Of a stretch of 64,000 nt of DNA, positions 1 through 64,000 are shown one piece after another. The notes under the pieces were generated by a model. That model ran no database searches. It worked only from the letters and a program-made list of their open reading frames with translations, and had not been told where the DNA came from. A program made the translations under genes and the position numbers. The DNA comes from Propionivibrio sp. (GTDB lineage Bacteria > Pseudomonadota > Gammaproteobacteria > Burkholderiales > Rhodocyclaceae): the NCBI RefSeq assembly GCF_029255185.1, contig NZ_JAPUVO010000132.1, positions 1-64,000 on the forward strand. The letters are read 5' to 3'. The stretch's first letter is position 1, and each line of letters starts with the position of its first letter.

Positions 1-40
1 TATGCACATCCAGCCCCACGTACTTGCTAAACTCTTTCAT
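1..40 (-). CDS. IS110-family transposase, N-terminal fragment (runs off window)
   Basis: The reverse complement of the first 40 bases begins with ATG and reads MKEFSKYVGLDVH. The YVGLDVHK-type start carries the first acidic residue of the DEDD transposase/RuvC-like domain of IS110 elements. Only 13 codons are inside the window. A purine-rich ribosome-binding stretch (GGGAGGCAGG on the minus strand) precedes the ATG. The rest of the gene lies to the left. A separate IS110 3' tail occurs at about 35656-35898, so this genome probably holds several copies of such elements; whether the two are the same element cannot be told from here. Confidence 0.75.
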   Translation of the reverse strand, partial: MKEFSKYVGLDVH

Positions 41-151
41 GACCTGCCTCCCTCAATTTAGGCTCTGCGCCTACGGTTGAACAAACCCCAAGCGTAACCC
101 TCGTCGCTTGAGGTGTGGCAGGTCAATACATGATGTCTAAGGGAGGCCAGT

Positions 152-498
152 ATGGAAGGCTCATTTCTCAGATTTTACCTGGGCGAGAAGCAGGGTCATC
201 ACGGCGTTCTGCTTTGGGAGTGGCTGCTCGAAAAAGCCAACAAGCTGGGCATACGAGGAGGTTGCGCATTTCGCGCGATCGGTGGCTTTGGCCGACACCA
301 TGCGGTGCACGAGGAGCGCTTTTACGAACTGGCGGGCAGTACGGGAGTTGAAGTCGAGTTCATTGCCAACGATGAGGAGATAGAACAGCTGCTGGCGCTC
401 ATTCATCAGGAAAATATCCGGATTTTTATGCTCGTATGCCGGTTCATTTTGGCGTCATCAATCCGGATGCTGATGATCACGTCAGCGTTGGCAGCTAA
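152..498 (+). pseudogene. DUF190 family protein, frameshifted near its C-terminus
   Basis: The first ~93 codons read as a DUF190 protein (FLRFYLGEKQGHHG near the start, then CAFRAIGGFG and the pattern VEFIANDEEIEQLL). The family is small (about 100-120 residues) and often sits beside CrcB fluoride channels; its function is poorly known. At the run of five T at about 422-426 the frame breaks: one extra T would continue the protein as FYARMPVHFGVINPDADD and end at TAA 496-498. Without it translation runs on into the enolase region. A strong ribosome-binding site (GGGAGG) precedes ATG 152. The indel is in a homopolymer, so a sequencing error is possible. The upstream neighbour is the start of an IS110 transposase on the other strand, so any former partner gene has been displaced. 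Confidence 0.7.
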
Positions 499-581
499 TC
501 AAAGGGCATTTCGTTGTATAGTCCTGCCCTTGTTTGTTTTTTTCGCCGTGTGTTTGATCAACTTTTGTATTGGAAACCAAA

Positions 582-1982
582 ATGGTCACCGTCACAAAAC
601 CCTCATCCCCAAAAAAAACCACAGCTGCCGTAAAGAAGGTCGTTGTCGCCAAAGCGGCGGCTACGCCTGCCAAGTTCGTCAAGATCACCAAGGTTGTCGG
701 CCGTCAGATTCTTGACTCGCGCGGCAACCCTACCGTTGAAGTCGATATCACTCTTGACAACGGATTCGTGGCGCGTTCGGCTGTTCCGTCTGGCGCCTCC
801 ACTGGCGAATTCGAAGCCTGCGAACTGCGCGACGGCAACAAGAAAATTTATCTTGGTAAGGGCGTGCTCAAGGCGGTTGAGGCCGTCAACGGCCCGATCG
901 CCAAACTGCTCAAAGGCAAGAATCCGCTCAACCAGCGCGAACTTGACGTAGCGATGATCGCGCTCGATGGCACAACCAACAAGTCCAGGCTCGGCGCCAA
1001 TGCGCTGCTCGGCGCTTCAATGGCCATCACCGTGGCTGGCGCCAATGTCAGCAAGATGCCGCTCTGGAAATACATCGGCAAGATCCACAAGAACAGGGAT
1101 TTCGTACTGCCGACGCCGATGGCCAACATCATCAATGGCGGCAAGCATGCTGACAACATGATCGACTTCCAGGAGTTCATGATCATGCCGGTCGGCGCCA
1201 AGAGTTTCTCCGAAGGCCTGCGCTGGATCACCGAAATTTTCCATGCGCTAAAGAGCATCCTCAAAAAGGGCAAGCATGTGACGGCGGTTGGCGACGAAGG
1301 CGGTTTTGCGCCGAACCTGACCAACGACGAGGCGCTCGAAGTCGTCATGCAGGCGATTGTGGCTGCGGGTTACAAGCCGGGAAGGCAGATCGGCATCGCA
1401 CTTGACTGCGCATCCTCCGAGTTGTTCGACGAAGGTGAGCGCAAGGGCTATAAGTTCTGGAAGTCGAACCCGGACAAGCTGTTTACGGCCGACGACATGA
1501 TTGCCAAGTACACAGAGTGGTGCAAAAAATACCCGATCGTTTCGATCGAGGACGGTCTTGACCAGAGTGACTGGGGTGGTTACGTTAAACTCACCAAGGC
1601 CCTGGGCAAAAAGGTGCAGATCGTTGGCGACGACTTTTTCGTGACCAACCCGGTTCGCCTGAAGAAGGGTATCGATATGGGGGCCTGCAATTCGATCCTG
1701 ATCAAGGTCAACCAGATTGGCACCGTGACCGAAACGCTCGATGCCATCAAGATGGCGCAGAAGGCCGGCTACAGCGCGGTTTGCTCGCACCGTTCCGGGG
1801 AGACGGAGGACTCTTTCATTGCCGACCTCGCCGTGGGTACCGGCGCCGGCCAGATCAAGACCGGTTCGTTGTCGCGTACCGACCGCATCTGCAAATACAA
1901 CCAGTTGATCCGTATTGAAGAGCAGCTCGGTGACAAGGCCGTGTACAAGGGTCTGAAGTCGATCAAGGGCGCCGGTTACTAA
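582..1982 (+). CDS. eno: Enolase with a Lys/Ala-rich N-terminal extension
   Basis: Phosphopyruvate hydratase, converting 2-phosphoglycerate to phosphoenolpyruvate in glycolysis and gluconeogenesis. The catalytic set is present: [34 protein letters not shown], the signature [10 protein letters not shown] with the catalytic Lys, and SHRSGETED. The enolase core starts at [11 protein letters not shown], so about 35 residues precede the usual start; this tail is rich in Lys, Ala, Val and Thr (for example [19 protein letters not shown]). I chose ATG 582 because GGAAA lies just upstream; TTG 570 is in frame but has no visible ribosome-binding site. The gene stands alone, not beside pyrG or kdsA as is common for proteobacterial eno, so it may be a second copy. 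A long terminator follows. Confidence 0.93.
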
Positions 1983-1995
1983 TACTGCCTTTTCA

Positions 1996-2043
1996 GCACC
2001 AAGTAAAAAAGCATCGCTTCGGCGATGCTTTTTTACTTGGTGC
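1996..2043. terminator. Bidirectional intrinsic terminator after eno
   Basis: A perfect 22-bp stem (1996-2017 pairing with 2022-2043) closes a TTCG tetraloop. The stem contains an A6 run on one arm and a T6 run on the other, so it can act in both directions. It begins 14 bases after the eno stop codon. Confidence 0.9.
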
Positions 2044-2448
2044 ACTGTGTTGGTTGGAGTTATCGGCCGGTCGCCAAGAGTGTTCTCGGCTGCCACCGTG
2101 CCTTGGTCGTGGCGGCCGGCTGACGACGAACTGATTGGCATCGTCCACGGGCCAACTGTCTTTGTTTCATCGCAGCGCGTAAGTCATGCGAGCTGGATAC
2201 GCCGCTATCGCTGGCGCGTCGAGAGCTGACCACCAATCGCTGAAAGTCCATGCCGGCAATGGATTTAGCGAGATAGCCAATGCGCGCCCGCCACGACAGG
2301 TTATATCCTTATCAGAACATAGTCGTTTGGTCGCGTGGCTTTGCCTACTAAGGTGTCTGCTCCGAACCTGGCGCTGCACCAATCGTTTTAAGTGACGATG
2401 TGCAGTGCCCCTGACCCGCCGCGCGCGGGCTTTCAACTGGAGAAGATC
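2044..2448. other. Gene-free stretch upstream of the ABC/AprA-like cluster
   Basis: No convincing reading frame was found here. It should hold the promoter of the cluster starting at 2449. The only base-composition outlier is an AT-rich patch at 2301-2330 (TTATATCC then TTATC and a TAGTCGTTTGG tract), a candidate promoter or activator site. I cannot assign it to a named regulator. Confidence 0.4.
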
Positions 2449-3861
2449 ATGAGTCTGCATCGCACGCTGCTGGGGGTCGCCGTGGCCCTAGCCATCGTTT
2501 CCGCACACGCCGAAACCATTCGCGTCGCCATCGGCACGCAGGATACGACCATCAACTGCGCCACCGGCGGCCTGTTGATCCGCGAACTCAAGTTGCTCGA
2601 CAAGTACCTGCCGCACGACGGCAAGTACAAGGACGTGAGCTACGACGTGCAGTGGAAGAACTTCACTTCGGGCGCACCGCTGACCAACGAGATGGTCGCC
2701 GACAAGCTCGACATCGGTTCGATGGCCGATTTCCCCGGTTCGGCCAATGCCGCCGCCTTCCAGAAAGCCGGCAAGAAGAGCGTGTTCATTACCGTGCTCT
2801 CGGGTAGCACCCTGGGCAGTGGCAACGGCATCGTCGTGCCCAAGGACTCGCCGGTTACCTCGATCTCGGAGCTCAAGGGCCGGACCATCTCGGTGCCCTT
2901 CGCCTCGACCGCGCACGGCATGCTGTTGCGTGCCGTCGCCGCCCAGGGTTGGGATCCGGACAAGGACGTCAACATCATCACCCAGGCCCCCGAGGTCGCT
3001 GGTCCGGCATTGCAGGCCGGCAAGGTCGAGGCCCACGCCGATTTCGTTCCGTTCGCCGAGCTCTTTGTCCATCGCGGTTTCGCGCGCAAGATCTTTGACG
3101 GTTCGCAAGCCAACGCGCCGACCTATCATGGCACGCTGGCCAATTCGGCCTTTGCCGAGAAATACCCGGAGATCGTCGTCGCCTTCCTGCGCGCGGCGAT
3201 CGAGGCCGAAAAACTGATCGCTGCCGATCCCGAGAAATACAGCGAGCTGATCGAAAAGGTCACCGGCATCGAAGCGCCGGTGAATTATCTCTACCACGGG
3301 CCGCTCGGCTTGCAGACCCGCAGCTTTGCCTGGAAACCAGAATATCGGCAGGCACTGCAAACGTCGATCGACACCTTGAAATTGCTGCGTCGCACCGATG
3401 CCGATATCGAAGCCACTCGCGTCATCGACGATCGCTACCTGCGCGAGGCGTTCAAGCAGTCGAGCCTCAATTATGACGCGGCGCTCAAGAACGATGGCAA
3501 GCATCCGCTCAAGGCCAACGACCACCTGACCGGCAAGCCGATCACCGACACCCGGCGCGTCGCCGGCGTCTGGGTGCAGGGCGAGCCCAAGGTACGCCAC
3601 TACGCCAGCGTCGAGTCGGCCTTCAGCGACCTGCGCAAGATTGAGGCCTCGGGCAAGAGCGCACGCGCCGTCTATGTGCACGACCTGATCCACCGCATCA
3701 AGCTGCTGGCGCCGCAGTCGTATTTCGCCAGCGACGCCAGTGGTCAGCTCAGCGCCTTCCTGCAGAAGGACGCTGCGGCGGCCTATGCCAGCGCCAACAA
3801 GGGAAAACTGCTCGACTATGCGGCGCTGCGCTCGGGATCGGCCAAGCTGGCTGCCAACTAA
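2449..3861 (+). CDS. NitT/TauT-type ABC transporter substrate-binding protein with NosL-like C-terminal part
   Basis: A 470-residue periplasmic binding protein. A Sec signal peptide (residues 1 to ~21, ending AHA) is followed by an SsuA/TauA/NrtA-type fold (about 22-360): TIRVAIGTQD, the GSMADFPG segment and SELKGRTISVPF are typical of sulfonate, taurine or nitrate binders. The family is normally 310-340 residues. The last ~100 residues (from VAGVWVQG) are extra and follow the pattern of NosL, the copper-binding accessory protein of nitrous oxide reductase: ASVESAFSDL, then YFASDASGQLSAF, then AAAAYASANKGKLLDY. The Cys and Met ligands of true NosL are not evident, so copper binding is not implied. 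ATG 2449 was chosen for its GGAGAAG ribosome-binding site and the signal peptide. It is the first gene of a cluster with permease and ATPase; substrate unknown. Confidence 0.85.
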   Translation: MSLHRTLLGVAVALAIVSAHAETIRVAIGTQDTTINCATGGLLIRELKLLDKYLPHDGKYKDVSYDVQWKNFTSGAPLTNEMVADKLDIGSMADFPGSANAAAFQKAGKKSVFITVLSGSTLGSGNGIVVPKDSPVTSISELKGRTISVPFASTAHGMLLRAVAAQGWDPDKDVNIITQAPEVAGPALQAGKVEAHADFVPFAELFVHRGFARKIFDGSQANAPTYHGTLANSAFAEKYPEIVVAFLRAAIEAEKLIAADPEKYSELIEKVTGIEAPVNYLYHGPLGLQTRSFAWKPEYRQALQTSIDTLKLLRRTDADIEATRVIDDRYLREAFKQSSLNYDAALKNDGKHPLKANDHLTGKPITDTRRVAGVWVQGEPKVRHYASVESAFSDLRKIEASGKSARAVYVHDLIHRIKLLAPQSYFASDASGQLSAFLQKDAAAAYASANKGKLLDYAALRSGSAKLAAN

Positions 3862-3881
3862 AGTCTACGGTGTAGAGCGCG

Positions 3882-4754
3882 ATGACCAGCCTGCAACCGT
3901 CCTTGTCCCTGGCCGGGTCTGTCGATACGGGCTCGCCCGATCTGTCGCCCGTCGTCGCATCCGCCGCGTCGGGCTGGGCCTGGGCCCGCCTGGCCTTTCA
4001 GGCGGGAGGGTTGCTGCTGTGCGTACTCATCTGGCACGTGCTGGCCAGCCACCGCGTGCCCCTCGGCGTGATCACTTTCGCCAATGTGCCGCCGCCGGCC
4101 GAGGTGCTGGCTACGGCCTGGGATCTGGCGCAATCGCCAAAACTTGGGCAACACCTCTACAGCAGCCTGCTGCGCATCTTCTTCGGTTTCGGTCTGGCGG
4201 CGCTGTTTGGCATCGGTCTCGGGCTGCTGATCGGGCGCCTGCGCTGGGCGCACGACGGCCTGTTGCCGCCGCTCGAAGTGTTGCGGCCGATTCCTGCGGT
4301 GGCGTGGATTCCGCTATCGATCCTGATGTTTCCCTCGTCCGAGGGCAGCATGATTTTCATCACCTTCATCGGCGCGCTGTTTCCGATCCTGCTCAACACC
4401 ATTCACGGCGTCGAAGGCGTCTCGCCGCGGCTGATCGCCTCGGCGCGCAGCCTTGGCTGCGGGCGTTGGTCCCTGTTTACCGAGGTGATCGCCCCTGGTG
4501 CTGCGCCGAGCATCGTCACCGGCCTGTCGATCGGTATGGGCACCTGCTGGTTTTGCCTGGTCACCGCCGAGATGATCTCGGGACAGTTCGGAATCGGCTA
4601 CTACACCTGGGAGTCCTACACGGTGCAGAACTACGCCGCAATCGTCGTCGGCATGCTGGTGATCGGCGCGCTGGGCATGGGTAGCAGCGCACTGATCAAC
4701 CGCTTCGGCAAGCTCCTGATGCCCTGGTATCAGCCGCAAGGAGGGAGATCGTGA
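3882..4754 (+). CDS. ABC transporter permease, NitT/TauT (SsuC/TauC) type
   Basis: Inner-membrane permease of 290 residues, about six hydrophobic segments, with the cytoplasmic EAA-like loop LIASARSLGCGRWSLFTEV followed by IAPGAAPSIVTGLSIGMG, which contacts the ATPase. The N-terminal ~35 residues are soluble and variable. It lies 20 bases after the binding-protein gene and overlaps the ATPase start by four bases (GTGA), so the three genes are translated together. The family imports nitrate, sulfonates, taurine or thiamine precursors; the substrate cannot be read from the permease. Confidence 0.92.
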   Translation: MTSLQPSLSLAGSVDTGSPDLSPVVASAASGWAWARLAFQAGGLLLCVLIWHVLASHRVPLGVITFANVPPPAEVLATAWDLAQSPKLGQHLYSSLLRIFFGFGLAALFGIGLGLLIGRLRWAHDGLLPPLEVLRPIPAVAWIPLSILMFPSSEGSMIFITFIGALFPILLNTIHGVEGVSPRLIASARSLGCGRWSLFTEVIAPGAAPSIVTGLSIGMGTCWFCLVTAEMISGQFGIGYYTWESYTVQNYAAIVVGMLVIGALGMGSSALINRFGKLLMPWYQPQGGRS

Positions 4755-5608
4755 GCTCGCCGGCAAGCGCGGCAACGCTGGGCCATATCGACATCGATCA
4801 CTTGCATATACACCTCGGTGAGCCTGGACAAAGCCTAGAAGTTGTGCACAACGTGTCGTTTACGGTGGCAGCCGGCGAGTTCGTCTGCCTGCTCGGTCCC
4901 TCCGGCTGCGGCAAGTCGACGCTGCTCGGCGCGCTGGCCGGCCATCTCGTGCCCAGTCACGGCAGCATCCGCGTTGATGGCCTGCCGATCAGCGGGCCGC
5001 ACCCCGAACGTGCACTGGTTTTTCAGCAGCACACGCTGTTTCCGTGGAAGCGGGTGGTCGATAACGTCGCCTTCGGCCTCAAGATGAAGGGAGTGGCTCG
5101 TGATCAGCGGCAGCGTCAGGCGCACGACCTGCTGAATCTGGTCGGTCTCGAAGGCTTCGAGAATCACTATCCGGCGCAACTCTCGGGCGGCATGCAGCAG
5201 CGCGTCGAAATCGCCCGCGTGCTGATCAACTATCCACGCGTGATGCTGATGGACGAGCCCTTCGGCGCGCTCGACGCGCAGACCCGACTGATGATGCAGG
5301 AGCACCTGCTCGAGGTGTGGTCGCGCATCCGCACCAGTATCGTCTTCATCACGCACGACATCGACGAGGCGCTTTTTCTGGCCGACCGCATCCTGGTCAT
5401 GAGTCCGCGTCCGGGGCGAATCATCGACGAACGCAGGCTCGGTTTTGGCCGCCCGCGCGATGGGTCGCTGGTCACTTCCGCGCGCTTCATCGAACTCAAA
5501 CGGCATTGCCTCGAACTGCTGCATCCCGGAGGCAAGCATCCGGCCTATCTCGAACGCCTGAGCCCGCTGGGCAAGGTACCGGCCAACGCATCTTCGTTCT
5601 CCGTCTGA
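4751..5608 (+). CDS. ABC transporter ATP-binding protein, NitT/TauT (SsuB/TauB) type
   Basis: Cytoplasmic ATPase of the importer, 285 residues. Walker A GPSGCGKST, Q-loop in LVFQQHTLFPWKRV, signature LSGGMQQRVEIARV, Walker B VMLMDEPFGALD and switch His in FITHDIDEAL are all present. The GTG start at 4751 overlaps the permease stop, which implies coupling. The C-terminal ~40 residues after the core (ELLHPGGKHPAYLERL) are the short tail usual for this subfamily. It lies five bases before the GntR-type gene. Confidence 0.94.
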   Translation: MSSPASAATLGHIDIDHLHIHLGEPGQSLEVVHNVSFTVAAGEFVCLLGPSGCGKSTLLGALAGHLVPSHGSIRVDGLPISGPHPERALVFQQHTLFPWKRVVDNVAFGLKMKGVARDQRQRQAHDLLNLVGLEGFENHYPAQLSGGMQQRVEIARVLINYPRVMLMDEPFGALDAQTRLMMQEHLLEVWSRIRTSIVFITHDIDEALFLADRILVMSPRPGRIIDERRLGFGRPRDGSLVTSARFIELKRHCLELLHPGGKHPAYLERLSPLGKVPANASSFSV

Positions 5609-5613
5609 GAAAA

Positions 5614-6219
5614 ATGAACGCGCCAACCACTCCCGCCGCCGTGCAGCGTGCCAGCCATCCGGTACCGCTCTACATTCAGATCAGGGAAGCGCTGCGTTCC
5701 CGAATCGTCGATGGCTCATACCACCAGAATGATCGCCTGCCGTCCGAAAGCGAGCTGATGCGGCACCACGGTGTCAGCCGCATCACCGTTCGTCAGGCGC
5801 TCGGTGACTTGGAGAGCGAAGGGCTGATTTTTCGCGTCGTCGGCAAGGGCTCGTTCGTCTTACGCCTCAAGCCGTTTGAGGAACTGACTCGCCTGCGGGG
5901 TTTCGGCGAAGCGATGTCGCGCCTGGGTTATGAAACACGTAACTGGGTCGAGAGTCTGGGGACCGTCGCTGCCACCCAGGCGGTCGCGCGCCGGCTCGGG
6001 CTGGCGCATGAGGAACTGGTGACGCGCGACATTTTCCTGATTATTGAGAATAACTACGGCATTCCCCTTGGGCAGGCCGAATTGAGTATCGAGGCCACCG
6101 TAGCCGACCCTGTTCTCGCCGGGCTGCTGGAGATGTCGGATGGAGCGCCGGTGCTGCGCATCGAACGGCTGAACCATAGCGCCGCCGGCGTTCCGCTCGA
6201 TTTCGAATACCTCTATTAA
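5614..6219 (+). CDS. GntR-type regulator with UTRA ligand domain, C-terminus cut by an in-frame stop
   Basis: Transcription factor of the HutC/FarR subgroup. A winged helix lies at residues ~17-90 (PLYIQIREALRSRI, LPSESELMRHHGVSRITVRQ, then GLIFRVVGKGSFV) followed by a UTRA effector domain. Translation stops at TAA 6217-6219 after FEYLY. The same frame continues YRGDAFRYQLRINRGG to a second TAA at 6265-6267, which is the normal end of a UTRA domain, so the stop is a nonsense change (TAT/TAC to TAA) removing the last beta-strand, about 16 residues. The shortened protein may be unstable. Position between importer and flavoprotein genes suggests it controls this cluster. Confidence 0.85.
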   Translation: MNAPTTPAAVQRASHPVPLYIQIREALRSRIVDGSYHQNDRLPSESELMRHHGVSRITVRQALGDLESEGLIFRVVGKGSFVLRLKPFEELTRLRGFGEAMSRLGYETRNWVESLGTVAATQAVARRLGLAHEELVTRDIFLIIENNYGIPLGQAELSIEATVADPVLAGLLEMSDGAPVLRIERLNHSAAGVPLDFEYLY

Positions 6220-6289
6220 CGTGGCGACGCCTTCCGCTACCAGTTACGCATCAACCGTGGCGGCTAAGCCGCAATTTATCAACCACTAA

Positions 6290-6457
6290 ACAGACCAGGA
6301 AAGCCGCTGGCAGAACCCGATCTATCGCGACGTCAGGCAGGCGGACGACGTGCGCCTGGAGTTCGGTCGGGAACATCAGCAACTGTTCAACGACTGGCTC
6401 GACGCCAGTTTCGAGAATGGTCTCTTGAAAACCCGGGTCGAGCCGGACCGGGAGTGA
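6290..6457 (+). pseudogene. Short open frame without a start, possible gene remnant
   Basis: Between the GntR gene and the flavoprotein gene a 55-codon frame opens after a TAA at 6287-6289 and closes at TGA 6455-6457. It has no ATG or well-placed alternative start, yet its composition is protein-like (RWQNPIYRDVRQADDVRLEF, later HQQLFNDWLDASFENGLL). I do not recognise the family. It may be the 3' remnant of a gene lost by deletion. Confidence 0.35.
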
Positions 6458-6520
6458 CGAAGCGGCGAGCTGTCGCTTGCCAGGCAACACCAATCCGCAT
6501 TGCAACCCGCAAGGAACAAA

Positions 6521-8248
6521 ATGAAAACAAGAAATATTGAAGTCGACGTGCTGGTCATCGGCGGCGGTACCGCCGGTCCGATGGCTGCCATCAAGGCCAG
6601 GCAGAAGTCGCCGCAGCTCAAGGTGCTGCTGCTCGACAAGGCTAACGTCAAGCGCGCCGGCGCCATCGCCGAGGGAATGGACAGCGTCAACAACGCGATC
6701 ATCCCCGGTTATGCGACGCCGGAGCAGTACGTCAAGGAAATCACCATCGCCAACGACGGCATTGTCAATCAGGCGGCGATCAATGCCTACGCCATCCGCA
6801 GCCACGACATGATCCGCGAACTCGATAGCTGGGGCGTCAAGTTCGAGAAGGACGAGACCGGCGAGTACGCGGTCAAGAAGGTGCATCACCTCGGTTCCTA
6901 CGTACTGCCGATGCCCGAAGGCTACGACATCAAGAAGCACATTTTCAAGAAGCTGCGCAAGTTCGGCGTCGAGGTCAGCAATCGCCTGATCACCACCCGC
7001 CTGCTGGTCGGCCGCGATGGGCGCATCGCTGGCGCTATGGCGCTCGACTCGCGCAGCGGCGAGTTCGTCGTCATCCGTGCCAAGGCGGTGGTGCTCTGTA
7101 CTGGCTCCGCGGGACGCCTCGGTCTGCCCAGTTCGGGCTACCTGTTCGGCACCTACGAGAACCCGACCAACGCCGGCGACGGCTACAGCATGGCCTATCA
7201 TGCCGGCGCCGAGCTGTCCGGAATCGAATGCTTCCAGATCAACCCGCTGATCAAGGACTACAACGGCCCGGCCTGCGCCTACGTGACCGGACCTTTCGGC
7301 GGCTATACGGTCAATGCCAGGGGCGAGCGCTTCATCAAGAGCGACTACTGGAGCGGCCAGATGATGCTCGAATTCTGGCGCGAACTCGAAGGCGGCAATG
7401 GCCCGGTCTACCTCAAGCTCGACCACCTGGCCGGCGAGACGGTAAGCAAGATCGAGAACGTGCTGCACGTCACCGAGCGCCCGTCGCGCGGGCTCTTTCA
7501 CGAAGGGCGCGGCGTCAATTACCGCTCCGACCTGGTCGAGATGCACATCTCGGAGATCGGCCTGTGCGGCGGCCACAGCGCGTCCGGCGTGTGGGTCGAC
7601 GAGAGCGCGCGCACCACGGTGCCCGGCCTCTACGCCGCCGGCGACCTGTGCAACGTCGCGCACAACTACATGCTCGGCGCCTTCGTCTTCGGCCAGATCG
7701 CCGGCGAGGACGCCGTCGACTATGTCGTCGGCAAAGAGCAGGCGCAGATCGACGAGGAGCAGATCGAGAGCGAACGTGAACGTGTCTTCGCGCCGCTGCT
7801 GCGCGCCGAAGGCATCCCGCCGACGCAGATCGAATACAAGCTGCGGCGCATGGTCAATGACTATCTGCAGCCGCCAAAGGTGACCAGCAAGATGGAGATC
7901 GGCCTGCAGCGCTTCGCCGCGATTGGTGAGGATCTCAAACAGATGAAGGCCAACAATCCGCACGAGCTGATGCGCGCGATGGAGGTCTACGCCATCCTCG
8001 ACTGCGCCGAAATTGCGGCGATCGCCTCGCTCTACCGTACCGAAAGTCGCTGGGGGCTCTACCATTACCGCCCCGACTTCGAGGAACGCAACGACCAGGA
8101 CTGGTTCGTCTTCGTCGAAGTGAAGAAGGGCGCCGACGGCCGTCCTCAATGCTTCACTCGCCCGGTGCCGCCCTACATCTACCCGCTCGACGAAAACGAG
8201 CGCGATGCCTACAGCAAAATGCGCGTCGACACGCCGCTGGCGGCCTGA
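6521..8248 (+). CDS. AprA-like FAD-dependent oxidoreductase (fumarate reductase/adenylylsulfate reductase flavoprotein family)
   Basis: A 575-residue flavoprotein. The FAD-binding Rossmann motif DVLVIGGGTAGPMAAIKAR is at residues ~8-27. KRAGAIAEGMDSVNNAI follows the AprA pattern rather than SdhA/FrdA (no SdhA-type covalent-flavin His motif). The C-terminal FAD signature TVPGLYAAGDLCNVAHNYMLGA is clear. It is slightly shorter than dissimilatory AprA (~610-660). An AprB-like ferredoxin gene follows 13 bases downstream, as in AprBA, but no sat, hdr or qmo genes are in view, and the setting is an ABC importer operon. I infer a redox enzyme acting on the imported compound, with electrons exchanged through the ferredoxin. 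ATG 6521 was chosen for its AAGGAA site. True APS reductase is possible but less likely. Confidence 0.85.
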   Translation: MKTRNIEVDVLVIGGGTAGPMAAIKARQKSPQLKVLLLDKANVKRAGAIAEGMDSVNNAIIPGYATPEQYVKEITIANDGIVNQAAINAYAIRSHDMIRELDSWGVKFEKDETGEYAVKKVHHLGSYVLPMPEGYDIKKHIFKKLRKFGVEVSNRLITTRLLVGRDGRIAGAMALDSRSGEFVVIRAKAVVLCTGSAGRLGLPSSGYLFGTYENPTNAGDGYSMAYHAGAELSGIECFQINPLIKDYNGPACAYVTGPFGGYTVNARGERFIKSDYWSGQMMLEFWRELEGGNGPVYLKLDHLAGETVSKIENVLHVTERPSRGLFHEGRGVNYRSDLVEMHISEIGLCGGHSASGVWVDESARTTVPGLYAAGDLCNVAHNYMLGAFVFGQIAGEDAVDYVVGKEQAQIDEEQIESERERVFAPLLRAEGIPPTQIEYKLRRMVNDYLQPPKVTSKMEIGLQRFAAIGEDLKQMKANNPHELMRAMEVYAILDCAEIAAIASLYRTESRWGLYHYRPDFEERNDQDWFVFVEVKKGADGRPQCFTRPVPPYIYPLDENERDAYSKMRVDTPLAA

Positions 8249-8261
8249 GGAGAAAGAGAAC

Positions 8262-8495
8262 ATGACTACCTACGAGACCCGCGGCCTGGTCAACATCATT
8301 GTCGATCCGGGCAAATGCATCGCCGAGAAAGGCTGCCGCGTCTGCATCGACGTCTGCCCGACCGACATCCTGATCCTCGACCTGGGCAACGGCAAGGTGC
8401 GCATGGCCTACGACGAATGCTGGTATTGCCTGCCGTGTCAGCACGATTGCCCGACCCAGGCGATCCGCGTCGAAATTCCCTACCTGCTGCGTTGA
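8262..8495 (+). CDS. AprB-like ferredoxin, two [4Fe-4S] clusters
   Basis: A 77-residue iron-sulfur protein. Two cluster motifs are visible: CIAEKGCRVCIDVCP (irregular spacing C-x5-C-x2-C-x3-CP) and CWYCLPCQHDCP (C-x2-C-x2-C-x3-CP). AprB begins the same way but has a longer C-terminal tail that wraps around AprA; that tail is missing here. It follows the flavoprotein gene with a GAGG ribosome-binding site, so it is the probable electron carrier or small subunit of that enzyme. It is eight bases from the HEAT-repeat gene. Confidence 0.88.
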   Translation: MTTYETRGLVNIIVDPGKCIAEKGCRVCIDVCPTDILILDLGNGKVRMAYDECWYCLPCQHDCPTQAIRVEIPYLLR

Positions 8496-8503
8496 GCGAG
8501 AAG

Positions 8504-9436
8504 ATGACCCAACTTGACCCCGACATCCAGGCGGCACTGCCGCTGTTGAACAGCGACGATGCCGCCGTGCGGCGCATCGCGCTGCTTGGCCTTGTCGATT
8601 ACGCTACCGAACATCCCGATCTCTTTATCACGGCTAGCCGCGACGCCGATCCGGGCGTCCGCCTCGAAGCCGCGCGGGCGCTCGAAGGCCAGCCCGACGC
8701 TGGTGCCGTCGACGCGCTCATCGACCTGCTGGTCGACCCCGACGCGGTAGTGCGTGCCGCCGCCGCGCTCTCACTCTCGGAACTGCTCGACGGGCAGGCA
8801 GCGCCGGTTCTGCTGCGCCGCTTCGCCGCTGCTGCGCCGCTGGCGCGCGCCGGAATCCTCGGCGGATTGCGCAAGCTGCGGCAGCCGCAGGCCTTGCCGC
8901 TGGCGCTGCAGAGCCTCGACGATGAACTGGCCGCCGTCCGCCGAGAGGCGGTCGGCGTCCTCGGCTACCTCAAGGAGAGCCAGGCACTGCCGCAACTCGC
9001 GCAGCGCGCGAGCAGCGACCCCGAGCCGGCGATCCGTCTGGCGGCCGTTGGCGCTCTGGCTTACGCCACCGACGCGTCGGTGCTGCCGGCCTTGCTCGCC
9101 GCGCTGGCCGACAATGACTGGCAGGTCCGCCAGGAAGCCGCCGTCACCCTCGGCAAGTTGCTGCTGCCGGGCGCCGCCGATGGCCTGATCGCCGCGCTGG
9201 CCGACCCGAGCTGGGAAGTGCGCCTGAAGGCAGCGGGTGTTCTCGGCAAGTTGCGCGAGCCACGCGCGGTCGCCGGTCTGGTCGAGGCCATGGGACATCC
9301 GGTCAGCAACCTGCGCAAGGAGGCCGCCGGGGCGCTCGCTGCGATCGGCGGTCATTCGGCGTTCGTCGCGCTGACCGTCGCGCTCGACGATCCTGACGTT
9401 GAAGTGCGCAAGATTGCCGAGCGCCACCTTGGCTGA
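8504..9436 (+). CDS. HEAT/PBS-lyase-type repeat protein
   Basis: A 310-residue all-helical repeat protein. About nine HEAT-like units are visible, each with the pattern DPDxxVRxxAAxALGxL (for example DPDAVVRAAAALSLSEL, DNDWQVRQEAAVTLGKLL, DPSWEVRLKAAGVLGKLR). There is no signal peptide or membrane segment, so it is cytoplasmic. Such repeats usually serve as scaffolds. Between a ferredoxin gene and a membrane iron-sulfur protein gene, a role in assembling the soluble enzyme on the membrane subunit is a reasonable inference. Its end overlaps the next gene by 38 bases if that gene starts at 9399. Confidence 0.88.
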   Translation: MTQLDPDIQAALPLLNSDDAAVRRIALLGLVDYATEHPDLFITASRDADPGVRLEAARALEGQPDAGAVDALIDLLVDPDAVVRAAAALSLSELLDGQAAPVLLRRFAAAAPLARAGILGGLRKLRQPQALPLALQSLDDELAAVRREAVGVLGYLKESQALPQLAQRASSDPEPAIRLAAVGALAYATDASVLPALLAALADNDWQVRQEAAVTLGKLLLPGAADGLIAALADPSWEVRLKAAGVLGKLREPRAVAGLVEAMGHPVSNLRKEAAGALAAIGGHSAFVALTVALDDPDVEVRKIAERHLG

Positions 9437-10799
9437 AAGTGTTGCCCAGAGCGCGGCAACCAGCGGGACCGCCGCAGGAATGCGGTCGGTAGTGCGCCCG
9501 ATAAACGTGCTGCGGCTACCGGCACCGCCTTCGCTGCAGGCGCTCGGCGATTTTCTGCAACGTCGGCAGACGCTCGTCCTGCGCATTCAGTGGGCGTTCG
9601 CCGCGCTCTACGCCTTTTTGCTGATCGGGCCGGTCGTGCTACCGCCTCCGCTGGCACAGGCCGGCGTTTTCGACAGCCTGGCGCGCTTTGCCGAAGCGCT
9701 GTTCTGGGGCATCTGGTGGCCGGGTGTGCTGCTCGCAACGCTGCTCTTCGGGCAACTCTGGTGTGGCGTTCTGTGTCCCGATGGCATGCTCACCGAATTC
9801 GCCAGCCGCCACGGCAAGGGCGCAAAGATCCCCGCCTGGCTGCGCTGGTCGGGCTGGCCGATGCTCGGCTTCAGTCTGCTGATCGTCTACGAGCACCTGA
9901 CCGACGCCTACCGCTCGCCGAACGCGACCCTGGCGCTGCTCGGCGGCGCCAGCCTGCTGGCCATCGTTACCGGTACACTGGTCGGTCGCAGCAAGCGCGT
10001 CTGGTGCCGTTACCTCTGCCCGCTGGCCAATGTCTTCTCCTTGCTCTCGCGCTGCGCGATCTTCCATTTCCGTGTTGACCGCGAGGCCTGGGATAGTGCA
10101 CCGCGCCTGCCGCGCTCCCAGGCGAGGGCGGTCGATTGTCCGCTGCTGCTTGACGTGCGGCGCCTGCGCAGCAATGAAAAATGCAATATGTGCGGGCGCT
10201 GCAGCGGTCACCGCAACGCCGTGCAGCTCGCCCTGCGGCAGCCGGGCGGCGAGATTGCGGCGCTCGGCGCAGGGCAGGGCGAAGCCCGGCGCTGGGAGGC
10301 GCTGGTCATCGCCTTCGTGCTCATCGGACTCTCTTTTGGCGCGCTGCACTGGCGCGGCAGTCCGTGGCATGCAGCGCTCGGTGTCGCGCTGCAAGGCTGG
10401 ACGCCGTGGACGAGCGCCGCGCTCGCCATCTTGCTGCCGGCGCTGCTCATCGGCAGCGGCGTCGCGCTGCTTCTGCTGCTGGCCGGCGCCGGTTCGCTGC
10501 AACGCAGTGTCCGCCTGGCCTATGGATTGATTCCGCTGGCCGGCATCGGTCTTTTCGTCGGCTCGCTCGAATACTCGCTGGGCATTTTGGCGCGCGAAGG
10601 GCTGGCGCTCGGTCACCTGCTGCCGACCTTGCGCGCCGCCGTCCTGCTGCCGGCGCTGATCTGGAGCGGCGCGCTCGGCTGGCTGCAATTGCGCGGCGAG
10701 ATCATCGCGCCATGGTGCAGGCATGGGGCCCTAGTCATCTATTTGCTGACCGCCGCCTTGCTCGGCGGGTGTTACCAGATAGTACCGTTTCCCTTGTAA
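9399..10799 (+). CDS. NapH/NosR/CcoG-like membrane iron-sulfur protein
   Basis: A polytopic inner-membrane protein of up to 466 residues. Hydrophobic segments alternate with cytoplasmic Cys motifs: CGVLCPDG, WCRYLCPL and CNMCGRC. The first two are the paired CxxxCP motifs of NapH/NosR-type quinol-linked electron-transfer proteins; the last may complete a [4Fe-4S] site. After these, four or more further hydrophobic segments follow to the end (residues ~300-466), more than in NapH. The start is uncertain: ATG 9399 lies inside the HEAT gene; ATG 9480 (MRSVVRPINVL) is an alternative. As the last gene of the cluster it probably passes electrons between the quinone pool and the ferredoxin/flavoprotein pair. 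Confidence 0.82.
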   Translation: MKCARLPSATLAESVAQSAATSGTAAGMRSVVRPINVLRLPAPPSLQALGDFLQRRQTLVLRIQWAFAALYAFLLIGPVVLPPPLAQAGVFDSLARFAEALFWGIWWPGVLLATLLFGQLWCGVLCPDGMLTEFASRHGKGAKIPAWLRWSGWPMLGFSLLIVYEHLTDAYRSPNATLALLGGASLLAIVTGTLVGRSKRVWCRYLCPLANVFSLLSRCAIFHFRVDREAWDSAPRLPRSQARAVDCPLLLDVRRLRSNEKCNMCGRCSGHRNAVQLALRQPGGEIAALGAGQGEARRWEALVIAFVLIGLSFGALHWRGSPWHAALGVALQGWTPWTSAALAILLPALLIGSGVALLLLLAGAGSLQRSVRLAYGLIPLAGIGLFVGSLEYSLGILAREGLALGHLLPTLRAAVLLPALIWSGALGWLQLRGEIIAPWCRHGALVIYLLTAALLGGCYQIVPFPL

Positions 10800-10823
10800 C
10801 CCAGTCTCACGGAAGAGACTGGG
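10800..10823 (+). terminator. Hairpin at the end of the AprA-like cluster
   Basis: CCCAGTCTC (10800-10808) pairs perfectly with GAGACTGGG (10815-10823) around a six-base loop, starting at the base after the stop codon of the membrane protein gene. There is no T-run after it, so it may protect the mRNA end or need Rho rather than act as a classic terminator. Confidence 0.5.
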
Positions 10824-10998
10824 AGGCGCTTCCGGCGTCCTGCTGCCGCTTGGCATTGAAGTAGTCGGACGGCCATAATGTTTTTGTCATATTTGGCTCG
10901 CCACTCACTTGATGCTGATTCACCACGCAAGTCCGGTGATCCCGCTGCTACCAGCACAACAGATGGCCTCGCAAACCGGCCGCATCAATTTAAAAACT

Positions 10999-12399
10999 CT
11001 AATACCTGGCGTTGCCGGGCGTGCGCGGGAACGGAATTACATCGCGCACATTGGCTAGCCCAGTGATGTATGAAATGGTGCGCTCAAAGCCAAGGCCAAA
11101 GCCCGCATGCGGCACCGTGCCGTAGCGGCGCAAATCGCGGTACCAGCCGTAATGCGCCGGGTCGAGGCCGCTTTCAATCATGCGTTTATCCAGAATGTCG
11201 AGTCGCTCTTCGCGTTGTGAGCCCCCGATAATTTCACCGATGCCGGGGGCCAGAACGTCCATGGCGGCGACGGTTTTTTCATCATCGTTAAGTCGCATGT
11301 AAAACGCTTTGATTTCTTTGGGGTAGTTCATCAGCACCAGCGGACCCTTGACATGCTTTTCGGCCAGAAAGCGTTCGTGCTCGCTATGCAAATCCATGCC
11401 CCATTGCACCGCATACTCGAATTTCTCCTTGCTGTTTTCCAGGATTCTTACGGCCTCGGTGTAATCCATGCGCACAAAATCGCAGTCGATCATGGCCCTT
11501 AGTTTGTTGATCACGCCCTTCTCGATGCGCTCCTCGAAAAACTCCATATCGTCAGCGCGTTCGGTGAGTACCGCTGTGAAAACATAGCTCAACAGGGCTT
11601 CGGCCAGGGCCGCGTCATCCGTCAGATCGGCAAAGGCAATTTCCGGCTCGACCATCCAGAATTCCGCGAGGTGGCGGCTGGTGTTGGAGTTCTCGGCGCG
11701 AAACGTCGGACCAAAGGTATACACCTTGGACATTGCCATGCAGTAGGTTTCAACATTCAACTGGCCGGAAACCGTGAGGAAGGATTCGCGTCCGAAAAAA
11801 TCCTTGGAAAAATCCACCTTGCCATTTGCTGTATGCGGCAGATTCATCAGGTCCAGCGTCGAGACGCGGAACAGCTCACCTGCCCCTTCGGCATCAGAGG
11901 CGGTGATAATTGGGGTGTTCACCCAGAAGAAATTCTGCTCATCGAAGAAACGGTGGATTGCCTGCGCGATGGTGTGCCGAACGCGTGTAACCGCGCCGAT
12001 CACATTGGTGCGCGAACGCAGGTGCGCCACTTCGCGCAGATACTCCATGCTGTGCGCCTTGGGCTGGATCGGATAGGTATCCGGGTCATCCACCCAGCCA
12101 ATCACCTTGATTGCCGTCGCCTGCATTTCAAACGGTTGGCCTTTGGCGGGGGAGGGAACGATCAAGCCCGTCGCCTCAACCGAGCAGCCGGCGGTGAGGT
12201 GGACAACCTCATCGGCATAATTAACCAGCGTATCGGGCGCCACCACCTGTATCGGGTGGAAACATGAGCCATCGGATAGGTTGACAAATGATACGCCAGC
12301 CTTGGAGTCGCGCCGTGTGCGCACCCACCCCTTGACCGTAACGGGTACACCGGCAGGCGCCAAGGCGCAAAGAATTTTCTGAACGCTAAGTTGAGTCAT
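10999..12399 (-). CDS. asnS: Asparaginyl-tRNA synthetase
   Basis: Class II aminoacyl-tRNA synthetase of 466 residues, the same length as the E. coli enzyme. The N-terminal OB-fold anticodon-binding domain contains [20 protein letters not shown]. Class II motif 2 ([20 protein letters not shown]) and motif 3 ([15 protein letters not shown]) are present, and the protein ends [16 protein letters not shown] as usual for AsnS. It charges tRNA-Asn in the cytoplasm. An IS1634-type transposase gene ends about 86 bases upstream of its start codon (on the same strand), so insertion may have changed the asnS promoter. Confidence 0.97.
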
Positions 12400-12485
12400 G
12401 ATTTAATCTGAAGTTCCACCACGTGATGAGCGAATTTTCCTGAGCCCGTAAGGGGTTGGCTTGAGGTCGGGGTTCTGTTTTCTGA

Positions 12486-14198
12486 CTACGGTGATATCTG
12501 TTGCAGAAGTTCCATAGCGCGCCGCTGTTTCGCGTTTGCGGTGGTGAGGATAGCGAAGCTTGGTGTATCTCCAGCGGCCATCGGCGTTCGGCAGGTATTG
12601 CGGGTGATAGTGGCCAATTCAGCCATCAAGGTGGCAAAGCTATGAACCGGCGTGTCGTCGTCGAGGGTGTGGCGCGCTACCTTGGCCAAGGCGGCTTCGG
12701 AGCGTGTAGCCGGTGCCACGGGGTCGCGGACGGCCTTGGCTTGCTGGTCTGTATCGGCAAACATCAACTCGCGCCAAGCCTCACGCATGTGCCACTCGAC
12801 GTAGTACGCCAGCATGCACAAAAAGATATGCGAACGCACCCGATCGGCCAGCCGGTGATGAATCGGGCGCGCCTTCAGGTCAATGCTCTTGAACGAACGG
12901 AAGGCGAGCTCGACGTTGGCCAGCGACTTGTAGTTGCGCACACAGTCCGCGTCGCTCATCTGCGTGGCACAGACCGAGGTGCGAATGATGTAGATGCCGT
13001 CCAGCGCCGCTTCGGCGGCGATGCTGTCCGGCTTGCGTCGAAATGAGAATGCCGCCTCGTCAATGACCAGCTCGAAATGCTTGGACACCTTGTACTGGTT
13101 GACGACCTTGCCGACGCACACGCCGATGGCGTCCTGGCCCGTGAGTCTGGCGGCGACCACGCGCTTCTTGATTTTCTCAAGGTTCTTCTCGGTGGCGCAC
13201 AGCAAGGCTTCGCGCTTGTGGGCGCGTAGCGCTGCCAGCGGGGCATTGCGGCACGCCACCAGGCGTTCGCCGGGATAGTCCGGGGCGCTAAACTCGAACA
13301 GGTTGCGCTCATCAAACAAACCCAGTTGCAGTTGCCCCTGCTCGATCAGCGCACGGATCGAACCGCTCTTGAGCGTCGTGATCCAGTCAAAGCCTTCGTT
13401 TCCCTGCATCGCATCGATGGCCTTTTGCGAGATCATCCCCCGGTCGCCAACCATGACCATTTGCTCAATACCAAACTCAGTGCGCAGCCGCTGCACTTCG
13501 GGCAGGAAGGTTGTACTGTCTGAAACATTGCCATCATGAACAGACACAGCCACCGGACACCCTCGGGCATTGGTCAGCAAGCCGTAGTTCGCCTGCAGCA
13601 GGCCGTGCTTGGCCAGCGGACAGGTGGTTCCCTCGAAGTAACTGGAGGAGAGGTCGTAGAGCACCAGACCACCTTCGCGCAAATGGCGCGCCGCAAGCTT
13701 CTTCTCGATGCGGCCTTGGTGCGTCAACAACCAGTCCATTGCCGCGTACAGATCGTCCTCGCTGGCGTCCGCGACCGCAAAATCCTCGGCCAGCGTCGTC
13801 GTGTGCCACGTGCGGGTGGTGGCCAATTTAGTTTGTGGGCCGACGATGCGCGAGGCGACCATGGCCAGCACCAGATCACGTTCGCGGCACGGCTTGGCAG
13901 CGATCAGCGACGCGAACCCGAGGCGCTGCATCGCGGTGGCCGCCGCGTGCACATGACCTTGCGCACGTGAGCGCGAAATCTCGAAAGCCTGTCCAATAGG
14001 GACGAACGTCTCGCCTTGCAGCGTGCGCCGAATGATGTCTACCAGCGCCTCGGGCAGATGCGACAGATTGCCCAGCGTCTCATTCTTTACCGTACCGCCT
14101 TCACGATAGCTGCGACGCAACAGATGCGTGCGATAGACCCGATCTTTGTACGTGCGGGTCGTGGTGACGACATGAGCGGTTCCAGTACGTGTAGACAT
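12486..14198 (-). mobile_element. IS1634-family (IS4-superfamily) transposase, apparently intact
   Basis: A 570-residue DDE transposase. The N-terminal YREGGTVKNETLGNLSHLP stretch and length are typical of IS1634. The DDE core shows LVLYDLSSSYFEGTTCP (first Asp), MVMVGDRGMISQKAID (second Asp) and, near the C-terminus, NVELAFRSFKSIDLKARPIHHR with the catalytic Glu region. No frameshift or internal stop. ATG 14198 is used; GTG 14204 is possible. I could not identify matching terminal inverted repeats or a target duplication in the flanks (about 12400-12486 and 14199-14300), so the element ends are not set. It lies between asnS and the MFS-acyltransferase gene. Confidence 0.9.
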
Positions 14199-14315
14199 AA
14201 GCACAGATTAGGAAATTAATTGACGTGCGTCAATAATTTTTAGTGACTACAAATAGAAACAAAAATTCCTCGCCAAACAGTATTCTCGGAAACCACATGG
14301 CGTCCCTGTGCGAAC

Positions 14316-16223
14316 TTACTTCAGGTCACCGCGCAAATCAGCAACCCGCTGTTGCAGGTATTCCGGCGTCGCCGCTTCCGGCGCTACCGGCTCGCCAACA
14401 TACAGCCCGATCTTCGCGAAAGGCCGCAGATTCGACGGCCTGCTCATTGCCGGACCGTTTTTACGGCTGAAAAAACTTCCCCACAATCCGCGCAAGGCCA
14501 TGGGCACAACAGGCACCGGCGTACGCGCCACGATACGCTGAACACCGGGACGGAAAGCCAGCAGCTCCCCGTTGTTGGTAATACCCCCTTCGGGAAAAAT
14601 GCCAATCAGGTCGCCGTTCTCAAGCGCACTAGCCACTTCGGCGAAAGCTTTCTCCATCAACGCCGCATCTTCCCTGGCGGGCGCAATCGGAATCGTTCGC
14701 ATGTGCCGAAAAATAAAGCCAATGAGCGGCATGCGGAAAATTCGGTGATCCATCACGAAACGGATCGGTCGCCGGCTGGCTGCGGCGACCACGATCGGGT
14801 CGACAAAGCTGACGTGGTTGCAGACCAACACCGCCGGCCCGTCGTGCGGTATATGCTCAAGCCCCTTCTGTTCCAGGCGATAGATCGAATGGATGAGCAG
14901 CCAGGCAAGAAAGCGCAGCATGAATTCCGGCACTAGGCTGTAGATGTAGATGGCGACCAGCGCGTTGCATAGCGCGGCGCAGCCAAACAGCAGGGGAATC
15001 GGCAGCCCGTTGCCGAGTGCGCCCGCCGCCGCAAGTGCGCCGATAACCATGAACAGCGCGTTGAGAATGTTGTTGGCAGCGATGATGCGCGCTCTATGCT
15101 CGGGGGTGCTGCGCAACTGGATCAGGACGTAGAGCGGGACGATGAAGAAACCGCCGAAAAGGCCCAGAGCGAAAAGGTCGAAGAGGACGCGCCAGGTCTC
15201 GTGCAAGCCAAGCAGGCTGCTCATCGCCAGCGGCGCGGCGGCTGGCAAAGTGGCGGGTGAGGAGAAGACCAGATCGAGGCCAAACAGTGTCAGGCCGATC
15301 GAGCCAAAGGGCACCAGGCCGATTTCAACGTGTTTGCCCGAAAGCTTCTCGCACAGCATCGACCCCAAGCCGATACCCACGGTAAAGGTGGCGAGCAGGA
15401 GGGTGACCGAACTTTCATCACCGCCCAGAACCTTCTTGGCATAAACCGGAAACTGGGCCAGAAACAGCGCCCCGTAGAGCCAGAACCAGGAGATGCCGAG
15501 AATCGATAGAAATACGGTGCGATTCTGGCGAGCAAAGCCAATATTGCGCCAGGTCTCGGAGAATGGATTGAGGTTGACCGCCAGATTGGGAACAGGCGCC
15601 GGCGCCGGCGGAATGCCCAGACTGGCAAGAAAACCGGCGGCGGCAACCAGCAGCCCGGCAAAGGCCACCCAACCGGGGTGAGAACCAACACCGGCGAGCA
15701 AGCCGCCAGCCAGGGTGCCGATCAGAATGGCAACAAAGGTGCCGCTCTCGACCAGTGCATTGCCGCCCACCAGCTCTTCCTCGCGCAAATGCTGCGGTAG
15801 AATCGCATACTTAACTGGGCCGAACAGGGCCGAGTGCAAACCAAGCAGGAACAGTGCGCCGAGCAGCACGGTCAGGCTGTGCATGAAGAAGCCGAGCGCG
15901 GCGACGCCCATGATCGCCATCTCCAGCACTTTCACCAGGCGTGCCAATTTCGCCTTGTCGATCTTGTCGGCCAGTTGCCCGGCGGTCGCCGAAAAAAGGA
16001 AAAAGGGAAGAATGAAAATCCCGGCTGCCAGATTGGTCAGCATCTCGGGCACCAATGTCGTCCAGCTCGCCGCCTGAAAGGTGAGCAGCACCACCAGCGC
16101 ATTTTTGAACAGATTGTCGTTGAAGGCGCCGAGAAACTGCGTGGCGAAAAATGGCGCAAAGCGACGGGTCTTGAGCAGGGAAAACTGCGAGTACTCGGTC
16201 TGCGATGTCGGTTTAGGACTCAT
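14316..16223 (-). CDS. MFS transporter fused to PlsC-type acyltransferase (LplT-Aas-like)
   Basis: A 635-residue fusion. Residues ~15-400 form a major facilitator (RFAPFFATQFLGAFNDNLFK start, about 12 membrane segments) like the lysophospholipid flippase LplT. Residues ~430-620 are a glycerolipid acyltransferase with the catalytic NHVSFVD (H-x4-D) and FPEGGITNNGEL motifs. E. coli has lplT and aas as two genes; here the AMP-ligase part of Aas is absent and the transporter is joined directly to the acyltransferase. It probably imports and re-acylates lysophospholipids at the inner membrane. ATG 16223 is preferred for AAAGG seven bases upstream; the frame is open further upstream into groEL but that part is shadow. 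Convergent spacing on the same strand after the groEL terminator. Confidence 0.9.
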   Translation of the reverse strand: MSPKPTSQTEYSQFSLLKTRRFAPFFATQFLGAFNDNLFKNALVVLLTFQAASWTTLVPEMLTNLAAGIFILPFFLFSATAGQLADKIDKAKLARLVKVLEMAIMGVAALGFFMHSLTVLLGALFLLGLHSALFGPVKYAILPQHLREEELVGGNALVESGTFVAILIGTLAGGLLAGVGSHPGWVAFAGLLVAAAGFLASLGIPPAPAPVPNLAVNLNPFSETWRNIGFARQNRTVFLSILGISWFWLYGALFLAQFPVYAKKVLGGDESSVTLLLATFTVGIGLGSMLCEKLSGKHVEIGLVPFGSIGLTLFGLDLVFSSPATLPAAAPLAMSSLLGLHETWRVLFDLFALGLFGGFFIVPLYVLIQLRSTPEHRARIIAANNILNALFMVIGALAAAGALGNGLPIPLLFGCAALCNALVAIYIYSLVPEFMLRFLAWLLIHSIYRLEQKGLEHIPHDGPAVLVCNHVSFVDPIVVAAASRRPIRFVMDHRIFRMPLIGFIFRHMRTIPIAPAREDAALMEKAFAEVASALENGDLIGIFPEGGITNNGELLAFRPGVQRIVARTPVPVVPMALRGLWGSFFSRKNGPAMSRPSNLRPFAKIGLYVGEPVAPEAATPEYLQQRVADLRGDLK

Positions 16224-16249
16224 GACGCGGCCTTTCATCAAGCCTTCGA

Positions 16250-16292
16250 TAAAAAGAACCCCCCCGCAGGATTCTGCCCGGCGGGGGGGTTC
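16250..16292 (-). terminator. Intrinsic terminator of groES-groEL
   Basis: A 12-bp stem (16256-16267 with 16281-16292; core GAACCCCCCCGC) with a 13-base loop lies about 50 bases after the groEL stop. On the minus strand it is followed by CTTTTTATC, giving the U-tract. Confidence 0.85.
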
Positions 16293-16344
16293 GGTGAGCG
16301 AATCGCAAGCAATTACGCCCAAACTGGCATGATCTGCCGGTTGA

Positions 16345-18069
<1,725 letters not shown>

Positions 18070-18075
18070 CTACAC

Positions 18076-18366
18076 TCAGACTTCAACGACGCCCATGATG
18101 TCTTCTTCGCGCATGACCAGCAGTTCCTCACCATCAACCTTGACGGTCTGGCCGGAATACTTGCCGAACAGGACACGGTCGCCGACCTTGACGTCGAGCA
18201 GGCGAACTTCACCGCTTTCGAGGATCTTGCCTTTGCCGACGGCGATGATTTCACCCTGATCTGGTTTTTCAGCAGCGGCATCAGGAATCACGATGCCAGA
18301 AGCGGTCTTACGTTCTTCTTCGAGGCGTTTAACAATCACGCGATCATGTAAAGGACGGATTTTCAT
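18076..18366 (-). CDS. groS: Co-chaperonin GroES (HSP10)
   Basis: A 96-residue cap of the GroEL chamber. [18 protein letters not shown] is the standard start; the mobile loop segment [20 protein letters not shown] and [11 protein letters not shown] are in place. First gene of the groESL operon. The start codon lies about 77 bases downstream of the CIRCE operator on the minus strand. Confidence 0.99.
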
Positions 18367-18442
18367 GCAGTTTCTCCTTGGGGTTTAAGCGTAAGTGACT
18401 ACGAATTCATCGTTGCCAAGCCAGGGAGCCCAGACCGGGCTG

Positions 18443-18469
18443 TTAGCACTCATGGCTGACGAGTGCTAA
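18443..18469. promoter_or_regulatory. CIRCE operator (HrcA-binding site)
   Basis: Perfect TTAGCACTC - nine bases - GAGTGCTAA inverted repeat, the consensus of the HrcA heat-shock repressor site. It lies between the groES promoter and the groES start codon. Confidence 0.97.
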
Positions 18470-18498
18470 TGATAGGGGCGGAAAGGTAATATTTCAAG
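18469..18498 (-). promoter_or_regulatory. Sigma-32-type promoter of groESL
   Basis: On the minus strand CTTGAAA (18498-18492) is followed after 13 bases by CCCCTATCAT (18478-18469), close to the sigma-32 consensus CTTGAAA and CCCCATNT. TATCAT could also serve as a sigma-70 -10 element. The -10 region touches the CIRCE operator, so HrcA bound there would block initiation. Confidence 0.85.
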
Positions 18499-18545
18499 GT
18501 GTGCGGCAATAATTATCGTAATCAGAATGCCGGGTGCGCCATAGA

Positions 18546-19862
18546 TCAGGAGTCGACCCGGTACTCGGCGGATCTGGCGTGGGCCTGTAGACCCTCGCCC
18601 TGCGCCATGAGTGACGCGATACGCCCCAGCGTCTTCGCCGCCGCTTGCGAGACACGGATCAGGCTGCTGCGTTTCTGGAAGTCGTATACACCGAGCGGTG
18701 ATGAGAAGCGCGCGCTGCCTGAGGTTGGCAACACGTGGTTCGGTCCGGCACAGTAATCGCCGAGCGATTCGGAGGTATAGGGGCCAATGAAAATGGCGCC
18801 GGCATGGTGAATTTTGTCCACCCAGACTTCAGCGTCGGCCAGCGACAATTCCAGGTGCTCCGGTGCAATGCGATTGGCGATGGCGCAGGCCTCATCCAGG
18901 TCGCGCACTTCGATCAGCGCGCCGCGATGTTCCAGTGACGCGCGGATCACGTCCTGGCGCGGCATGGTCTGCAGCAGTTTATCCATGGCTTGGGCAACGC
19001 GCTCAATATAGGCCGCATCTGGGCAGAGTAGTATCGATTGCGCCAGTTCGTCGTGCTCGGCCTGAGAAAAAAGATCCATCGCCACCCAGTCGGGATCTGT
19101 CTGACCATCGCAGATGATGAGTATTTCCGAAGGCCCGGCCACCATGTCGATGCCAACCACACCAAAGACGCGACGCTTGGCCGCAGCGACATAGGCATTG
19201 CCGGGACCAACGATCTTGTCTGCCGCCGACACACTCTGCGTACCGTAGGCCAGCGCACCTACCGCCTGGGCGCCGCCAATGCAGAACACGCGGTCGACAC
19301 CGGCCAGCGCCGCCGCCGCCAGCACCAGCGGATTGCGTTCGCCGTCCGGCGTTGGCACAACCATGATGAGTTCCCTGACACCGGCCACCTTGGCTGGAAT
19401 TGCGTTCATCAGCACCGACGACGGGTAAGACGCCTTACCGCCGGGAACGTAGAGGCCAACACGGTCCAGCGCTGTCACTTTCTGGCCGAGCAGCGTGCCG
19501 TCGGCTTCCTCAAACTGCCAGCTGTGCAGGGTCTGCCGCTCGTGATAGCTTCTAACGCGGCGCGCAGCCGCTTCGAGCGCTTCACGCTGAACCTTGGGCA
19601 AGTGATTCAGTGCGTTCAGCAACTCGTCGCGGGACAGTTCAAGCTCCGCCATCGAGTGCACGGCGAGGCGGTCGAAGCGATTGGTGTAGTCAACCACGGC
19701 AGCGTCGCCGCGTACTTTGACGTCGGCCAGAATGGCGGCGACCGTGCGGTCTACCGATTCGTCCTGCGCACTTTCAAAGGCCAGCAGCGAATCGAGTCGC
19801 ATTTTAAAATCCGCATCACGACTGGAAAAGCGCTTTATCGAAATCACGATTTGACTACGCAC
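18546..19862 (-). CDS. hisD: Histidinol dehydrogenase
   Basis: Catalyses the last two steps of histidine synthesis, L-histidinol to L-histidine with two NAD+. 438 residues, family length. [50 protein letters not shown] and the HisD signature [15 protein letters not shown] are visible, with the zinc/catalytic His region APEHLEL and [21 protein letters not shown] region. The chosen start (19862) overlaps the end of hisG by 19 bases, so it is coupled to it. Last gene of the long mla-murA-his operon; only hisG and hisD of the pathway are in the window. Confidence 0.96.
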
Positions 19863-20503
19863 GACCCGACAACACTCGCAATGGCATCAAGAATCGGAAC
19901 AATCTTCTCGCGCTTAAGTTTGAGTGCAGCCTGATTGACGATCAGACGCGAGGAAATGTCGATGATGTGCTCAACCGCCACCAGGTTGTTGGCTTTCAGC
20001 GTGCTGCCGGTCGATACCAGATCGACGATGGCATCAGCCAGACCAGCCAGCGGCGCCAACTCCATCGAGCCGTAGAGCTTGATCAGATCGACGTGCACCC
20101 CTTTAGCGGCGAAATGCTCACGCGCGATGTTGATGTATTTGGTTGCCACCTTGAGCCGTGCGCCCTGACGCACGGCGTTTTCGTAGTCAAAGCCAACGGG
20201 AACCGCAACCATCATCCGGCACTTGGCGATCTTCAGGTCAAGCGGCTGGTAGAGTCCTTCGCTACCGTGTTCGAGCAACACATCCTTGCCGGCCACGCCG
20301 ATATCCGCCGCGCCGTACTGCACATAGGTCGGCGCATCGGTCGCGCGCACGATGACGACGCGCACATCGGCACGGGTGGTCGGGATAATCAGCTTGCGCG
20401 AAGTCTCGGGGTTTTCCAGCGGTTCAATGCCGGCTGCCGCAAGCAGTGGCAAGGTTTCTTCAAAAATTCGGCCCTTTGAAAGGGCGATGGTAATGCCATT
20501 CAC
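19844..20503 (-). CDS. hisG: ATP phosphoribosyltransferase, short form
   Basis: First committed enzyme of histidine synthesis (ATP plus PRPP). 219 residues, the short HisG_S form that lacks the C-terminal regulatory domain and needs HisZ as partner; hisZ is not in the window. [38 protein letters not shown] and the PRPP-binding region with [14 protein letters not shown] are diagnostic. It starts 64 bases after murA. Confidence 0.97.
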
Positions 20504-20567
20504 GGCGCTGATCCTTTATGCTGCTTGGTAAAGGGGCGATTTTACCGCAACGCCGCGCCCAACACCT

Positions 20568-22059
<1,492 letters not shown>

Positions 22060-22062
22060 GGT

Positions 22063-22815
22063 TTAGTACCTCAACTTGTAACCGCTGCGCAATAGCGCCA
22101 GCGTGGTCAACGCAACAACAAGAAAACTTACGGCGACAACGGCCAGGCTGGTTGCAGGCGCCACGTCGGAAACACCGAAAAAGCCGAAACGAAAGCCGTC
22201 GATCATATAAAAAACGGGGTTGAAATGCGATACTCGCTGCCAGAAGACCGGCAGCGAGTGGATCGAGTAGAACACCCCTGAGAGCATGGTCAGCGGCATG
22301 ATCAGGAAATTCTGAAAACCCGAGAGCTGGTCGAATTTGTCAGCCCAAATACCGGCAATCATTCCCAGCGATCCCATGATGCCGCCGCCAATAATGGCGA
22401 ACACCAGGATCCAGCCCGGTGCGACAAAACTCAGCGACGCAAACCAGCCGGTCACGACAAGCACGCCGAGGCCCACCATTAGTCCGCGCAGCATGGCCGC
22501 GACAACATAGGCGAGGAAAAACTCAACGTAGGAAATCGGCGGCAGCAGGATGAAGATAACGCTACCCATGACCTTGGACTGAATCAGGCTGGACGAGCTG
22601 TTGGCAAAAGCATTTTGCAGCACCGACATCATGACCAGCCCGGGAATCAGGAACGCGGCATAGCGCACGTTATGGACCTGCACCTGCGCATCAAGCACGT
22701 GCGAGAAGATCAGCAGGTAGAGCAGCGCCGTCAGCACCGGCGCGGCCACCGTCTGGAAACTGACCTTCCAAAAGCGCAGCACTTCTTTGTAGAGCAGTGT
22801 ACGGAAACCGCTCAT
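22063..22815 (-). CDS. ABC-2 type exporter permease (YadH-like)
   Basis: A 250-residue membrane protein with six hydrophobic segments, of the ABC-2 type found in YadH, NodJ and capsule exporters (FLIPGLVMMSVLQNAFANSS and GVFYSIHSLPVFWQRVSHFN are typical). It overlaps the ATPase gene by four bases. The pair sits between mlaB and bolA in many proteobacteria; the substrate is unknown, though the location among outer-membrane lipid-homeostasis and peptidoglycan genes suggests an envelope role. Confidence 0.9.
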   Translation of the reverse strand: MSGFRTLLYKEVLRFWKVSFQTVAAPVLTALLYLLIFSHVLDAQVQVHNVRYAAFLIPGLVMMSVLQNAFANSSSSLIQSKVMGSVIFILLPPISYVEFFLAYVVAAMLRGLMVGLGVLVVTGWFASLSFVAPGWILVFAIIGGGIMGSLGMIAGIWADKFDQLSGFQNFLIMPLTMLSGVFYSIHSLPVFWQRVSHFNPVFYMIDGFRFGFFGVSDVAPATSLAVVAVSFLVVALTTLALLRSGYKLRY

Positions 22816-23738
22816 CGGCTTACCGCCTGTTCTCTGGCCTCTGCCCCCTGCATGACAGCGACAAAGACATCTTCGAGGTCGGCCTGGGTCAGGCGCAGGT
22901 CCTCAATCACACCGCCCGCCACGCGAATTTCCGCCAGCAGGTGCTCGATCTCATCGAACCCGGCCAGTCGAAAAATCCAGCACCCCTCGTTTTGAGTCGC
23001 GCGCGCGCGCAAGGCTAGTGGCAGGCTAGCCGCATTGGCCAGGCGCAGATTAAGCGTGTGCCCGGGAACACGGGCCAGCAGGTTGCTGGTCGTGTCCAGC
23101 GCCACGACGCGCCCCTGCTTGAGCATGGCAATACGCCCGCAAAGCGCTTCGGCTTCTTCCAGATAATGGGTGGTCAGAATCACCGTATGCCCTTCGCGGT
23201 TCAGGCGCTGGACAAACTGCCACAAGCCCTGCCGCAACTCGACGTCGACTCCGGCAGTCGGCTCATCGAGAACGATCACCGGCGGCTTGTGTACCAGCGC
23301 CTGCGCGACCAGCACCCGCCGTTTCATGCCGCCGGACAGGCGGCGCATATTGACATTGGCCTTGGCGGTGAGATCAAGATTCTCAAGAATTTCGTCGATC
23401 CAGGCGTCGTTGTTGCGGATGCCAAAGTAGCCCGACTGGATGCGCAGGGTCTCGCGCACCGAAAAGAACGGGTCGAAAACCAGTTCCTGCGGTACCACGC
23501 CGAGCCGCCGGCGCGCTTCGCGATAATCGCCATGCACATCGTAACCCATCACACTGAGTTGGCCCTGGTCAGGACGAACCAAGCCGGCCAGACAGGAAAT
23601 CAGTGTCGTCTTGCCGGCGCCATTCGGTCCCAGCAGGCCGAAGAACTCGCCTTCGGCAATTTCCAGTGAAACGCCGTCAAGCGCCCGCAAACTACCGAAG
23701 TATTTTACAAGCTGCTGAATGGAAACAGCGACGCCCAT
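22812..23738 (-). CDS. ABC exporter ATP-binding protein (YadG-like)
   Basis: A 308-residue ATPase partner of the ABC-2 permease. Walker A GPNGAGKTT, signature LSGGMKRRVLVAQAL, Walker B VIVLDEPTAGVD, switch His in LTTHYLEEAEAL. A C-terminal domain (~220-308) carries LADVF-type ending (LTQADLEDVFVAVM) common in drug and lipid ABC-2 ATPases. About 31 bases separate it from mlaB. Confidence 0.93.
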   Translation of the reverse strand: MGVAVSIQQLVKYFGSLRALDGVSLEIAEGEFFGLLGPNGAGKTTLISCLAGLVRPDQGQLSVMGYDVHGDYREARRRLGVVPQELVFDPFFSVRETLRIQSGYFGIRNNDAWIDEILENLDLTAKANVNMRRLSGGMKRRVLVAQALVHKPPVIVLDEPTAGVDVELRQGLWQFVQRLNREGHTVILTTHYLEEAEALCGRIAMLKQGRVVALDTTSNLLARVPGHTLNLRLANAASLPLALRARATQNEGCWIFRLAGFDEIEHLLAEIRVAGGVIEDLRLTQADLEDVFVAVMQGAEAREQAVSR

Positions 23739-23769
23739 GGCATCAGAACTTTACAGACACGCGCGCTGA

Positions 23770-24081
23770 TCAGGCGAGCGAAAGAGAATCGGAAACGCCG
23801 TATAGCGCAGCCTGGCTAATCATGCTTGCCGGCGGGTTGGTGACACGCATCGTTACGCCGCATTCACGCGCGGTGCGCAACAAGCCGAAAATGACGCTGA
23901 GTGCCGACGAATCGGTTTGCGCAACTGCAGAAAGATCGAAAACGATTTCGCTGGCTGTGGCCGGCGCAGTCGCCACCACTTCGGGGCGCAAAAAATCTCG
24001 CCCCGCTTGGAGCAGGGCGCTGGCGTTGGCGATCAGCATGGGGCCCGTGACAGAAAGGCCGCCCCCATTTTTTTCAATCAT
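23770..24081 (-). CDS. mlaB: STAS-domain protein MlaB
   Basis: A 103-residue STAS-domain protein, cytoplasmic partner of the MlaFE complex that returns mislocalised phospholipids from the outer membrane. The STAS core IVFDLSAVAQTDSSALSVIF carries the Thr/Ser loop (DSSALS) important for MlaB function. It overlaps mlaC by four bases (ATGA). Sequence similarity is low, so the name rests on operon position plus the STAS motif. Confidence 0.88.
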   Translation of the reverse strand: MIEKNGGGLSVTGPMLIANASALLQAGRDFLRPEVVATAPATASEIVFDLSAVAQTDSSALSVIFGLLRTARECGVTMRVTNPPASMISQAALYGVSDSLSLA

Positions 24082-24692
24082 TTCTTGCCGGCTTCAAGTT
24101 GCTTGTTCTTGGTCGTGAGCATCTGGAGTAGGCCATCAATGCCATTGGCACGAACTTCCTGATTGAACGTGTCGCGATAGTTGGTCACCAGACTGACGCC
24201 AGCAACGACGACGTCATAGACCTTCCACGCATCACTTAACTTTTCCAGTGAGTAATCCAGCTGGATCGGCTTGCTGCCCGGCTGCACAATCTCGGTTTTG
24301 ACCAGCACCTCCATATCGCCGCTTTGCATCCGGGTCGGCTTGTAGCGTACCGTCTGATCTTTGTAGCTGGTCAGCGCATTGGAGTAGGTGCGGACCAGCA
24401 GCGTCCTGAATTCGTCGGACAGGTGCTTCTTCTGTTCAGGCGACGCCTTGTTCCAGTCGCGCCCCATCGCCAGCGCCGTCATGTGCTGGAAGTTGAAGTG
24501 GGGCAGCACCTTGATCTCGACGAGTTCGATGGCCTTTTTGGTATTGCCGTTCTGGATATCCTTGTCCTGACGAACGATGCTCAGGACATCGTCGGTCACT
24601 TTCTTGATCAGCGCGTCTGGCGAATCTTCCTGGGCAAAGGCTGGAGCACAAAACACGAACACGCCAAGCAGCAACGAAAACAGCGGTTTCAT
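24078..24692 (-). CDS. mlaC: Periplasmic phospholipid-binding protein MlaC
   Basis: A 204-residue periplasmic carrier that shuttles phospholipid between MlaA and MlaD. Signal peptide MKPLFSLLLGVFVFCAPAFA, then the MlaC/Ttg2D fold (VEIKVLPHFNFQHMTALAMG, VVVAGVSLVTNYRDTFNQEV). I start it at ATG 24692, where the signal peptide begins; the frame is open to 24746, which would overlap mlaA. About 30 bases after mlaA. Confidence 0.95.
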   Translation of the reverse strand: MKPLFSLLLGVFVFCAPAFAQEDSPDALIKKVTDDVLSIVRQDKDIQNGNTKKAIELVEIKVLPHFNFQHMTALAMGRDWNKASPEQKKHLSDEFRTLLVRTYSNALTSYKDQTVRYKPTRMQSGDMEVLVKTEIVQPGSKPIQLDYSLEKLSDAWKVYDVVVAGVSLVTNYRDTFNQEVRANGIDGLLQMLTTKNKQLEAGKK

Positions 24693-24721
24693 CAGTCGCT
24701 TTCTAAAGAACAACAAGCGAC

Positions 24722-25465
24722 TCAGTAACACCGGCTCTGCTTGCATTCGCCTTCGCCACGGCCTTCAATCAGGGTTTTCCCGTCGTTGATTTCGCTACGA
24801 CGGTTTTGTAGGTATGCATCGCGAATATAGTTGTATTTGTCGAAGGCCGCCTGCTCGACAACCCTGTCGGTCGGTAAAAGACTGGCGCGAAGATCAATGA
24901 AACGAACACCAACCAGCGAATTGCGCAGGGCGACATCATCGACACGCCAGACCGGATCGGCGTAGCTATCAACCAGCCAGCCGAACGAATCACGCGTCGT
25001 GCGTGGCCCGATCAGTGGCCAGTAGAAATAGGGGCCGTCATCAACGCCCCATTTGCCGAGGGTCTGGCCAAAATCTTCGGTGTGCTTTTCCAGCCCCATT
25101 TCACTGGCCACATCAAAAACGCCGCCGATGCCAATCGTCGTATTGACCAGTACCCGGCCAACGTCAGACAAACCCTGACCGCCTTTGCCTTGCAGAAAAT
25201 TGTTAACCGCCGTCCATACGTCGTAGATATTGCCAAAGAAATTTCCGATTCCGGCCTTCACCGGCAACGGTGCGGCCGCATCGTAGCCCTGGGCGACCGG
25301 TTTGACGACCAGGTCGATGCCCTCATTGACCGAGAACATCGCACGGTTGAAACTTTCGTAGGGATCCTTGGGATTGTTCGCCGTAGTCGCACAGCCGTTC
25401 AGACCGCCCAGGACTGTAGCGGCGAATGCCACTGAAAACACGCGCTTTGCCATTTGAGTTTTCAC
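24722..25465 (-). CDS. mlaA: Outer-membrane lipoprotein MlaA (VacJ)
   Basis: A 247-residue outer-membrane lipoprotein that removes phospholipids from the outer leaflet. Lipobox LNGC at residues ~22-25, then NPKDPYESFNRAMFSVNEGID, DFGQTLGKWGVDDGPYFYWP and GPRTTRDSFGW, all MlaA signatures. Having mlaA inside the mla operon is common in betaproteobacteria, unlike E. coli where it is separate. The last residues (GECKQSRCY) carry two Cys. Confidence 0.96.
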   Translation of the reverse strand: MKTQMAKRVFSVAFAATVLGGLNGCATTANNPKDPYESFNRAMFSVNEGIDLVVKPVAQGYDAAAPLPVKAGIGNFFGNIYDVWTAVNNFLQGKGGQGLSDVGRVLVNTTIGIGGVFDVASEMGLEKHTEDFGQTLGKWGVDDGPYFYWPLIGPRTTRDSFGWLVDSYADPVWRVDDVALRNSLVGVRFIDLRASLLPTDRVVEQAAFDKYNYIRDAYLQNRRSEINDGKTLIEGRGEGECKQSRCY

Positions 25466-25480
25466 GAGCGAACCTTCCTG

Positions 25481-25954
25481 TTATTTTTTGTCCGGACCTT
25501 CGGACGCCTTGTTGAACATGAACTGACTGATCAGTTTTTCCAGCACGACTGCAGACTGCGTCTTGGCCACTACATCGCCAGACTTGAACATTTTTTCGTC
25601 ACCGCCGGCATCAAGCCCGATATACTGTTCGCCGAGCAAACCCGCAGTCAGAATGGACGCAAACGTATCCTTCGGGAAACGGTAGCGACTATCGATGGTC
25701 AGCGTTGTTACCGCCTCATAGCTCTCAGGATCGAAGCGAATCTCCGTCACCCGACCGACAACCACCCCTGCACTTTTCACCGGACCGCGTACCTTCAGGC
25801 CACCGATGTTATCAAACTTGGCCGTCAACTGGTACGTCTCGGCAAAATTGGCCGACGAAAGGTTGCCGACTCTTAGTGCTAAAAACAACAGTGAGGCAAA
25901 CCCAAGGAGAACAAAGAAACCTACCCACAAATCAAGCAACTTGCGACTCATCAA
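25481..25954 (-). CDS. mlaD: MlaD, MCE-domain lipid-binding protein
   Basis: A 157-residue inner-membrane anchored MCE protein. One N-terminal membrane helix (LWVGFFVLLGFASLLFLALR) precedes the MCE domain (YQLTAKFDNIGGLKVRGPVK, then GVVVGRVTEI, LLGEQYIGLDAGG). Hexamers form the periplasmic ring of the MlaFEDB transporter. Overlaps mlaE by four bases (ATGA). Confidence 0.97.
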   Translation of the reverse strand: MMSRKLLDLWVGFFVLLGFASLLFLALRVGNLSSANFAETYQLTAKFDNIGGLKVRGPVKSAGVVVGRVTEIRFDPESYEAVTTLTIDSRYRFPKDTFASILTAGLLGEQYIGLDAGGDEKMFKSGDVVAKTQSAVVLEKLISQFMFNKASEGPDKK

Positions 25955-26757
25955 AGCCCCCGGAACATGAAGGAGGTCAACACAAAATCCAGCGCCAGAA
26001 TGGCCAGCGCCGAATAGACCACCGTTCTTTTGATCGAGCCCGACACGCCTTCGGCGGTCGGAACTGCATCGTAGCCTTCAAAAACGGCAATCAAGGAAAC
26101 GGCCACCCCAAAAACAAAACTCTTCACCACGCCATTCCAAACGTCGTAGCGGAAGTCCACCGACCCCTGCATCTGCGACCAGAAGGCGCCCTCATCAACA
26201 CCGATAAGAACGACACCGACCAGATAGCCCCCGAAAACGCCAATCGCAGAAAACAGCGCTGCCAGCAGCGGCATCGAAATAACACCACCCCAGAACTTCG
26301 GAGCGACGACCCGGGCAATCGGGTTAACCGCCATCATATCCATCGCGGTCAGCTGTTCGGTGGCCTTCATCAGGCCGATCTCAGCGGTAATCGCCGAGCC
26401 GGCGCGCGAAGCGAAGAGCAGCGCAGCAACCACCGGACCCAGTTCACGCGTCAGCGACAGCGCCACCAGAACCCCCAACGCCTCGGACGAGCCATAACGC
26501 TGCAGCGTCTCGTAACCCTGCATGCCAAGCACCATGCCGATGAACAGCCCGGAAACCAGAATGATCAGCAGCGACTGAAAGCCGGAGAAATAAATTTCGC
26601 GAATCGTCAGATGCAGGCGTCGGAAGGACTGGCCCGAATAGACCAGAACCATCACGAAGAAGCGTGCCGCAAAGCCCAGGCGTTGAAGCCCATCGTTCAA
26701 GTGATGCCCGACAGTCCGGATCAGTTCGATCACGCTGGAAACACTTTTCTCAACCAT
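25951..26757 (-). CDS. mlaE: MlaE, phospholipid ABC transporter permease
   Basis: A 268-residue permease of the MlaE family. Typical segments: FSGFQSLLIILVSGLFIGMV, LTRELGPVVAALLFASRAGS and EQLTAMDMMAVNPIARVVAP. Inner-membrane core of the Mla complex. It overlaps mlaF by eight bases and mlaD by four. Confidence 0.97.
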   Translation of the reverse strand: MVEKSVSSVIELIRTVGHHLNDGLQRLGFAARFFVMVLVYSGQSFRRLHLTIREIYFSGFQSLLIILVSGLFIGMVLGMQGYETLQRYGSSEALGVLVALSLTRELGPVVAALLFASRAGSAITAEIGLMKATEQLTAMDMMAVNPIARVVAPKFWGGVISMPLLAALFSAIGVFGGYLVGVVLIGVDEGAFWSQMQGSVDFRYDVWNGVVKSFVFGVAVSLIAVFEGYDAVPTAEGVSGSIKRTVVYSALAILALDFVLTSFMFRGL

Positions 26758-27562
26758 AGGCGCCCTGCCGCATCAAATCCTGCTCGAAAGGAGCCGCAGG
26801 ATAGTGGAAGTGCACCGGACCGTCAGCTTCGCCATAGACAAATTGATGCACGAAGGGATCGGAGGACGCGCGTATTTCGTCCGGCGTGCCCTGGGCAACG
26901 ATCTGCCCGTCAGAAACAAAATAAACGTAATCGACGATCAGCATTGCCTCATGCACATCATGCGTCACCAGCAAGGTCGTCGCACCCAGCGCGTCGTTAA
27001 GCTTGCGGATGAGCTGGCCGATGACGCCCATCGAGATCGGATCGAGTCCGGCAAAGGGTTCGTCATACATGATCAGCATCGGATCAAGCGCGATCGCCCG
27101 GGCCAGGGCAACGCGCCGCGCCATGCCCCCCGACAGTTCAGAAGGCATCAAATTGTGTGCGCCACGCAAACCAACGGCATTGAGTTTCATCAACACCATA
27201 TCGCGAATCATTTCTTCCGGCAGATCGGTATGCTCGCGCATCAGGTAGGCGACGTTATCGAAAACGGAAATATCCGTAAACAGCGCGCCAAACTGGAACA
27301 GCATTCCCATCCGCCGACGCATGGCGTAAAGCTCATCGTGGCTCATGTCCGGCACCGACTCGCCATCGACCAGCAGCGTGCCGCTAGTTGGTTTGAGCTG
27401 GCCGCCAATCAGACGTAGCAGGGTCGTTTTCCCGCAACCCGAATTGCCCATGATGGCCACCAGTCGGCCTCGGGGAATCTCCATGGTGACGCCATTGAGG
27501 ATAGCCCTGTCGTCGTAAGCGAAATTGATGTCAGAAATCTTGACCAAGCTATCGGCTGGCAC
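26750..27562 (-). CDS. mlaF: MlaF, phospholipid ABC transporter ATPase
   Basis: ATPase of the Mla transporter, ~270 residues. Walker A GNSGCGKTT, LSGGMARRVALARAI, Walker B LIMYDEPFAGLD, THDVHEAM. The FQFGALFTDISVFDNVAYLM stretch is typical of MlaF. The frame is open to 27640, but GTG 27562 (PADSLVKISDINFAYDDRAI) gives the family length and is preceded by GGGATG. First gene of the mla-murA-his operon; the divergent response-regulator gene starts 132 bases away, so both promoters lie in 27563-27693. Confidence 0.93.
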   Translation of the reverse strand: MPADSLVKISDINFAYDDRAILNGVTMEIPRGRLVAIMGNSGCGKTTLLRLIGGQLKPTSGTLLVDGESVPDMSHDELYAMRRRMGMLFQFGALFTDISVFDNVAYLMREHTDLPEEMIRDMVLMKLNAVGLRGAHNLMPSELSGGMARRVALARAIALDPMLIMYDEPFAGLDPISMGVIGQLIRKLNDALGATTLLVTHDVHEAMLIVDYVYFVSDGQIVAQGTPDEIRASSDPFVHQFVYGEADGPVHFHYPAAPFEQDLMRQGAYG

Positions 27563-27693
27563 AACGGCATCCCGTACGAAAAATTGACGCCGATTATACC
27601 CGAATCCGGATCCCCTCATCCGCCAAAAATACGCGGCCATATAATTGTGAAATAATGGCGAGCTCCTTTTTCTGGATCAAAGACGCGCCTTCC

Positions 27694-29148
27694 ATGACCG
27701 CCGCCCCAGAAACCACCTTGCCGGAAAAATCGCTGCTGCTCATCGTGGACGATGACCCGCTCATTTCCGATACGCTCAGTTTTTCGATGAGTTCTGTTTT
27801 CGAGGTCATCACCAGCCACTCCCGTGCGCACTGCACCCAACTGCTCCGTCAGCTACGCCGCGCCCCGCAAGTGGCACTGGTTGACCTTGGACTGCCTCCG
27901 CTGCCGCACCGCCCGGACGAGGGATTCGCGCTGATTTCCGATCTGCTCAAACTGGCGCCGGAAATCAAGATCGTCGTACTCTCCGGCCAAGGCGACGCCG
28001 ACAATGCCCGTCACGCCCGCACCTTGGGCGCGACCGACTTTGTCGCCAAGCCTTGCAATCCCGCCGAACTGCACAAAATTCTTCAGCGCGCCTTGAGTTA
28101 TCGCTCGCTGGACGAAATACGCGCTCCTGGCTTTTCTGCTTCGCCACTGATCGGCAACAGCCCGGCCATCCAGAAACTGAAAGTGCAGTTGCAGCAGTAC
28201 GCCGATTCGCCTTTTCCTGTCCTCATCGAGGGCGAGTCTGGCAGTGGCAAGGAAATCGTTGCCAGCAGTTGCTTGCACCTCGACACCCGGCGCCGTAGCA
28301 AGCCTTTTTTTGCACTCAACTGTGCGGCCATTTCACCCAGCCTGGTCGAACCGACCCTCTTTGGCTATGCCAAGGGAGCCTTTACCGGGGCGGTTACGGC
28401 AACAGCCGGCTATTTCGAAGATGCCGCCGACGGAACACTTTTTCTCGATGAAATTGGCGAACTACCGCTTGAGTTGCAGGCAAAATTGTTGCGGGTACTC
28501 GAGAACGGCGAATATCAGCGGGTCGGCGAAACACAGAAACGCGTCAGCCACGCTCGAATCATTGCCGCCACCAACCGCGACCTGCGCCGGGAAGTCCGGT
28601 CCGGCAACTTCCGCGCCGATCTTTATCATCGCCTTTCGGTTTTTTCGATCACCGTTCCGCCGCTACGCGAGATGGACGACGACAGGTTGCTCTTGCTCGA
28701 GCACTTTCGCCAGCGCTACGCGACGCAGACGCAAGCACCTTTCATTCTTTCCGATGCGGCGCGCGCGCTGTGGTCACGTTATAGTTTTCCTGGCAATGTG
28801 CGCGAACTGCGCAACATCGTCATCCGCCTCACAGCAAAGTATCCCGGTCAAAGCGTGGACAGCAGTGCACTGGAAGCCGAACTTGACCTGCAAGACGAGC
28901 CGCTGGCGCCAGTCACCGCACCACCGCTGGTCAGCACCGAAAGCGATGCATCGATCGTTGCCGCCGGCCAGCGCCTGCAACAGCCGGACCCCTTCAGCCT
29001 GGATCGCTTGCTGGCCGAAACCGAACGCAATTACATCGAAGCCGCACTACGACTGGCGCATGGCAACGTCAGCCAGGCCGCACGCCTGCTTGGCATCAAC
29101 CGCACCACGCTTTACAACCGGATGGAATCCTTTGCCAAGGAGCAGTAA
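27694..29148 (+). CDS. Sigma-54-dependent response regulator (receiver - AAA+ - Fis HTH)
   Basis: A 484-residue NtrC/PrsR-class regulator. Receiver domain ~12-125: LLLIVDDDPLISDT acidic pocket, phospho-acceptor Asp in ALVDLGLPP, Lys in FVAKPCN. AAA+ domain ~140-370: Walker A GESGSGKE, sigma-54 contact loop GAFTGA, Walker B GTLFLDEIGEL, R-finger region FRADLYHRL. C-terminal Fis HTH: ARLLGINRTTLYNRM. ATG 27694 chosen; a further in-frame start at 27655 would add 13 residues. No sensor kinase is adjacent. Its stop overlaps the start of the next gene (TAATG), so the two are coupled. Confidence 0.92.
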   Translation: MTAAPETTLPEKSLLLIVDDDPLISDTLSFSMSSVFEVITSHSRAHCTQLLRQLRRAPQVALVDLGLPPLPHRPDEGFALISDLLKLAPEIKIVVLSGQGDADNARHARTLGATDFVAKPCNPAELHKILQRALSYRSLDEIRAPGFSASPLIGNSPAIQKLKVQLQQYADSPFPVLIEGESGSGKEIVASSCLHLDTRRRSKPFFALNCAAISPSLVEPTLFGYAKGAFTGAVTATAGYFEDAADGTLFLDEIGELPLELQAKLLRVLENGEYQRVGETQKRVSHARIIAATNRDLRREVRSGNFRADLYHRLSVFSITVPPLREMDDDRLLLLEHFRQRYATQTQAPFILSDAARALWSRYSFPGNVRELRNIVIRLTAKYPGQSVDSSALEAELDLQDEPLAPVTAPPLVSTESDASIVAAGQRLQQPDPFSLDRLLAETERNYIEAALRLAHGNVSQAARLLGINRTTLYNRMESFAKEQ

Positions 29149-30464
29149 TGTATCTTGACCACTTTGGACTCCGCGAAGCCCCGTTTCGCATCACCCCGCA
29201 TACCGAATTCTTTTTCGCCGGCGCCAACCGGGGAGCCACGCTCGAAGCGCTGATCTACGCCATCACGAACGACGAAGGCATCGTCAAGGTTAGCGGCGAA
29301 GTGGGCAGCGGCAAAACCATGCTGTGCCGGATGCTACTGGAAAAACTCCCGGACAATGTTGAAACCGTCTACCTCGCCAATCCGTCACTGTTGCGTGACG
29401 AAATTCTCCATGCCATCGCCGAGGAACTGCACGCCCCCTTGCCGGAAGGGCGCTCGCACCAGTTGTTACGCGCCTTGCAGGATCGTCTGATCGAAATCTA
29501 CGCCGCTGGCCGTCAGGTCGTTGTCATGATCGATGAAGCCCATGCCATGCCTGCGGAAACGCTGGAAGAAATCCGCCTGCTTTCCAATCTTGAATCAAAC
29601 CGGCACAAACTTCTGCATATCGTCCTCTTCGGTCAGCCAGAACTCGATGCTCACCTGCGCAAAACAAATATGCGTCAGCTCAAGGAACGGATTACCCACA
29701 ACTTCGCCCTGGAGCCGCTGCACCGCAACGATATCGCCAGCTACCTGATGTTTCGCATCCGTGCCGCCGGCTACCACGGACCCGATCTATTCACCGAAGG
29801 CGCCATCCAGCGCATCAGCAAGGCATCTGAAGGGCTAACGCGGCGCATCAACATCCTCGCCGACAAGGCGCTGCTTTCGGCATTTGCAGAAAACAGGCAT
29901 CTCATCGACGCCCGGCAGGTAAAGGCGGCGATCAACGACGCCCAGTTCAACCTGATACATGACAGCACCGTCAACCCAACAAAATGGGGAATCAGTGCCA
30001 CCGTAATTGTGCTCATTGCGGCGTTGGCCTTCTTCGCCGGAAGCCACCGCACCAGCAGCTCGCCGGCCTCGGCCGCCGAAGTCACCACCGGCCTGGCTGT
30101 CGCACTGCCTGACGCAGCGCCACCCGACGCTACTCCCGCCGTGCAGCCGGGCACCCTCGCCGAGCACATCGCCGCCGGCGAAGACTGGCTGAAAAAAACA
30201 CCAGACACCCACTACATCATTCAGTTGCTCAACACAGACGGGCGCAGGCTCCGCGAGGTATCTGCCTTTCTGGAAAACAATACCCGGACGCTTGACCCGC
30301 AACAACTCCACGTCTATCGATCGAACCTGAGCGGCCACGACCGGCTCGGCGTGATTTATGGCGATTATCCCTCGCGTGACGCGGCAAACGCAGACCTGGC
30401 AAGGCTTGCCAGGGCCAGTCACGTCACCAAGCCCTATATTCGCTCGGTCAGCAAACTGCGTTGA
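29148..30464 (+). CDS. ExeA/MshM-like ATPase with membrane helix and SPOR-like C-terminus
   Basis: A 438-residue protein. Residues 1-~270 are an ExeA/GspA-type AAA ATPase: MYLDHFGLREAPFRITPHTE, Walker A GEVGSGKT, Walker B VVMIDEAHAM, and sensor region SEGLTRRINILADKAL. A single membrane helix follows at about 284-303 (ISATVIVLIAALAFFAGS), then a Pro/Ala-rich linker and a SPOR-like domain (HYIIQLLNT ... YGDYPSRDAANADLARL ... YIRSV) that would bind glycan strands in the periplasm. Relatives help place type II secretion or MSHA-pilus secretins through the cell wall. Translationally coupled to the sigma-54 regulator. The 3' side is interrupted by an IS remnant, so partner genes may be missing. 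Confidence 0.88.
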   Translation: MYLDHFGLREAPFRITPHTEFFFAGANRGATLEALIYAITNDEGIVKVSGEVGSGKTMLCRMLLEKLPDNVETVYLANPSLLRDEILHAIAEELHAPLPEGRSHQLLRALQDRLIEIYAAGRQVVVMIDEAHAMPAETLEEIRLLSNLESNRHKLLHIVLFGQPELDAHLRKTNMRQLKERITHNFALEPLHRNDIASYLMFRIRAAGYHGPDLFTEGAIQRISKASEGLTRRINILADKALLSAFAENRHLIDARQVKAAINDAQFNLIHDSTVNPTKWGISATVIVLIAALAFFAGSHRTSSSPASAAEVTTGLAVALPDAAPPDATPAVQPGTLAEHIAAGEDWLKKTPDTHYIIQLLNTDGRRLREVSAFLENNTRTLDPQQLHVYRSNLSGHDRLGVIYGDYPSRDAANADLARLARASHVTKPYIRSVSKLR

Positions 30465-30485
30465 ATCAATACAAATCAGTCACCA

Positions 30486-30501
30486 ATGGCACCACCTTAA
30501 G
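30486..30501 (+). repeat. Extra near-copy of the IS4-type element end
   Basis: ATGGCACCACCTTAAG matches 14 of 16 bases of the element end ATGGCGCTACCTTAAG that lies 33 bases to the right (30519-30534), in the same orientation. It may be the end of an older related insertion. Confidence 0.5.
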
Positions 30502-30516
30502 AAATGAACCAGGCAC

Positions 30517-31573
30517 CCATGGCGCTACCTTAAGCCGCATTTTCCCGAGATTTTCGGATGTTATGGCGAGCGACCTCACGGGTGATGGTCAGCAATGGGT
30601 GGCTTTTTGGCCGTCGTTTGATGGCATGAGGTTCGACTCGCCCCGGGCGAACCGGTAGTCGCAACAAACTGATGCCGCCGAGCAGGTGGGCCGTCATGGT
30701 TCCGATACTGCGGCGGCCGGCAAAACGAAGCTGCTGTTCAAACGCCAGAAAGAGCTGGATCGTCCCTTTGAAGCTCAGCGCCCGAGCTGCCACGTCGGAA
30801 CCGGCTGCCGCGCGAACCATTAAGGCACAGACCAGGTTGTAGGCGAGCAGATAGACGGCGATTTCCTTGTCGACCATCGACGCCGATTGAGTGCGCAGAA
30901 TACCCATTCCCATGTCGGCCTTGATCGAGCGCAGGTCCACCTCCACCTGCCAGCGCCGGGAATACAGCGCATCGACAGCCTCTCCGGCATGGATTCGTAG
31001 GTCTCGGCGTCCATCCAGGCTGGCCGTTTGGGGCGCATCCAGCCCACCAAATGATCCCGTCGTCCCAGGCGTCGGCTCCGGCGGAAGTCGTTGATTCGGC
31101 GCTGATGCTGCCGGGTGACCAGATCGACGCCTCGTTTCACCAGCAGGGCGGCGGTGAAGTAGTTGCCGTGATAACGGTCGGCCAGGATGATGTCCCCAGA
31201 ATCCAGTTTCGGCAGCCGCCGGGAGACTGCATCCTGGCACGCACCGTCCTGACTGAGCGCCTGACCAATGAACAACGCCAAGGTCATCAGCGGGGGATAG
31301 ATTCGTTCCCGAAAGGCGCCAACTTCCTCGACCACCAACCGCTGCAAATCCGCAGCGGGCACCACGGCCCCCAAGCCTTGGGTCGGTTGGTCGCCAAATT
31401 GTCGGCGGAATCGTTCAATCCCTTGTTGCAGGCGTTTTTTTGCTAGCATCCACCATGGCTGATCCTCCTGTTATCGAACGTGACTTCAGACACCACGATC
31501 TTAGCAAGCGGGGCTCTCAGCCTTCTTCTTTTTGCGCCGCTAATTATCACAGCGGCTTAAGGTAGCGCCATGG
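30517..31573. mobile_element. IS4-family element remnant with perfect 21-bp terminal inverted repeats
   Basis: CCATGGCGCTACCTTAAGCCG at 30517-30537 (21 bases; core ATGGCGCTACCTTAAG) recurs as an exact inverted copy at 31553-31573. The ~1.06-kb interior holds only a degenerate transposase on the minus strand. Intact IS4 elements with this kind of transposase are about 1.5 kb, so material has been lost. Both ends remain, so the element could still be moved in trans. No target duplication is evident. Confidence 0.85.
30530..31449 (-). pseudogene. IS4-family transposase, two internal deletions and frameshift
   Basis: The N-terminal part (LAKKRLQQGIERFRRQFGD, then GACQDAVSRR) is joined directly to KLDSGDIILADRYHGNYF, skipping the ~110 residues that normally hold the first catalytic Asp. 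A second gap follows ETYESMPE: about 35 residues are missing and the frame changes before YSRRWQVEVDLRSIKADMGM, the region with the catalytic Glu. The rest of the C-terminus is intact in the second frame to 30530. The protein cannot be active. Confidence 0.85.
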
Positions 31574-32010
31574 AAGTCACGGTCGTATTGAGTGGGCCAG
31601 ACCTTAAAGACCTCGACCTCTGGATCTTCCATCAGATGCGGCTTGTCGTTGAGCAAGTAGTCGCGAATCCTCTCAGCAGAAGCCGTAAAGCCAGTCGAAC
31701 TAGCGTAATCGCGTGCGGCGGCAAGAAACATCTGAAACGTTGTCAATCGCTGCTGTCCATCTACAACCTGAAAGGCTGGCACGCGGCCGGCGGAAAACCC
31801 GCCCCGAGTTTCCAGCACAACGGCGCCCATGAAATGGGAGAACCTGCGTTCCCTTCCGGCTAAACATTCAATCGCCTTGGTGCGCACGTCATTCCAGAAC
31901 AGCTCCCACTGTTTTTGCTTTGTCCAGACGTAATGGCGCTGATAGATCGGCACACAAAATCGCTGCCGATTTTGAAGAAAACGTCCGATTTCGATTGGCC
32001 CCGCTTTCAT
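31574..32010 (-). pseudogene. DUF262 (GmrSD-like) protein, N-terminal part, cut by the IS4 remnant
   Basis: From ATG 32010 about 145 codons read as the N-terminus of a DUF262 protein: MKAGPIEIGRFLQNRQRFCV, PIYQRHYVWTKQKQWELFW and the family signature FQVVDGQQRLTTFQMF (ParB/Srx-like DGQQR nucleotide-hydrolysis motif). DUF262 is the GmrS half of the GmrSD type IV restriction enzymes and occurs in other phage-defence proteins, usually 500-700 residues. The frame runs into the IS inverted repeat and stops at 31540; the remaining ~75% of the gene, including any DUF1524 HNH nuclease, is not found on the other side of the element. Confidence 0.85.
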
Positions 32011-32195
32011 CAGCTTCCCCTACTCGCTATCGTCAGGGGATTGTATTCCTTGCTCTTTGACGCCACAAGGTGGAATCATCATTGGCATAAGGGCGAAACC
32101 ACGTCCGCCGATCCGAAAGTCCTCAGGGAAATGCAAATACCCCTGAAATGGATGCCAAAGACGACGCAGATATAGCAGCTGAATTCTTCAAATCA

Positions 32196-32212
32196 TTAAC
32201 CATTGTGGTAAA
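32196..32212. promoter_or_regulatory. Imperfect palindrome upstream of the toxin gene, candidate antitoxin operator
   Basis: TTAACCATTGTGGTAAA is an imperfect inverted repeat (ACCA-TTG-TGGT core) ending eight bases before the higB-like start codon. HigA-type antitoxins usually bind such palindromes at their own promoter; the assignment is inferred from position. Confidence 0.4.
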
Positions 32213-32220
32213 GTAAACGA

Positions 32221-32550
32221 ATGAAAGTCTCCTATGAAGATGAAGACATCGAGACTTTGTGCAAGCAAGAAAAGATGGCTACCAAGAAGCTGGGGCCTGA
32301 GTCGGCCAAGAAGTTACAGCGACGGCTGGCAGAGTTGCACGCAGCCGGTGTGGTCGGCGAGTTGGCCATCGGTCGGCCGCACCCTCTGGATTATGACCGC
32401 GTGAGGCAGTTTGCCGTTGATTTGCACAAGGGAAAGCGATTGATCTTCAAACCGACCAGCAAGCCGCCGCCCGCGAAGGCCGATGGCTCGATTGACTGGT
32501 CGAAGGTATCGGAGATAACGATTATCGGGGCGGAGGATTACCATGACTGA
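32221..32550 (+). CDS. higB: HigB/RelE-like toxin
   Basis: A 109-residue RelE-superfamily protein: YEDEDIETLCKQ, RRLAELHAAGVVGELAIG, HPLDYDRVRQFAVDLHKGKR, ending in SEITIIGAEDYHD. Such toxins are ribosome-dependent mRNA endonucleases. Compared with HigB, an acidic N-terminus and a Pro/Lys-rich insertion (KPTSKPPPAKADG) stand out. Its last eight bases overlap the start of the HigA-ImmA gene, the toxin-first order of higBA modules. Confidence 0.82.
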   Translation: MKVSYEDEDIETLCKQEKMATKKLGPESAKKLQRRLAELHAAGVVGELAIGRPHPLDYDRVRQFAVDLHKGKRLIFKPTSKPPPAKADGSIDWSKVSEITIIGAEDYHD

Positions 32551-33667
32551 TGCAATGTTGCGAACCTACGAATCGCTCGCGGATTTCGCGCCCGATTGGG
32601 TTGCGGTGCCCGGCGAGTCGATTAATGATTTATTAGAAGAGCGAGGCTGGACGCAAGCCGACTTGGCAACGCGGACAGGCTTCACGACTAAGCACGTCAA
32701 TCTGCTATTGAAGGGGAAGGCGCCCATTACGGAAGAGACTGCTCTCAAACTGGAAAGGGTGCTCGGCAGTACTGCTCGATTCTGGCTCAATCTCGAAACG
32801 CAATATCGGGAACACTTGGCCCGGCAGGTTTCCATCAAAGCGTTGTCCGAGCACACAGCTTGGCTGAAAGAGCTTCCGCTAGGCGATATGGTCAAGTTCG
32901 GATGGGTCCGAAAGGTCACCGATAAGGCCCAGCAAGTATTCGAGTGCCTGCGGTATTTCGGGGTTGCCGAGGTGTCTGCGTGGCGCGAGCAATATGAAAG
33001 CCCGGTTGCCGCATACAGGGCAGCGGAAAAGTTGATCCGAACACCGGCAGCGGTTTCAGCATGGCTGCGGCAGGGCGAGCGGAAGGCCGAAGATATGAGG
33101 CTTGCCGAGTTTGACCGCGACAAGTTCGAGGTCGCGTTGAAGCTGATTCGGGGGCTGACGACAGAGAGTAACCCGAAGGTCTTCCTGCCCAAACTCATCG
33201 AACTGTCCGCCCGTGTTGGCGTCGCCGTAGTGCTCGCACCCGCTCCCAAGGGGTGTCCGGTAAGCGGCGCTACCAAATGGCTTGGTTCGACCAAGGCACT
33301 CATCATGTTGAGTCTTCGAGGAAAGACCGACGACAAGCTCTGGTTCTCGTTCTTTCACGAGGCAGGGCACTTGCTAAAGCACGGTAAGCGAATGACCTTC
33401 CTCGACATTCTTGGTGAAGATGGACTGAACCCACAGGAGGAAAAGGAGGCGGATGTATTTGCCCGCGATTGGCTGATTCCGCAGGTGGAATATCGAGGAT
33501 TGCTTTCGCAACCATTGATCGGGGAAAGAAAAATCAAAGAGTTCGCCAAGCGTATCGGCGTTGCACCTGGCATCGTGGTCGGACGACTGCAATATGACGG
33601 TCAAATCGGTTGGCAACAGTTCAACCACTTAAAGGTGCGCTATGTCTGGAATCATGAGTCGCGGTAA
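32543..33667 (+). CDS. HigA-type XRE antitoxin fused to ImmA/IrrE (DUF955) metallopeptidase
   Basis: A 374-residue fusion. Residues ~20-95 are a HigA-like XRE domain (GESINDLLEERGWTQADLAT, TTKHVNLLLKGKAPI, ARFWLNLETQYREHLAR). A middle helical region follows, then a zinc peptidase of the ImmA/IrrE family with FSFFHEAGHLLKH (HExxH) and the downstream Glu region PQEEKEADVFARDWLIP. ImmA proteins cleave repressors or antitoxins in response to stress. Joined to the antitoxin itself, the peptidase could control toxin release. It is preceded by a HigB-like toxin gene with an eight-base overlap. Confidence 0.9.
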   Translation: MTDAMLRTYESLADFAPDWVAVPGESINDLLEERGWTQADLATRTGFTTKHVNLLLKGKAPITEETALKLERVLGSTARFWLNLETQYREHLARQVSIKALSEHTAWLKELPLGDMVKFGWVRKVTDKAQQVFECLRYFGVAEVSAWREQYESPVAAYRAAEKLIRTPAAVSAWLRQGERKAEDMRLAEFDRDKFEVALKLIRGLTTESNPKVFLPKLIELSARVGVAVVLAPAPKGCPVSGATKWLGSTKALIMLSLRGKTDDKLWFSFFHEAGHLLKHGKRMTFLDILGEDGLNPQEEKEADVFARDWLIPQVEYRGLLSQPLIGERKIKEFAKRIGVAPGIVVGRLQYDGQIGWQQFNHLKVRYVWNHESR

Positions 33668-33725
33668 CAATAGTCGCCACTGAGACAACACGGCACAGGT
33701 AGCCGGGAAACAATCGGGCAGGGAC

Positions 33726-35655
33726 ATGGACAACAAGAACGAAGCATTCTCCCGCGTCATCATCGACGCAATGCTTGCCGCGCAGGGGTGGAACACCACC
33801 GATCCTAACGCCGTCCGCTTCGAGGTGGTCATGGCCGATGGCACCCGGGCCGACTATGTGCTCTGTGACCGCAATGGCCGCTCCCTGGCAGTGGTCGAAG
33901 CCAAGCGCTATTCCGTCAATCCTGCCGACGCCGGCCCGCAGGCCAAGAACTACGCCAAGCAGTTGGATGTTCCCTATGTGTTCCTGACCAATGGCGTCGA
34001 AGTGCTGTTCTGGGAATGGCAGCGTGAAGCCTACGCCCACCCGGTCAAGAGTTTCTTCAAGCAGGACGACCTTGAACGGCGTTTCGCCAGCCTGCAACTG
34101 CGCCGCGATGTCTTGGCCGTGCCCATCGACTTGAAGATTGCCGGCCGCGATTACCAGCAGGAGTGCATTCAGACCGTCAGCAAGGAAATCAAGCAGGGCC
34201 GGCGCAAACTGCTGATCGAGATGGCGACGGGCACGGGCAAGACCCGCACCGCCGCCGCCCTCATTAAGCGGCTGTTCGAAGCCAATGCCATCACCCGCGT
34301 GCTGTTCCTCGTTGATAGGATTCCACTCGCCAAGCAGACCGAGGACGCTTTCGCCGAGCACTTGCCCGACTACCCCGCCTACGTGCTGCGGGCCGGCCGC
34401 CGCTTTCAGGACGAGAAGCGGATCACCATCACCACGCTGCAAAGCATGATCAACACCTATGGCGAATATTCGTCGGGCTACTTCGACCTCATCATTTCCG
34501 ACGAGTGCCACCGCAGCATCTATGGCAAGTGGAGCGGCGTGCTCAAATATTTCGATGGAGTGCAAATCGGCCTCACCGCCACGCCCTGCGTCGCCAACCT
34601 CGACGGCATGGAAGGCGACGACGAAGACAAGCTGTTCGTGCGCGACACGCTGCGGTTCTTCGAGGTGGATGCGCCGACCTTCTCCTACAAGTTGAAGGAT
34701 GCCATCCGTGACGGCGTGCTGGCCCCATATCAGATCTATCAGGCTAAGACGGTCAAGACCGCCGCCGAAGGTGGCTTCGAGGTCAAGCGAAGCGAACTGG
34801 ACTGGTCGGCCATGAATGCCGAAACCATGGAAGAGTTCGAACTGTTGTTCGCCGCCGCCGATCCCATCGTGATCGACCTGGCGGCGCTGGAACGCCGCTT
34901 CACCATCCCGGAACGCAATCGGGCTATCGTCCGCGAGTTTCGAGAGGTGTTGGAAAAGGGCTTCATCGACCGCAAGGGCGTGCTGCGGATGCCGCTGATC
35001 GGGAAAACCATCGTGTTTGCCGTGAATAAGAAGCACGCCGAAACGCTGGCGCAACTTTTCGACGCCGAGTTTGCCGACAAGAAGCCTTCCGCCGATGTCC
35101 GCTTTGCAGACTATGTGGTGTCGGGTGCTGGGCCTGATGACACCATCGACGCCGTGGCGAAGATTCGCCGCTTCAAGAAGGAACCGTTCCCGCAGATTCT
35201 GGTTTCCGTGAATATGCTCGACACGGGATTCGACTGCCCGGAAGTCTGCAATCTCGTCTTCGCCTGCTTCACCCAGTCGGCCATCCTCTACCAGCAGATG
35301 CGCGGACGCGGCACCCGCAAGACCAGCAAGAAGCCCATCTTCACCATGTTCGATTTCGTCGGCGTGTGCGACTTCCACGGTGACGAGGACGCGATTGGCG
35401 AGGGCGGCTTGGTCATGGAGCCGAAAAAGAAGAAGCACTACGAACCCAAGCGGCTGCTGTCGCTGGGCATCGACGACCACATCGACCCGACCACCCGCGA
35501 ATGGATCAGTGTCGATGAGAACGGCAACATGATGTTCCCCGAGGCATCGGAGCAGAAGGCCGCTGAGTTGGGCGTCAAGTTCGAGGCGTGGCGACTGGAA
35601 CAGCAGCACCTGACCGCAGAACAGGATCGCTGGCTGCGCATACTCGGCAGCCAGA
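33726..35655 (+). pseudogene. hsdR: Type I restriction enzyme R subunit, 3' end replaced by IS110 tail
   Basis: The N-terminal nuclease domain has RADYVLCD and VVEAKRYS (D-ExK). The SF2 motor follows: Walker A MATGTGKT, DECH box in IISDECHRSIYG, GLTATP, and motif VI QMRGRGTRK. The normal reading ends near WLRILGSQIS (about 35655); after that the frame reads through an IS110 remnant and stops at 35831. About 130-150 C-terminal residues that bind the methyltransferase are missing. No hsdM or hsdS lies in the window. A gene with only R and helicase parts is unlikely to restrict DNA. GGCAGGGA precedes ATG 33726. Confidence 0.85.
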
Positions 35656-35898
<243 letters not shown>

Positions 35899-36027
35899 CT
35901 TCCAAGACAGTTGCTTATTCGTTAGAACAAATTTACCCTGCTGATAGCGAAGTGTGACGGTGATAGCTGAAAACTATTCTGTAGAATGCGGCTCAAAAGC
36001 GTTCGGGTTTATTGCAAGGAGTCGATC

Positions 36028-36723
36028 ATGATTCAACTTCGTTCGAGCGCTTCCCGTGGAATCTCCGACCATGGCTGGCTGGTCGCCCGGCACAGTTTTT
36101 CCTTTGCTGACTACTACGATAGTGCCGAAATGGGCTGGGGCGTTCTGCGCGTGATCAATGAGGACCGGGTAGCGCCTGGCCGGGGCTTTGGCAAGCACGG
36201 GCATCGTGATATGGAGATTGTCACCTATGTTATCGACGGTGTGCTCGAACATCGCGATAGTCTGGGCAATGGCGAATTGATCGGCTCCGGTGAAGTACAG
36301 CGTATGAGCGCTGGCAGCGGCATAAAACACAGTGAATTCAATCCTTCGCAGAGCGAGACAACGCATCTGTTGCAGATCTGGATCGAGCCGAGCGAACTGG
36401 ATCTGGCGCCGGGGTATGAGCAGCAGGCGCTGGCGCCGGGGTATAACGCCTGGCGGTTGATTGCTTCACCCGACGCTGCGCAGGGCAGCACGCTGATTCA
36501 TCAGGATGCCAGGCTCTACGCTGCGCGACTGGAGCCGAGGGCAGAACTGGATTTCATCCTTGATCCGGTACGGCTAGCCTATGTGCATTTGGTGCACGGT
36601 GCTCTGGTTCTGGGCGGCATGGCGATGAGTACGGGTGACGGCGCCAAGATCGCCAATGAGTCCTCATTACACTTTGTTGCCGCCGAGGGAAGCGAAATCC
36701 TGCTCTTCGATTTGCCGCACTGA
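36028..36723 (+). CDS. Pirin family protein (YhhW-like)
   Basis: A 231-residue cupin. The metal-binding motif region GFGKHGHRDMEIVTYVIDG holds two His, with Glu and a further His in MSAGSGIKHSEFNP, as in YhhW, which has quercetin 2,3-dioxygenase activity in vitro. Cytoplasmic, physiological role uncertain. AAGGAG lies eight bases before ATG 36028. Stands alone between the decayed island and a glycine-zipper gene on the other strand. Confidence 0.92.
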   Translation: MIQLRSSASRGISDHGWLVARHSFSFADYYDSAEMGWGVLRVINEDRVAPGRGFGKHGHRDMEIVTYVIDGVLEHRDSLGNGELIGSGEVQRMSAGSGIKHSEFNPSQSETTHLLQIWIEPSELDLAPGYEQQALAPGYNAWRLIASPDAAQGSTLIHQDARLYAARLEPRAELDFILDPVRLAYVHLVHGALVLGGMAMSTGDGAKIANESSLHFVAAEGSEILLFDLPH

Positions 36724-36741
36724 GGCACTGGCCGCAAGGAC

Positions 36742-37101
36742 TCAGTGCCGCTCGTTCCAGTCGTGATGCCGATGCTCGTGGCGCCTCCTGTCATCGCGTT
36801 CGTACCTTCCCTGCACATAGTAGATCGGGCGTTGTGCAAAGCGTGCCGGCTGGGCGTAATACACCGGCGGCGCCGAGTACTCAACCCGGCTGCGGCCACG
36901 CTCCGAGCCGATTGCCGCACCGGCCGCAGCACCCAGGACGCCGCCGATGATGGTGCCGTCGCGACCGCCAATCGAGCGACCGGCGATGGCGCCAGCGCCG
37001 CCACCGAGCAGCGCGCCCCAAACGGCATCGTCGGCCATGGCGACGGTTGATGAGAGCAGGCAGGCTGCGAGTGTCAAGGTGATGCCCAGTTGTTTTTTCA
37101 T
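36742..37101 (-). CDS. Exported glycine-zipper protein
   Basis: A 119-residue protein. A signal peptide (MKKQLGITLTLAACLLSSTV, cleavage after AMA) is followed by a glycine-zipper stretch (ALLGGGAGAIAGRSIGG, GGVLGAAAGAAIGSERG) that could form a membrane hairpin, then a Tyr/Pro-rich and finally a His/Arg-rich tail (DDRRRHEHRHHDW). Function unknown; such proteins occur in the envelope. The His-rich tail could bind metal, which is inference. Confidence 0.85.
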   Translation of the reverse strand: MKKQLGITLTLAACLLSSTVAMADDAVWGALLGGGAGAIAGRSIGGRDGTIIGGVLGAAAGAAIGSERGRSRVEYSAPPVYYAQPARFAQRPIYYVQGRYERDDRRRHEHRHHDWNERH

Positions 37102-37352
37102 GATTATTCCTTTGTTTCATTGTCGATTTGACATAGAGAGTAACGCGTCGGCTCCGGTAGCGCTGACCTGGGTTACAAAACCTTACGACTCGATGTTGTT
37201 GTGCATGACGAAAGGCCTCGCGTTGCTTCACCCGCTAAGAGGTAAAATATTGCAGCGCACAAGACCCGGCATGCATCAAGACGACAAAGCGGAGAATGAG
37301 CGCCTAATGCTATTCTGCCGAAGTGCAAAACGAAAGCTCTGAAAGAAAAGTG

Positions 37353-38132
37353 ATGGCGGAACAACAGGAAGCCAAGGGATCGATCCAGGTCATCGAGCGC
37401 ATGATGTCGCTGCTCGATGTGCTGGCCAACGCCCCGGAACCGGCAACGCTCAAGATGCTAGCGCAGGCGACTGGTCTACATCCATCAACAGCTCACCGCA
37501 TTTTAGCGGTGATGACCCAGTCGCGCCTTGTTGAACGACACGAAGCTAGCACCTATGCGCTTGGAATTCGTCTACTGGAGCTAGGCAACATCGTCAAATC
37601 ACGAATCAACATTCGCGAAGTCGCTCTGCCCTTTATGCAAAACCTGCACGAAACGATCGACGAATCGATCAATCTGGGCATTCGCGATCAGGATGAAATC
37701 ATCTACATCGAACGCACATCAAGCGGCCGTTCGCTGGTGCGCGTGGTCTATTTGGTTGGTGATCGGGCGCCCTTGCATCTGACCTCGCTTGGCAAGCTGT
37801 TTCTCGCCGCCGAGAGTGTTGCTGATGTTTGCGCTTATGCCAAGCGCACCGGACTGCCGGGCAAGACGCCGCATTCGCTGACCCGTCTGGATGCGCTGGA
37901 GAAGGAACTCGACAAGATTCGTCGGCACGATGTGGCCTACGACAACGAAGAAGCTGAAATTGGCCTGCGTTGCCTGGCAGCGCCGATTCGCGACGACCAT
38001 GGTTGCGTTGTCGCCGGCCTGTCCATCTCGGCACCGACGGATCGGCACGAGCCCGGCTGGGCGGTTCAAATCAAGGCGGCAGCCGAAGCAATCTCCAACG
38101 CTCTGGGGTATCGACCAGCTCACATGCGATAG
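37353..38132 (+). CDS. IclR-family transcriptional regulator
   Basis: A 259-residue regulator. N-terminal winged helix ~12-75 (QVIERMMSLLDVLANAPEPA, LHPSTAHRILAVMTQ) and C-terminal IclR effector domain ~85-255 (NLGIRDQDEIIYIERTSS, HLTSLGKLFLAAES, LRCLAAPIRDDHGCVVAGLS). Family members control degradation pathways or glyoxylate use. No divergent catabolic gene is beside it, so the target is unknown. ATG 37353 is preferred; the frame extends upstream to 37323. Confidence 0.92.
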   Translation: MAEQQEAKGSIQVIERMMSLLDVLANAPEPATLKMLAQATGLHPSTAHRILAVMTQSRLVERHEASTYALGIRLLELGNIVKSRINIREVALPFMQNLHETIDESINLGIRDQDEIIYIERTSSGRSLVRVVYLVGDRAPLHLTSLGKLFLAAESVADVCAYAKRTGLPGKTPHSLTRLDALEKELDKIRRHDVAYDNEEAEIGLRCLAAPIRDDHGCVVAGLSISAPTDRHEPGWAVQIKAAAEAISNALGYRPAHMR

Positions 38133-38181
38133 GCCAAGCGGCCACGGGCTTATCGTGGGCTCCTGGAAACAGTTGCCGTAA

Positions 38182-39210
38182 TCAGCCCGGAGCTGCGCTC
38201 GCCAACGCCAGAGTGGTTTGTGTCGACGGCTTGCGCGAAGCATGGGTGCGTGTCTGTGCGCTTTCCATCCAGCGTTTTATCCGGTTGGCATCGCCCACTC
38301 GTGTTTGCTTGCCCGCCGAGTCCAGCAGCACGATAACCACTGGCTTGTCGGCCAGGCGCGCTTGCATGACCAGACACTTGCCGGCTTCATGAATGTAACC
38401 CGTCTTGGAAAGGCCGACATCCCAGGCCGCGCTTTTCACCAGAGGATTGGTGTTGCGATAGGCCAACTCGCGACCGCCGACGTCAACAGTCGCTTCGGAG
38501 GTGGTCGAAAACTCCCGAATCAGCGGGTAACGATGCGCCGCGACAACCATCTTGGCCAGATCGTTGGCCGTAGACACATTGCTGCTGGTCAGTCCGGTAG
38601 GGTCCTCAAAATGGGTATCTCTCATTCCGAGCGCTTGAGCCTTGATATTCATCGCTATCAAGAACGCCGTCACTCCTCCCGGGTAATTTCGTGCCAGGGC
38701 GTGCGCTGCCCGATTCTCGGAAGACATCAGGGCGAGCAGCAGGGCAAATTCACGCGACATGACCGACCCCACATGCAGACGCGAACGGCTGCCACGCAGG
38801 GTATCGACATCGTCATCCGAGATGGTGATGGGTGTTTGCAGGCTCGGCGCACTGTCAAGTACAACCATGGCCGTCATCAGCTTGGTGATCGAAGCGATTG
38901 GTACCACCTGATTGGCGTTTTTCTGGAACAGGGCGTCGCCCCCGCCCTGCTCAATGACTAGCGCTGAGGCCGACTGTACGTCCAGCCTGCGTTCTGCCTG
39001 CCACGATGGTACGTTGCTCGCCGTGAGCATGCGAACTGGCTTTTTCCTGGCCAACGGCAGGGCCTTGGCATTGGGCAGCAACACTTTACCTTTGTGCTTG
39101 TGTGGAGCGAGCCTGGCTTTTTCAACGGCCTGCGCTGTCTCGACAGTCGAGAAACCACTGCCCAGCAACGCCACAAACAGAAACGCCGTTTTCAGACTGA
39201 TCCGCGTCAA
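38182..39210 (-). CDS. pbpG: D-alanyl-D-alanine endopeptidase, PBP7-like
   Basis: A ~342-residue periplasmic peptidoglycan endopeptidase of the S11 family. The three active-site motifs are SITK (IASITKLMTAMVV), SEN (ALMSSENRAAHALA) and KTG (GLSKTGYIHEAG). A signal peptide precedes (TAFLFVALLGSGFSTVETAQA), then a basic linker. TTG 39210 is preferred because AGGAG lies six bases upstream; GTG 39225 is in frame but its own upstream sequence is AT-rich without such a site. The AT-rich gap 39226-39330 should hold the promoter. Confidence 0.92.
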   Translation of the reverse strand: MTRISLKTAFLFVALLGSGFSTVETAQAVEKARLAPHKHKGKVLLPNAKALPLARKKPVRMLTASNVPSWQAERRLDVQSASALVIEQGGGDALFQKNANQVVPIASITKLMTAMVVLDSAPSLQTPITISDDDVDTLRGSRSRLHVGSVMSREFALLLALMSSENRAAHALARNYPGGVTAFLIAMNIKAQALGMRDTHFEDPTGLTSSNVSTANDLAKMVVAAHRYPLIREFSTTSEATVDVGGRELAYRNTNPLVKSAAWDVGLSKTGYIHEAGKCLVMQARLADKPVVIVLLDSAGKQTRVGDANRIKRWMESAQTRTHASRKPSTQTTLALASAAPG

Positions 39211-39330
39211 TTTAAACTCCTGCACAATTTCATTTTCATACTAACCTTCGAAGAGTCTATCATTAGGCAAATTAAAATCAAGAAAAATAATAAGATAGCG
39301 CAACCAGTTGATAAATAACATGACATAAAT

Positions 39331-40488
39331 TCAAACGCCAAGAAACACTACGACCTCATCGCGACGGGCCATCGTATCCTTGTAGCCCAGATCGATAAGA
39401 ACACGAGTGTAGGAGCTCTCAAACAATAGATAGCTGGCCAAGGCGCCGCCCCGCCGGTTCATCGCGCCAACTCCGCGCAGCAGCCAGCGCACCGCCCAAG
39501 GCAGTGCATTGACATGGCGTGCGGCCAGATAATCGAGCCGTTCCGATGGCGAAATAACCAGCGACTGGATCGGTCGAAGCGGAATTTTACCCTGTTTCTT
39601 GACCTCATCCGGAATGGCTTCAAGAGTCCGGTTGATGCGCTGCATGCGCTCGATATCGACCGCCAGGCTATCGAGAAAAATTGAAGAAAGCACGTGACCG
39701 GCGATCTGCGCCAGCGTCGGATAAACGCTGGAATGCTGGCGCTCGACTTTGTCGGACATCCGACCCGAGCCAATAATCAGGATTTTCTCTGCGCCAAGAT
39801 GAATCGCCGGAGAAATTGGCGACAATTGGCGCATTGAGCCATCGCCAAAATATTCACGATTCAAACGAACCGCGGGAAAGATGAAAGGGATCGCGCTGGA
39901 CGCCAGCAAATGATCCATGCTGAGCTGGGTACTACTACCGAAACGATGCGTCCGTTCCCAGGACTGAACATCACTGCGTGCCTGAAAATAACTGACGCTC
40001 TGTCCGGAGGTATATCCGGAAGCCGTAAGACAGACCGCATAGAGCGAGCCATTGTCTATCGATCGGCCAAGCTTGCTAAAGTCCAGTGTCTTTTCCAGCA
40101 GCTCGCGCAATGGCGTATTGTCAAGCAACGAGCGCGGTGCCTTCTTGAACAGCCAGCCGAAGACCAGCGCACCCAGCCAGCGCACGCTGGAGATGGCAAT
40201 ACCCAGCGGGTCGGAACGATAGACCTGACCAGCATGAAAATTGCGCCAGACATCCGACAGCGACTCAACAGCCGTGCCATAGCTGTCGCTACCGCAGGCC
40301 AAGACAATTGCATTGATGGCGCCGGCCGAAGTGCCGCAGAGGATCGAGAAAGGATTGGGACTGTCTTCGGGCAGCAGATCGCGAATGGCAAGCAGCACTC
40401 CAACCTGATACGCCGCGCGCGCACCGCCACCAGCCAGGACCAGTGCCGTTCTGCCGTTGCTCTTCGAAGATGAAACCGAGTCATTCAT
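39331..40488 (-). CDS. Patatin-like phospholipase (RssA type)
   Basis: A 385-residue lipid acyl hydrolase. The oxyanion box LVLAGGGARAAYQVGVL, the nucleophile elbow GTSAGAINA (G-x-S-x-G) and the catalytic Asp in FGDGSMRQLSP form the Ser-Asp dyad. The usual bacterial patatin is ~300 residues; the C-terminal part (WAVRWLLRGVGAMNRRGGAL) makes it longer. ATG 40488 is chosen because the family core starts just after it; the frame stays open to 40596 through an 8-bp tandem repeat. Confidence 0.92.
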   Translation of the reverse strand: MNDSVSSSKSNGRTALVLAGGGARAAYQVGVLLAIRDLLPEDSPNPFSILCGTSAGAINAIVLACGSDSYGTAVESLSDVWRNFHAGQVYRSDPLGIAISSVRWLGALVFGWLFKKAPRSLLDNTPLRELLEKTLDFSKLGRSIDNGSLYAVCLTASGYTSGQSVSYFQARSDVQSWERTHRFGSSTQLSMDHLLASSAIPFIFPAVRLNREYFGDGSMRQLSPISPAIHLGAEKILIIGSGRMSDKVERQHSSVYPTLAQIAGHVLSSIFLDSLAVDIERMQRINRTLEAIPDEVKKQGKIPLRPIQSLVISPSERLDYLAARHVNALPWAVRWLLRGVGAMNRRGGALASYLLFESSYTRVLIDLGYKDTMARRDEVVVFLGV

Positions 40489-40810
40489 GATGCTGAATGA
40501 TAACTGGATTGCTGGCTGCCGGGGCAATGCTCGGGGAAACAAGGAAACAAGGAAACAAGGAAACAAGGAAACAACTCCGGGACTGCGTGGCAGCACTTGG
40601 CTGTGATACTATTTTGCCTGCCCAAGAATTCTAGTATGCCCGTTAAAATGACTGAACCATCCAGCACTTCACCAAGCTTTTTCTGGTCGCGAGCGACCTG
40701 GAGTTCTTCCGGAGTTTTTCCGCCTGTTCCGGGTCCCATATGGCATATCATTAAAACACCCTTGTCAGACCCCGCCGATTTCTCAACTGTCCTTTAAAAA
40801 GTGAATTGCC
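40489..40810. other. Intergenic region between patatin and pckG, with a tandem repeat and a doubtful small ORF
   Basis: This divergent spacer should carry both promoters. On the minus strand a frame starting at ATG 40751 (HMGPGTGGKTPEELQVARDQ, then GSVILTGILEFLG) looks protein-like for ~60 codons before entering the 8-bp repeat and stopping at 40485. I do not recognise it, and no homologue can be claimed. Confidence 0.35.
40535..40574. repeat. 8-bp tandem repeat, five copies of GGAAACAA
   Basis: Five perfect consecutive copies of GGAAACAA lie 47 bases upstream of the patatin start codon (on the minus strand TTGTTTCC). The unit length is not a multiple of three, so copy-number change would shift any frame read across it. 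Confidence 0.95.
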
Positions 40811-42646
40811 ATGAATCGAAATTTATCCAACAACGCACCTGATTACGTCAAGCACGAAGGCTTGAAGAAGTGGGTTGCCGAAATCGCCGCTCTGGTCACA
40901 CCTGACCGCGTTGTGTGGTGTGACGGTTCGCAGGAAGAATATGACCGCCTGTGCGGTGAGCTGGTTGAAGCCGGCACCTTCGTCAAGCTCAAGAAGCGCA
41001 AAAATTCCTTCCTGGCTTTTTCCGACCCGTCCGATGTGGCCCGCGTTGAGGATCGTACCTACATATGCTCCGAAAAGAAGGAAAACGCCGGGCCCACTAA
41101 CAACTGGGAAGACCCGGCCAAGATGCGGCAGACCCTGAATGGCCTGTTCAAAGGCTGCATGAAGGGGCGTACCATGTACGTCATCCCCTTCTCGATGGGA
41201 CCAGTCGGCTCACCGATCGCCCAGATCGGCGTCGAGATCACCGACAGCGCCTACGTTGTGGTGAACATGCGCATCATGACCCGTATGGGCAAAGCAGTAT
41301 TCCCGGTACTTGGCACCGATGGCGTTTTTGTTCCCTGCGTGCACTCGATTGGCGCACCGAAGGAGGCCGGCCAGAAGGATTCTCGCTGGCCATGCAACCC
41401 GACCGTCAAGTACATCGTTCACTACCCAGAAACCCGCGAAATCTGGTCCTATGGTTCGGGCTATGGCGGTAACGCGCTGCTCGGCAAGAAGTGCCTGGCG
41501 CTGCGTATCGCCTCGAACATGGCCCGTGACGACGGCTGGCTGGCCGAGCACATGTTAATCCTCGGCGTCGAATCGCCCGAGGGTGACAAGCACTACGTCG
41601 CCGCCGCATTCCCGTCGGCCTGCGGCAAGACCAATTTTGCCATGTTGATTCCGCCGAAGAGCATGAGCGGCTGGAAGATCACCACCATCGGCGACGACAT
41701 CGCCTGGATCAAACCTCGCCTGGAAAAGGACGGTAGTACCCGCTTCTACGCGATCAACCCTGAAGCCGGCTTCTTTGGCGTGGCGCCAGGCACCAACGAC
41801 AAGACTAACTTCAACGCCATGGCCTCACTCGCCGAGAACACCATTTTCACCAATGTCGCGCTGACCGACGACGGCGACGTATGGTGGGAAGGCATGGGTC
41901 CGGCGCCAGCGCACGCCATCGACTGGCAAGGCAATGACTGGACGCCTGAAATCGCCAAGGAAAAAGGCACCAAGGCGGCGCACCCGAACTCGCGTTTCAC
42001 TGCACCGGCTTCACAGTGCCCGTGCGTCGATGAAAAATGGGAAAGCACTGAAGGCGTGCCGATTTCGGCCTTCCTCTTCGGCGGTCGCCGCGCTTCTACC
42101 GTACCGCTGGTCTGCCAGACACTGGACTGGGAGCACGGCGTCTACGCTGCCGCCACTCTCGGCTCAGAAACCACCGCTGCCGCCTTCGGCCAGCAAGGTG
42201 TCGTCCGCCGTGACCCGTTCGCTATGCTGCCATTTTGTGGCTACCACATGGCTGACTACTACGGTCACTGGCTGAAGATGGCCAAGGCGGTCGACAAGAC
42301 GCCGCTGATATTCATGGTTAACTGGTTTCGCATGAATGAAAAAGGCGAGTTCGCCTGGCCCGGTTTCGGCGACAACGCCCGTGTTCTCAAGTGGATCATC
42401 GAACGCTGCGAAGGCAAGGTTGACGCCAGGGAAACCAGGCTCGGCTGGATGCCCAACTACGAGAACATGGACTGGACCGGCTTGGACTTCTCCAAGGCCG
42501 ACTTCGATGCGGTGACCAGAATCGACAAGGACGCGTGGAGGAACGAACTGGCCGGAGTCAAGGAATGGTTCGAGAAGATGGGCAACAAAATGCCTGCCCA
42601 ACTTATAGACATCCGCAACGAACTGGAGAAGAGCTTCCAGGGATAG
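40811..42646 (+). CDS. pckG: Phosphoenolpyruvate carboxykinase (GTP)
   Basis: Converts oxaloacetate and GTP to PEP, CO2 and GDP; main entry to gluconeogenesis. 611 residues, family length. The GTP-type P-loop [18 protein letters not shown] with reactive Cys, the metal-binding [14 protein letters not shown] segment and [14 protein letters not shown] are diagnostic; the ATP-type (PckA) lacks these. ATG 40811 follows a GTGAATTGCC leader. A terminator and a group II intron follow. Confidence 0.98.
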
Positions 42647-42666
42647 GCATCAATAGTCATCAAAAG

Positions 42667-42689
42667 GCCGCCCAGTGGCGGCTTTTTTT
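42667..42689 (+). terminator. Intrinsic terminator of pckG
   Basis: GCCGCC (42667-42672), loop CAGT, GGCGGC (42677-42682) then seven T. It lies ~20 bases after the pckG stop. The group II intron begins four bases after the T-run. Confidence 0.93.
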
Positions 42690-42693
42690 CTAC

Positions 42694-44593
42694 GTGCGCC
42701 CGGCAGGGTGCACTTACTTGGAGGTGAAAGTCCTCTACTCGCCCGACAAGGGGAAGAGTTAGCTAAACGGCAAGGGTGTCGCGGGCGACTGCGAATCTGG
42801 AGGAAGCCGAAGGCAAAGCGCTGGCCTGACGAACAGGAAGCGGATACGAGGCGGCGTAGCGGGGTGAGATGTCGTAGATCATCAAAGCCCGAAACTTGTA
42901 CGGAACGCTACGACGTAGATCCGACAGGCATAAGCGTGAAGGTGGGTGCGTCATACCCGGGGAGATCTGCTGCGTGCCTTGTGCTAGCGACATCGAGAGG
43001 TGTCGGGATGCGCCTGCAGAAGTCAGCAGAAGGCATAGTAGGTTGGGGACGAAGCGGAGCGCCCGAGAAGAATCCTGACCGAAGGCCTGAACATTAAACA
43101 ACGCGATTAGGACATCCGACCTCGATGCAAATCGATGAAGCACCAAAGCAGGCAACTGCACCCGGCACGGAGGGAGGCGGACGGATTTCGCCAAAGACCG
43201 GATTGGGCGCTGAGGTAGGCACGGCGGCGGATGGGCAAACGAAAGCGGAAGGACTGCGGCAGGGGATGGACGCCGTGGTCGAACGAAGCAATCTCTGGCA
43301 AGCGTATGAGCGAGTCCTGCGGAACAAGGGCGCGGCGGGAGTCGATGGACTCACCGTGCTCGAACTCAAGGCATGGCTGCAACAGCACTGGCCAAGCGTC
43401 AAGGCAGCACTTCTGGCAGGTGATTATCTGCCGGCGGCGATCCGGAAAGTGGAGATGCCGAAGCCCAACGGAGGGGTGCGGATACTGGGCATCCCGACGG
43501 TGCTGGATCGACTGATCCAGCAAGCGCTGCTGCAAGTTCTACAACCGGAATTCGAGCCTGAATTCTCCGAACACAGCTACGGGTTCCGACCGGGCCGCAA
43601 TGCCTGGCAAGCGGTACAACGCGCCCAAGGCTACATCAGGGAAGACCGCCGTTGGGTGGTCGACCTCGATTTGGAGAAATTCTTTGACCGGGTAAATCAC
43701 GACATTCTGATGTCGAGAGTGGCGCGCCGGGTACAAGATGATCGGGTACTGAAACTGATCCGGCGTTATCTGGAAGCGGGCATGATGTCAGAAGGAATTG
43801 TCAGCGCAAGGACGGAAGGCACGCCGCAAGGCGGACCGCTGTCACCGTTGCTGTCGAACATCCTGCTGACCGACCTGGACCGCGAACTGGAGCGCCGGGG
43901 GCACCTGTTCTGCCGTTATGCCGACGACTGCAACATCTACGTCAAAAGCCAAATGGCGGGGCAGCACGCGATGGACGTGATGACCGACTTTCTGGATACG
44001 AAATTGAAGCTTCGGGTCAATCGGGACAAGAGCGCTGTCGCGCGGCCCTGGCAACGGAAGTTTCTGGGGTATAGCGTCACGTGGCACAAGCAGGTACGTC
44101 TGAAGATCGCCGACAGCAGCTTGAAGCGACTGAAAGACAAAGTGCGTGAAATCGTCGTCGGGAATGCCTTTCGCAACCTCGGCCAAACGATCGCCGCACT
44201 GAACCCCGTGTTGCGTGGCTGGACCTCCTATTTCCGGCTGACCGAGGTAAAAGGTGTGTTGCAGGACTTGGACGGATGGATAAGGCGCAAACTGCGCTGC
44301 CTACTCTGGCGGCAATGGAAGCGACCGGCCACTCGTAACAAGCGATTACAAGCGCGCGGGTTGGACGGGACGCGTGCATGGAAATCGGCAAGCAACGGAC
44401 GTGGCCCTTGGTGGAACGCCGGCGCGAGCCACATGAACGCGGCCTACCCAAAACGCTATTTTGATGCACTGGGGTTGGTTTCGTTGCTGGATACTCAGCG
44501 ACGCTTCCAGCATGTTTGATGAACCGCCGTATGCGGAACCGCATGTACGGTGGTGTGAGAGGGCGACGGGGGTAACTCCGTCCCCTACTCGAT
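42694..44593 (+). mobile_element. Group II intron, class C type, inserted behind the pckG terminator
   Basis: The 5' end GTGCGCCCGGCAGGGTGCAC begins at 42694. A ~430-base structured, ORF-free leader (domains I-III) precedes the intron protein. After it, 44521-44593 forms domain V (GAACCGCC ... GGTGGT hairpin with GCGGAACCGC) and domain VI (GGGGGTAACTCC), ending CCCCTACTCGAT, the usual 3' end. The encoded protein resembles the Geobacillus GsI-IIC type and lacks an HNH endonuclease. Insertion just after an intrinsic terminator is the known habit of class C introns. End points are read from motif similarity and may be off by a few bases. Confidence 0.88.
43125..44519 (+). CDS. ltrA: Group II intron reverse transcriptase/maturase
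   Basis: A 464-residue intron-encoded protein. Reverse transcriptase domain: KGAAGVDGLTVLELKAWL, RILGIPTVLDRLIQQALLQV, HSYGFRPGRNAWQAV, VDLDLEKFFDRVNHDILMS, GTPQGGPLSPLLSNILL and the catalytic YADD in FCRYADDCNIYVKS. The maturase (X) domain follows (GWTSYFRLTEVKGVLQDLDG). There is no C-terminal HNH domain. It helps the intron RNA splice and reverse-splice into DNA. The first ~45 residues are low-complexity and the real start could be ATG 43266 (MDAVVERSNLW). Confidence 0.95.
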   Translation: MQIDEAPKQATAPGTEGGGRISPKTGLGAEVGTAADGQTKAEGLRQGMDAVVERSNLWQAYERVLRNKGAAGVDGLTVLELKAWLQQHWPSVKAALLAGDYLPAAIRKVEMPKPNGGVRILGIPTVLDRLIQQALLQVLQPEFEPEFSEHSYGFRPGRNAWQAVQRAQGYIREDRRWVVDLDLEKFFDRVNHDILMSRVARRVQDDRVLKLIRRYLEAGMMSEGIVSARTEGTPQGGPLSPLLSNILLTDLDRELERRGHLFCRYADDCNIYVKSQMAGQHAMDVMTDFLDTKLKLRVNRDKSAVARPWQRKFLGYSVTWHKQVRLKIADSSLKRLKDKVREIVVGNAFRNLGQTIAALNPVLRGWTSYFRLTEVKGVLQDLDGWIRRKLRCLLWRQWKRPATRNKRLQARGLDGTRAWKSASNGRGPWWNAGASHMNAAYPKRYFDALGLVSLLDTQRRFQHV

Positions 44594-44628
44594 CAAACTT
44601 TTCCGCCAGCTCTCCAGCAAAGGAAAGC

Positions 44629-44650
44629 AGGTGGGGCGTTAGCCCCACCT
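44629..44650 (-). terminator. Terminator-like hairpin after the PAKKA protein gene
   Basis: AGGTGGGGC (44629-44637), loop GTTA, GCCCCACCT (44642-44650): a perfect 9-bp stem. On the minus strand it is followed by GCTTTCCTTTG. It begins 11 bases downstream of the stop codon of the histone-like gene. Confidence 0.75.
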
Positions 44651-44661
44651 GAGGTGGCCTT

Positions 44662-45258
44662 TTACTTTGGGCGCGAACCTGTCGGGAACGGCCAGGCGCC
44701 GGTCGGATTGAGTGCCGACTTCAGACCCGGGGTTGCTGCCGTTGACGGAGCTGCGGCGGCTGCCTGAGGCGCTGCTGCTGCTTTTTTCACAGCCGGCTTT
44801 TTTTCCACCGCTTTGGCAATGACCTTCTTGGCTACAGGCTTGGCGGCAACTTTCTTCACCGCTGGCTTGGCAACTGCTTTCTTCGCTGCCGGCTTTGCAG
44901 CTGGCTTGGCAACTGCTTTCTTCGCTGCGGGTTTGGCCGCTGGCTTGGCAACTGCTTTCTTTGCTACGGGCTTGGCCGCTGGCTTGGCAGCGACCTTCTT
45001 TGCTACCGGCTTGGCTGCTGGTTTGACAGCAACTTTCTTCGCCGCTGGCTTGGCTGCAACCTTCTTGGCGGCCGGTTTCGCAGCGGTCTTCTTAGCTACG
45101 GGCTTGGCCACTACCTTTTTGGCTGCTGGCTTGGCTGCTGGTTTGGCAGCAGCCTTCGGAGCCGCTTTCTTGACCGCAGGTTTGGCAGCAGCTTTCGGCG
45201 CTACCTTCTTGGCGGCCGGCTTGGTAGCCACCGCGGGTTTCTTCGCACTTGTTGCCAT
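44662..45258 (-). CDS. Histone H1-like PAKKA-repeat protein
   Basis: A 198-residue protein made almost only of Lys, Ala, Pro and Val. At least a dozen units of the type [13 protein letters not shown] run from residue ~10 to ~165; the last ~30 residues are different ([20 protein letters not shown]). Such proteins resemble the C-terminal tail of eukaryotic histone H1, AlgP and chlamydial Hc2, bind DNA non-specifically and vary in length through repeat expansion. GGAGGT lies just before ATG 45258. The gene has its own 3' hairpin. Repeat number may be under-called in short-read assemblies. Confidence 0.88.
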
Positions 45259-45919
45259 GTCAACCTCCTAATTTGATTTCAAGGAAAACTTCTAGCTGGA
45301 GCACTGAAAAAAACGACCCGTAACAACCGGACCATTCAACAGGCGCATCAGTGATGCGCTGATTGAATCCATAGACGGCACCTGCCGCCGAAAAACAAAC
45401 AAAACCCAATGGCATATTTTCGATGAGTGCGATGTGGCATTTTCGCAAGCCGAGGGTGGTGTGCACTGTTCGACAGAACAGGATGGGCAGCGAAAAAAGT
45501 TGAGAAAACGCGAAAAACAGACGTCGCCGCAAGTGGATGCAGCATCCTGAGCCAGACCGGAAGACTCCGGTGAGCACGGTGCGTAGATGAGATTTGTTTG
45601 ATCCTGCAATCCGTTTACATCCATCATAATCTGAAATCAGGGCTTGGTAAGCCAGACCAACGCAAGCCAAAAACCAGCCCTGGGTGAAAAGTCAGCACCA
45701 ACACAAAACTACTAGATGTTGTGTCTCTCTTGCCATTTTCGACTAATTCTAGTAGCGCATCACACTTGACGCAAGAAGTTTTTTATGGGTGACAAGAACA
45801 AGGCGGTGAATGAGCTCATCACACCATATGCTTTTAGAATACCTCCGGTGTTCTGGGTGCTGGAGCAGGCTTGGATGGCAATAAATGACAGCCAGAATAT
45901 AGCTAGGCCACCGTCACAA
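45259..45919. other. Gene-free stretch between the PAKKA gene and ampD
   Basis: About 660 bases with no convincing gene. It is less GC-rich than the surroundings. Several minus-strand frames exist but lack ribosome-binding sites and family resemblance. The promoter of the PAKKA gene should be at its left end; an unusually long upstream region for such a small gene. No RNA gene recognised. Confidence 0.5.
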
Positions 45920-46513
45920 CTACCCGCCATTTGCCAGCGATTTTTCATGCAACGCAAGGCGCCGCCAATCAAAGAACGGCCCCGGATCGGTTTTGCGCCC
46001 AGGGGCAATGTCGGCGTGACCGACAACCGCATCAATTGGATAAAGTTTGCGCAGTGACTCAATCAGATCAACGAGCCTAAGGTACTGCGCATCCTCGAAA
46101 GGCAGCTCATCACAGCCCTCCAGCTCTATGCCAATTGAGAAATCGTTGCAACGCTGGCGGCCCTTCCAGAACGACGCTCCAGCATGCCAGGCGCGCTGCT
46201 GGCAACACACAAACTGAATCAACGCCCCGTCGCGAGGTATCAGAAAATGGGCAGAAACACATGCGGAACTGATCGCTGAAAAATAGGGATGCGCGTCCGG
46301 GTCAAGCGTATTGGTGAACAAACGGACAATATCGTCGCTGCCAAATTGCCCAGGGGGCAAACTGATGGCATGCACGACGAGCAGCGAGATGCCTGCTCCT
46401 GTCGGGCGATTGTCAAAGTTTGGCGAGTCGATGCGCTGCGCAGAAGGTAACCAGCCGTCGCCAGAGATGCCGGAGAGCGTCGTCCCTGGGCCCATCGCGC
46501 CGCTCGCGCTCAC
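45920..46513 (-). CDS. ampD: 1,6-anhydro-N-acetylmuramyl-L-alanine amidase
   Basis: A 197-residue zinc amidase of muropeptide recycling in the cytoplasm; its loss commonly derepresses ampC beta-lactamase in other bacteria. Zinc ligands: His in LLVVHAISLPPG, His in the AWHAGAS region, and VGHADIAPGRKTDPGP with His, Lys and Asp. The start overlaps the pilR stop by four bases (ATGA). Grouping with pilS-pilR is common in betaproteobacteria. Confidence 0.94.
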   Translation of the reverse strand: MSASGAMGPGTTLSGISGDGWLPSAQRIDSPNFDNRPTGAGISLLVVHAISLPPGQFGSDDIVRLFTNTLDPDAHPYFSAISSACVSAHFLIPRDGALIQFVCCQQRAWHAGASFWKGRQRCNDFSIGIELEGCDELPFEDAQYLRLVDLIESLRKLYPIDAVVGHADIAPGRKTDPGPFFDWRRLALHEKSLANGG

Positions 46514-47877
46514 TCTTCAATACCCAGCCGTTCAATGCGGTAGCGCAGGGATCGGAAAGTCACGCCAAGCTGCCTGGCTGCGGCGGTTCGGTTAAATCCG
46601 GTTTTCGCCAGTGCCTCGATGATCATCTGTTTCTCGACACGATTCATAAGGTCATCCAGGGTTTCTCCATCACGCCCAACGCCACCCTCGGCAGTGGGCG
46701 CGAGTTGCAGATCCTCAAGCAACACCCTGCCGTCAACGCACAGGGCCGTTGCCCGCTCAAGAATATTCTCAAGTTCGCGCACATTGCCGGGGTAACTATA
46801 GGCACACAAGGCACGAATCGCCTCGCCAGTCAGCTCGGGCATCCGCCCCCCGCAAATGCGGGAGAGCACTGTTTTAATAAGGAGCGGGATATCCTCTTGG
46901 CGTTCGCGCAGACTCGGCATTTTCAATTCGATCACATTGAGCCGGTAATACAGATCCTGGCGAAAGCTGCCCTCATCGACACAATCACTGAGCTTGCGGT
47001 GTGTTGCCGAAACAATGCGAACATCGACAGGCTCTTCACTGGCAAACCCTACCTTGCGCACCCTCTTTTCCTGAATCGCGCGCAAGAGCTTGACCTGCAT
47101 GGCCATGGGCAAATCAGCCACCTCGTCGAGAAACAGCGTCCCGCCATTTGCGGCCTGAAAGAACCCCCCCCGATCACTGTCGGCCCCGGTGAATGCGCCC
47201 TTACGGTAACCAAAGAACTCGCTCTCCATGAGATTTTCGGGAATGGCGCCGCAATTTACCGGAACGAAGGACGCCGCGTGGCGTGCGCTCTGGCGATGGA
47301 TCAGGCGCGCGGCAAGCTCCTTGCCGCTTCCTGACTCCCCCGAGATATAGACCGGCGCCTGGCTGCGCGCCAGCTTGCCGATCATTTCACGGGCATAAAC
47401 GATGGACGGGGATTCGCCGATGAGTTGCCCGGCCACACCGGCAGCGGTCGGGGTGTCATCCAGCAATTCATTACTCTGTGGAAGATTGAGCGCCGACTTA
47501 ATCAAGGTCCGCAGTTGATCGAGTGCAACCGGTTTGGCCAGATAATCAAACGCCCCGGCCTTCAGCGCCGCCACTGCGTTATCGGCACTACCGAAAGCAG
47601 TAATCACGGCCACCGGCGTTTCGCCATAACGGGCGCCGATCAGGCGCACGATCTCCAGGCCCTCGCCATCCGGCAGGCGCATATCGGTCAGGCATAAACC
47701 GTAATGCTCGCGCTCGAGAAATTTCCTGGCTTCGGCGACGGTACCGGCACAATCCGCCGACAGTCCCATGCGCGCCAGGGTCAGATCGAGGAGCTCGCGA
47801 ATATCCGCCTCATCATCGACGACCAGGACTTTCGCCAACTCGCCGCGTGGTCGACGATCCGTTTTGCTCACTAGCAC
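46510..47877 (-). CDS. pilR: Sigma-54 response regulator PilR
   Basis: A ~455-residue activator of type IV pilin genes. Receiver: KVLVVDDEADIREL, phospho-acceptor Asp in LCLTDMRLPDG, Lys in DYLAKPVA. AAA+: GESGSGKE, GAFTGA, GTLFLDEVADL, FRQDLYYRLNV. Fis-type HTH at the end: AAARQLGVTFRSLRYRI. GTG 47877 sits five bases after a strong GGAGGT and overlaps the pilS stop (TAGTG); GTG 47871 is the alternative. Named from its pairing with a PilS-type kinase and ampD; pilin genes are not in view. Confidence 0.93.
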   Translation of the reverse strand: MLVSKTDRRPRGELAKVLVVDDEADIRELLDLTLARMGLSADCAGTVAEARKFLEREHYGLCLTDMRLPDGEGLEIVRLIGARYGETPVAVITAFGSADNAVAALKAGAFDYLAKPVALDQLRTLIKSALNLPQSNELLDDTPTAAGVAGQLIGESPSIVYAREMIGKLARSQAPVYISGESGSGKELAARLIHRQSARHAASFVPVNCGAIPENLMESEFFGYRKGAFTGADSDRGGFFQAANGGTLFLDEVADLPMAMQVKLLRAIQEKRVRKVGFASEEPVDVRIVSATHRKLSDCVDEGSFRQDLYYRLNVIELKMPSLRERQEDIPLLIKTVLSRICGGRMPELTGEAIRALCAYSYPGNVRELENILERATALCVDGRVLLEDLQLAPTAEGGVGRDGETLDDLMNRVEKQMIIEALAKTGFNRTAAARQLGVTFRSLRYRIERLGIEE

Positions 47878-49460
47878 TAGACACCTCCTCCCGAAATACA
47901 AAAATCGGCGCCCGATTCGCTGTGCACCAACTCGAGACGCGCGCCATTGGCGTCACATAATTCACGCGCAATGTAGAGTCCCAGACCCGTACCTCGACTG
48001 TGCGTGGTGAAAAAAGGCTCAAAGATCTGATCACTAAACCGATCGTCGACACCCGGCCCGTCGTCGATCACATGCACATCCACCCATCCCTCGCGGTTGC
48101 TATCGCACACCCGCAAACGGATACTTCCGACCATGCCCCGTGAATAACGCAAAGCGTTGCCAAGAAGGTTCCACAAGACCTGATAAAAATGCGATCGGTC
48201 GAAGAAAAGCCTGGCACGCCCGGCGAACTCAAACCCCACCACACCCGCCCCTACATCCTCTTTCAGGGTATATTCTTCGACAAGAATCGGCAAGGTCTGG
48301 CGCAAATCGATTTGTTCCCGGTGCGCGCGGTCGCGCCGCCCCAATTCGAGCACATCGCTCACGATACGCCCAACACGTTGCGCGTTATCGAGCATGATGC
48401 GCAACAGGCGGTCATTTGTCGGACCCAGGCTCTCTTCACGCATCAACTCTCCGGCATGATTGATCGCTGATAGTGGATTGCGAATTTCGTGCGCAATATT
48501 CGCCGTCAAGTGTCCGAGTGCCGCCAACTTGATCTGTCGTGCCTGTTCCTGTAATCGTCCCATGTCTTCGAGAAATACCAGCACGTCGTGCTCCGAACTA
48601 TCCGTTGAAACAAAGCGCGCACGTAGTTGCATGCCGCTTGCCGGAGCTCTGACCAGCACCGACTCATCGCTCGCACGCTGGCACCAATCGGAAAAACAGC
48701 GCGCCAATTCGGTTGAGTAATTGACCAGCCTGCGCTCCGAAGGATCGCCCAAACCCAGCAACTGTTCGGCCTGCGGATTGTGCTGCTTGACCCGTCCATT
48801 GCGGTCGAGCACAAGAACGCCATCCTGCATTTCCTCAATGACACGCTGACTGACCAAGGTCTGGTTTCTAAGATCGACCCCTCGCTTGCGCGCCAGTTCT
48901 TCGTTGGCAATTATCCGGCGCGCGAGCAGACGGGCTGAAATAGCGACAGCAAAAAAACCCGCGCTGAACAGTCCGGCCTGAAAGAAATCGACCATTTCAG
49001 CACCGACCACCATCGCCCGATAGGACTGCTCGAAAAGAACCGAGAGCGTCGCTACAGCCGCGAAGAACAACGCCAGACGCCCCTGACCAACGATGCTCGC
49101 GCCGCCCAGGGTAAATAGCAATATGGCGCCAAACCCGCTACGTAGGCCACCTCCGGTGTGCATCAACAGGGTCAGTACCAGCACGTCGACCAGAACATGC
49201 GCTGTCAGTTGCTCATTGAAGCGCTGCCGATAGTAATACAAGCCGATAAGGGACAAGGTGGTCGACAGAAGATAGAGGCCGGTCACCACAAGATGGAAGG
49301 AGCCGGTATCCGGGCTGAGTATCGAAACGACTGAAGGGTGGAGCAGCGATGACACAAATAGCAGCACGGCGATGCAGCACCGGTAAATGACAAAATAGCG
49401 CAGCGACTTCCATTGCATTTCGGAAAACTGATCAGCGCTGGCATCAGGCTTTTTTAGCAT
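47877..49460 (-). CDS. pilS: Sensor histidine kinase PilS
   Basis: A 527-residue kinase. The N-terminal ~190 residues hold six membrane segments (SLRYFVIYRCCIAVLLFVSS onward), as in PilS, which senses pilin subunits in the membrane. A PAS domain follows (VIEEMQDGVLVLDRNGRVKQ), then the phospho-acceptor NIAHEIRNPLSAINHA and the ATPase boxes WNLLGNALRYS, DDGPGV and GTGLGLYIARELC. Translation is coupled to pilR. It begins four bases after a small gene on the same strand. Confidence 0.94.
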   Translation of the reverse strand: MLKKPDASADQFSEMQWKSLRYFVIYRCCIAVLLFVSSLLHPSVVSILSPDTGSFHLVVTGLYLLSTTLSLIGLYYYRQRFNEQLTAHVLVDVLVLTLLMHTGGGLRSGFGAILLFTLGGASIVGQGRLALFFAAVATLSVLFEQSYRAMVVGAEMVDFFQAGLFSAGFFAVAISARLLARRIIANEELARKRGVDLRNQTLVSQRVIEEMQDGVLVLDRNGRVKQHNPQAEQLLGLGDPSERRLVNYSTELARCFSDWCQRASDESVLVRAPASGMQLRARFVSTDSSEHDVLVFLEDMGRLQEQARQIKLAALGHLTANIAHEIRNPLSAINHAGELMREESLGPTNDRLLRIMLDNAQRVGRIVSDVLELGRRDRAHREQIDLRQTLPILVEEYTLKEDVGAGVVGFEFAGRARLFFDRSHFYQVLWNLLGNALRYSRGMVGSIRLRVCDSNREGWVDVHVIDDGPGVDDRFSDQIFEPFFTTHSRGTGLGLYIARELCDANGARLELVHSESGADFCISGGGV

Positions 49461-49463
49461 GGA

Positions 49464-49700
49464 TTATCCGCCATCCCGTGACCCGGCTTCATGCCGATGA
49501 GCATTGCAGCAGTAGTAGCGTCCATGGGCCAGAACGCTTTCACTGACCGGCTGGTTAACGCCGCAATGCGCGCACTTGACCATCTGCTCAGGCGCACGTG
49601 CTGTGGGCGGGGCCTGTCCTCCGGTGCGGGGTGGCGTCTGGGCCTTGCGCAAGAGCCACAGCACAACAAAGCACAGCGCGATCAGGAGCAAGTATTTCAT
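49464..49700 (-). CDS. Small membrane-anchored Cys protein (PP0621 family)
   Basis: A 78-residue protein: one N-terminal membrane helix (KYLLLIALCFVVLWLLRKAQ), a Pro-rich linker, then MVKCAHCGVNQPVSESVLA and YYCCNAHRHEAG, a zinc-ribbon-like Cys pattern (CxxC ... CC). The family is found upstream of pilS in many beta- and gammaproteobacteria. Function unknown. The stop lies four bases before the pilS start. Confidence 0.82.
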   Translation of the reverse strand: MKYLLLIALCFVVLWLLRKAQTPPRTGGQAPPTARAPEQMVKCAHCGVNQPVSESVLAHGRYYCCNAHRHEAGSRDGG

Positions 49701-49713
49701 GATGGGCTGGCCT

Positions 49714-51045
49714 TCATAGCACGTAACGCGACAGGTCCTCGTTACTGGCCAGTTCGTCAAGCCGCCCATCAACGTACTCGGCGTCGATCCGGATGGCCTG
49801 CGCCCCGGCGCTGCCGGCGGTGAACGAAACTTCTTCCAGCAGCCGTTCCATGACTGTATACAGGCGGCGCGCTCCAATGTTCTCAGTCCGCTCGTTGACC
49901 GTCCAGGCGACCTCGGCCAGACGCCGAATGCCATCAGGCACGAACTCGAGAGTGACGCCCTCGGTGGCGAGCAGGGCCTGATACTGCATGGTCAGGCAAG
50001 CATCAGTCTGGGTCAGGATGCGTTCGAAATCAGCAACCGACAGGGAGTCCAGTTCAACTCGGATGGGAAAGCGTCCCTGTAGCTCCGGAATCAGGTCCGA
50101 AGGTTTGGCAAGGTGAAAAGCCCCACTGGCGATGAACAGCACATGATCGGTGCGGATCATGCCGTACTTGGTCGATACCGTGGTGCCCTCGACCAGCGGC
50201 AACAGATCGCGCTGTACTCCCTGACGCGAAACCTCAGCGCCATGCGCGTCGCTGCGCGAAGTAATCTTGTCGATTTCGTCCAGAAAAACGATGCCATTCT
50301 GCTCGACATCGCGCACGGCGTCGTGCTTTACCTCTTCGTCATTAATCAGCTTTCCCGCCTCTTCGTCGATCAGCAGTTTGCGCGCCTCACTGATCTTCAG
50401 CTTTCTTGATTTCTTGCGGGCGCCACCCATGTTCTGGAACATGCCTTGGATCTGCGAGGTCAGTTCCTCCATCCCGGGCGGGGCAAAAATCTCGGCCTGT
50501 ACTGACGGTCCGGCCAACTCGATTTCAATCTCCTTGTCATCCAAGCTGCCTTCCCGAAGTTTCTTGCGGAACTTCTGGCGCGTCGCATTATCGTCGGCGA
50601 TTTGCGTATCGTTGAAAAAATTCCCCCGCGCTGGAGGCAACAAGACATCGAGAATGCGCTCTTCAGCCGCATCGTCGGCACGCACGCGAACGGCTTGCAT
50701 GGCTTGATCCCGGCCATTCTTGATAGCAATCTCGGCGAGGTCGCGAATGATTGTCTCCACATCGCGGCCGACATAACCCACCTCGGTAAACTTGGTCGCC
50801 TCGATCTTGATGAATGGTGCGTTGGCCAGCCGGGCCAGCCGGCGCGCAATTTCGGTTTTGCCAACACCGGTCGGCCCGATCATCAGAATGTTCTTGGGCG
50901 TAATTTCCTGGCGCAAAGGCTCATCCACCTGCGCGCGCCGCCAACGGTTACGCAGGGCGATAGCAACGGCTTTCTTGGCCTTGCCCTGCCCTACAATGTG
51001 CTTGTCGAGTTCGGAAACGATTTCCTGCGGGGTCATTTGCGTCAT
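49714..51045 (-). CDS. hslU: ATP-dependent protease ATPase subunit HslU (ClpY)
   Basis: A 443-residue AAA+ unfoldase of the HslUV protease, the same length as in E. coli. [20 protein letters not shown], Walker [16 protein letters not shown], the pore motif in [10 protein letters not shown], Walker [12 protein letters not shown] and a C-terminus ending LSRYVL that docks into HslV. ATG 51045 was chosen; the upstream extension is shadow. hslV is not adjacent: two plus-strand genes lie between. Confidence 0.97.
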
Positions 51046-51167
51046 ATCAATCCAGTGCGGTACACGGTACACCACGGTAACAAGGCCATTATGTTCTCAT
51101 CGACCATGCAATGTGGCAAACTACTTGCGCGCCACGGCCTTCCGGCAATTCGTTCTGGAGCACTTCA

Positions 51168-51488
51168 ATGAAGTCACGCACCATGTTTTTTGCTCCCGGA
51201 CGGGCAGCGCCGGGAATGACGCTGGCCAAGTCAATCACCGACCGCGAGGGCAATACGCTGCTGGCCTCCGGCACGACGCTCACGTCGGAAACGCTCGACC
51301 GACTGATCCGGCGCGGCATCGAAACAGTCTGCGTCCTGGTGCTCGACCCCCGCGACGACGAAACCATTGCCAGCGAACTGCTTACCGCCAGAACCCGGGT
51401 GGATACCATCTTTCGCGGCACCGGCAGTCCGGCCCGAGAAGAACTGCACATGGCCATTGTCAATTATCGTCTGGAGAGCACGAAATGA
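51168..51488 (+). CDS. Small protein with HD-GYP-associated motif
   Basis: A 106-residue protein. The stretch GMTLAKSITDREGNTLLASG followed by TTLTSETLDRLIRRGIETVC matches the short beta-rich motif often found at the end of HD-GYP and HDOD signalling proteins. Here it stands as its own gene, overlapping the HDOD gene by four bases (ATGA). Probably a regulatory partner of that protein. No enzymatic residues visible. Confidence 0.7.
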   Translation: MKSRTMFFAPGRAAPGMTLAKSITDREGNTLLASGTTLTSETLDRLIRRGIETVCVLVLDPRDDETIASELLTARTRVDTIFRGTGSPAREELHMAIVNYRLESTK

Positions 51489-52321
51489 CGCCGCCCAGCC
51501 TTGCAGAACTCGCCTCCCACGCCGAGGCGCTTCCCTCGCTGCCCGAGGTGGTCAACTACCTGATGCGTTCACTCAAGGACGAACGCGCTGACGTCGACAC
51601 TCTTGCCCATCACATCAATTCTGACCCGGCCATTGTTGCGCGCCTGCTCGCCGCCGCCAATTCCGTTACCACTGGTCTTTCGACGCGAATCTACTCGGCG
51701 AAGCAGGCTTTCCTTGTTCTCGGTGCCGACCGGGTGGTCAGTATCATCATGGCCTCGGCCTTGTCCTATCGTTACGATACCCGTAGTTCCGGATTTGACG
51801 CCCGGCTGCTTTGGCGCCATTCGCTCGGCGTTGCCAGTTGCGCACAGGTACTCGCCGAGCAGAGTAGCATCAACCCGGATCTCGCGTTCACCGGCGGCTT
51901 GCTGCACGACATCGGGCAGTTGCTGATGTTTACCGCCAGTCCGATCAACTACCTTCAGGCGCTCGACCTTCGCCACCAGGACGACCTCCCATTAATCGCC
52001 GCCGAACACTCGCTGTTCGGCTATGACCACGCGGAAGCCGGCCGTGCGCTGGCGATCAAATGGAATATGCCAACCGAAATCGTCGACGCCATTACGGCGC
52101 ACCACGAGCCTGACGAGTCGGGCAGTGAAATTGGCAATCTGATACACGTCAGCGAAGTGTTGAGCCACGCACTGGACCTCGGCGAGCAGCCCAACAACCG
52201 CGTTCCTGACCTGTCTGAACTGGCCTGTGCCACGCTTGGACTATCCTGGCCGAAACTTGCCGGACATTTCGCAGAAATCGAGGCGCGTTACGACGGCCTG
52301 CGAATCGCACTGGGGATCTGA
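51485..52321 (+). CDS. HDOD-domain signalling protein
   Basis: A 278-residue protein with a full HDOD domain: LPSLPEVVNYLMRSL, INSDPAIVARLLAAANS, AFLVLGADRVVSIIMA, GGLLHDIGQLLMF and AEAGRALAIKWNMP. It keeps HD-like residues (LLHDIGQ and ITAHHEP) though HDOD domains are thought to be non-catalytic. Such proteins link to chemotaxis, motility or type IV pilus control. Oriented opposite to hslU and hslV, which flank the pair. Confidence 0.9.
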   Translation: MTPPSLAELASHAEALPSLPEVVNYLMRSLKDERADVDTLAHHINSDPAIVARLLAAANSVTTGLSTRIYSAKQAFLVLGADRVVSIIMASALSYRYDTRSSGFDARLLWRHSLGVASCAQVLAEQSSINPDLAFTGGLLHDIGQLLMFTASPINYLQALDLRHQDDLPLIAAEHSLFGYDHAEAGRALAIKWNMPTEIVDAITAHHEPDESGSEIGNLIHVSEVLSHALDLGEQPNNRVPDLSELACATLGLSWPKLAGHFAEIEARYDGLRIALGI

Positions 52322-52329
52322 GGCAAGGC

Positions 52330-52866
52330 TCAGTCCAGGGTTTCGACAGTAACGTTGTGGTTGGTATAGATGCACAGGTCACCGGCAATTGCGAGCGACT
52401 TGCGGATGACATCGGCCGGATCAAGTTCGGTGTTCTCGATCAGCGCCCGCGCCGCCGACTGGGCAAAGGCGCCGCCTGAACCAATGGCGACAATGCCATA
52501 CTCCGGCTCCAGCACATCACCATTGCCGGTAATCACCAGCGAATTCTCCAGATCGGCGACGGCGAGCATCGCCTCCAAGCGGCGCAAAGCGCGATCACTA
52601 CGCCAGTCCTTGGCCAATTCGACTGCCGAGCGCAATAAATTGCCTTGGTGCTTGTCGAGTTTGGCTTCGAAACGCTCAAAGAGCGTAAACGCATCCGCCG
52701 TACCGCCGGCAAAACCGGCGAGAATCCTGTTCTGGTGAATACGCCTGACCTTGCGCGCACTGGCCTTGATGACGATATTGCCGAGCGTGACCTGCCCGTC
52801 ACCGCCCATTGCCACCCGCTGGCCGCGTCGCACTGACAGGATCGTGGTGCCGTGGTATTGCTCCAT
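52330..52866 (-). CDS. hslV: ATP-dependent protease peptidase subunit HslV (ClpQ)
   Basis: A 178-residue proteasome-like threonine protease. The nucleophile Thr lies in [15 protein letters not shown], so a six-residue propeptide must be removed to free it, unlike E. coli where only Met goes. [30 protein letters not shown] and [18 protein letters not shown] are family signatures. It ends eight bases from the HDOD gene on the opposite strand. Confidence 0.97.
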
Positions 52867-52875
52867 GCATAAGCC

Positions 52876-54105
52876 CTAGTATTTTGCGCTAACGATGGTC
52901 GCGATGGCTTTCAGACCAACGGTGCCGAACAACTCGGCAACAAGATGATTGGGATGGCGAAAGATAATCTGTTTGCCACTTTGCCGGATCGTCGTCAACA
53001 CATTGAGCAATGCTCCGGCACTGATGAAATCCATGCGCGTCAACTGGCCGCATTCAATGAGCACGGGATCATGCACTTCGGCGTGTGCCGGCAGATCGGC
53101 AAATCGCGACGCCTTGATATCGCCGTGCATGACATAGGCATCAACAACATCGCTGTCACCATTACCCTTGGCCATTTGCAGCACCGGCTCGGGAACGGCA
53201 ACCCGCTTGGCCTCCCAGGACGGCGGCGAGACCTCAAAAGTCACCGCATAATTGATTGCCACCTCTTCGAAAGCCTCACACTGACCCTGCAACTGGCACA
53301 ATTCCAGAAGCAGAAGCCAGCACTCCTTGTCTTCGGCACGCCCCGATTCAACGCATGCCTCAACCAAGGTTCCCAGCGTGTCACGACCCAGCAGATCGAG
53401 TTCGCGCTTGGCTTTCCTTGCCTGCTGTAATTGGGCCAGCAGGCGACCACAGCCTGCCGCATCAAGACGGCTCACCTTTGACAGATCGAGACGCAGCCTG
53501 GGGTTCTTTTCGAGTGCCTGGCGAATGGCATCAAATGCCGCATTGTTATCGCCGGTCAGATCGCCCCTGAAGAGCAGGCTACCGGCAGTTGCTTCAACGG
53601 TTTTCGACTGGCCTTTGGATTTGTCGCGCCAACCGGGAGGCGATTTCTCAAAAGCTTTCGCGTATTCAATCTCCAGCGCTTCAAATGCGGCTTTTTTTCC
53701 GGACAAGCGGTAAAAATCAAAAAGCATCAGCCACAAACGCTCGCCCGGGCCAAAATGATGGATGCGAACGGCATTTTCGAGCACGGAGCCGACCGCTTCG
53801 TCCTGGCCATTGGCAAAAAGTATCGCCGCTTCCTCGGCTTCGGCATCGACCGGGTCGACATCCGCTTCAACTTGAAAGTGTACCGCCCCTTCGCTGAATA
53901 CAAAATCAGTAAACTCAAACGAGACAGGGGCGTCCTTGGCAGGCTCCGGCGGTGCTGCAACGCCAACCGCGCGTGGGGGTTTTTGAGCATCCTGCCCATC
54001 CACAGCAAGCGCAGACGCCGACTCAGGCTTCTTCGTCGAACGTGGCACGGCAGCCGGTTTGGCAACCATTTTTTCCGGCGGTTTTTTGAAGAAAGAGAAA
54101 ACCAT
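52876..54105 (-). CDS. Protein with two tandem helical-STAS modules
   Basis: A 409-residue cytoplasmic protein. After a basic/Pro-rich head (VFSFFKKPPEKMVAKPAAVP) two related modules follow. Module 1 (~110-265): LWLMLFDFYRLSGKKAAFEA, FEKSPPGW, then LRLDLSKVSRLDAAGCGRLL. Module 2 (~270-409): CWLLLLELCQLQGQCEAFEE, FEVSPPSW, then VLIECGQLTRMDFISAGALL. Each has a helical part and a STAS-like part, so the gene arose by internal duplication. Function unknown; STAS proteins often control sigma factors, transport or signalling. TTG 54114 would add three residues. Ten bases from hslV on the same strand. Confidence 0.8.
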   Translation of the reverse strand: MVFSFFKKPPEKMVAKPAAVPRSTKKPESASALAVDGQDAQKPPRAVGVAAPPEPAKDAPVSFEFTDFVFSEGAVHFQVEADVDPVDAEAEEAAILFANGQDEAVGSVLENAVRIHHFGPGERLWLMLFDFYRLSGKKAAFEALEIEYAKAFEKSPPGWRDKSKGQSKTVEATAGSLLFRGDLTGDNNAAFDAIRQALEKNPRLRLDLSKVSRLDAAGCGRLLAQLQQARKAKRELDLLGRDTLGTLVEACVESGRAEDKECWLLLLELCQLQGQCEAFEEVAINYAVTFEVSPPSWEAKRVAVPEPVLQMAKGNGDSDVVDAYVMHGDIKASRFADLPAHAEVHDPVLIECGQLTRMDFISAGALLNVLTTIRQSGKQIIFRHPNHLVAELFGTVGLKAIATIVSAKY

Positions 54106-54402
54106 GCTTAACAAGGTCGATCCGAGTCGGTTGGCACAGACGACCCTTTTAACACATCATCCTGCCAGCTGCAATTTCAGACCCGGCTTTTGCCCCGCTG
54201 TTCCTGATCAATCCCGACCTTAGAAACTGCACAGCACAGGGCTTGACGGCCATATGGGCAGCGCAATTTGTGGTAAACGGACGCCAACGCAATTCGCTGT
54301 AAGTTTTCGGCCTGTTCAAACGACGAAGCTTCAGGGAACTGTCACACCGCTTCACTGCCGAACCGAAGGCCGGGAATATCAACCGCTTTTACGGAGAACA
54401 AC

Positions 54403-54909
54403 ATGGATCGTCGTCAATTGCTCAAGTGGCTCGCTAGTTTGTCTGCCTTCGTTCTGCCCCTTTCGAGCTCGGCACTGGCCAAGGAAGGTGGTATGACGCG
54501 ACTCGTCAAATCAAAGGCCGATTGGTCAGCTCTACTGCCGCAAGCTGCGTATCGTGTTCTCTTCGAGGAAGACACCGAGCAGGCAGGGACAAGCCCACTC
54601 AACACCGAGAAACGGGACGGGACCTTTATCTGCGCTGCCTGCTTCCTGCCCCTGTTCGACAGCACAAAGAAATACGAAAGCGGTACCGGTTGGCCAAGCT
54701 TCTGGCAGTACCTGCCCAACGCGGTAGACACCAAGACCGACTTCAAACTGATCTATCCACGCACCGAATACCATTGCGCACGCTGCGGTGGTCATCAGGG
54801 ACACGTTTTCAATGACGGCCCGCAACCGACCGGCAAGCGCTACTGCAACAACGGCGTTGCCCTGCGGTTCATTGCGCGCAACGACAAGCTCCCGGAGCTG
54901 CGTTCATGA
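54403..54909 (+). CDS. msrB: Exported peptide-methionine (R)-S-oxide reductase
   Basis: A 168-residue MsrB with an export signal: MDRRQLLKWLASLSAFVLPL carries twin arginines, so Tat export is possible. Zinc ligands CAAC and CARCGGHQGHVF; the catalytic Cys is in RYCNNGVALRF (usual RYCxNS with Asn in place of Ser). YESGTGWPSFWQ binds substrate. It repairs oxidised periplasmic proteins together with MsrA, whose gene overlaps by four bases (ATGA). Confidence 0.94.
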   Translation: MDRRQLLKWLASLSAFVLPLSSSALAKEGGMTRLVKSKADWSALLPQAAYRVLFEEDTEQAGTSPLNTEKRDGTFICAACFLPLFDSTKKYESGTGWPSFWQYLPNAVDTKTDFKLIYPRTEYHCARCGGHQGHVFNDGPQPTGKRYCNNGVALRFIARNDKLPELRS

Positions 54910-55520
54910 TCCGGCGCTTGATGACCTCCGTCTTGCTCGCCCTTGCCGCCATCGGCGCTGGCGTCATGGCGGCAGAGCCCACGACAGCCAAAGCCGGAAA
55001 CACCCTGACCGCCATTTTTGCCGGCGGTTGTTTCTGGTGTGTCGAGGCGGATTTCGAAAAATTGCCCGGGGTCATCGGCGCCGAATCCGGCTACACCGCC
55101 GGCAAGCGATTGAACCCGACATACGAGCAGGTCAGCTCCGGCAGCACTGGACACACCGAAGCTGTGCGCGTTACCTACGATCCGGCCAGGGTGAGCTATG
55201 AAAAGCTGGTGGATTATTTCTGGCGGCACATTGACCCGACAGTGAAAGACAAACAGTTCTGCGACACCGGCAGCCAGTATCGTAGCGGGATTTACTGGCA
55301 AAACGAGAGCGAGCGCAAGATTGCCGAAAGCAGTCGGGAGGCTTTGCTGGCCAGCGGCAAGTTCAAGGAGATTTATACCGAAATCATCGCCGCAACCACT
55401 TTCTACCCGGCTGAGGACTACCATCAGGACTACTACAAGAAAAACCCGATTCGTTACACCTACTACCGCAATGGCTGCGGAAGGGACGAGCGTGTTCGGC
55501 AAGTCTGGGGCAGCAAGTAA
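54906..55520 (+). CDS. msrA: Exported peptide-methionine (S)-S-oxide reductase
   Basis: A 204-residue MsrA with a signal peptide (MIRRLMTSVLLALAAIGAGV, AMA-type cleavage near MAAEP). The catalytic GCFWCVEADFEKLPGV motif, GYTAGKRLNPTYEQVSSG and GHTEAVRVTYDP are typical. The resolving Cys is probably in YYRNGCGRDERV near the C-terminus. Translationally coupled to msrB; together they form a periplasmic methionine sulfoxide repair pair. Confidence 0.95.
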   Translation: MIRRLMTSVLLALAAIGAGVMAAEPTTAKAGNTLTAIFAGGCFWCVEADFEKLPGVIGAESGYTAGKRLNPTYEQVSSGSTGHTEAVRVTYDPARVSYEKLVDYFWRHIDPTVKDKQFCDTGSQYRSGIYWQNESERKIAESSREALLASGKFKEIYTEIIAATTFYPAEDYHQDYYKKNPIRYTYYRNGCGRDERVRQVWGSK

Positions 55521-55559
55521 TCAGCGCCGGTGACCAGAGCGACATCGCGTTCCGGTTGC

Positions 55560-56453
55560 TCAGCCCTTCCTTTTGGCACGCGGATGGGATGCATCATAGA
55601 CCTTGGCCAGATGCTGAAAATCAAGGTGGGTGTAGACCTGCGTCGAGGCGATACTGGCATGGCCGAGCATTTCCTGCACCGCCCGCAAGTCGCCCGACGA
55701 TTGCAGAACATGCGATGCAAAGGAGTGGCGCAGCATGTGCGGATGAACGCTGGTCGACAGGCCCTGCGCCTGCGCACGCCGCTTGAGCCGTTCTTCGATT
55801 ACGCGCGGGTTGATCCGGCGCCCGCGTTGCCCCACAAACAACGCCGACTCCTCAGGCGCCGCTAGTTCGACACGGCGCTGCGCCCACGCCCCGACTGCTG
55901 CACACGCCTTGCTCCCGACCGGAACCAGGCGCGGCTTGCTGCGCTTGCCAAGGACACGAACCTCCCCAGCCAGCAGGTCTTCTAAGCACTCCAAATCGAG
56001 CGCCGCAAGTTCGGCCAGACGCAGTCCGGACGAGTAGAAGAGTTCGAACATCGCCTGGTCGCGAATCTCAGGCAACTCATCGCTAGCCAAATCAAGCAGG
56101 CGATTGGCTTCATCGGGCGATAGAAGCTTCGGCAGGGCCTTGGGGCTTTTGGGTGCACGCACGCCGTCGACCGGATTGTGCGTGATCGCACCGCGCCGAC
56201 CCAGCCAGCGGTAATAGCCGCGCCAGGTGGAAAGCATGCGCGCCAGCGAGCGCCCACCCAGGCCGCGGGCGTGCAACTGGCCAATAAAACGGCGAATCTG
56301 GTGTGACTCGACCGTAGCGATACTGGTCGAGCCCGGCAAGCCACCGACGAGTTCGACGAGGACGCCCAGATCGCGCCGATAGTTGCTGACCGTGTGCGGC
56401 GACTGTCGCCGCTGCTGGGCGAGTTCGTCGAGGTAGCTGTCGATCGAATTCAG
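55560..56453 (-). CDS. xerC: Tyrosine recombinase XerC, apparent CTG start
   Basis: A ~297-residue site-specific recombinase that resolves chromosome dimers at dif with XerD. Catalytic residues: Arg in YSSGLRLAELAALD, Lys in VLGKRSKPRLVPVG, HMLRHSFASHVL (H-x-x-R), His in MLGHASIASTQVYTH and the nucleophile Tyr in QVYTHLDF. The core-binding domain begins [20 protein letters not shown], but no ATG, GTG or TTG precedes it in frame. The junction with DUF484 reads CTGA, where ATGA would be expected, so CTG 56453 is the probable start. The first ordinary start, TTG 56339, would cut off ~38 residues of the DNA-binding domain. Confidence 0.92.
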   Translation of the reverse strand: MNSIDSYLDELAQQRRQSPHTVSNYRRDLGVLVELVGGLPGSTSIATVESHQIRRFIGQLHARGLGGRSLARMLSTWRGYYRWLGRRGAITHNPVDGVRAPKSPKALPKLLSPDEANRLLDLASDELPEIRDQAMFELFYSSGLRLAELAALDLECLEDLLAGEVRVLGKRSKPRLVPVGSKACAAVGAWAQRRVELAAPEESALFVGQRGRRINPRVIEERLKRRAQAQGLSTSVHPHMLRHSFASHVLQSSGDLRAVQEMLGHASIASTQVYTHLDFQHLAKVYDASHPRAKRKG

Positions 56454-57103
56454 CGCAACACCCGCGCCAGCGCGGCCGAGGCCATCTCGCCAAGGCGCTC
56501 GAGATACAGGGTGCCCATGCCAGAGTAAAAGCGTTGCCCCTCTTCACTGCCCAGAGCGATCAAGCCAATTGTGCCGCCGCCGTTGCGCATGGCGATCAGC
56601 GCCTGTGAACGCACGTGCCTGGCCGCGTCACCAAACCAGGACGAGGTTTCAAAACCGGACGTCGAACCACAGTAAGGCTGACTGAGCGTCTCGGCAAACT
56701 CCTGCAATTTCTCGCTGACATCGGCAAACTCAGGCAGTTCTTCGGCGTTTTCCGGCTGATCCCACAAACGCACGGCAACATGGGGAACAGCGAAATCATC
56801 GCGCAGATGCAGATTGAGCGTATGCAGCACCGACTGGAACGTCGCCGCAGCAATCATCGCCACGCCAAGTCGATGCATCTTCTCGCTGATCGTGTCGTTT
56901 TCTTCGCCAAACTCGAGCAACTCACCCATCTTGCCTTCAAGCTGCTTGTTCTTGTCGCGCAGACTGAGCATCTGGCGCTCAGTAATCGAGATGGTTCGCC
57001 CACCATGCGGATGCGGAATCACCATACGCGACATCAGTTCCGCATGCTCTTCAAAGAACTGCGGATTGTCTTGCAAATACTGGGCGACGTCGTCTGATCT
57101 CAT
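56450..57103 (-). CDS. DUF484 family protein
   Basis: A 217-residue GAF-like protein. [20 protein letters not shown], then [19 protein letters not shown] and a coiled-coil [18 protein letters not shown] are family marks. It normally sits between dapF and xerC, as here, with four-base overlaps on both sides. Function not established. ATG 57103 overlaps the dapF stop (ATGA). Confidence 0.93.
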
Positions 57104-57930
57104 AATTCGATTTCTCCGGTAAATACGGTGACAGCCGGGCCGGTCATCAGCACTGCTGTGCCCTTGCCGCCCCAAGTGATATTGAGTTCGCCGCCGCGCG
57201 TCGTCACGCGCACCGGTGAGTCGAGCAGACCACGCGCGATCCCTACCACGACGGCAGCGCAGGCGCCGGTTCCACAGGCCAGCGTTTCGCCAGCGCCGCG
57301 CTCGAAAACCCGCAGACGGATGGTGTGGCGGCTCAGCACCTGCATGAAGCCGGCATTGACCCGTTGCGGAAAACTTGGATGTGCCTCAAGCAACGGTCCT
57401 TGAACGGCCACCGGCGCCGCATCGACATCGGTGACCACTTGCACAGCGTGTGGGTTGCCCATCGACACGGCAGTTAGCACAATGTCATTGTCGCCAATCC
57501 TCAACGTTTGCAGCAGATCAGTGTTCGGGCTGAGGAAAGGGATCTTCTGCGGATTGAATTCCGGCATTCCCATATCCACCGTGACCTTCCCGTCTGCTTC
57601 CAGACGCAGACCAATCACACCACTCATCGTTGCAACACGAATTTCACGCTTGTCGGTCAGCCCCTGATCATGCACAAAGCGCACAAAACAGCGTGCGCCG
57701 TTGCCGCACTGTTCAACCTCGTCGCCATCGGCATTGAAGATGCGGTAACGAAAATCGACGTCCGGGCGAGTCGATTTTTCAACCAGCAGTATCTGGTCAC
57801 AACCAACGCCAAAATGGCGATCGCCAAGCAAGCGCAGTTGCGCCAACGACAAGTCTAGCGACTGACGAACGCCATCAAGGACAACAAAGTCGTTGCCCAA
57901 CCCATGCATTTTTGAAAATTTGAGTTGCAT
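57100..57930 (-). CDS. dapF: Diaminopimelate epimerase
   Basis: Interconverts LL- and meso-diaminopimelate for lysine and peptidoglycan synthesis. 276 residues. The two catalytic Cys are in [14 protein letters not shown] and [26 protein letters not shown] is the standard start and GNPHAVQVV a conserved loop. First gene of the dapF-DUF484-xerC operon, divergent from lpxL across a 269-base spacer. Confidence 0.98.
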
Positions 57931-58199
57931 CGTTATTATTCCACCAGCAAAGTCAGGCTCAACACAATGATCTGGTCATTATAAAGTCGTCCATGACAAA
58001 ATCGTTGGTCAGCGGTGAAATCAGTGGGATCATGCAGGCTTGAATCGGCAAGGGTGGTGAGCGGGGATGGTTGACCATACAATGCCGCAGCACGACACTG
58101 CACTGCAATTCTGTACGCAGTGAGACCCAACACCAACATGACCATACTTATCACGCCCTACGTTGCCAATTGCGCCGGCCCTGAATCTGTGCAGCGACC

Positions 58200-59087
58200 A
58201 TGCTGAGCCGCGCCTTGAGCCGTGCAGCGATCGCCCTGTTCTGGCTGTTGCATTTTCTGCCGCTCCCCATTCTGGCTGTCCTCGGTGAAAACCTGGGATT
58301 GCTGCTTTATCGCCTCGCCGGGCACCGCCGCAACGTGGCGTTAGTCAATTTATCCCTGTGCTTTCCTGAACTGGAAGAACAGGAACGCAAGGCCCTGGCC
58401 CAGGCGAACTTCAAAACGCTCGGCCGCAGCATTCTTGAGCGCAGCATTCTCTGGTGGGGAGGCAAGAATCGCCTGTTACGCCTCATTCGGGTCGAAGGCG
58501 AAGAAAAAATTCGCGCCTTGCTTGGCTCCGGTCAGCCCGTCATTCTGCTGGCCCCCCATTTTGCCGGCCTCGATGCCGGTGGCATCGGCATTGCCCTGCG
58601 CTTCGACTCACTGAGCATTTATTCAGCACAAAAGAACGCGCTCTTCAACGACCTGCTCCTGCGCGGTCGCAAACGTTTTGGCGATCAACTGCTTTTGTCT
58701 CGCCAGGAGGGCGCACGCACCACCATCAAGGCGATGAAAGCCGGCCGGCCTTTCTACTACCTGCCCGACATGGATCTTGGCCACCGTGATTCGGTGTTTG
58801 TCCCCTTCTTCGGGATTCAGGCAGCAACCATCACCGGCCTGTCGCGTCTCGCGCGAGCAGCGGGCGCCGCCGTCATTCCCTGCGTTACCCGCATGCTGCC
58901 CGGTGGACAAGGCTATGTTGTCAAGATCGGCGACCCGTGGACTGATTTTCCCAGCAGTGACGTAAAGGCCGATACTCGGCGCATGAACGCCTTCATCGAA
59001 GGCGCCGTGCGCACCATGCCCGAGCAGTATTACTGGGTCCATCGCCGCTTCAAAACTCGTCCTGAAGGCGAGGCGCGCCTCTACTAA
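58200..59087 (+). CDS. lpxL: Lipid A biosynthesis acyltransferase (LpxL/HtrB family)
   Basis: A 295-residue inner-membrane enzyme that adds a secondary acyl chain to lipid A. N-terminal membrane anchor (AIALFWLLHFLPLPILAVLG), catalytic H-x4-D in LLAPHFAGLDAGGIG, and downstream YYLPDMDLGHRDSVFVPFFG. The ending YYWVHRRFKTRPEGE is typical. Which secondary position it acylates cannot be decided here. Confidence 0.93.
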   Translation: MLSRALSRAAIALFWLLHFLPLPILAVLGENLGLLLYRLAGHRRNVALVNLSLCFPELEEQERKALAQANFKTLGRSILERSILWWGGKNRLLRLIRVEGEEKIRALLGSGQPVILLAPHFAGLDAGGIGIALRFDSLSIYSAQKNALFNDLLLRGRKRFGDQLLLSRQEGARTTIKAMKAGRPFYYLPDMDLGHRDSVFVPFFGIQAATITGLSRLARAAGAAVIPCVTRMLPGGQGYVVKIGDPWTDFPSSDVKADTRRMNAFIEGAVRTMPEQYYWVHRRFKTRPEGEARLY

Positions 59088-59834
59088 TCAGGGCGCCCGG
59101 TCTTGCCGTTCGCGGATCTTCGCGTACTTGATAAAGCTGTTGAAGCAACCGATCGTGATATGTACGAGCCCGGGCACCCCATCGCGAAAACCGCCGCGCA
59201 CAACGTAGAACTTGATAAAACGAAGCAGCGGCGACAACACCAGGCGCGCCGCAAAGACCGGTTTGCCACTGAAGGCGCCGGCCGCCAGCGTGGTGTAGCG
59301 GTTCTGTTTCGCAAGATAACTCTCGAGCGTCTCGGCGGATTCGTGAAGCAAATCCCCCGCCAGATCACCGACCGGCGCTGCGCAGATCACCCTCTCATGC
59401 ACGACATCGGCTGACCAGTGCGCGATCCGGCGATCAAAAAGACGCAAGCTCCAGTCGGGATAGCCCTCGCCATGACGCAGATAGCGCCCGAGAAAGCGGT
59501 TTCTGCGCGCACAGCGATACGCCGAATACGCCGGTTCGGCCAATGCCGCCCGGATGCCGGCCGACAGCTCAGGAGTCAGCCTTTCGTCGGCGTCAAGACA
59601 CAGCACCCAGTCGTTGCGCGCCGACTGCACCGCGAGATTCTTCTGCGGCCCAAAGCCAAGCCAGTCGGCCGCAATGACCCGAGCGCCATGGGCGGCGCAA
59701 ATTTCGCGGGTGCCGTCGGTACTTCCCGAATCGAGGACAACAATTTCATCGGCCAATCCGACAACACTGCTCAGGCAATCGGCAATGACCGGAGCCTCGT
59801 TCTTCAAAATGATGACTACACTTACAGGGGTCAT
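59088..59834 (-). CDS. Family 2 glycosyltransferase (WaaE/LgtF-like)
   Basis: A 248-residue GT-A transferase: VSVVIILKNEAPVIADCLSS, DEIVVLDSGSTDGT, then the metal-binding LCLDADERLTPEL (DxD) and YPDWSLRLFDRR. This is the WaaE/KdtX group, which adds glucose or a similar sugar to the LPS inner core. ATG 59834 starts exactly at the GT2 fold; the frame is open upstream to 60101 without similarity. It ends against lpxL on the other strand. Confidence 0.92.
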   Translation of the reverse strand: MTPVSVVIILKNEAPVIADCLSSVVGLADEIVVLDSGSTDGTREICAAHGARVIAADWLGFGPQKNLAVQSARNDWVLCLDADERLTPELSAGIRAALAEPAYSAYRCARRNRFLGRYLRHGEGYPDWSLRLFDRRIAHWSADVVHERVICAAPVGDLAGDLLHESAETLESYLAKQNRYTTLAAGAFSGKPVFAARLVLSPLLRFIKFYVVRGGFRDGVPGLVHITIGCFNSFIKYAKIRERQDRAP

Positions 59835-60124
59835 GACCAATCCTTGGCTATCCTGGAATCTTTTTGGCGCTCGGATGGTCGCAAAGCCTAGCATTGAGAC
59901 ATCAAGAAAGCCATCCATACACGCACTCGCGCCACAGGTGACAACTGCCAGCGTGCTTTTCGCCATTCCTCTGCTATGGCGATATTCGGCAAGCTGGACC
60001 CCGTCGGGTATTCCTTGCCTTGCGGCTATAATTGATGCGGATCGACTGGCGGCAATCACCTCGGCGCTCACTTTGACCGCCTCGAAGACATTACAGCCCA
60101 CATAGTGCTTGAACAGAAAACCCC

Positions 60125-61258
60125 ATGAACTCGACTTTTGCTGCGTCCGCCCCTCGCCCGCTCACGATTCTTCACACGGAATGGTCTGACGGCTGGGGTG
60201 GGCAGGAGCGCCGTATTTACTCCGAAATGCAGGGCATGCGCGAGCGCGGCCATCGGGTGCTGCTGGCTACCCGTCCGGGGTGCATTCTGGCTAATCGGGC
60301 AGAGGATGTTGGCCTGCCGGTGAGCTACTTCCCGTTCTCGGGGAAATTCGATTTGCATACAGTATTGCGCCTGCGCCGCTTCATCCTTGAAGCGGGCGTC
60401 GATATCGTCAATACCCATAGCGGAATCGATTCATGGGTTGGTGGAATGGCCGCCCGACTTGCCGGTGTCAGTCTTGTTCGCACGCGGCACCTTAACCTGC
60501 CGCTGAAACGCTCCTGGCATAATTTTGTGCATTTTCTGCCCCATCGCATCGTCACCTGCGGGCAATCCATGCTCGAAAACTTGCGCGATAACGAGAGATT
60601 CCCGGCGGTACAACTGACGAGCATCCCGACCGGGATTGATTTCACGCAATTTCGCCCGCACCGGGAACGCGCCGAGGTGCGCGCGGAATTCGTTCTGTCC
60701 GATGCGGGGGTGCAAACACCTTTTATCGTACTGATGGTCGCCGTCATTCGCGCCGTCAAACGGCATGAAGTGGCTATTGATGCTTTCGCGTCTTTTCATC
60801 GGCAGCATCCTGACTCCTTATTGTTGCTCGCTGGCGAAGGCCCAATGCACGCTCAGGTTGAGGCCATGTGTGCCGCACGGGGAATTGCCGACGCCGTGCG
60901 CTTTCTCGGTCATCGGGAAGATATCCCGGACCTGATGAGCGCCGCCGACGCCCTCATTCTGACTTCACGCTCTGAAGGTGTGCCGCAGGTCGTTACCCAG
61001 GCGCTTGGACTGGGATTGCCGGTCATCGCTACGGCGGTGGGTGGTGTTCCGGAACTCGTTATCAATGACAGGACCGGCCTGCTCGTCCCCCCGGAGAACC
61101 CGACGGCGACCGCCGCTGCCCTGTGTCGCCTGTACGATGACGCACCTTTGCGCGAGCGACTGTCCACTGCCGGGCGCGCGCACGCCCTTGCCCATTTCAG
61201 CCATGAAGCCATGCTGGACGCGACCGAAAAACTTTACGCCCAACTGCGCAGGCACTGA
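60125..61258 (+). CDS. Family 4 (GT-B) glycosyltransferase
   Basis: A 377-residue retaining transferase. N-terminal domain: EWSDGWGGQERRIYSEMQGM and VDIVNTHSGIDSWVGGMAAR. The C-terminal nucleotide-sugar site has VAVIRAVKRHEVAIDAF, LLLAGEGPM and the E-x7-E motif region LILTSRSEGVPQVVTQALGL. Genes around it (lpxL, WaaE-like, msbA, deacetylase) point to LPS or other surface-glycan synthesis. ATG 60125. Confidence 0.93.
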   Translation: MNSTFAASAPRPLTILHTEWSDGWGGQERRIYSEMQGMRERGHRVLLATRPGCILANRAEDVGLPVSYFPFSGKFDLHTVLRLRRFILEAGVDIVNTHSGIDSWVGGMAARLAGVSLVRTRHLNLPLKRSWHNFVHFLPHRIVTCGQSMLENLRDNERFPAVQLTSIPTGIDFTQFRPHRERAEVRAEFVLSDAGVQTPFIVLMVAVIRAVKRHEVAIDAFASFHRQHPDSLLLLAGEGPMHAQVEAMCAARGIADAVRFLGHREDIPDLMSAADALILTSRSEGVPQVVTQALGLGLPVIATAVGGVPELVINDRTGLLVPPENPTATAAALCRLYDDAPLRERLSTAGRAHALAHFSHEAMLDATEKLYAQLRRH

Positions 61259-61317
61259 ATCATCGTCTGTCGTCGCCAGGGGTGCATCGGTGGCCCCGCG
61301 TATAATGCCCACCCATT

Positions 61318-63087
61318 ATGTCCAAATCCAATGCTCAGTTGTCCAGTCGGCAACTCTATCTACGCTTGCTCGGCTACGTTCGCCCCTACTGGCGTGCTTT
61401 TGTCGCGGCTATCGCTTGCATGGGCATTTCTTCGATCGTCGAGCCCGTATTCCCGGCGGTCATGAAGAACCTGCTCGATAACGGCTTTAGCCAGGCGAGG
61501 GATAGTTGGGACTGGCTCATTTATCCTGGCATCATTCTGGGCGTCTTTTTGACTCGGGCCATTCTCGGCTTTATCGGCGACTACGCCATGAGCTGGGTGT
61601 CGAACAATGTCGTGGCTGAACTTCGCCGTGCCATGTTCGCGCGCATCGTCGAGCTGCCCGCCTCGTATTTCAGCGATCACACCTCGGGGCGTCTGATGTC
61701 TCGCGTTGCTTACGATGTTGGCGGCGTCGCGGGTGCAGCAACCGGCGCCCTCACGACGCTGGTCAAGGATAGTCTTTCGGTGATCGGTTTGTCCGCATGG
61801 CTGCTCTACCTGAACTGGCGGCTTTGCCTGGTTGCCGTCGTCATGGTGCCCTTCATTGCCATCGCCGTGCGCGCCTTCAGCGGTAGGCTACGGCGGGTGT
61901 CGCGCGGCATTCAACAGTCGCAAGGAGCGATTACGCAGGTTCTCCAGGAAGCCATCGAAGGCCATAAAGTCGTGAAGATTTTTGGTGGCCAGCGCTATGA
62001 GCAGCAGCGTTTCACCAAGTCGGTACAGGAGCAGCGCCGTTTGAATATGCGCGCCGCCATCGCCGCGGCAGCGCAGGGGCCGATCGTGCAGTTTTTTGCC
62101 GCCATCGCGTTGGCCACCATCATGGCAGTCGCGCTGCGACAGGCCAGCAGCGACCAGACAACGGTCGGAGACTTTGTCTCCTTCATCACGGCCATGCTCA
62201 TGCTGCTCGCCCCGCTGAAACGCTTGACTGATATCAATGCGCCGATCCAGCGCGGCTTGGCGGCGGCCGAGAGCGTTTTCGAGATTATCGACGAAGCCCC
62301 TGAAGCCGACACCGGCAGCGAAGACCTGGGCCGCGCCGAGGGCCGCATCGAGTTCTCCGGCGTTGACTTCACCTACCCCGGTGCCGAACGGCCTGCGCTC
62401 AAACACGTGAGCTTTACAGCCAACCCTGGCCAATGCATTGCGCTGGTCGGCCAGTCAGGGAGCGGCAAATCGACGATTGCCAACCTGCTGCCACGTTTTT
62501 ATGCGGTAGATGAAGGCGAAATCCGTATCGACGGGCTTGTGCTCAGCCACATCAATCTGGAAAGTTTGCGCAGCAATATCGCGCTCGTCACCCAGGAAGT
62601 CGTGCTGTTCAACGACACCGTTGCGGCCAACATCGCCTACGGACTACGACGTGTCGCAACGCGCGAGGAAATTCGCTCGGCGGCACAGGCCGCACACGCC
62701 CTTGAGTTCATCGATACCATGCCGCAAGGGCTCGATACTCAGATCGGCGACAAGGGCGTCAAGCTGTCGGGAGGGCAGCGGCAGCGACTAGCCATCGCGC
62801 GTGCGCTGCTCAAGGATGCGCCGATTCTCATTCTCGACGAAGCCACATCGGCACTTGATACGGAGTCCGAACGCCACGTCCAGGCAGCACTCGATACCTT
62901 GATGCAGGGGCGAACCACAATCGTCATCGCGCACCGATTGTCGACCATCGAAAATGCCAGCCGCATTGTCGTGATGCTGCGCGGAGAGGTCGTCGAAACC
63001 GGATCGCACGCCGAACTGCTGGCCAGCGACGGGACTTACGCTCAGCTTTACCGCCTACAGTTTTCACCGACGGACCATGCACAATGA
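61318..63087 (+). CDS. msbA: Lipid A export ATP-binding/permease protein MsbA
   Basis: A 589-residue half-transporter that flips lipid A-core across the inner membrane. Six membrane segments in the first ~330 residues (with LPASYFSDHTSGRLMSRVAY), then the ATPase: Walker A GQSGSGKST, Q-loop ALVTQEVVLFNDTVAANIAY, LSGGQRQRLAIARAL, Walker B ILILDEATSALD and AHRLSTIE. It overlaps the deacetylase gene by four bases (ATGA). Confidence 0.96.
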   Translation: MSKSNAQLSSRQLYLRLLGYVRPYWRAFVAAIACMGISSIVEPVFPAVMKNLLDNGFSQARDSWDWLIYPGIILGVFLTRAILGFIGDYAMSWVSNNVVAELRRAMFARIVELPASYFSDHTSGRLMSRVAYDVGGVAGAATGALTTLVKDSLSVIGLSAWLLYLNWRLCLVAVVMVPFIAIAVRAFSGRLRRVSRGIQQSQGAITQVLQEAIEGHKVVKIFGGQRYEQQRFTKSVQEQRRLNMRAAIAAAAQGPIVQFFAAIALATIMAVALRQASSDQTTVGDFVSFITAMLMLLAPLKRLTDINAPIQRGLAAAESVFEIIDEAPEADTGSEDLGRAEGRIEFSGVDFTYPGAERPALKHVSFTANPGQCIALVGQSGSGKSTIANLLPRFYAVDEGEIRIDGLVLSHINLESLRSNIALVTQEVVLFNDTVAANIAYGLRRVATREEIRSAAQAAHALEFIDTMPQGLDTQIGDKGVKLSGGQRQRLAIARALLKDAPILILDEATSALDTESERHVQAALDTLMQGRTTIVIAHRLSTIENASRIVVMLRGEVVETGSHAELLASDGTYAQLYRLQFSPTDHAQ

Positions 63088-63905
63088 CCGCCAGCGCTCT
63101 GCCTATCCTGATGTATCACCATGTCAGCCCGGCGCCCGGACTCGTCACCGTCACTCCGAAAAACTTCGTTGCTCAAATGGCCTGGCTGGCAGCAAACGAT
63201 TACCACACGGCAAGCTGCGCCGACCTTGAAGGATTTTTGCAGGGCCGCCCACTCCCGCAGCGTACCGTGATGATCACTTTCGACGACGGCTATCTTGACA
63301 ATTACGTCCATGCTTTTCCGATACTTCGGCAATACGGCTTGCATGCGGTGATCTTCGCCGTGACCGATTGGATCGGCGACGGGGCGGCCCGCCCCCACCC
63401 TGTCGCCGGCGAATCGGGTGCGCCGCTCCTGCTCAATCACAATGCGTGCACAGAACGCATCCGAGAGGGGCGTGCTGACGAGGCCATCGTGCGCTGGTCG
63501 GAAGTCGAATGCATGCGCGCTGCAGGCAGCTTCGAATTTCAATCGCACACAGCGTCCCACACCCGCTGGGACAAAATCAGTGGCAACGCTGCCGAGAAAT
63601 CCACCGCGCTCGGGCGTGACCTTGAGCGCTCGCGTGAAACCTTGCGCCAGCGCCTCGGCATGCTCGGCACCCATCTGTGCTGGCCACAGGGATATTTCGA
63701 TGCCGACTATCTGTCGGTTGCCCGCGACCAGGGTTTCACGCACTTGTATACGACGACTCCCGGTTCGCTGCGCCCTGACGGGGATGCGAACAAACTGCCG
63801 CGCATCGTCGTCAAGGACAAAGGGGCGGCCTGGTTTTCCAGTCGTATCCACCTGTACAGTTCGCCGTTTCTGGCGCGCTGGTATGGCCGTTTGAAGGGAA
63901 TCTGA
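63084..63905 (+). CDS. Polysaccharide deacetylase (NodB-homology domain)
   Basis: A 273-residue carbohydrate esterase family 4 protein. ILMYHHVSPAPGLVTVTPKN, catalytic TFDDGYLDNYVHAFPILRQY with the Asp-Asp pair, and FQSHTASHTRWD (H-x3-H metal ligands). No signal peptide is evident, so action on a lipid-linked or cytoplasmic glycan intermediate is likely. Coupled to msbA, which suggests a role in LPS or surface sugar modification. Confidence 0.92.
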   Translation: MTASALPILMYHHVSPAPGLVTVTPKNFVAQMAWLAANDYHTASCADLEGFLQGRPLPQRTVMITFDDGYLDNYVHAFPILRQYGLHAVIFAVTDWIGDGAARPHPVAGESGAPLLLNHNACTERIREGRADEAIVRWSEVECMRAAGSFEFQSHTASHTRWDKISGNAAEKSTALGRDLERSRETLRQRLGMLGTHLCWPQGYFDADYLSVARDQGFTHLYTTTPGSLRPDGDANKLPRIVVKDKGAAWFSSRIHLYSSPFLARWYGRLKGI

Positions 63906-63910
63906 GCGCT

Positions 63911-64000
63911 GTGGGAACGCATTTTCGTGAACACCTGCTGCGCGCTGCCTTGCGCTTCATCAAAGCCCACGACCGGCGCACGCCCGACCCCAGCAAACTG
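63911..64000 (+). CDS. Start of an unidentified gene (runs off window)
   Basis: A GTG at 63911, five bases after the deacetylase stop, opens a frame to the right edge: MGTHFREHLLRAALRFIKAH then DRRTPDPSKL. The basic, helical N-terminus resembles the leader seen before family 9 glycosyltransferases (heptosyltransferase-like), which would suit the LPS setting, but 30 residues are too few to name it. Confidence 0.5.
   Translation, partial: MGTHFREHLLRAALRFIKAHDRRTPDPSKL

Follow-up and report, generated by a model that had tools for sequence, protein, structure and literature searches.

A conserved gene cassette combining an SsuA/TauA-like importer with a flavoprotein that is a distant relative of APS and PAPS reductases, and its possible role in sulfite release from sulfonates

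The window, which is the whole stretch of 64,000 nucleotides of Propionivibrio sp. DNA that was analysed, contains eight open reading frames on the plus strand between positions 2449 and 10799, all present at the place given for them in a preliminary description. They are the following:

2449..3861, + strand: binding protein (SBP), SsuA/TauA-like, with a C-terminal NosL-like domain at about residues 355-460 (HMM, fold and profile)
3882..4754, + strand: ABC permease, BPD_transp_1, NtrB/SaoP/SsuC-like, under every curated cut-off (HMM)
4751..5608, + strand: ABC ATPase, TauB-like, under the curated cut-off (HMM)
5614..6219, + strand: GntR/UTRA regulator, shortened by a stop codon compared to its relatives (HMM, comparison with relatives)
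6521..8248, + strand: flavoprotein F, FAD, AprA/PAPS-reductase-like (HMM: NCBIfam NF006131, 1035 bits, cut-off 587)
8262..8495, + strand: AprB-like ferredoxin, with eight cysteines predicted to bind two 4Fe-4S clusters (HMM, alignment)
8504..9436, + strand: HEAT-repeat protein (HMM; fusions to F)
about 9480..10799, + strand: NapH-like membrane protein (HMM; frame open from 9399)

The permease and ATPase reading frames overlap by four bases. The AprA-type motif KRAGAIAEGMDSVNNAI, reported earlier for the flavoprotein, was found at residues 44-60 of F, and the NapH-like protein carries two CxxxCP motifs and a CxxCxxC run. The GntR frame ends with a TAA at position 6217, beyond which the C-terminal motif typical of the family can be read on in frame for about 16 codons; the resulting protein of 201 amino acids is also shorter elsewhere, while 77 of the 79 GntR proteins of relatives comprise 241-273 amino acids. 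The NosL-like domain of the binding protein was missing from the preliminary description. With Pfam NosL (gathering score 24), 30.4 was obtained for locus L093, 22.8 for the window and 23.2 for L029, and the NosL chain 7og7 was matched at 5.5e-6 with profile A2 but was not among the matches listed at 1e-5 when profile A6 was used.

The conserved core consists of seven genes, coding for the three-gene importer, the GntR regulator, F, the ferredoxin and the HEAT protein, and it recurs across proteobacteria, cyanobacteria and actinobacteria. The named loci are the best 80 of at least 589 confirmed relatives, so their counts lean to the kin of the window. Within 8 kb of F, these best 80 contain the ferredoxin in 79, the HEAT protein in 79, GntR in 74, the ATPase in 66, the permease in 62 and the SBP in 61 cases; no SBP of this type is seen near F in the other 19, in some of them because the contig is short. 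Around F in 20 drawn genomes, the ferredoxin, HEAT protein, permease and ATPase were identified in 20 of 20 (in L169 with the permease and ATPase about 9 kb away) and the SBP in 19, with F of the drawn loci L168 and L179 being identical to that of L073 and L012. The presence of ferredoxin and HEAT protein beside F in 79 of the best 80 named loci and in all 20 drawn ones shows an association above chance. In Tsukamurella, F and the HEAT protein form a single protein of 893 amino acids, and the same fusion is present in the NCBIfam model NF010374. A DUF971/GBBH-like gene is an extra in relatives (56 of the best 80 named loci) and is absent from the run in the window. A tblastn search matched 52 plasmid records, one of them the PAPSR-like Ilyobacter locus, while E. 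coli gave no match by distant blastn, and the three other genomes listed for the same genus lack F. Flank genes were called by a simple codon-usage caller, which partly chose the wrong strand (L173, L175, L176).

The search for the gene order in other genomes thus found the genes conserved together, and the coupling of the importer to an AprA-like flavoprotein, an AprB-like ferredoxin and a HEAT protein, as initially proposed, was borne out as widely and jointly conserved. The NapH-like protein, which had been regarded as a general part of the system, did not hold this place: it was identified in 5 of the best 80 named loci and in 4 of the 20 drawn ones, and is a lineage-specific addition in the close relatives of the window.

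By its sequence, F is most like PAPS reductase and AprA, yet it lies inside no known group. The best solved relative is the flavin PAPS reductase (PAPSR) of Methanothermococcus (8a8o, 253-282 bits), and the score against the AprA model TIGR02061 (181.8 bits) is below the cut-off of 641.75. At E 1e-80, an AprA-model match was found in 43 of 143 genomes of the class and none in the window's own genome. In a tree with very long deep branches, 12 AprA sequences and the PAPSR-like L097 formed one branch (100/100) containing no F, the genome's own Sdh/Frd-type sequences were placed on a branch separate from F (96/99), and F also lay outside the NadB (L-aspartate oxidase) group. The branch of AprA and L097 and the branch of Sdh and NadB both attach to an unresolved node among the F sequences, and the tree alone does not show F as a single clade against both sides at once. 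No clade of known function was found to hold F, a placement that the preliminary description had named as speaking against its proposal. Membership of F in AprA, PAPSR, SdhA/FrdA or NadB was ruled out by tree, residues and cut-offs, and the NCBI name 'fumarate reductase/succinate dehydrogenase' is probably wrong for this family.

In AprA, Arg265 is proposed to hold sulfite. AprA Trp234, Arg265 and Gln145 (the last of these named in the accessible part of PMC10322725) are aligned with Y212, L243 and V128 of F in 89 of 90 rows, the lone exception being the PAPSR-like L097, where W, R and a gap stand at these positions. The exchange of Arg265 for Leu243 in these 89 rows implied that the AprA mechanism is not transferable unchanged. 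AprA Asn74 is kept in F as N57, H352 aligns with the histidine of Methanothermococcus PAPSR, and the histidine of the SdhA HYMMGG stretch aligns with H342, which is kept in 87 of 90 rows. With a weak predicted model (mean pLDDT 66), alignments were the sole basis for reading the active site of F. Among the plasmid loci with F that were inspected, no annotated Sat, Qmo or Hdr was present, nor an annotated APS kinase or ATP sulfurylase (L100 carries no annotation); a Pfam APS-reductase_C search matched no control and hence is uninformative.

For the binding protein, TauA and SsuA were the nearest solved relatives by profile and SsuA/TauA by fold, with NrtA, CmpA, Thi5 and PqqT also among the fold matches; against SsuA_fam, it scored 125.9 bits, below the cut-off of 163.5. 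The sulfonate-site residues of TauA are described in the accessible part of PMC6906117. Of the residues given there, Gly61 and the neighbouring Ser131 correspond to G75 and S153 in a profile alignment, so that the binding protein has both the SsuA/TauA-type fold and aligned sulfonate-contact positions. Gly79, a backbone contact, is replaced by A93, and the position of Gln30 lies beyond the alignment, with Q31 being only a likely match. The taurine amine ligands Glu106 and Asp205 are replaced by N126 and H227, by which a taurine-specific TauA was rejected; G75, S153, N126 and H227 are invariant across 16 sequences. This suggests that a non-ammonium sulfonate, for example isethionate or sulfoacetate, fits the predicted site best. 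A sulfonate or other organosulfur substrate, as initially proposed, is supported as the likeliest.

Together, F and the eight-cysteine ferredoxin are predicted to make up a flavo-iron-sulfur enzyme of two subunits that belongs to the APS/PAPS-reductase superfamily. The eight cysteines are kept in 89 of 89 aligned rows, with the match to the AprB model being weak (30 bits, cut-off 136); the NapH-like protein is likewise below the cut-off of TIGR02163 (30.3 bits, cut-off 213). The electron partners near F differ by lineage and include Rnf, a GltD-like flavoprotein with FdxA, FNR and the NapH-like protein. In L184, an Rnf gene run was identified downstream of F, ferredoxin, HEAT and FdxA, and Rnf C/D/G/E matches lie near F in L183 and L040, with no Rnf match in 38 control regions. 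The GltD-like protein of about 1200 amino acids was present in 11 of the best 80 named loci. Rnf and Nfn-type complexes run reversibly, so the direction of electron flow is not fixed by these partners.

The gene order LysR-YeiH-TauE-GntR-F was identified in L172 and L174, and in two cyanobacteria TauE and a YeiH-type or putative sulfate exporter follow the cassette. YeiH confers sulfite resistance in Salmonella, according to the accessible part of PMC12880088. With TauE and YeiH profiles built partly from the test loci, which favours those loci, YeiH was found in 5 of 20 drawn regions and in 0 of 36 readable controls taken from the same genomes (Fisher 0.004), a count unchanged with the cyanobacterial seed alone. 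For TauE or YeiH, the numbers were 5 of 20 drawn loci versus 2 of 36 readable controls (Fisher 0.08), and 12 of 118 pooled loci, which include the PAPSR-like L097 and two pairs with identical F, versus the same 2 of 36 (Fisher 0.52). The 38 control regions contain two that are all N and seven others shorter than asked for, and two further requested regions did not exist. The link to sulfite exporters is lineage-bound, and the five drawn cases may represent a single event.

TauD-, SsuD- or SfnB-like or sulfate-ABC genes lie near the cassette in several lineages. The best 80 named loci gave 9 matches for TauD, 7, 6 and 1 for the luciferase-type (LLM) seeds and 2 for SfnB, counts without a matched control, as the 38 control regions (TauD 0, LLM 2, FNR 1, FdxA 1) are from other genomes. 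A Pfam tally of the flanks covered 185 of 187 proteins of 20 loci, two being omitted as cassette genes; it gives the top 25 of 86 and the top 25 of 118 families without a control scan, so that no enrichment can be read from it. It contained Rnf, YeiH PF03601 (1 and 2 members) and, with two members each, a few families linked to sulfur, namely methionine sulfoxide reductases, rhodanese, Cys/Met PLP enzymes and FGE-sulfatase. In the window's genome, which is 99.99% complete, no match at 1e-3 to the SsuD, TauD or PFL-like families and nothing above the Xsc cut-off was found; the only NMT1_2 binding protein above the cut-off is that of the cassette. The genome also has a reductase of the NIR_SIR family and gave two matches to Rnf-Nqr.

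The cassette is tentatively interpreted as a system that reductively frees sulfite from an imported sulfonate independently of O2, with both chemistry and substrate being inferred, and its role could plausibly be the acquisition of sulfur from small sulfonates without O2. The sulfonate would enter by the TauA/SsuA-type ABC importer and would be bound by a family-specific arginine cluster in F. Low-potential electrons would pass from the ferredoxin to the FAD of F, and the bond that holds the sulfo group would be split by the reduced flavin, with an FAD-N5-sulfite adduct as a possible intermediate, in line with proposals for APS and PAPS reductases; the sulfite would then be assimilated or exported. 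The HEAT protein may act as a scaffold, DUF971 or Mrp in relatives may serve 4Fe-4S cluster maturation, and the NapH-like protein may deliver electrons from quinol in the relatives of the window. A precedent for reductive sulfonate cleavage with sulfite release is the nitrogenase-like Isr, as described in the accessible part of PMC11423573. When flavin attacks sulfur, a carbanion leaves poorly, so a plain alkanesulfonate is chemically hard, and a sulfate ester or thiosulfonate offers the easier chemistry. Many carriers of F are aerobes (Acinetobacter, Variovorax, Methylobacterium). Aerobic carriers and the TauD- and SsuD-like genes near some loci count against the O2-independent sulfonate reading, as do the shortened GntR of the window, the lack of F in the three same-genus genomes listed, the lineage-bound exporter link and the 19 of the best 80 named loci without SBP.

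With the same cassette, F might reductively cleave an activated sulfo group bound to O, S or N (a sulfate ester, a thiosulfonate like S-sulfocysteine, or a sulfamate) to sulfite. Such a reaction is closest to APS and PAPS reduction, F is nearest to PAPSR and AprA, and for MtPAPSR an attack of N5 on sulfur with the nucleotide as leaving group was proposed, according to the accessible part of PMC10322725. Electron partners and sulfite exporters also fit, and two FGE-sulfatase-domain proteins (sulfatase-modifying-factor-like, a broad family) are present in the flanks. However, the binding protein is nearest to the sulfonate binders TauA and SsuA, and no sulfatase was identified among the top 25 of 86 or of 118 flank families, though TauA/SsuA-like binders can import other sulfo compounds. 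This reading is considered unlikely. An oxidative desulfonation, in which F would take two electrons from the carbon beside the sulfo group, water would add to yield aldehyde and sulfite, and the ferredoxin would pass electrons on to quinone by the NapH-like protein, to NAD(P) by FNR or the GltD-like protein, or to Rnf, is considered rather unlikely. It would be consistent with the wider succinate-dehydrogenase-like family of F, with H342 (87 of 90 rows) at the place of the SdhA HYMMGG histidine and with the NapH-like module in the window and its relatives, but it is unfavourable to take hydride off the carbon that neighbours a sulfonate, and Rnf, GltD-like protein and FdxA suggest a low-potential ferredoxin, which is needless for electrons going to quinone.

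A substrate without sulfur is judged improbable. In this case, the importer would transport nitrate, bicarbonate or a vitamin precursor and F would be a flavin redox enzyme for this compound or its cofactor, in line with the varied ligands of NMT1-type binders and with NrtA, CmpA, Thi5 and PqqT in the fold search; however, sulfonate binders rank first both by fold and by profile, two positions of the sulfonate site are retained, and sulfite exporters, TauD-, SsuD- and SfnB-like and sulfate-ABC genes lie nearby in several lineages. The name of NCBIfam NF006131, by which F would be a genuine succinate dehydrogenase or fumarate reductase, can hardly be correct: F lies off the branch that holds NadB and the Sdh/Frd-type proteins of this genome, the solved structures closest to it are PAPSR and AprA, its partner is a 2x4Fe-4S AprB-like ferredoxin instead of an Sdh/Frd iron-sulfur protein, and the core cassette has no membrane anchor subunits.

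Going further than reductive sulfite release as such, it is possible, though rather doubtful, that the cassette represents a new class of desulfonating enzymes. This would be a sulfonate reductase of flavin and iron-sulfur type, driven by ferredoxin and equipped with a HEAT scaffold and a sulfonate importer of its own, spread by transfer among proteobacteria, cyanobacteria and actinobacteria, aerobes included, and supplying sulfur from sulfonates O2-independently without radical, thiamine or nitrogenase chemistry. Sulfonates are a widespread source of sulfur, and to our knowledge few enzymes release sulfur from them as sulfite without O2. A literature search directed at the cassette and its proposed reaction found no description of it, and the accessible parts of PMC6037834, PMC10433963, PMC8305402, PMC8557817 and PMC7661421 do not describe it. 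The known routes for the cleavage of taurine and isethionate, as surveyed in the accessible part of PMC11423573, require O2 (SsuD, TauD) or else depend on Xsc, on a glycyl radical lyase or on a nitrogenase-like enzyme. If the proposed reading is true, a common and probably misnamed flavoprotein family would be an additional sulfonate route, hidden by its NCBI name, and the cassette would provide a testable gene set for sulfonate use in bacteria without known enzymes, perhaps including the window's own.

Compared to AprAB from A. fulgidus (1jnr/2fja), the cassette shares a FAD flavoprotein with a 2x4Fe-4S ferredoxin, the conserved Asn74 and the fold, whereas F has Y212, L243 and V128 for Trp234, Arg265 and Gln145, and importer and HEAT protein are added. 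Methanothermococcus PAPSR (8a8o) is similar in length, has an eight-cysteine ferredoxin partner and shares the aligned histidine; in contrast, the PAPSR-like Ilyobacter sequence, whose gene adjoins cysC and cysD, keeps the Trp and the Arg that are replaced by Tyr and Leu in F. The NapH/MauN-type membrane ferredoxins share two CxxxCP motifs and the Fer4_5 domains with the window protein, which is far under the NapH cut-off and confined to the window's close relatives. With SsuABC and TauABC, the cassette has in common the binder fold with two sulfonate-site positions and the permease and ATPase families, but its importer is under the curated cut-offs for sulfonate and taurine and carries a NosL-like domain, the taurine amine ligands are replaced, and a flavoenzyme takes the place of SsuD or TauD. 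The Isr system of R. capsulatus (IsrBHDK) also cleaves sulfonates reductively for sulfur and is located beside tau/ssu ABC genes, as described in the accessible part of PMC11423573; Isr, however, is nitrogenase-like, whereas F is predicted to be a FAD-dependent member of the AprA superfamily.

The preliminary description had reported eight same-strand genes at positions 2449-10799 of the window, and all eight were identified on the + strand. The following features of the window are of relevance:

2449-3861, + strand: binding protein (SBP) of the importer, with a NosL-like C-terminal domain, as also found at a related locus (L093:2047-3453)
6217-6267, + strand: stop codon interrupting the GntR/UTRA frame, with the usual C-terminal motif of the family continuing in frame beyond it
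6521-8248, + strand: AprA/PAPS-reductase-like FAD flavoprotein, designated F
12486-14204, - strand: DDE transposase gene, shortly after the eight-gene run
14316-18000, - strand: MFS-acyltransferase fusion adjoining a Cpn60-family protein, odd neighbours

The stop codon in the GntR gene represents either decay or a sequencing error. Within the run, the permease and ATPase genes overlap by 4 bases and the other gaps amount to 5 to 20 bases, apart from spacings of ~300 bases between GntR and F and of ~43 bases ahead of the likely start of the NapH-like membrane protein. The run looks like an acquired island, since its G+C content is 64%, compared to 56% for the flanking genes (enolase before, a class II (D/K/N) tRNA synthetase after), and since F is absent from the three other genomes listed for the same genus.

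F was identified in 17 of the 150 genomes of a family sample and in 5 of the 274 genomes of a class sample, the window's own genome being included in both. The preliminary description had left the conservation of the gene order elsewhere to be checked, and the core of the cassette was found together both at named loci and at loci drawn from other genomes. Within 8 kb of F at the named loci, which are the best 80 of at least 589 relatives and to which identity thresholds were applied, the ferredoxin and the HEAT-repeat protein (HEAT) were each present in 79/80, GntR in 74/80, the ATPase in 66/80, the permease in 62/80, SBP in 61/80, DUF971 in 56/80, FdxA in 15/80, a ~1200-aa flavoprotein in 11/80 and the NapH-like protein in 5/80. 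The drawn set consists of 20 other genomes from the family and class samples, selected solely for having F. Here, the stretches around F contained the ferredoxin, HEAT, the permease and the ATPase in all cases (20/20 each), SBP in 19/20, GntR in 18/20, FdxA in 10/20 and the NapH-like protein in 4/20; at 2 of the 20 loci, F is identical to one F of the named set.

The cassette is also present on cyanobacterial and rhizobial plasmids. In Tsukamurella, F and HEAT form one protein, and the same fusion is represented by NCBIfam NF010374, which is good evidence that HEAT works together with F; HEAT would serve as its scaffold. By analogy with HCF101-type proteins, the DUF971/Mrp protein would be involved in iron-sulfur cluster maturation. 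In Andreprevotia, the cassette is immediately followed by another FAD_binding_2 protein of more distant relationship, together with a dicluster ferredoxin (L032:16591-18524). In Nostoc edaphicum (L098:8995-15150), F is separated from its ferredoxin by genes for two HAD hydrolases, a methyltransferase, a GNAT and a VOC protein. Next in line are a GNAT and an amidase gene, as is also the case in Methylocystis (L090). At a further locus, the importer is separated from GntR-F by a gene for SCO1/SenC and one for a cytochrome c (L184:7202-8526).

F carries the NCBI name succinate dehydrogenase/fumarate reductase and matches NCBIfam NF006131, named accordingly, with 1035 bits (cut-off 587). This assignment was rejected, as the best solved relative of F is the alpha subunit of flavin PAPS reductase (PAPSR), followed by AprA, and F lies off the Sdh/Frd branch. 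In a tree of 41 proteins, among them 24 F rows, 12 AprA and the PAPSR-like protein of L097 (Ilyobacter), which adjoins cysC and cysD, form one branch (100/100), and the Sdh/Frd-type proteins of the genome, L-aspartate oxidase (NadB) and another AprA-like protein form a second (96/99). No F was found on either branch; the F rows lie around an unresolved node separating the two. The deep branches being very long, the tree was used solely for the statement that F belongs inside no known group. The phylogeny proposed in the preliminary description thus places F outside the AprA, Sdh/Frd and NadB groups.

Compared to A. fulgidus AprA, Asn74 is retained in F as N57, whereas Trp234, Arg265 and Gln145 are replaced by Tyr212, Leu243 and Val128. 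Both Trp234 and Arg265 have a role in AprA, Arg265 being the residue proposed to bind the sulfite. N57, Y212, L243 and V128 are present in 89/90 rows, the exception each time being L097. An Arg-rich stretch peculiar to F (R320, R323, R330, R335, plus H327) was likewise identified in 89/90 rows, and all eight cysteines of the ferredoxin are retained in 89/89 rows. The role of Gln145 in AprA and a proposed N5 chemistry are described in one report (PMC10322725).

The best profile matches of SBP are TauA and SsuA, which also rank at the top for its predicted model (mean pLDDT 84); binders of nitrate and of bicarbonate as well as Thi5 and PqqT rank lower. According to a TauA study (PMC6906117), Gln30 contacts the sulfonate together with backbone groups of Gly61, Gly79 and Thr132, and the residues in contact with the amine are Glu106, Thr132 and Asp205. 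In the alignment, Gly61 and the neighbouring Ser131 of the sulfonate site correspond to G75 and S153 of SBP, whereas Glu106 and Asp205 of the amine site are replaced by N126 and H227; these four SBP residues are invariant in 16 sequences. Q31 of SBP may be the counterpart of Gln30, at a position beyond the end of the alignment. From these residues we infer that the imported substrate is a sulfonate without an ammonium group. The C-terminal 110 residues of SBP resemble NosL (Pfam NosL 5.5e-7 in L093, ~1e-4 in the window and the related locus L029), and a NosL structure was matched in one of two SBP profile searches; one group of relatives retains a Cys pair in this domain that has disappeared from the group to which the window belongs.

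The main rival to a sulfonate is a sulfate ester or thiosulfonate as the substrate. For F as a sulfonate reductase, genuine problems are posed by the missing Arg265 and by the poor leaving group. In the window's genome (completeness 99.99%), the SsuD, TauD and PFL-like families were without a match at 1e-3, with an E. coli control positive for all three, and Xsc was without a match over the cut-off. The SBP of the cassette is the one NMT1_2 binding protein over the cut-off, and a siroheme-type reductase of 575 aa does not reach any of the curated cut-offs, that for CysI among them. Should the importer take up a sulfonate, F would be the sole candidate seen for opening it among these SsuD, TauD, PFL-like and Xsc searches.

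The cassette is proposed to release sulfite reductively from a sulfonate, and exporters are found near it at several loci. At two loci (L172 and L174), the gene order is LysR, YeiH, TauE/SafE, GntR and F, with the YeiH of L174 at 208 bits, slightly below the NCBIfam cut-off of 233. YeiH was found close to F at 5/20 drawn loci compared to 0/36 readable control regions of the same genomes (Fisher 0.004), and these five may represent a single arrangement. For TauE or YeiH, the values are 5/20 versus 2/36 controls in the drawn set (Fisher 0.08) and 12/118 versus 2/36 for all loci (Fisher 0.52). Exporters also lie beside the cassette in Pseudanabaena, Leptolyngbya, Aquabacterium, on an Acinetobacter plasmid and at L019, L040 and L085. 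Since YeiH confers sulfite resistance in Salmonella, as stated in one report (PMC12880088), these neighbours suggest sulfite as the product in several lineages. No description of the cassette was found in the literature searched for it or its chemistry, a search with subscription papers mostly outside its coverage, nor in that on YeiH and SsuA/TauA.

At three loci (L040, L183 and L184), Rnf genes follow after F, the ferredoxin, HEAT and FdxA; in L184, genes for two Rnf-Nqr subunits and RnfB-, RnfC-, RnfD- and RnfG-type proteins are consecutive. No Rnf genes were identified in the control regions, and the window's genome contains two Rnf-Nqr subunits elsewhere. A ferredoxin-NADP reductase is present at two loci. 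Because all partner types, including the ~1200-aa flavoprotein and the NapH-like protein, can serve a low-potential ferredoxin, F is likelier to be a reductive enzyme; Rnf and Nfn are reversible, which limits conclusions on the direction of electron flow. The one ~1200-aa protein scanned (L033) contains a Pyr_redox_2 domain and resembles, below the cut-off, PRK06567, a putative glutamate synthase beta/FNR-type fusion. This flavoprotein would thus be reminiscent of Nfn, and in the window and its relatives the NapH-like protein is found in place of these partners.
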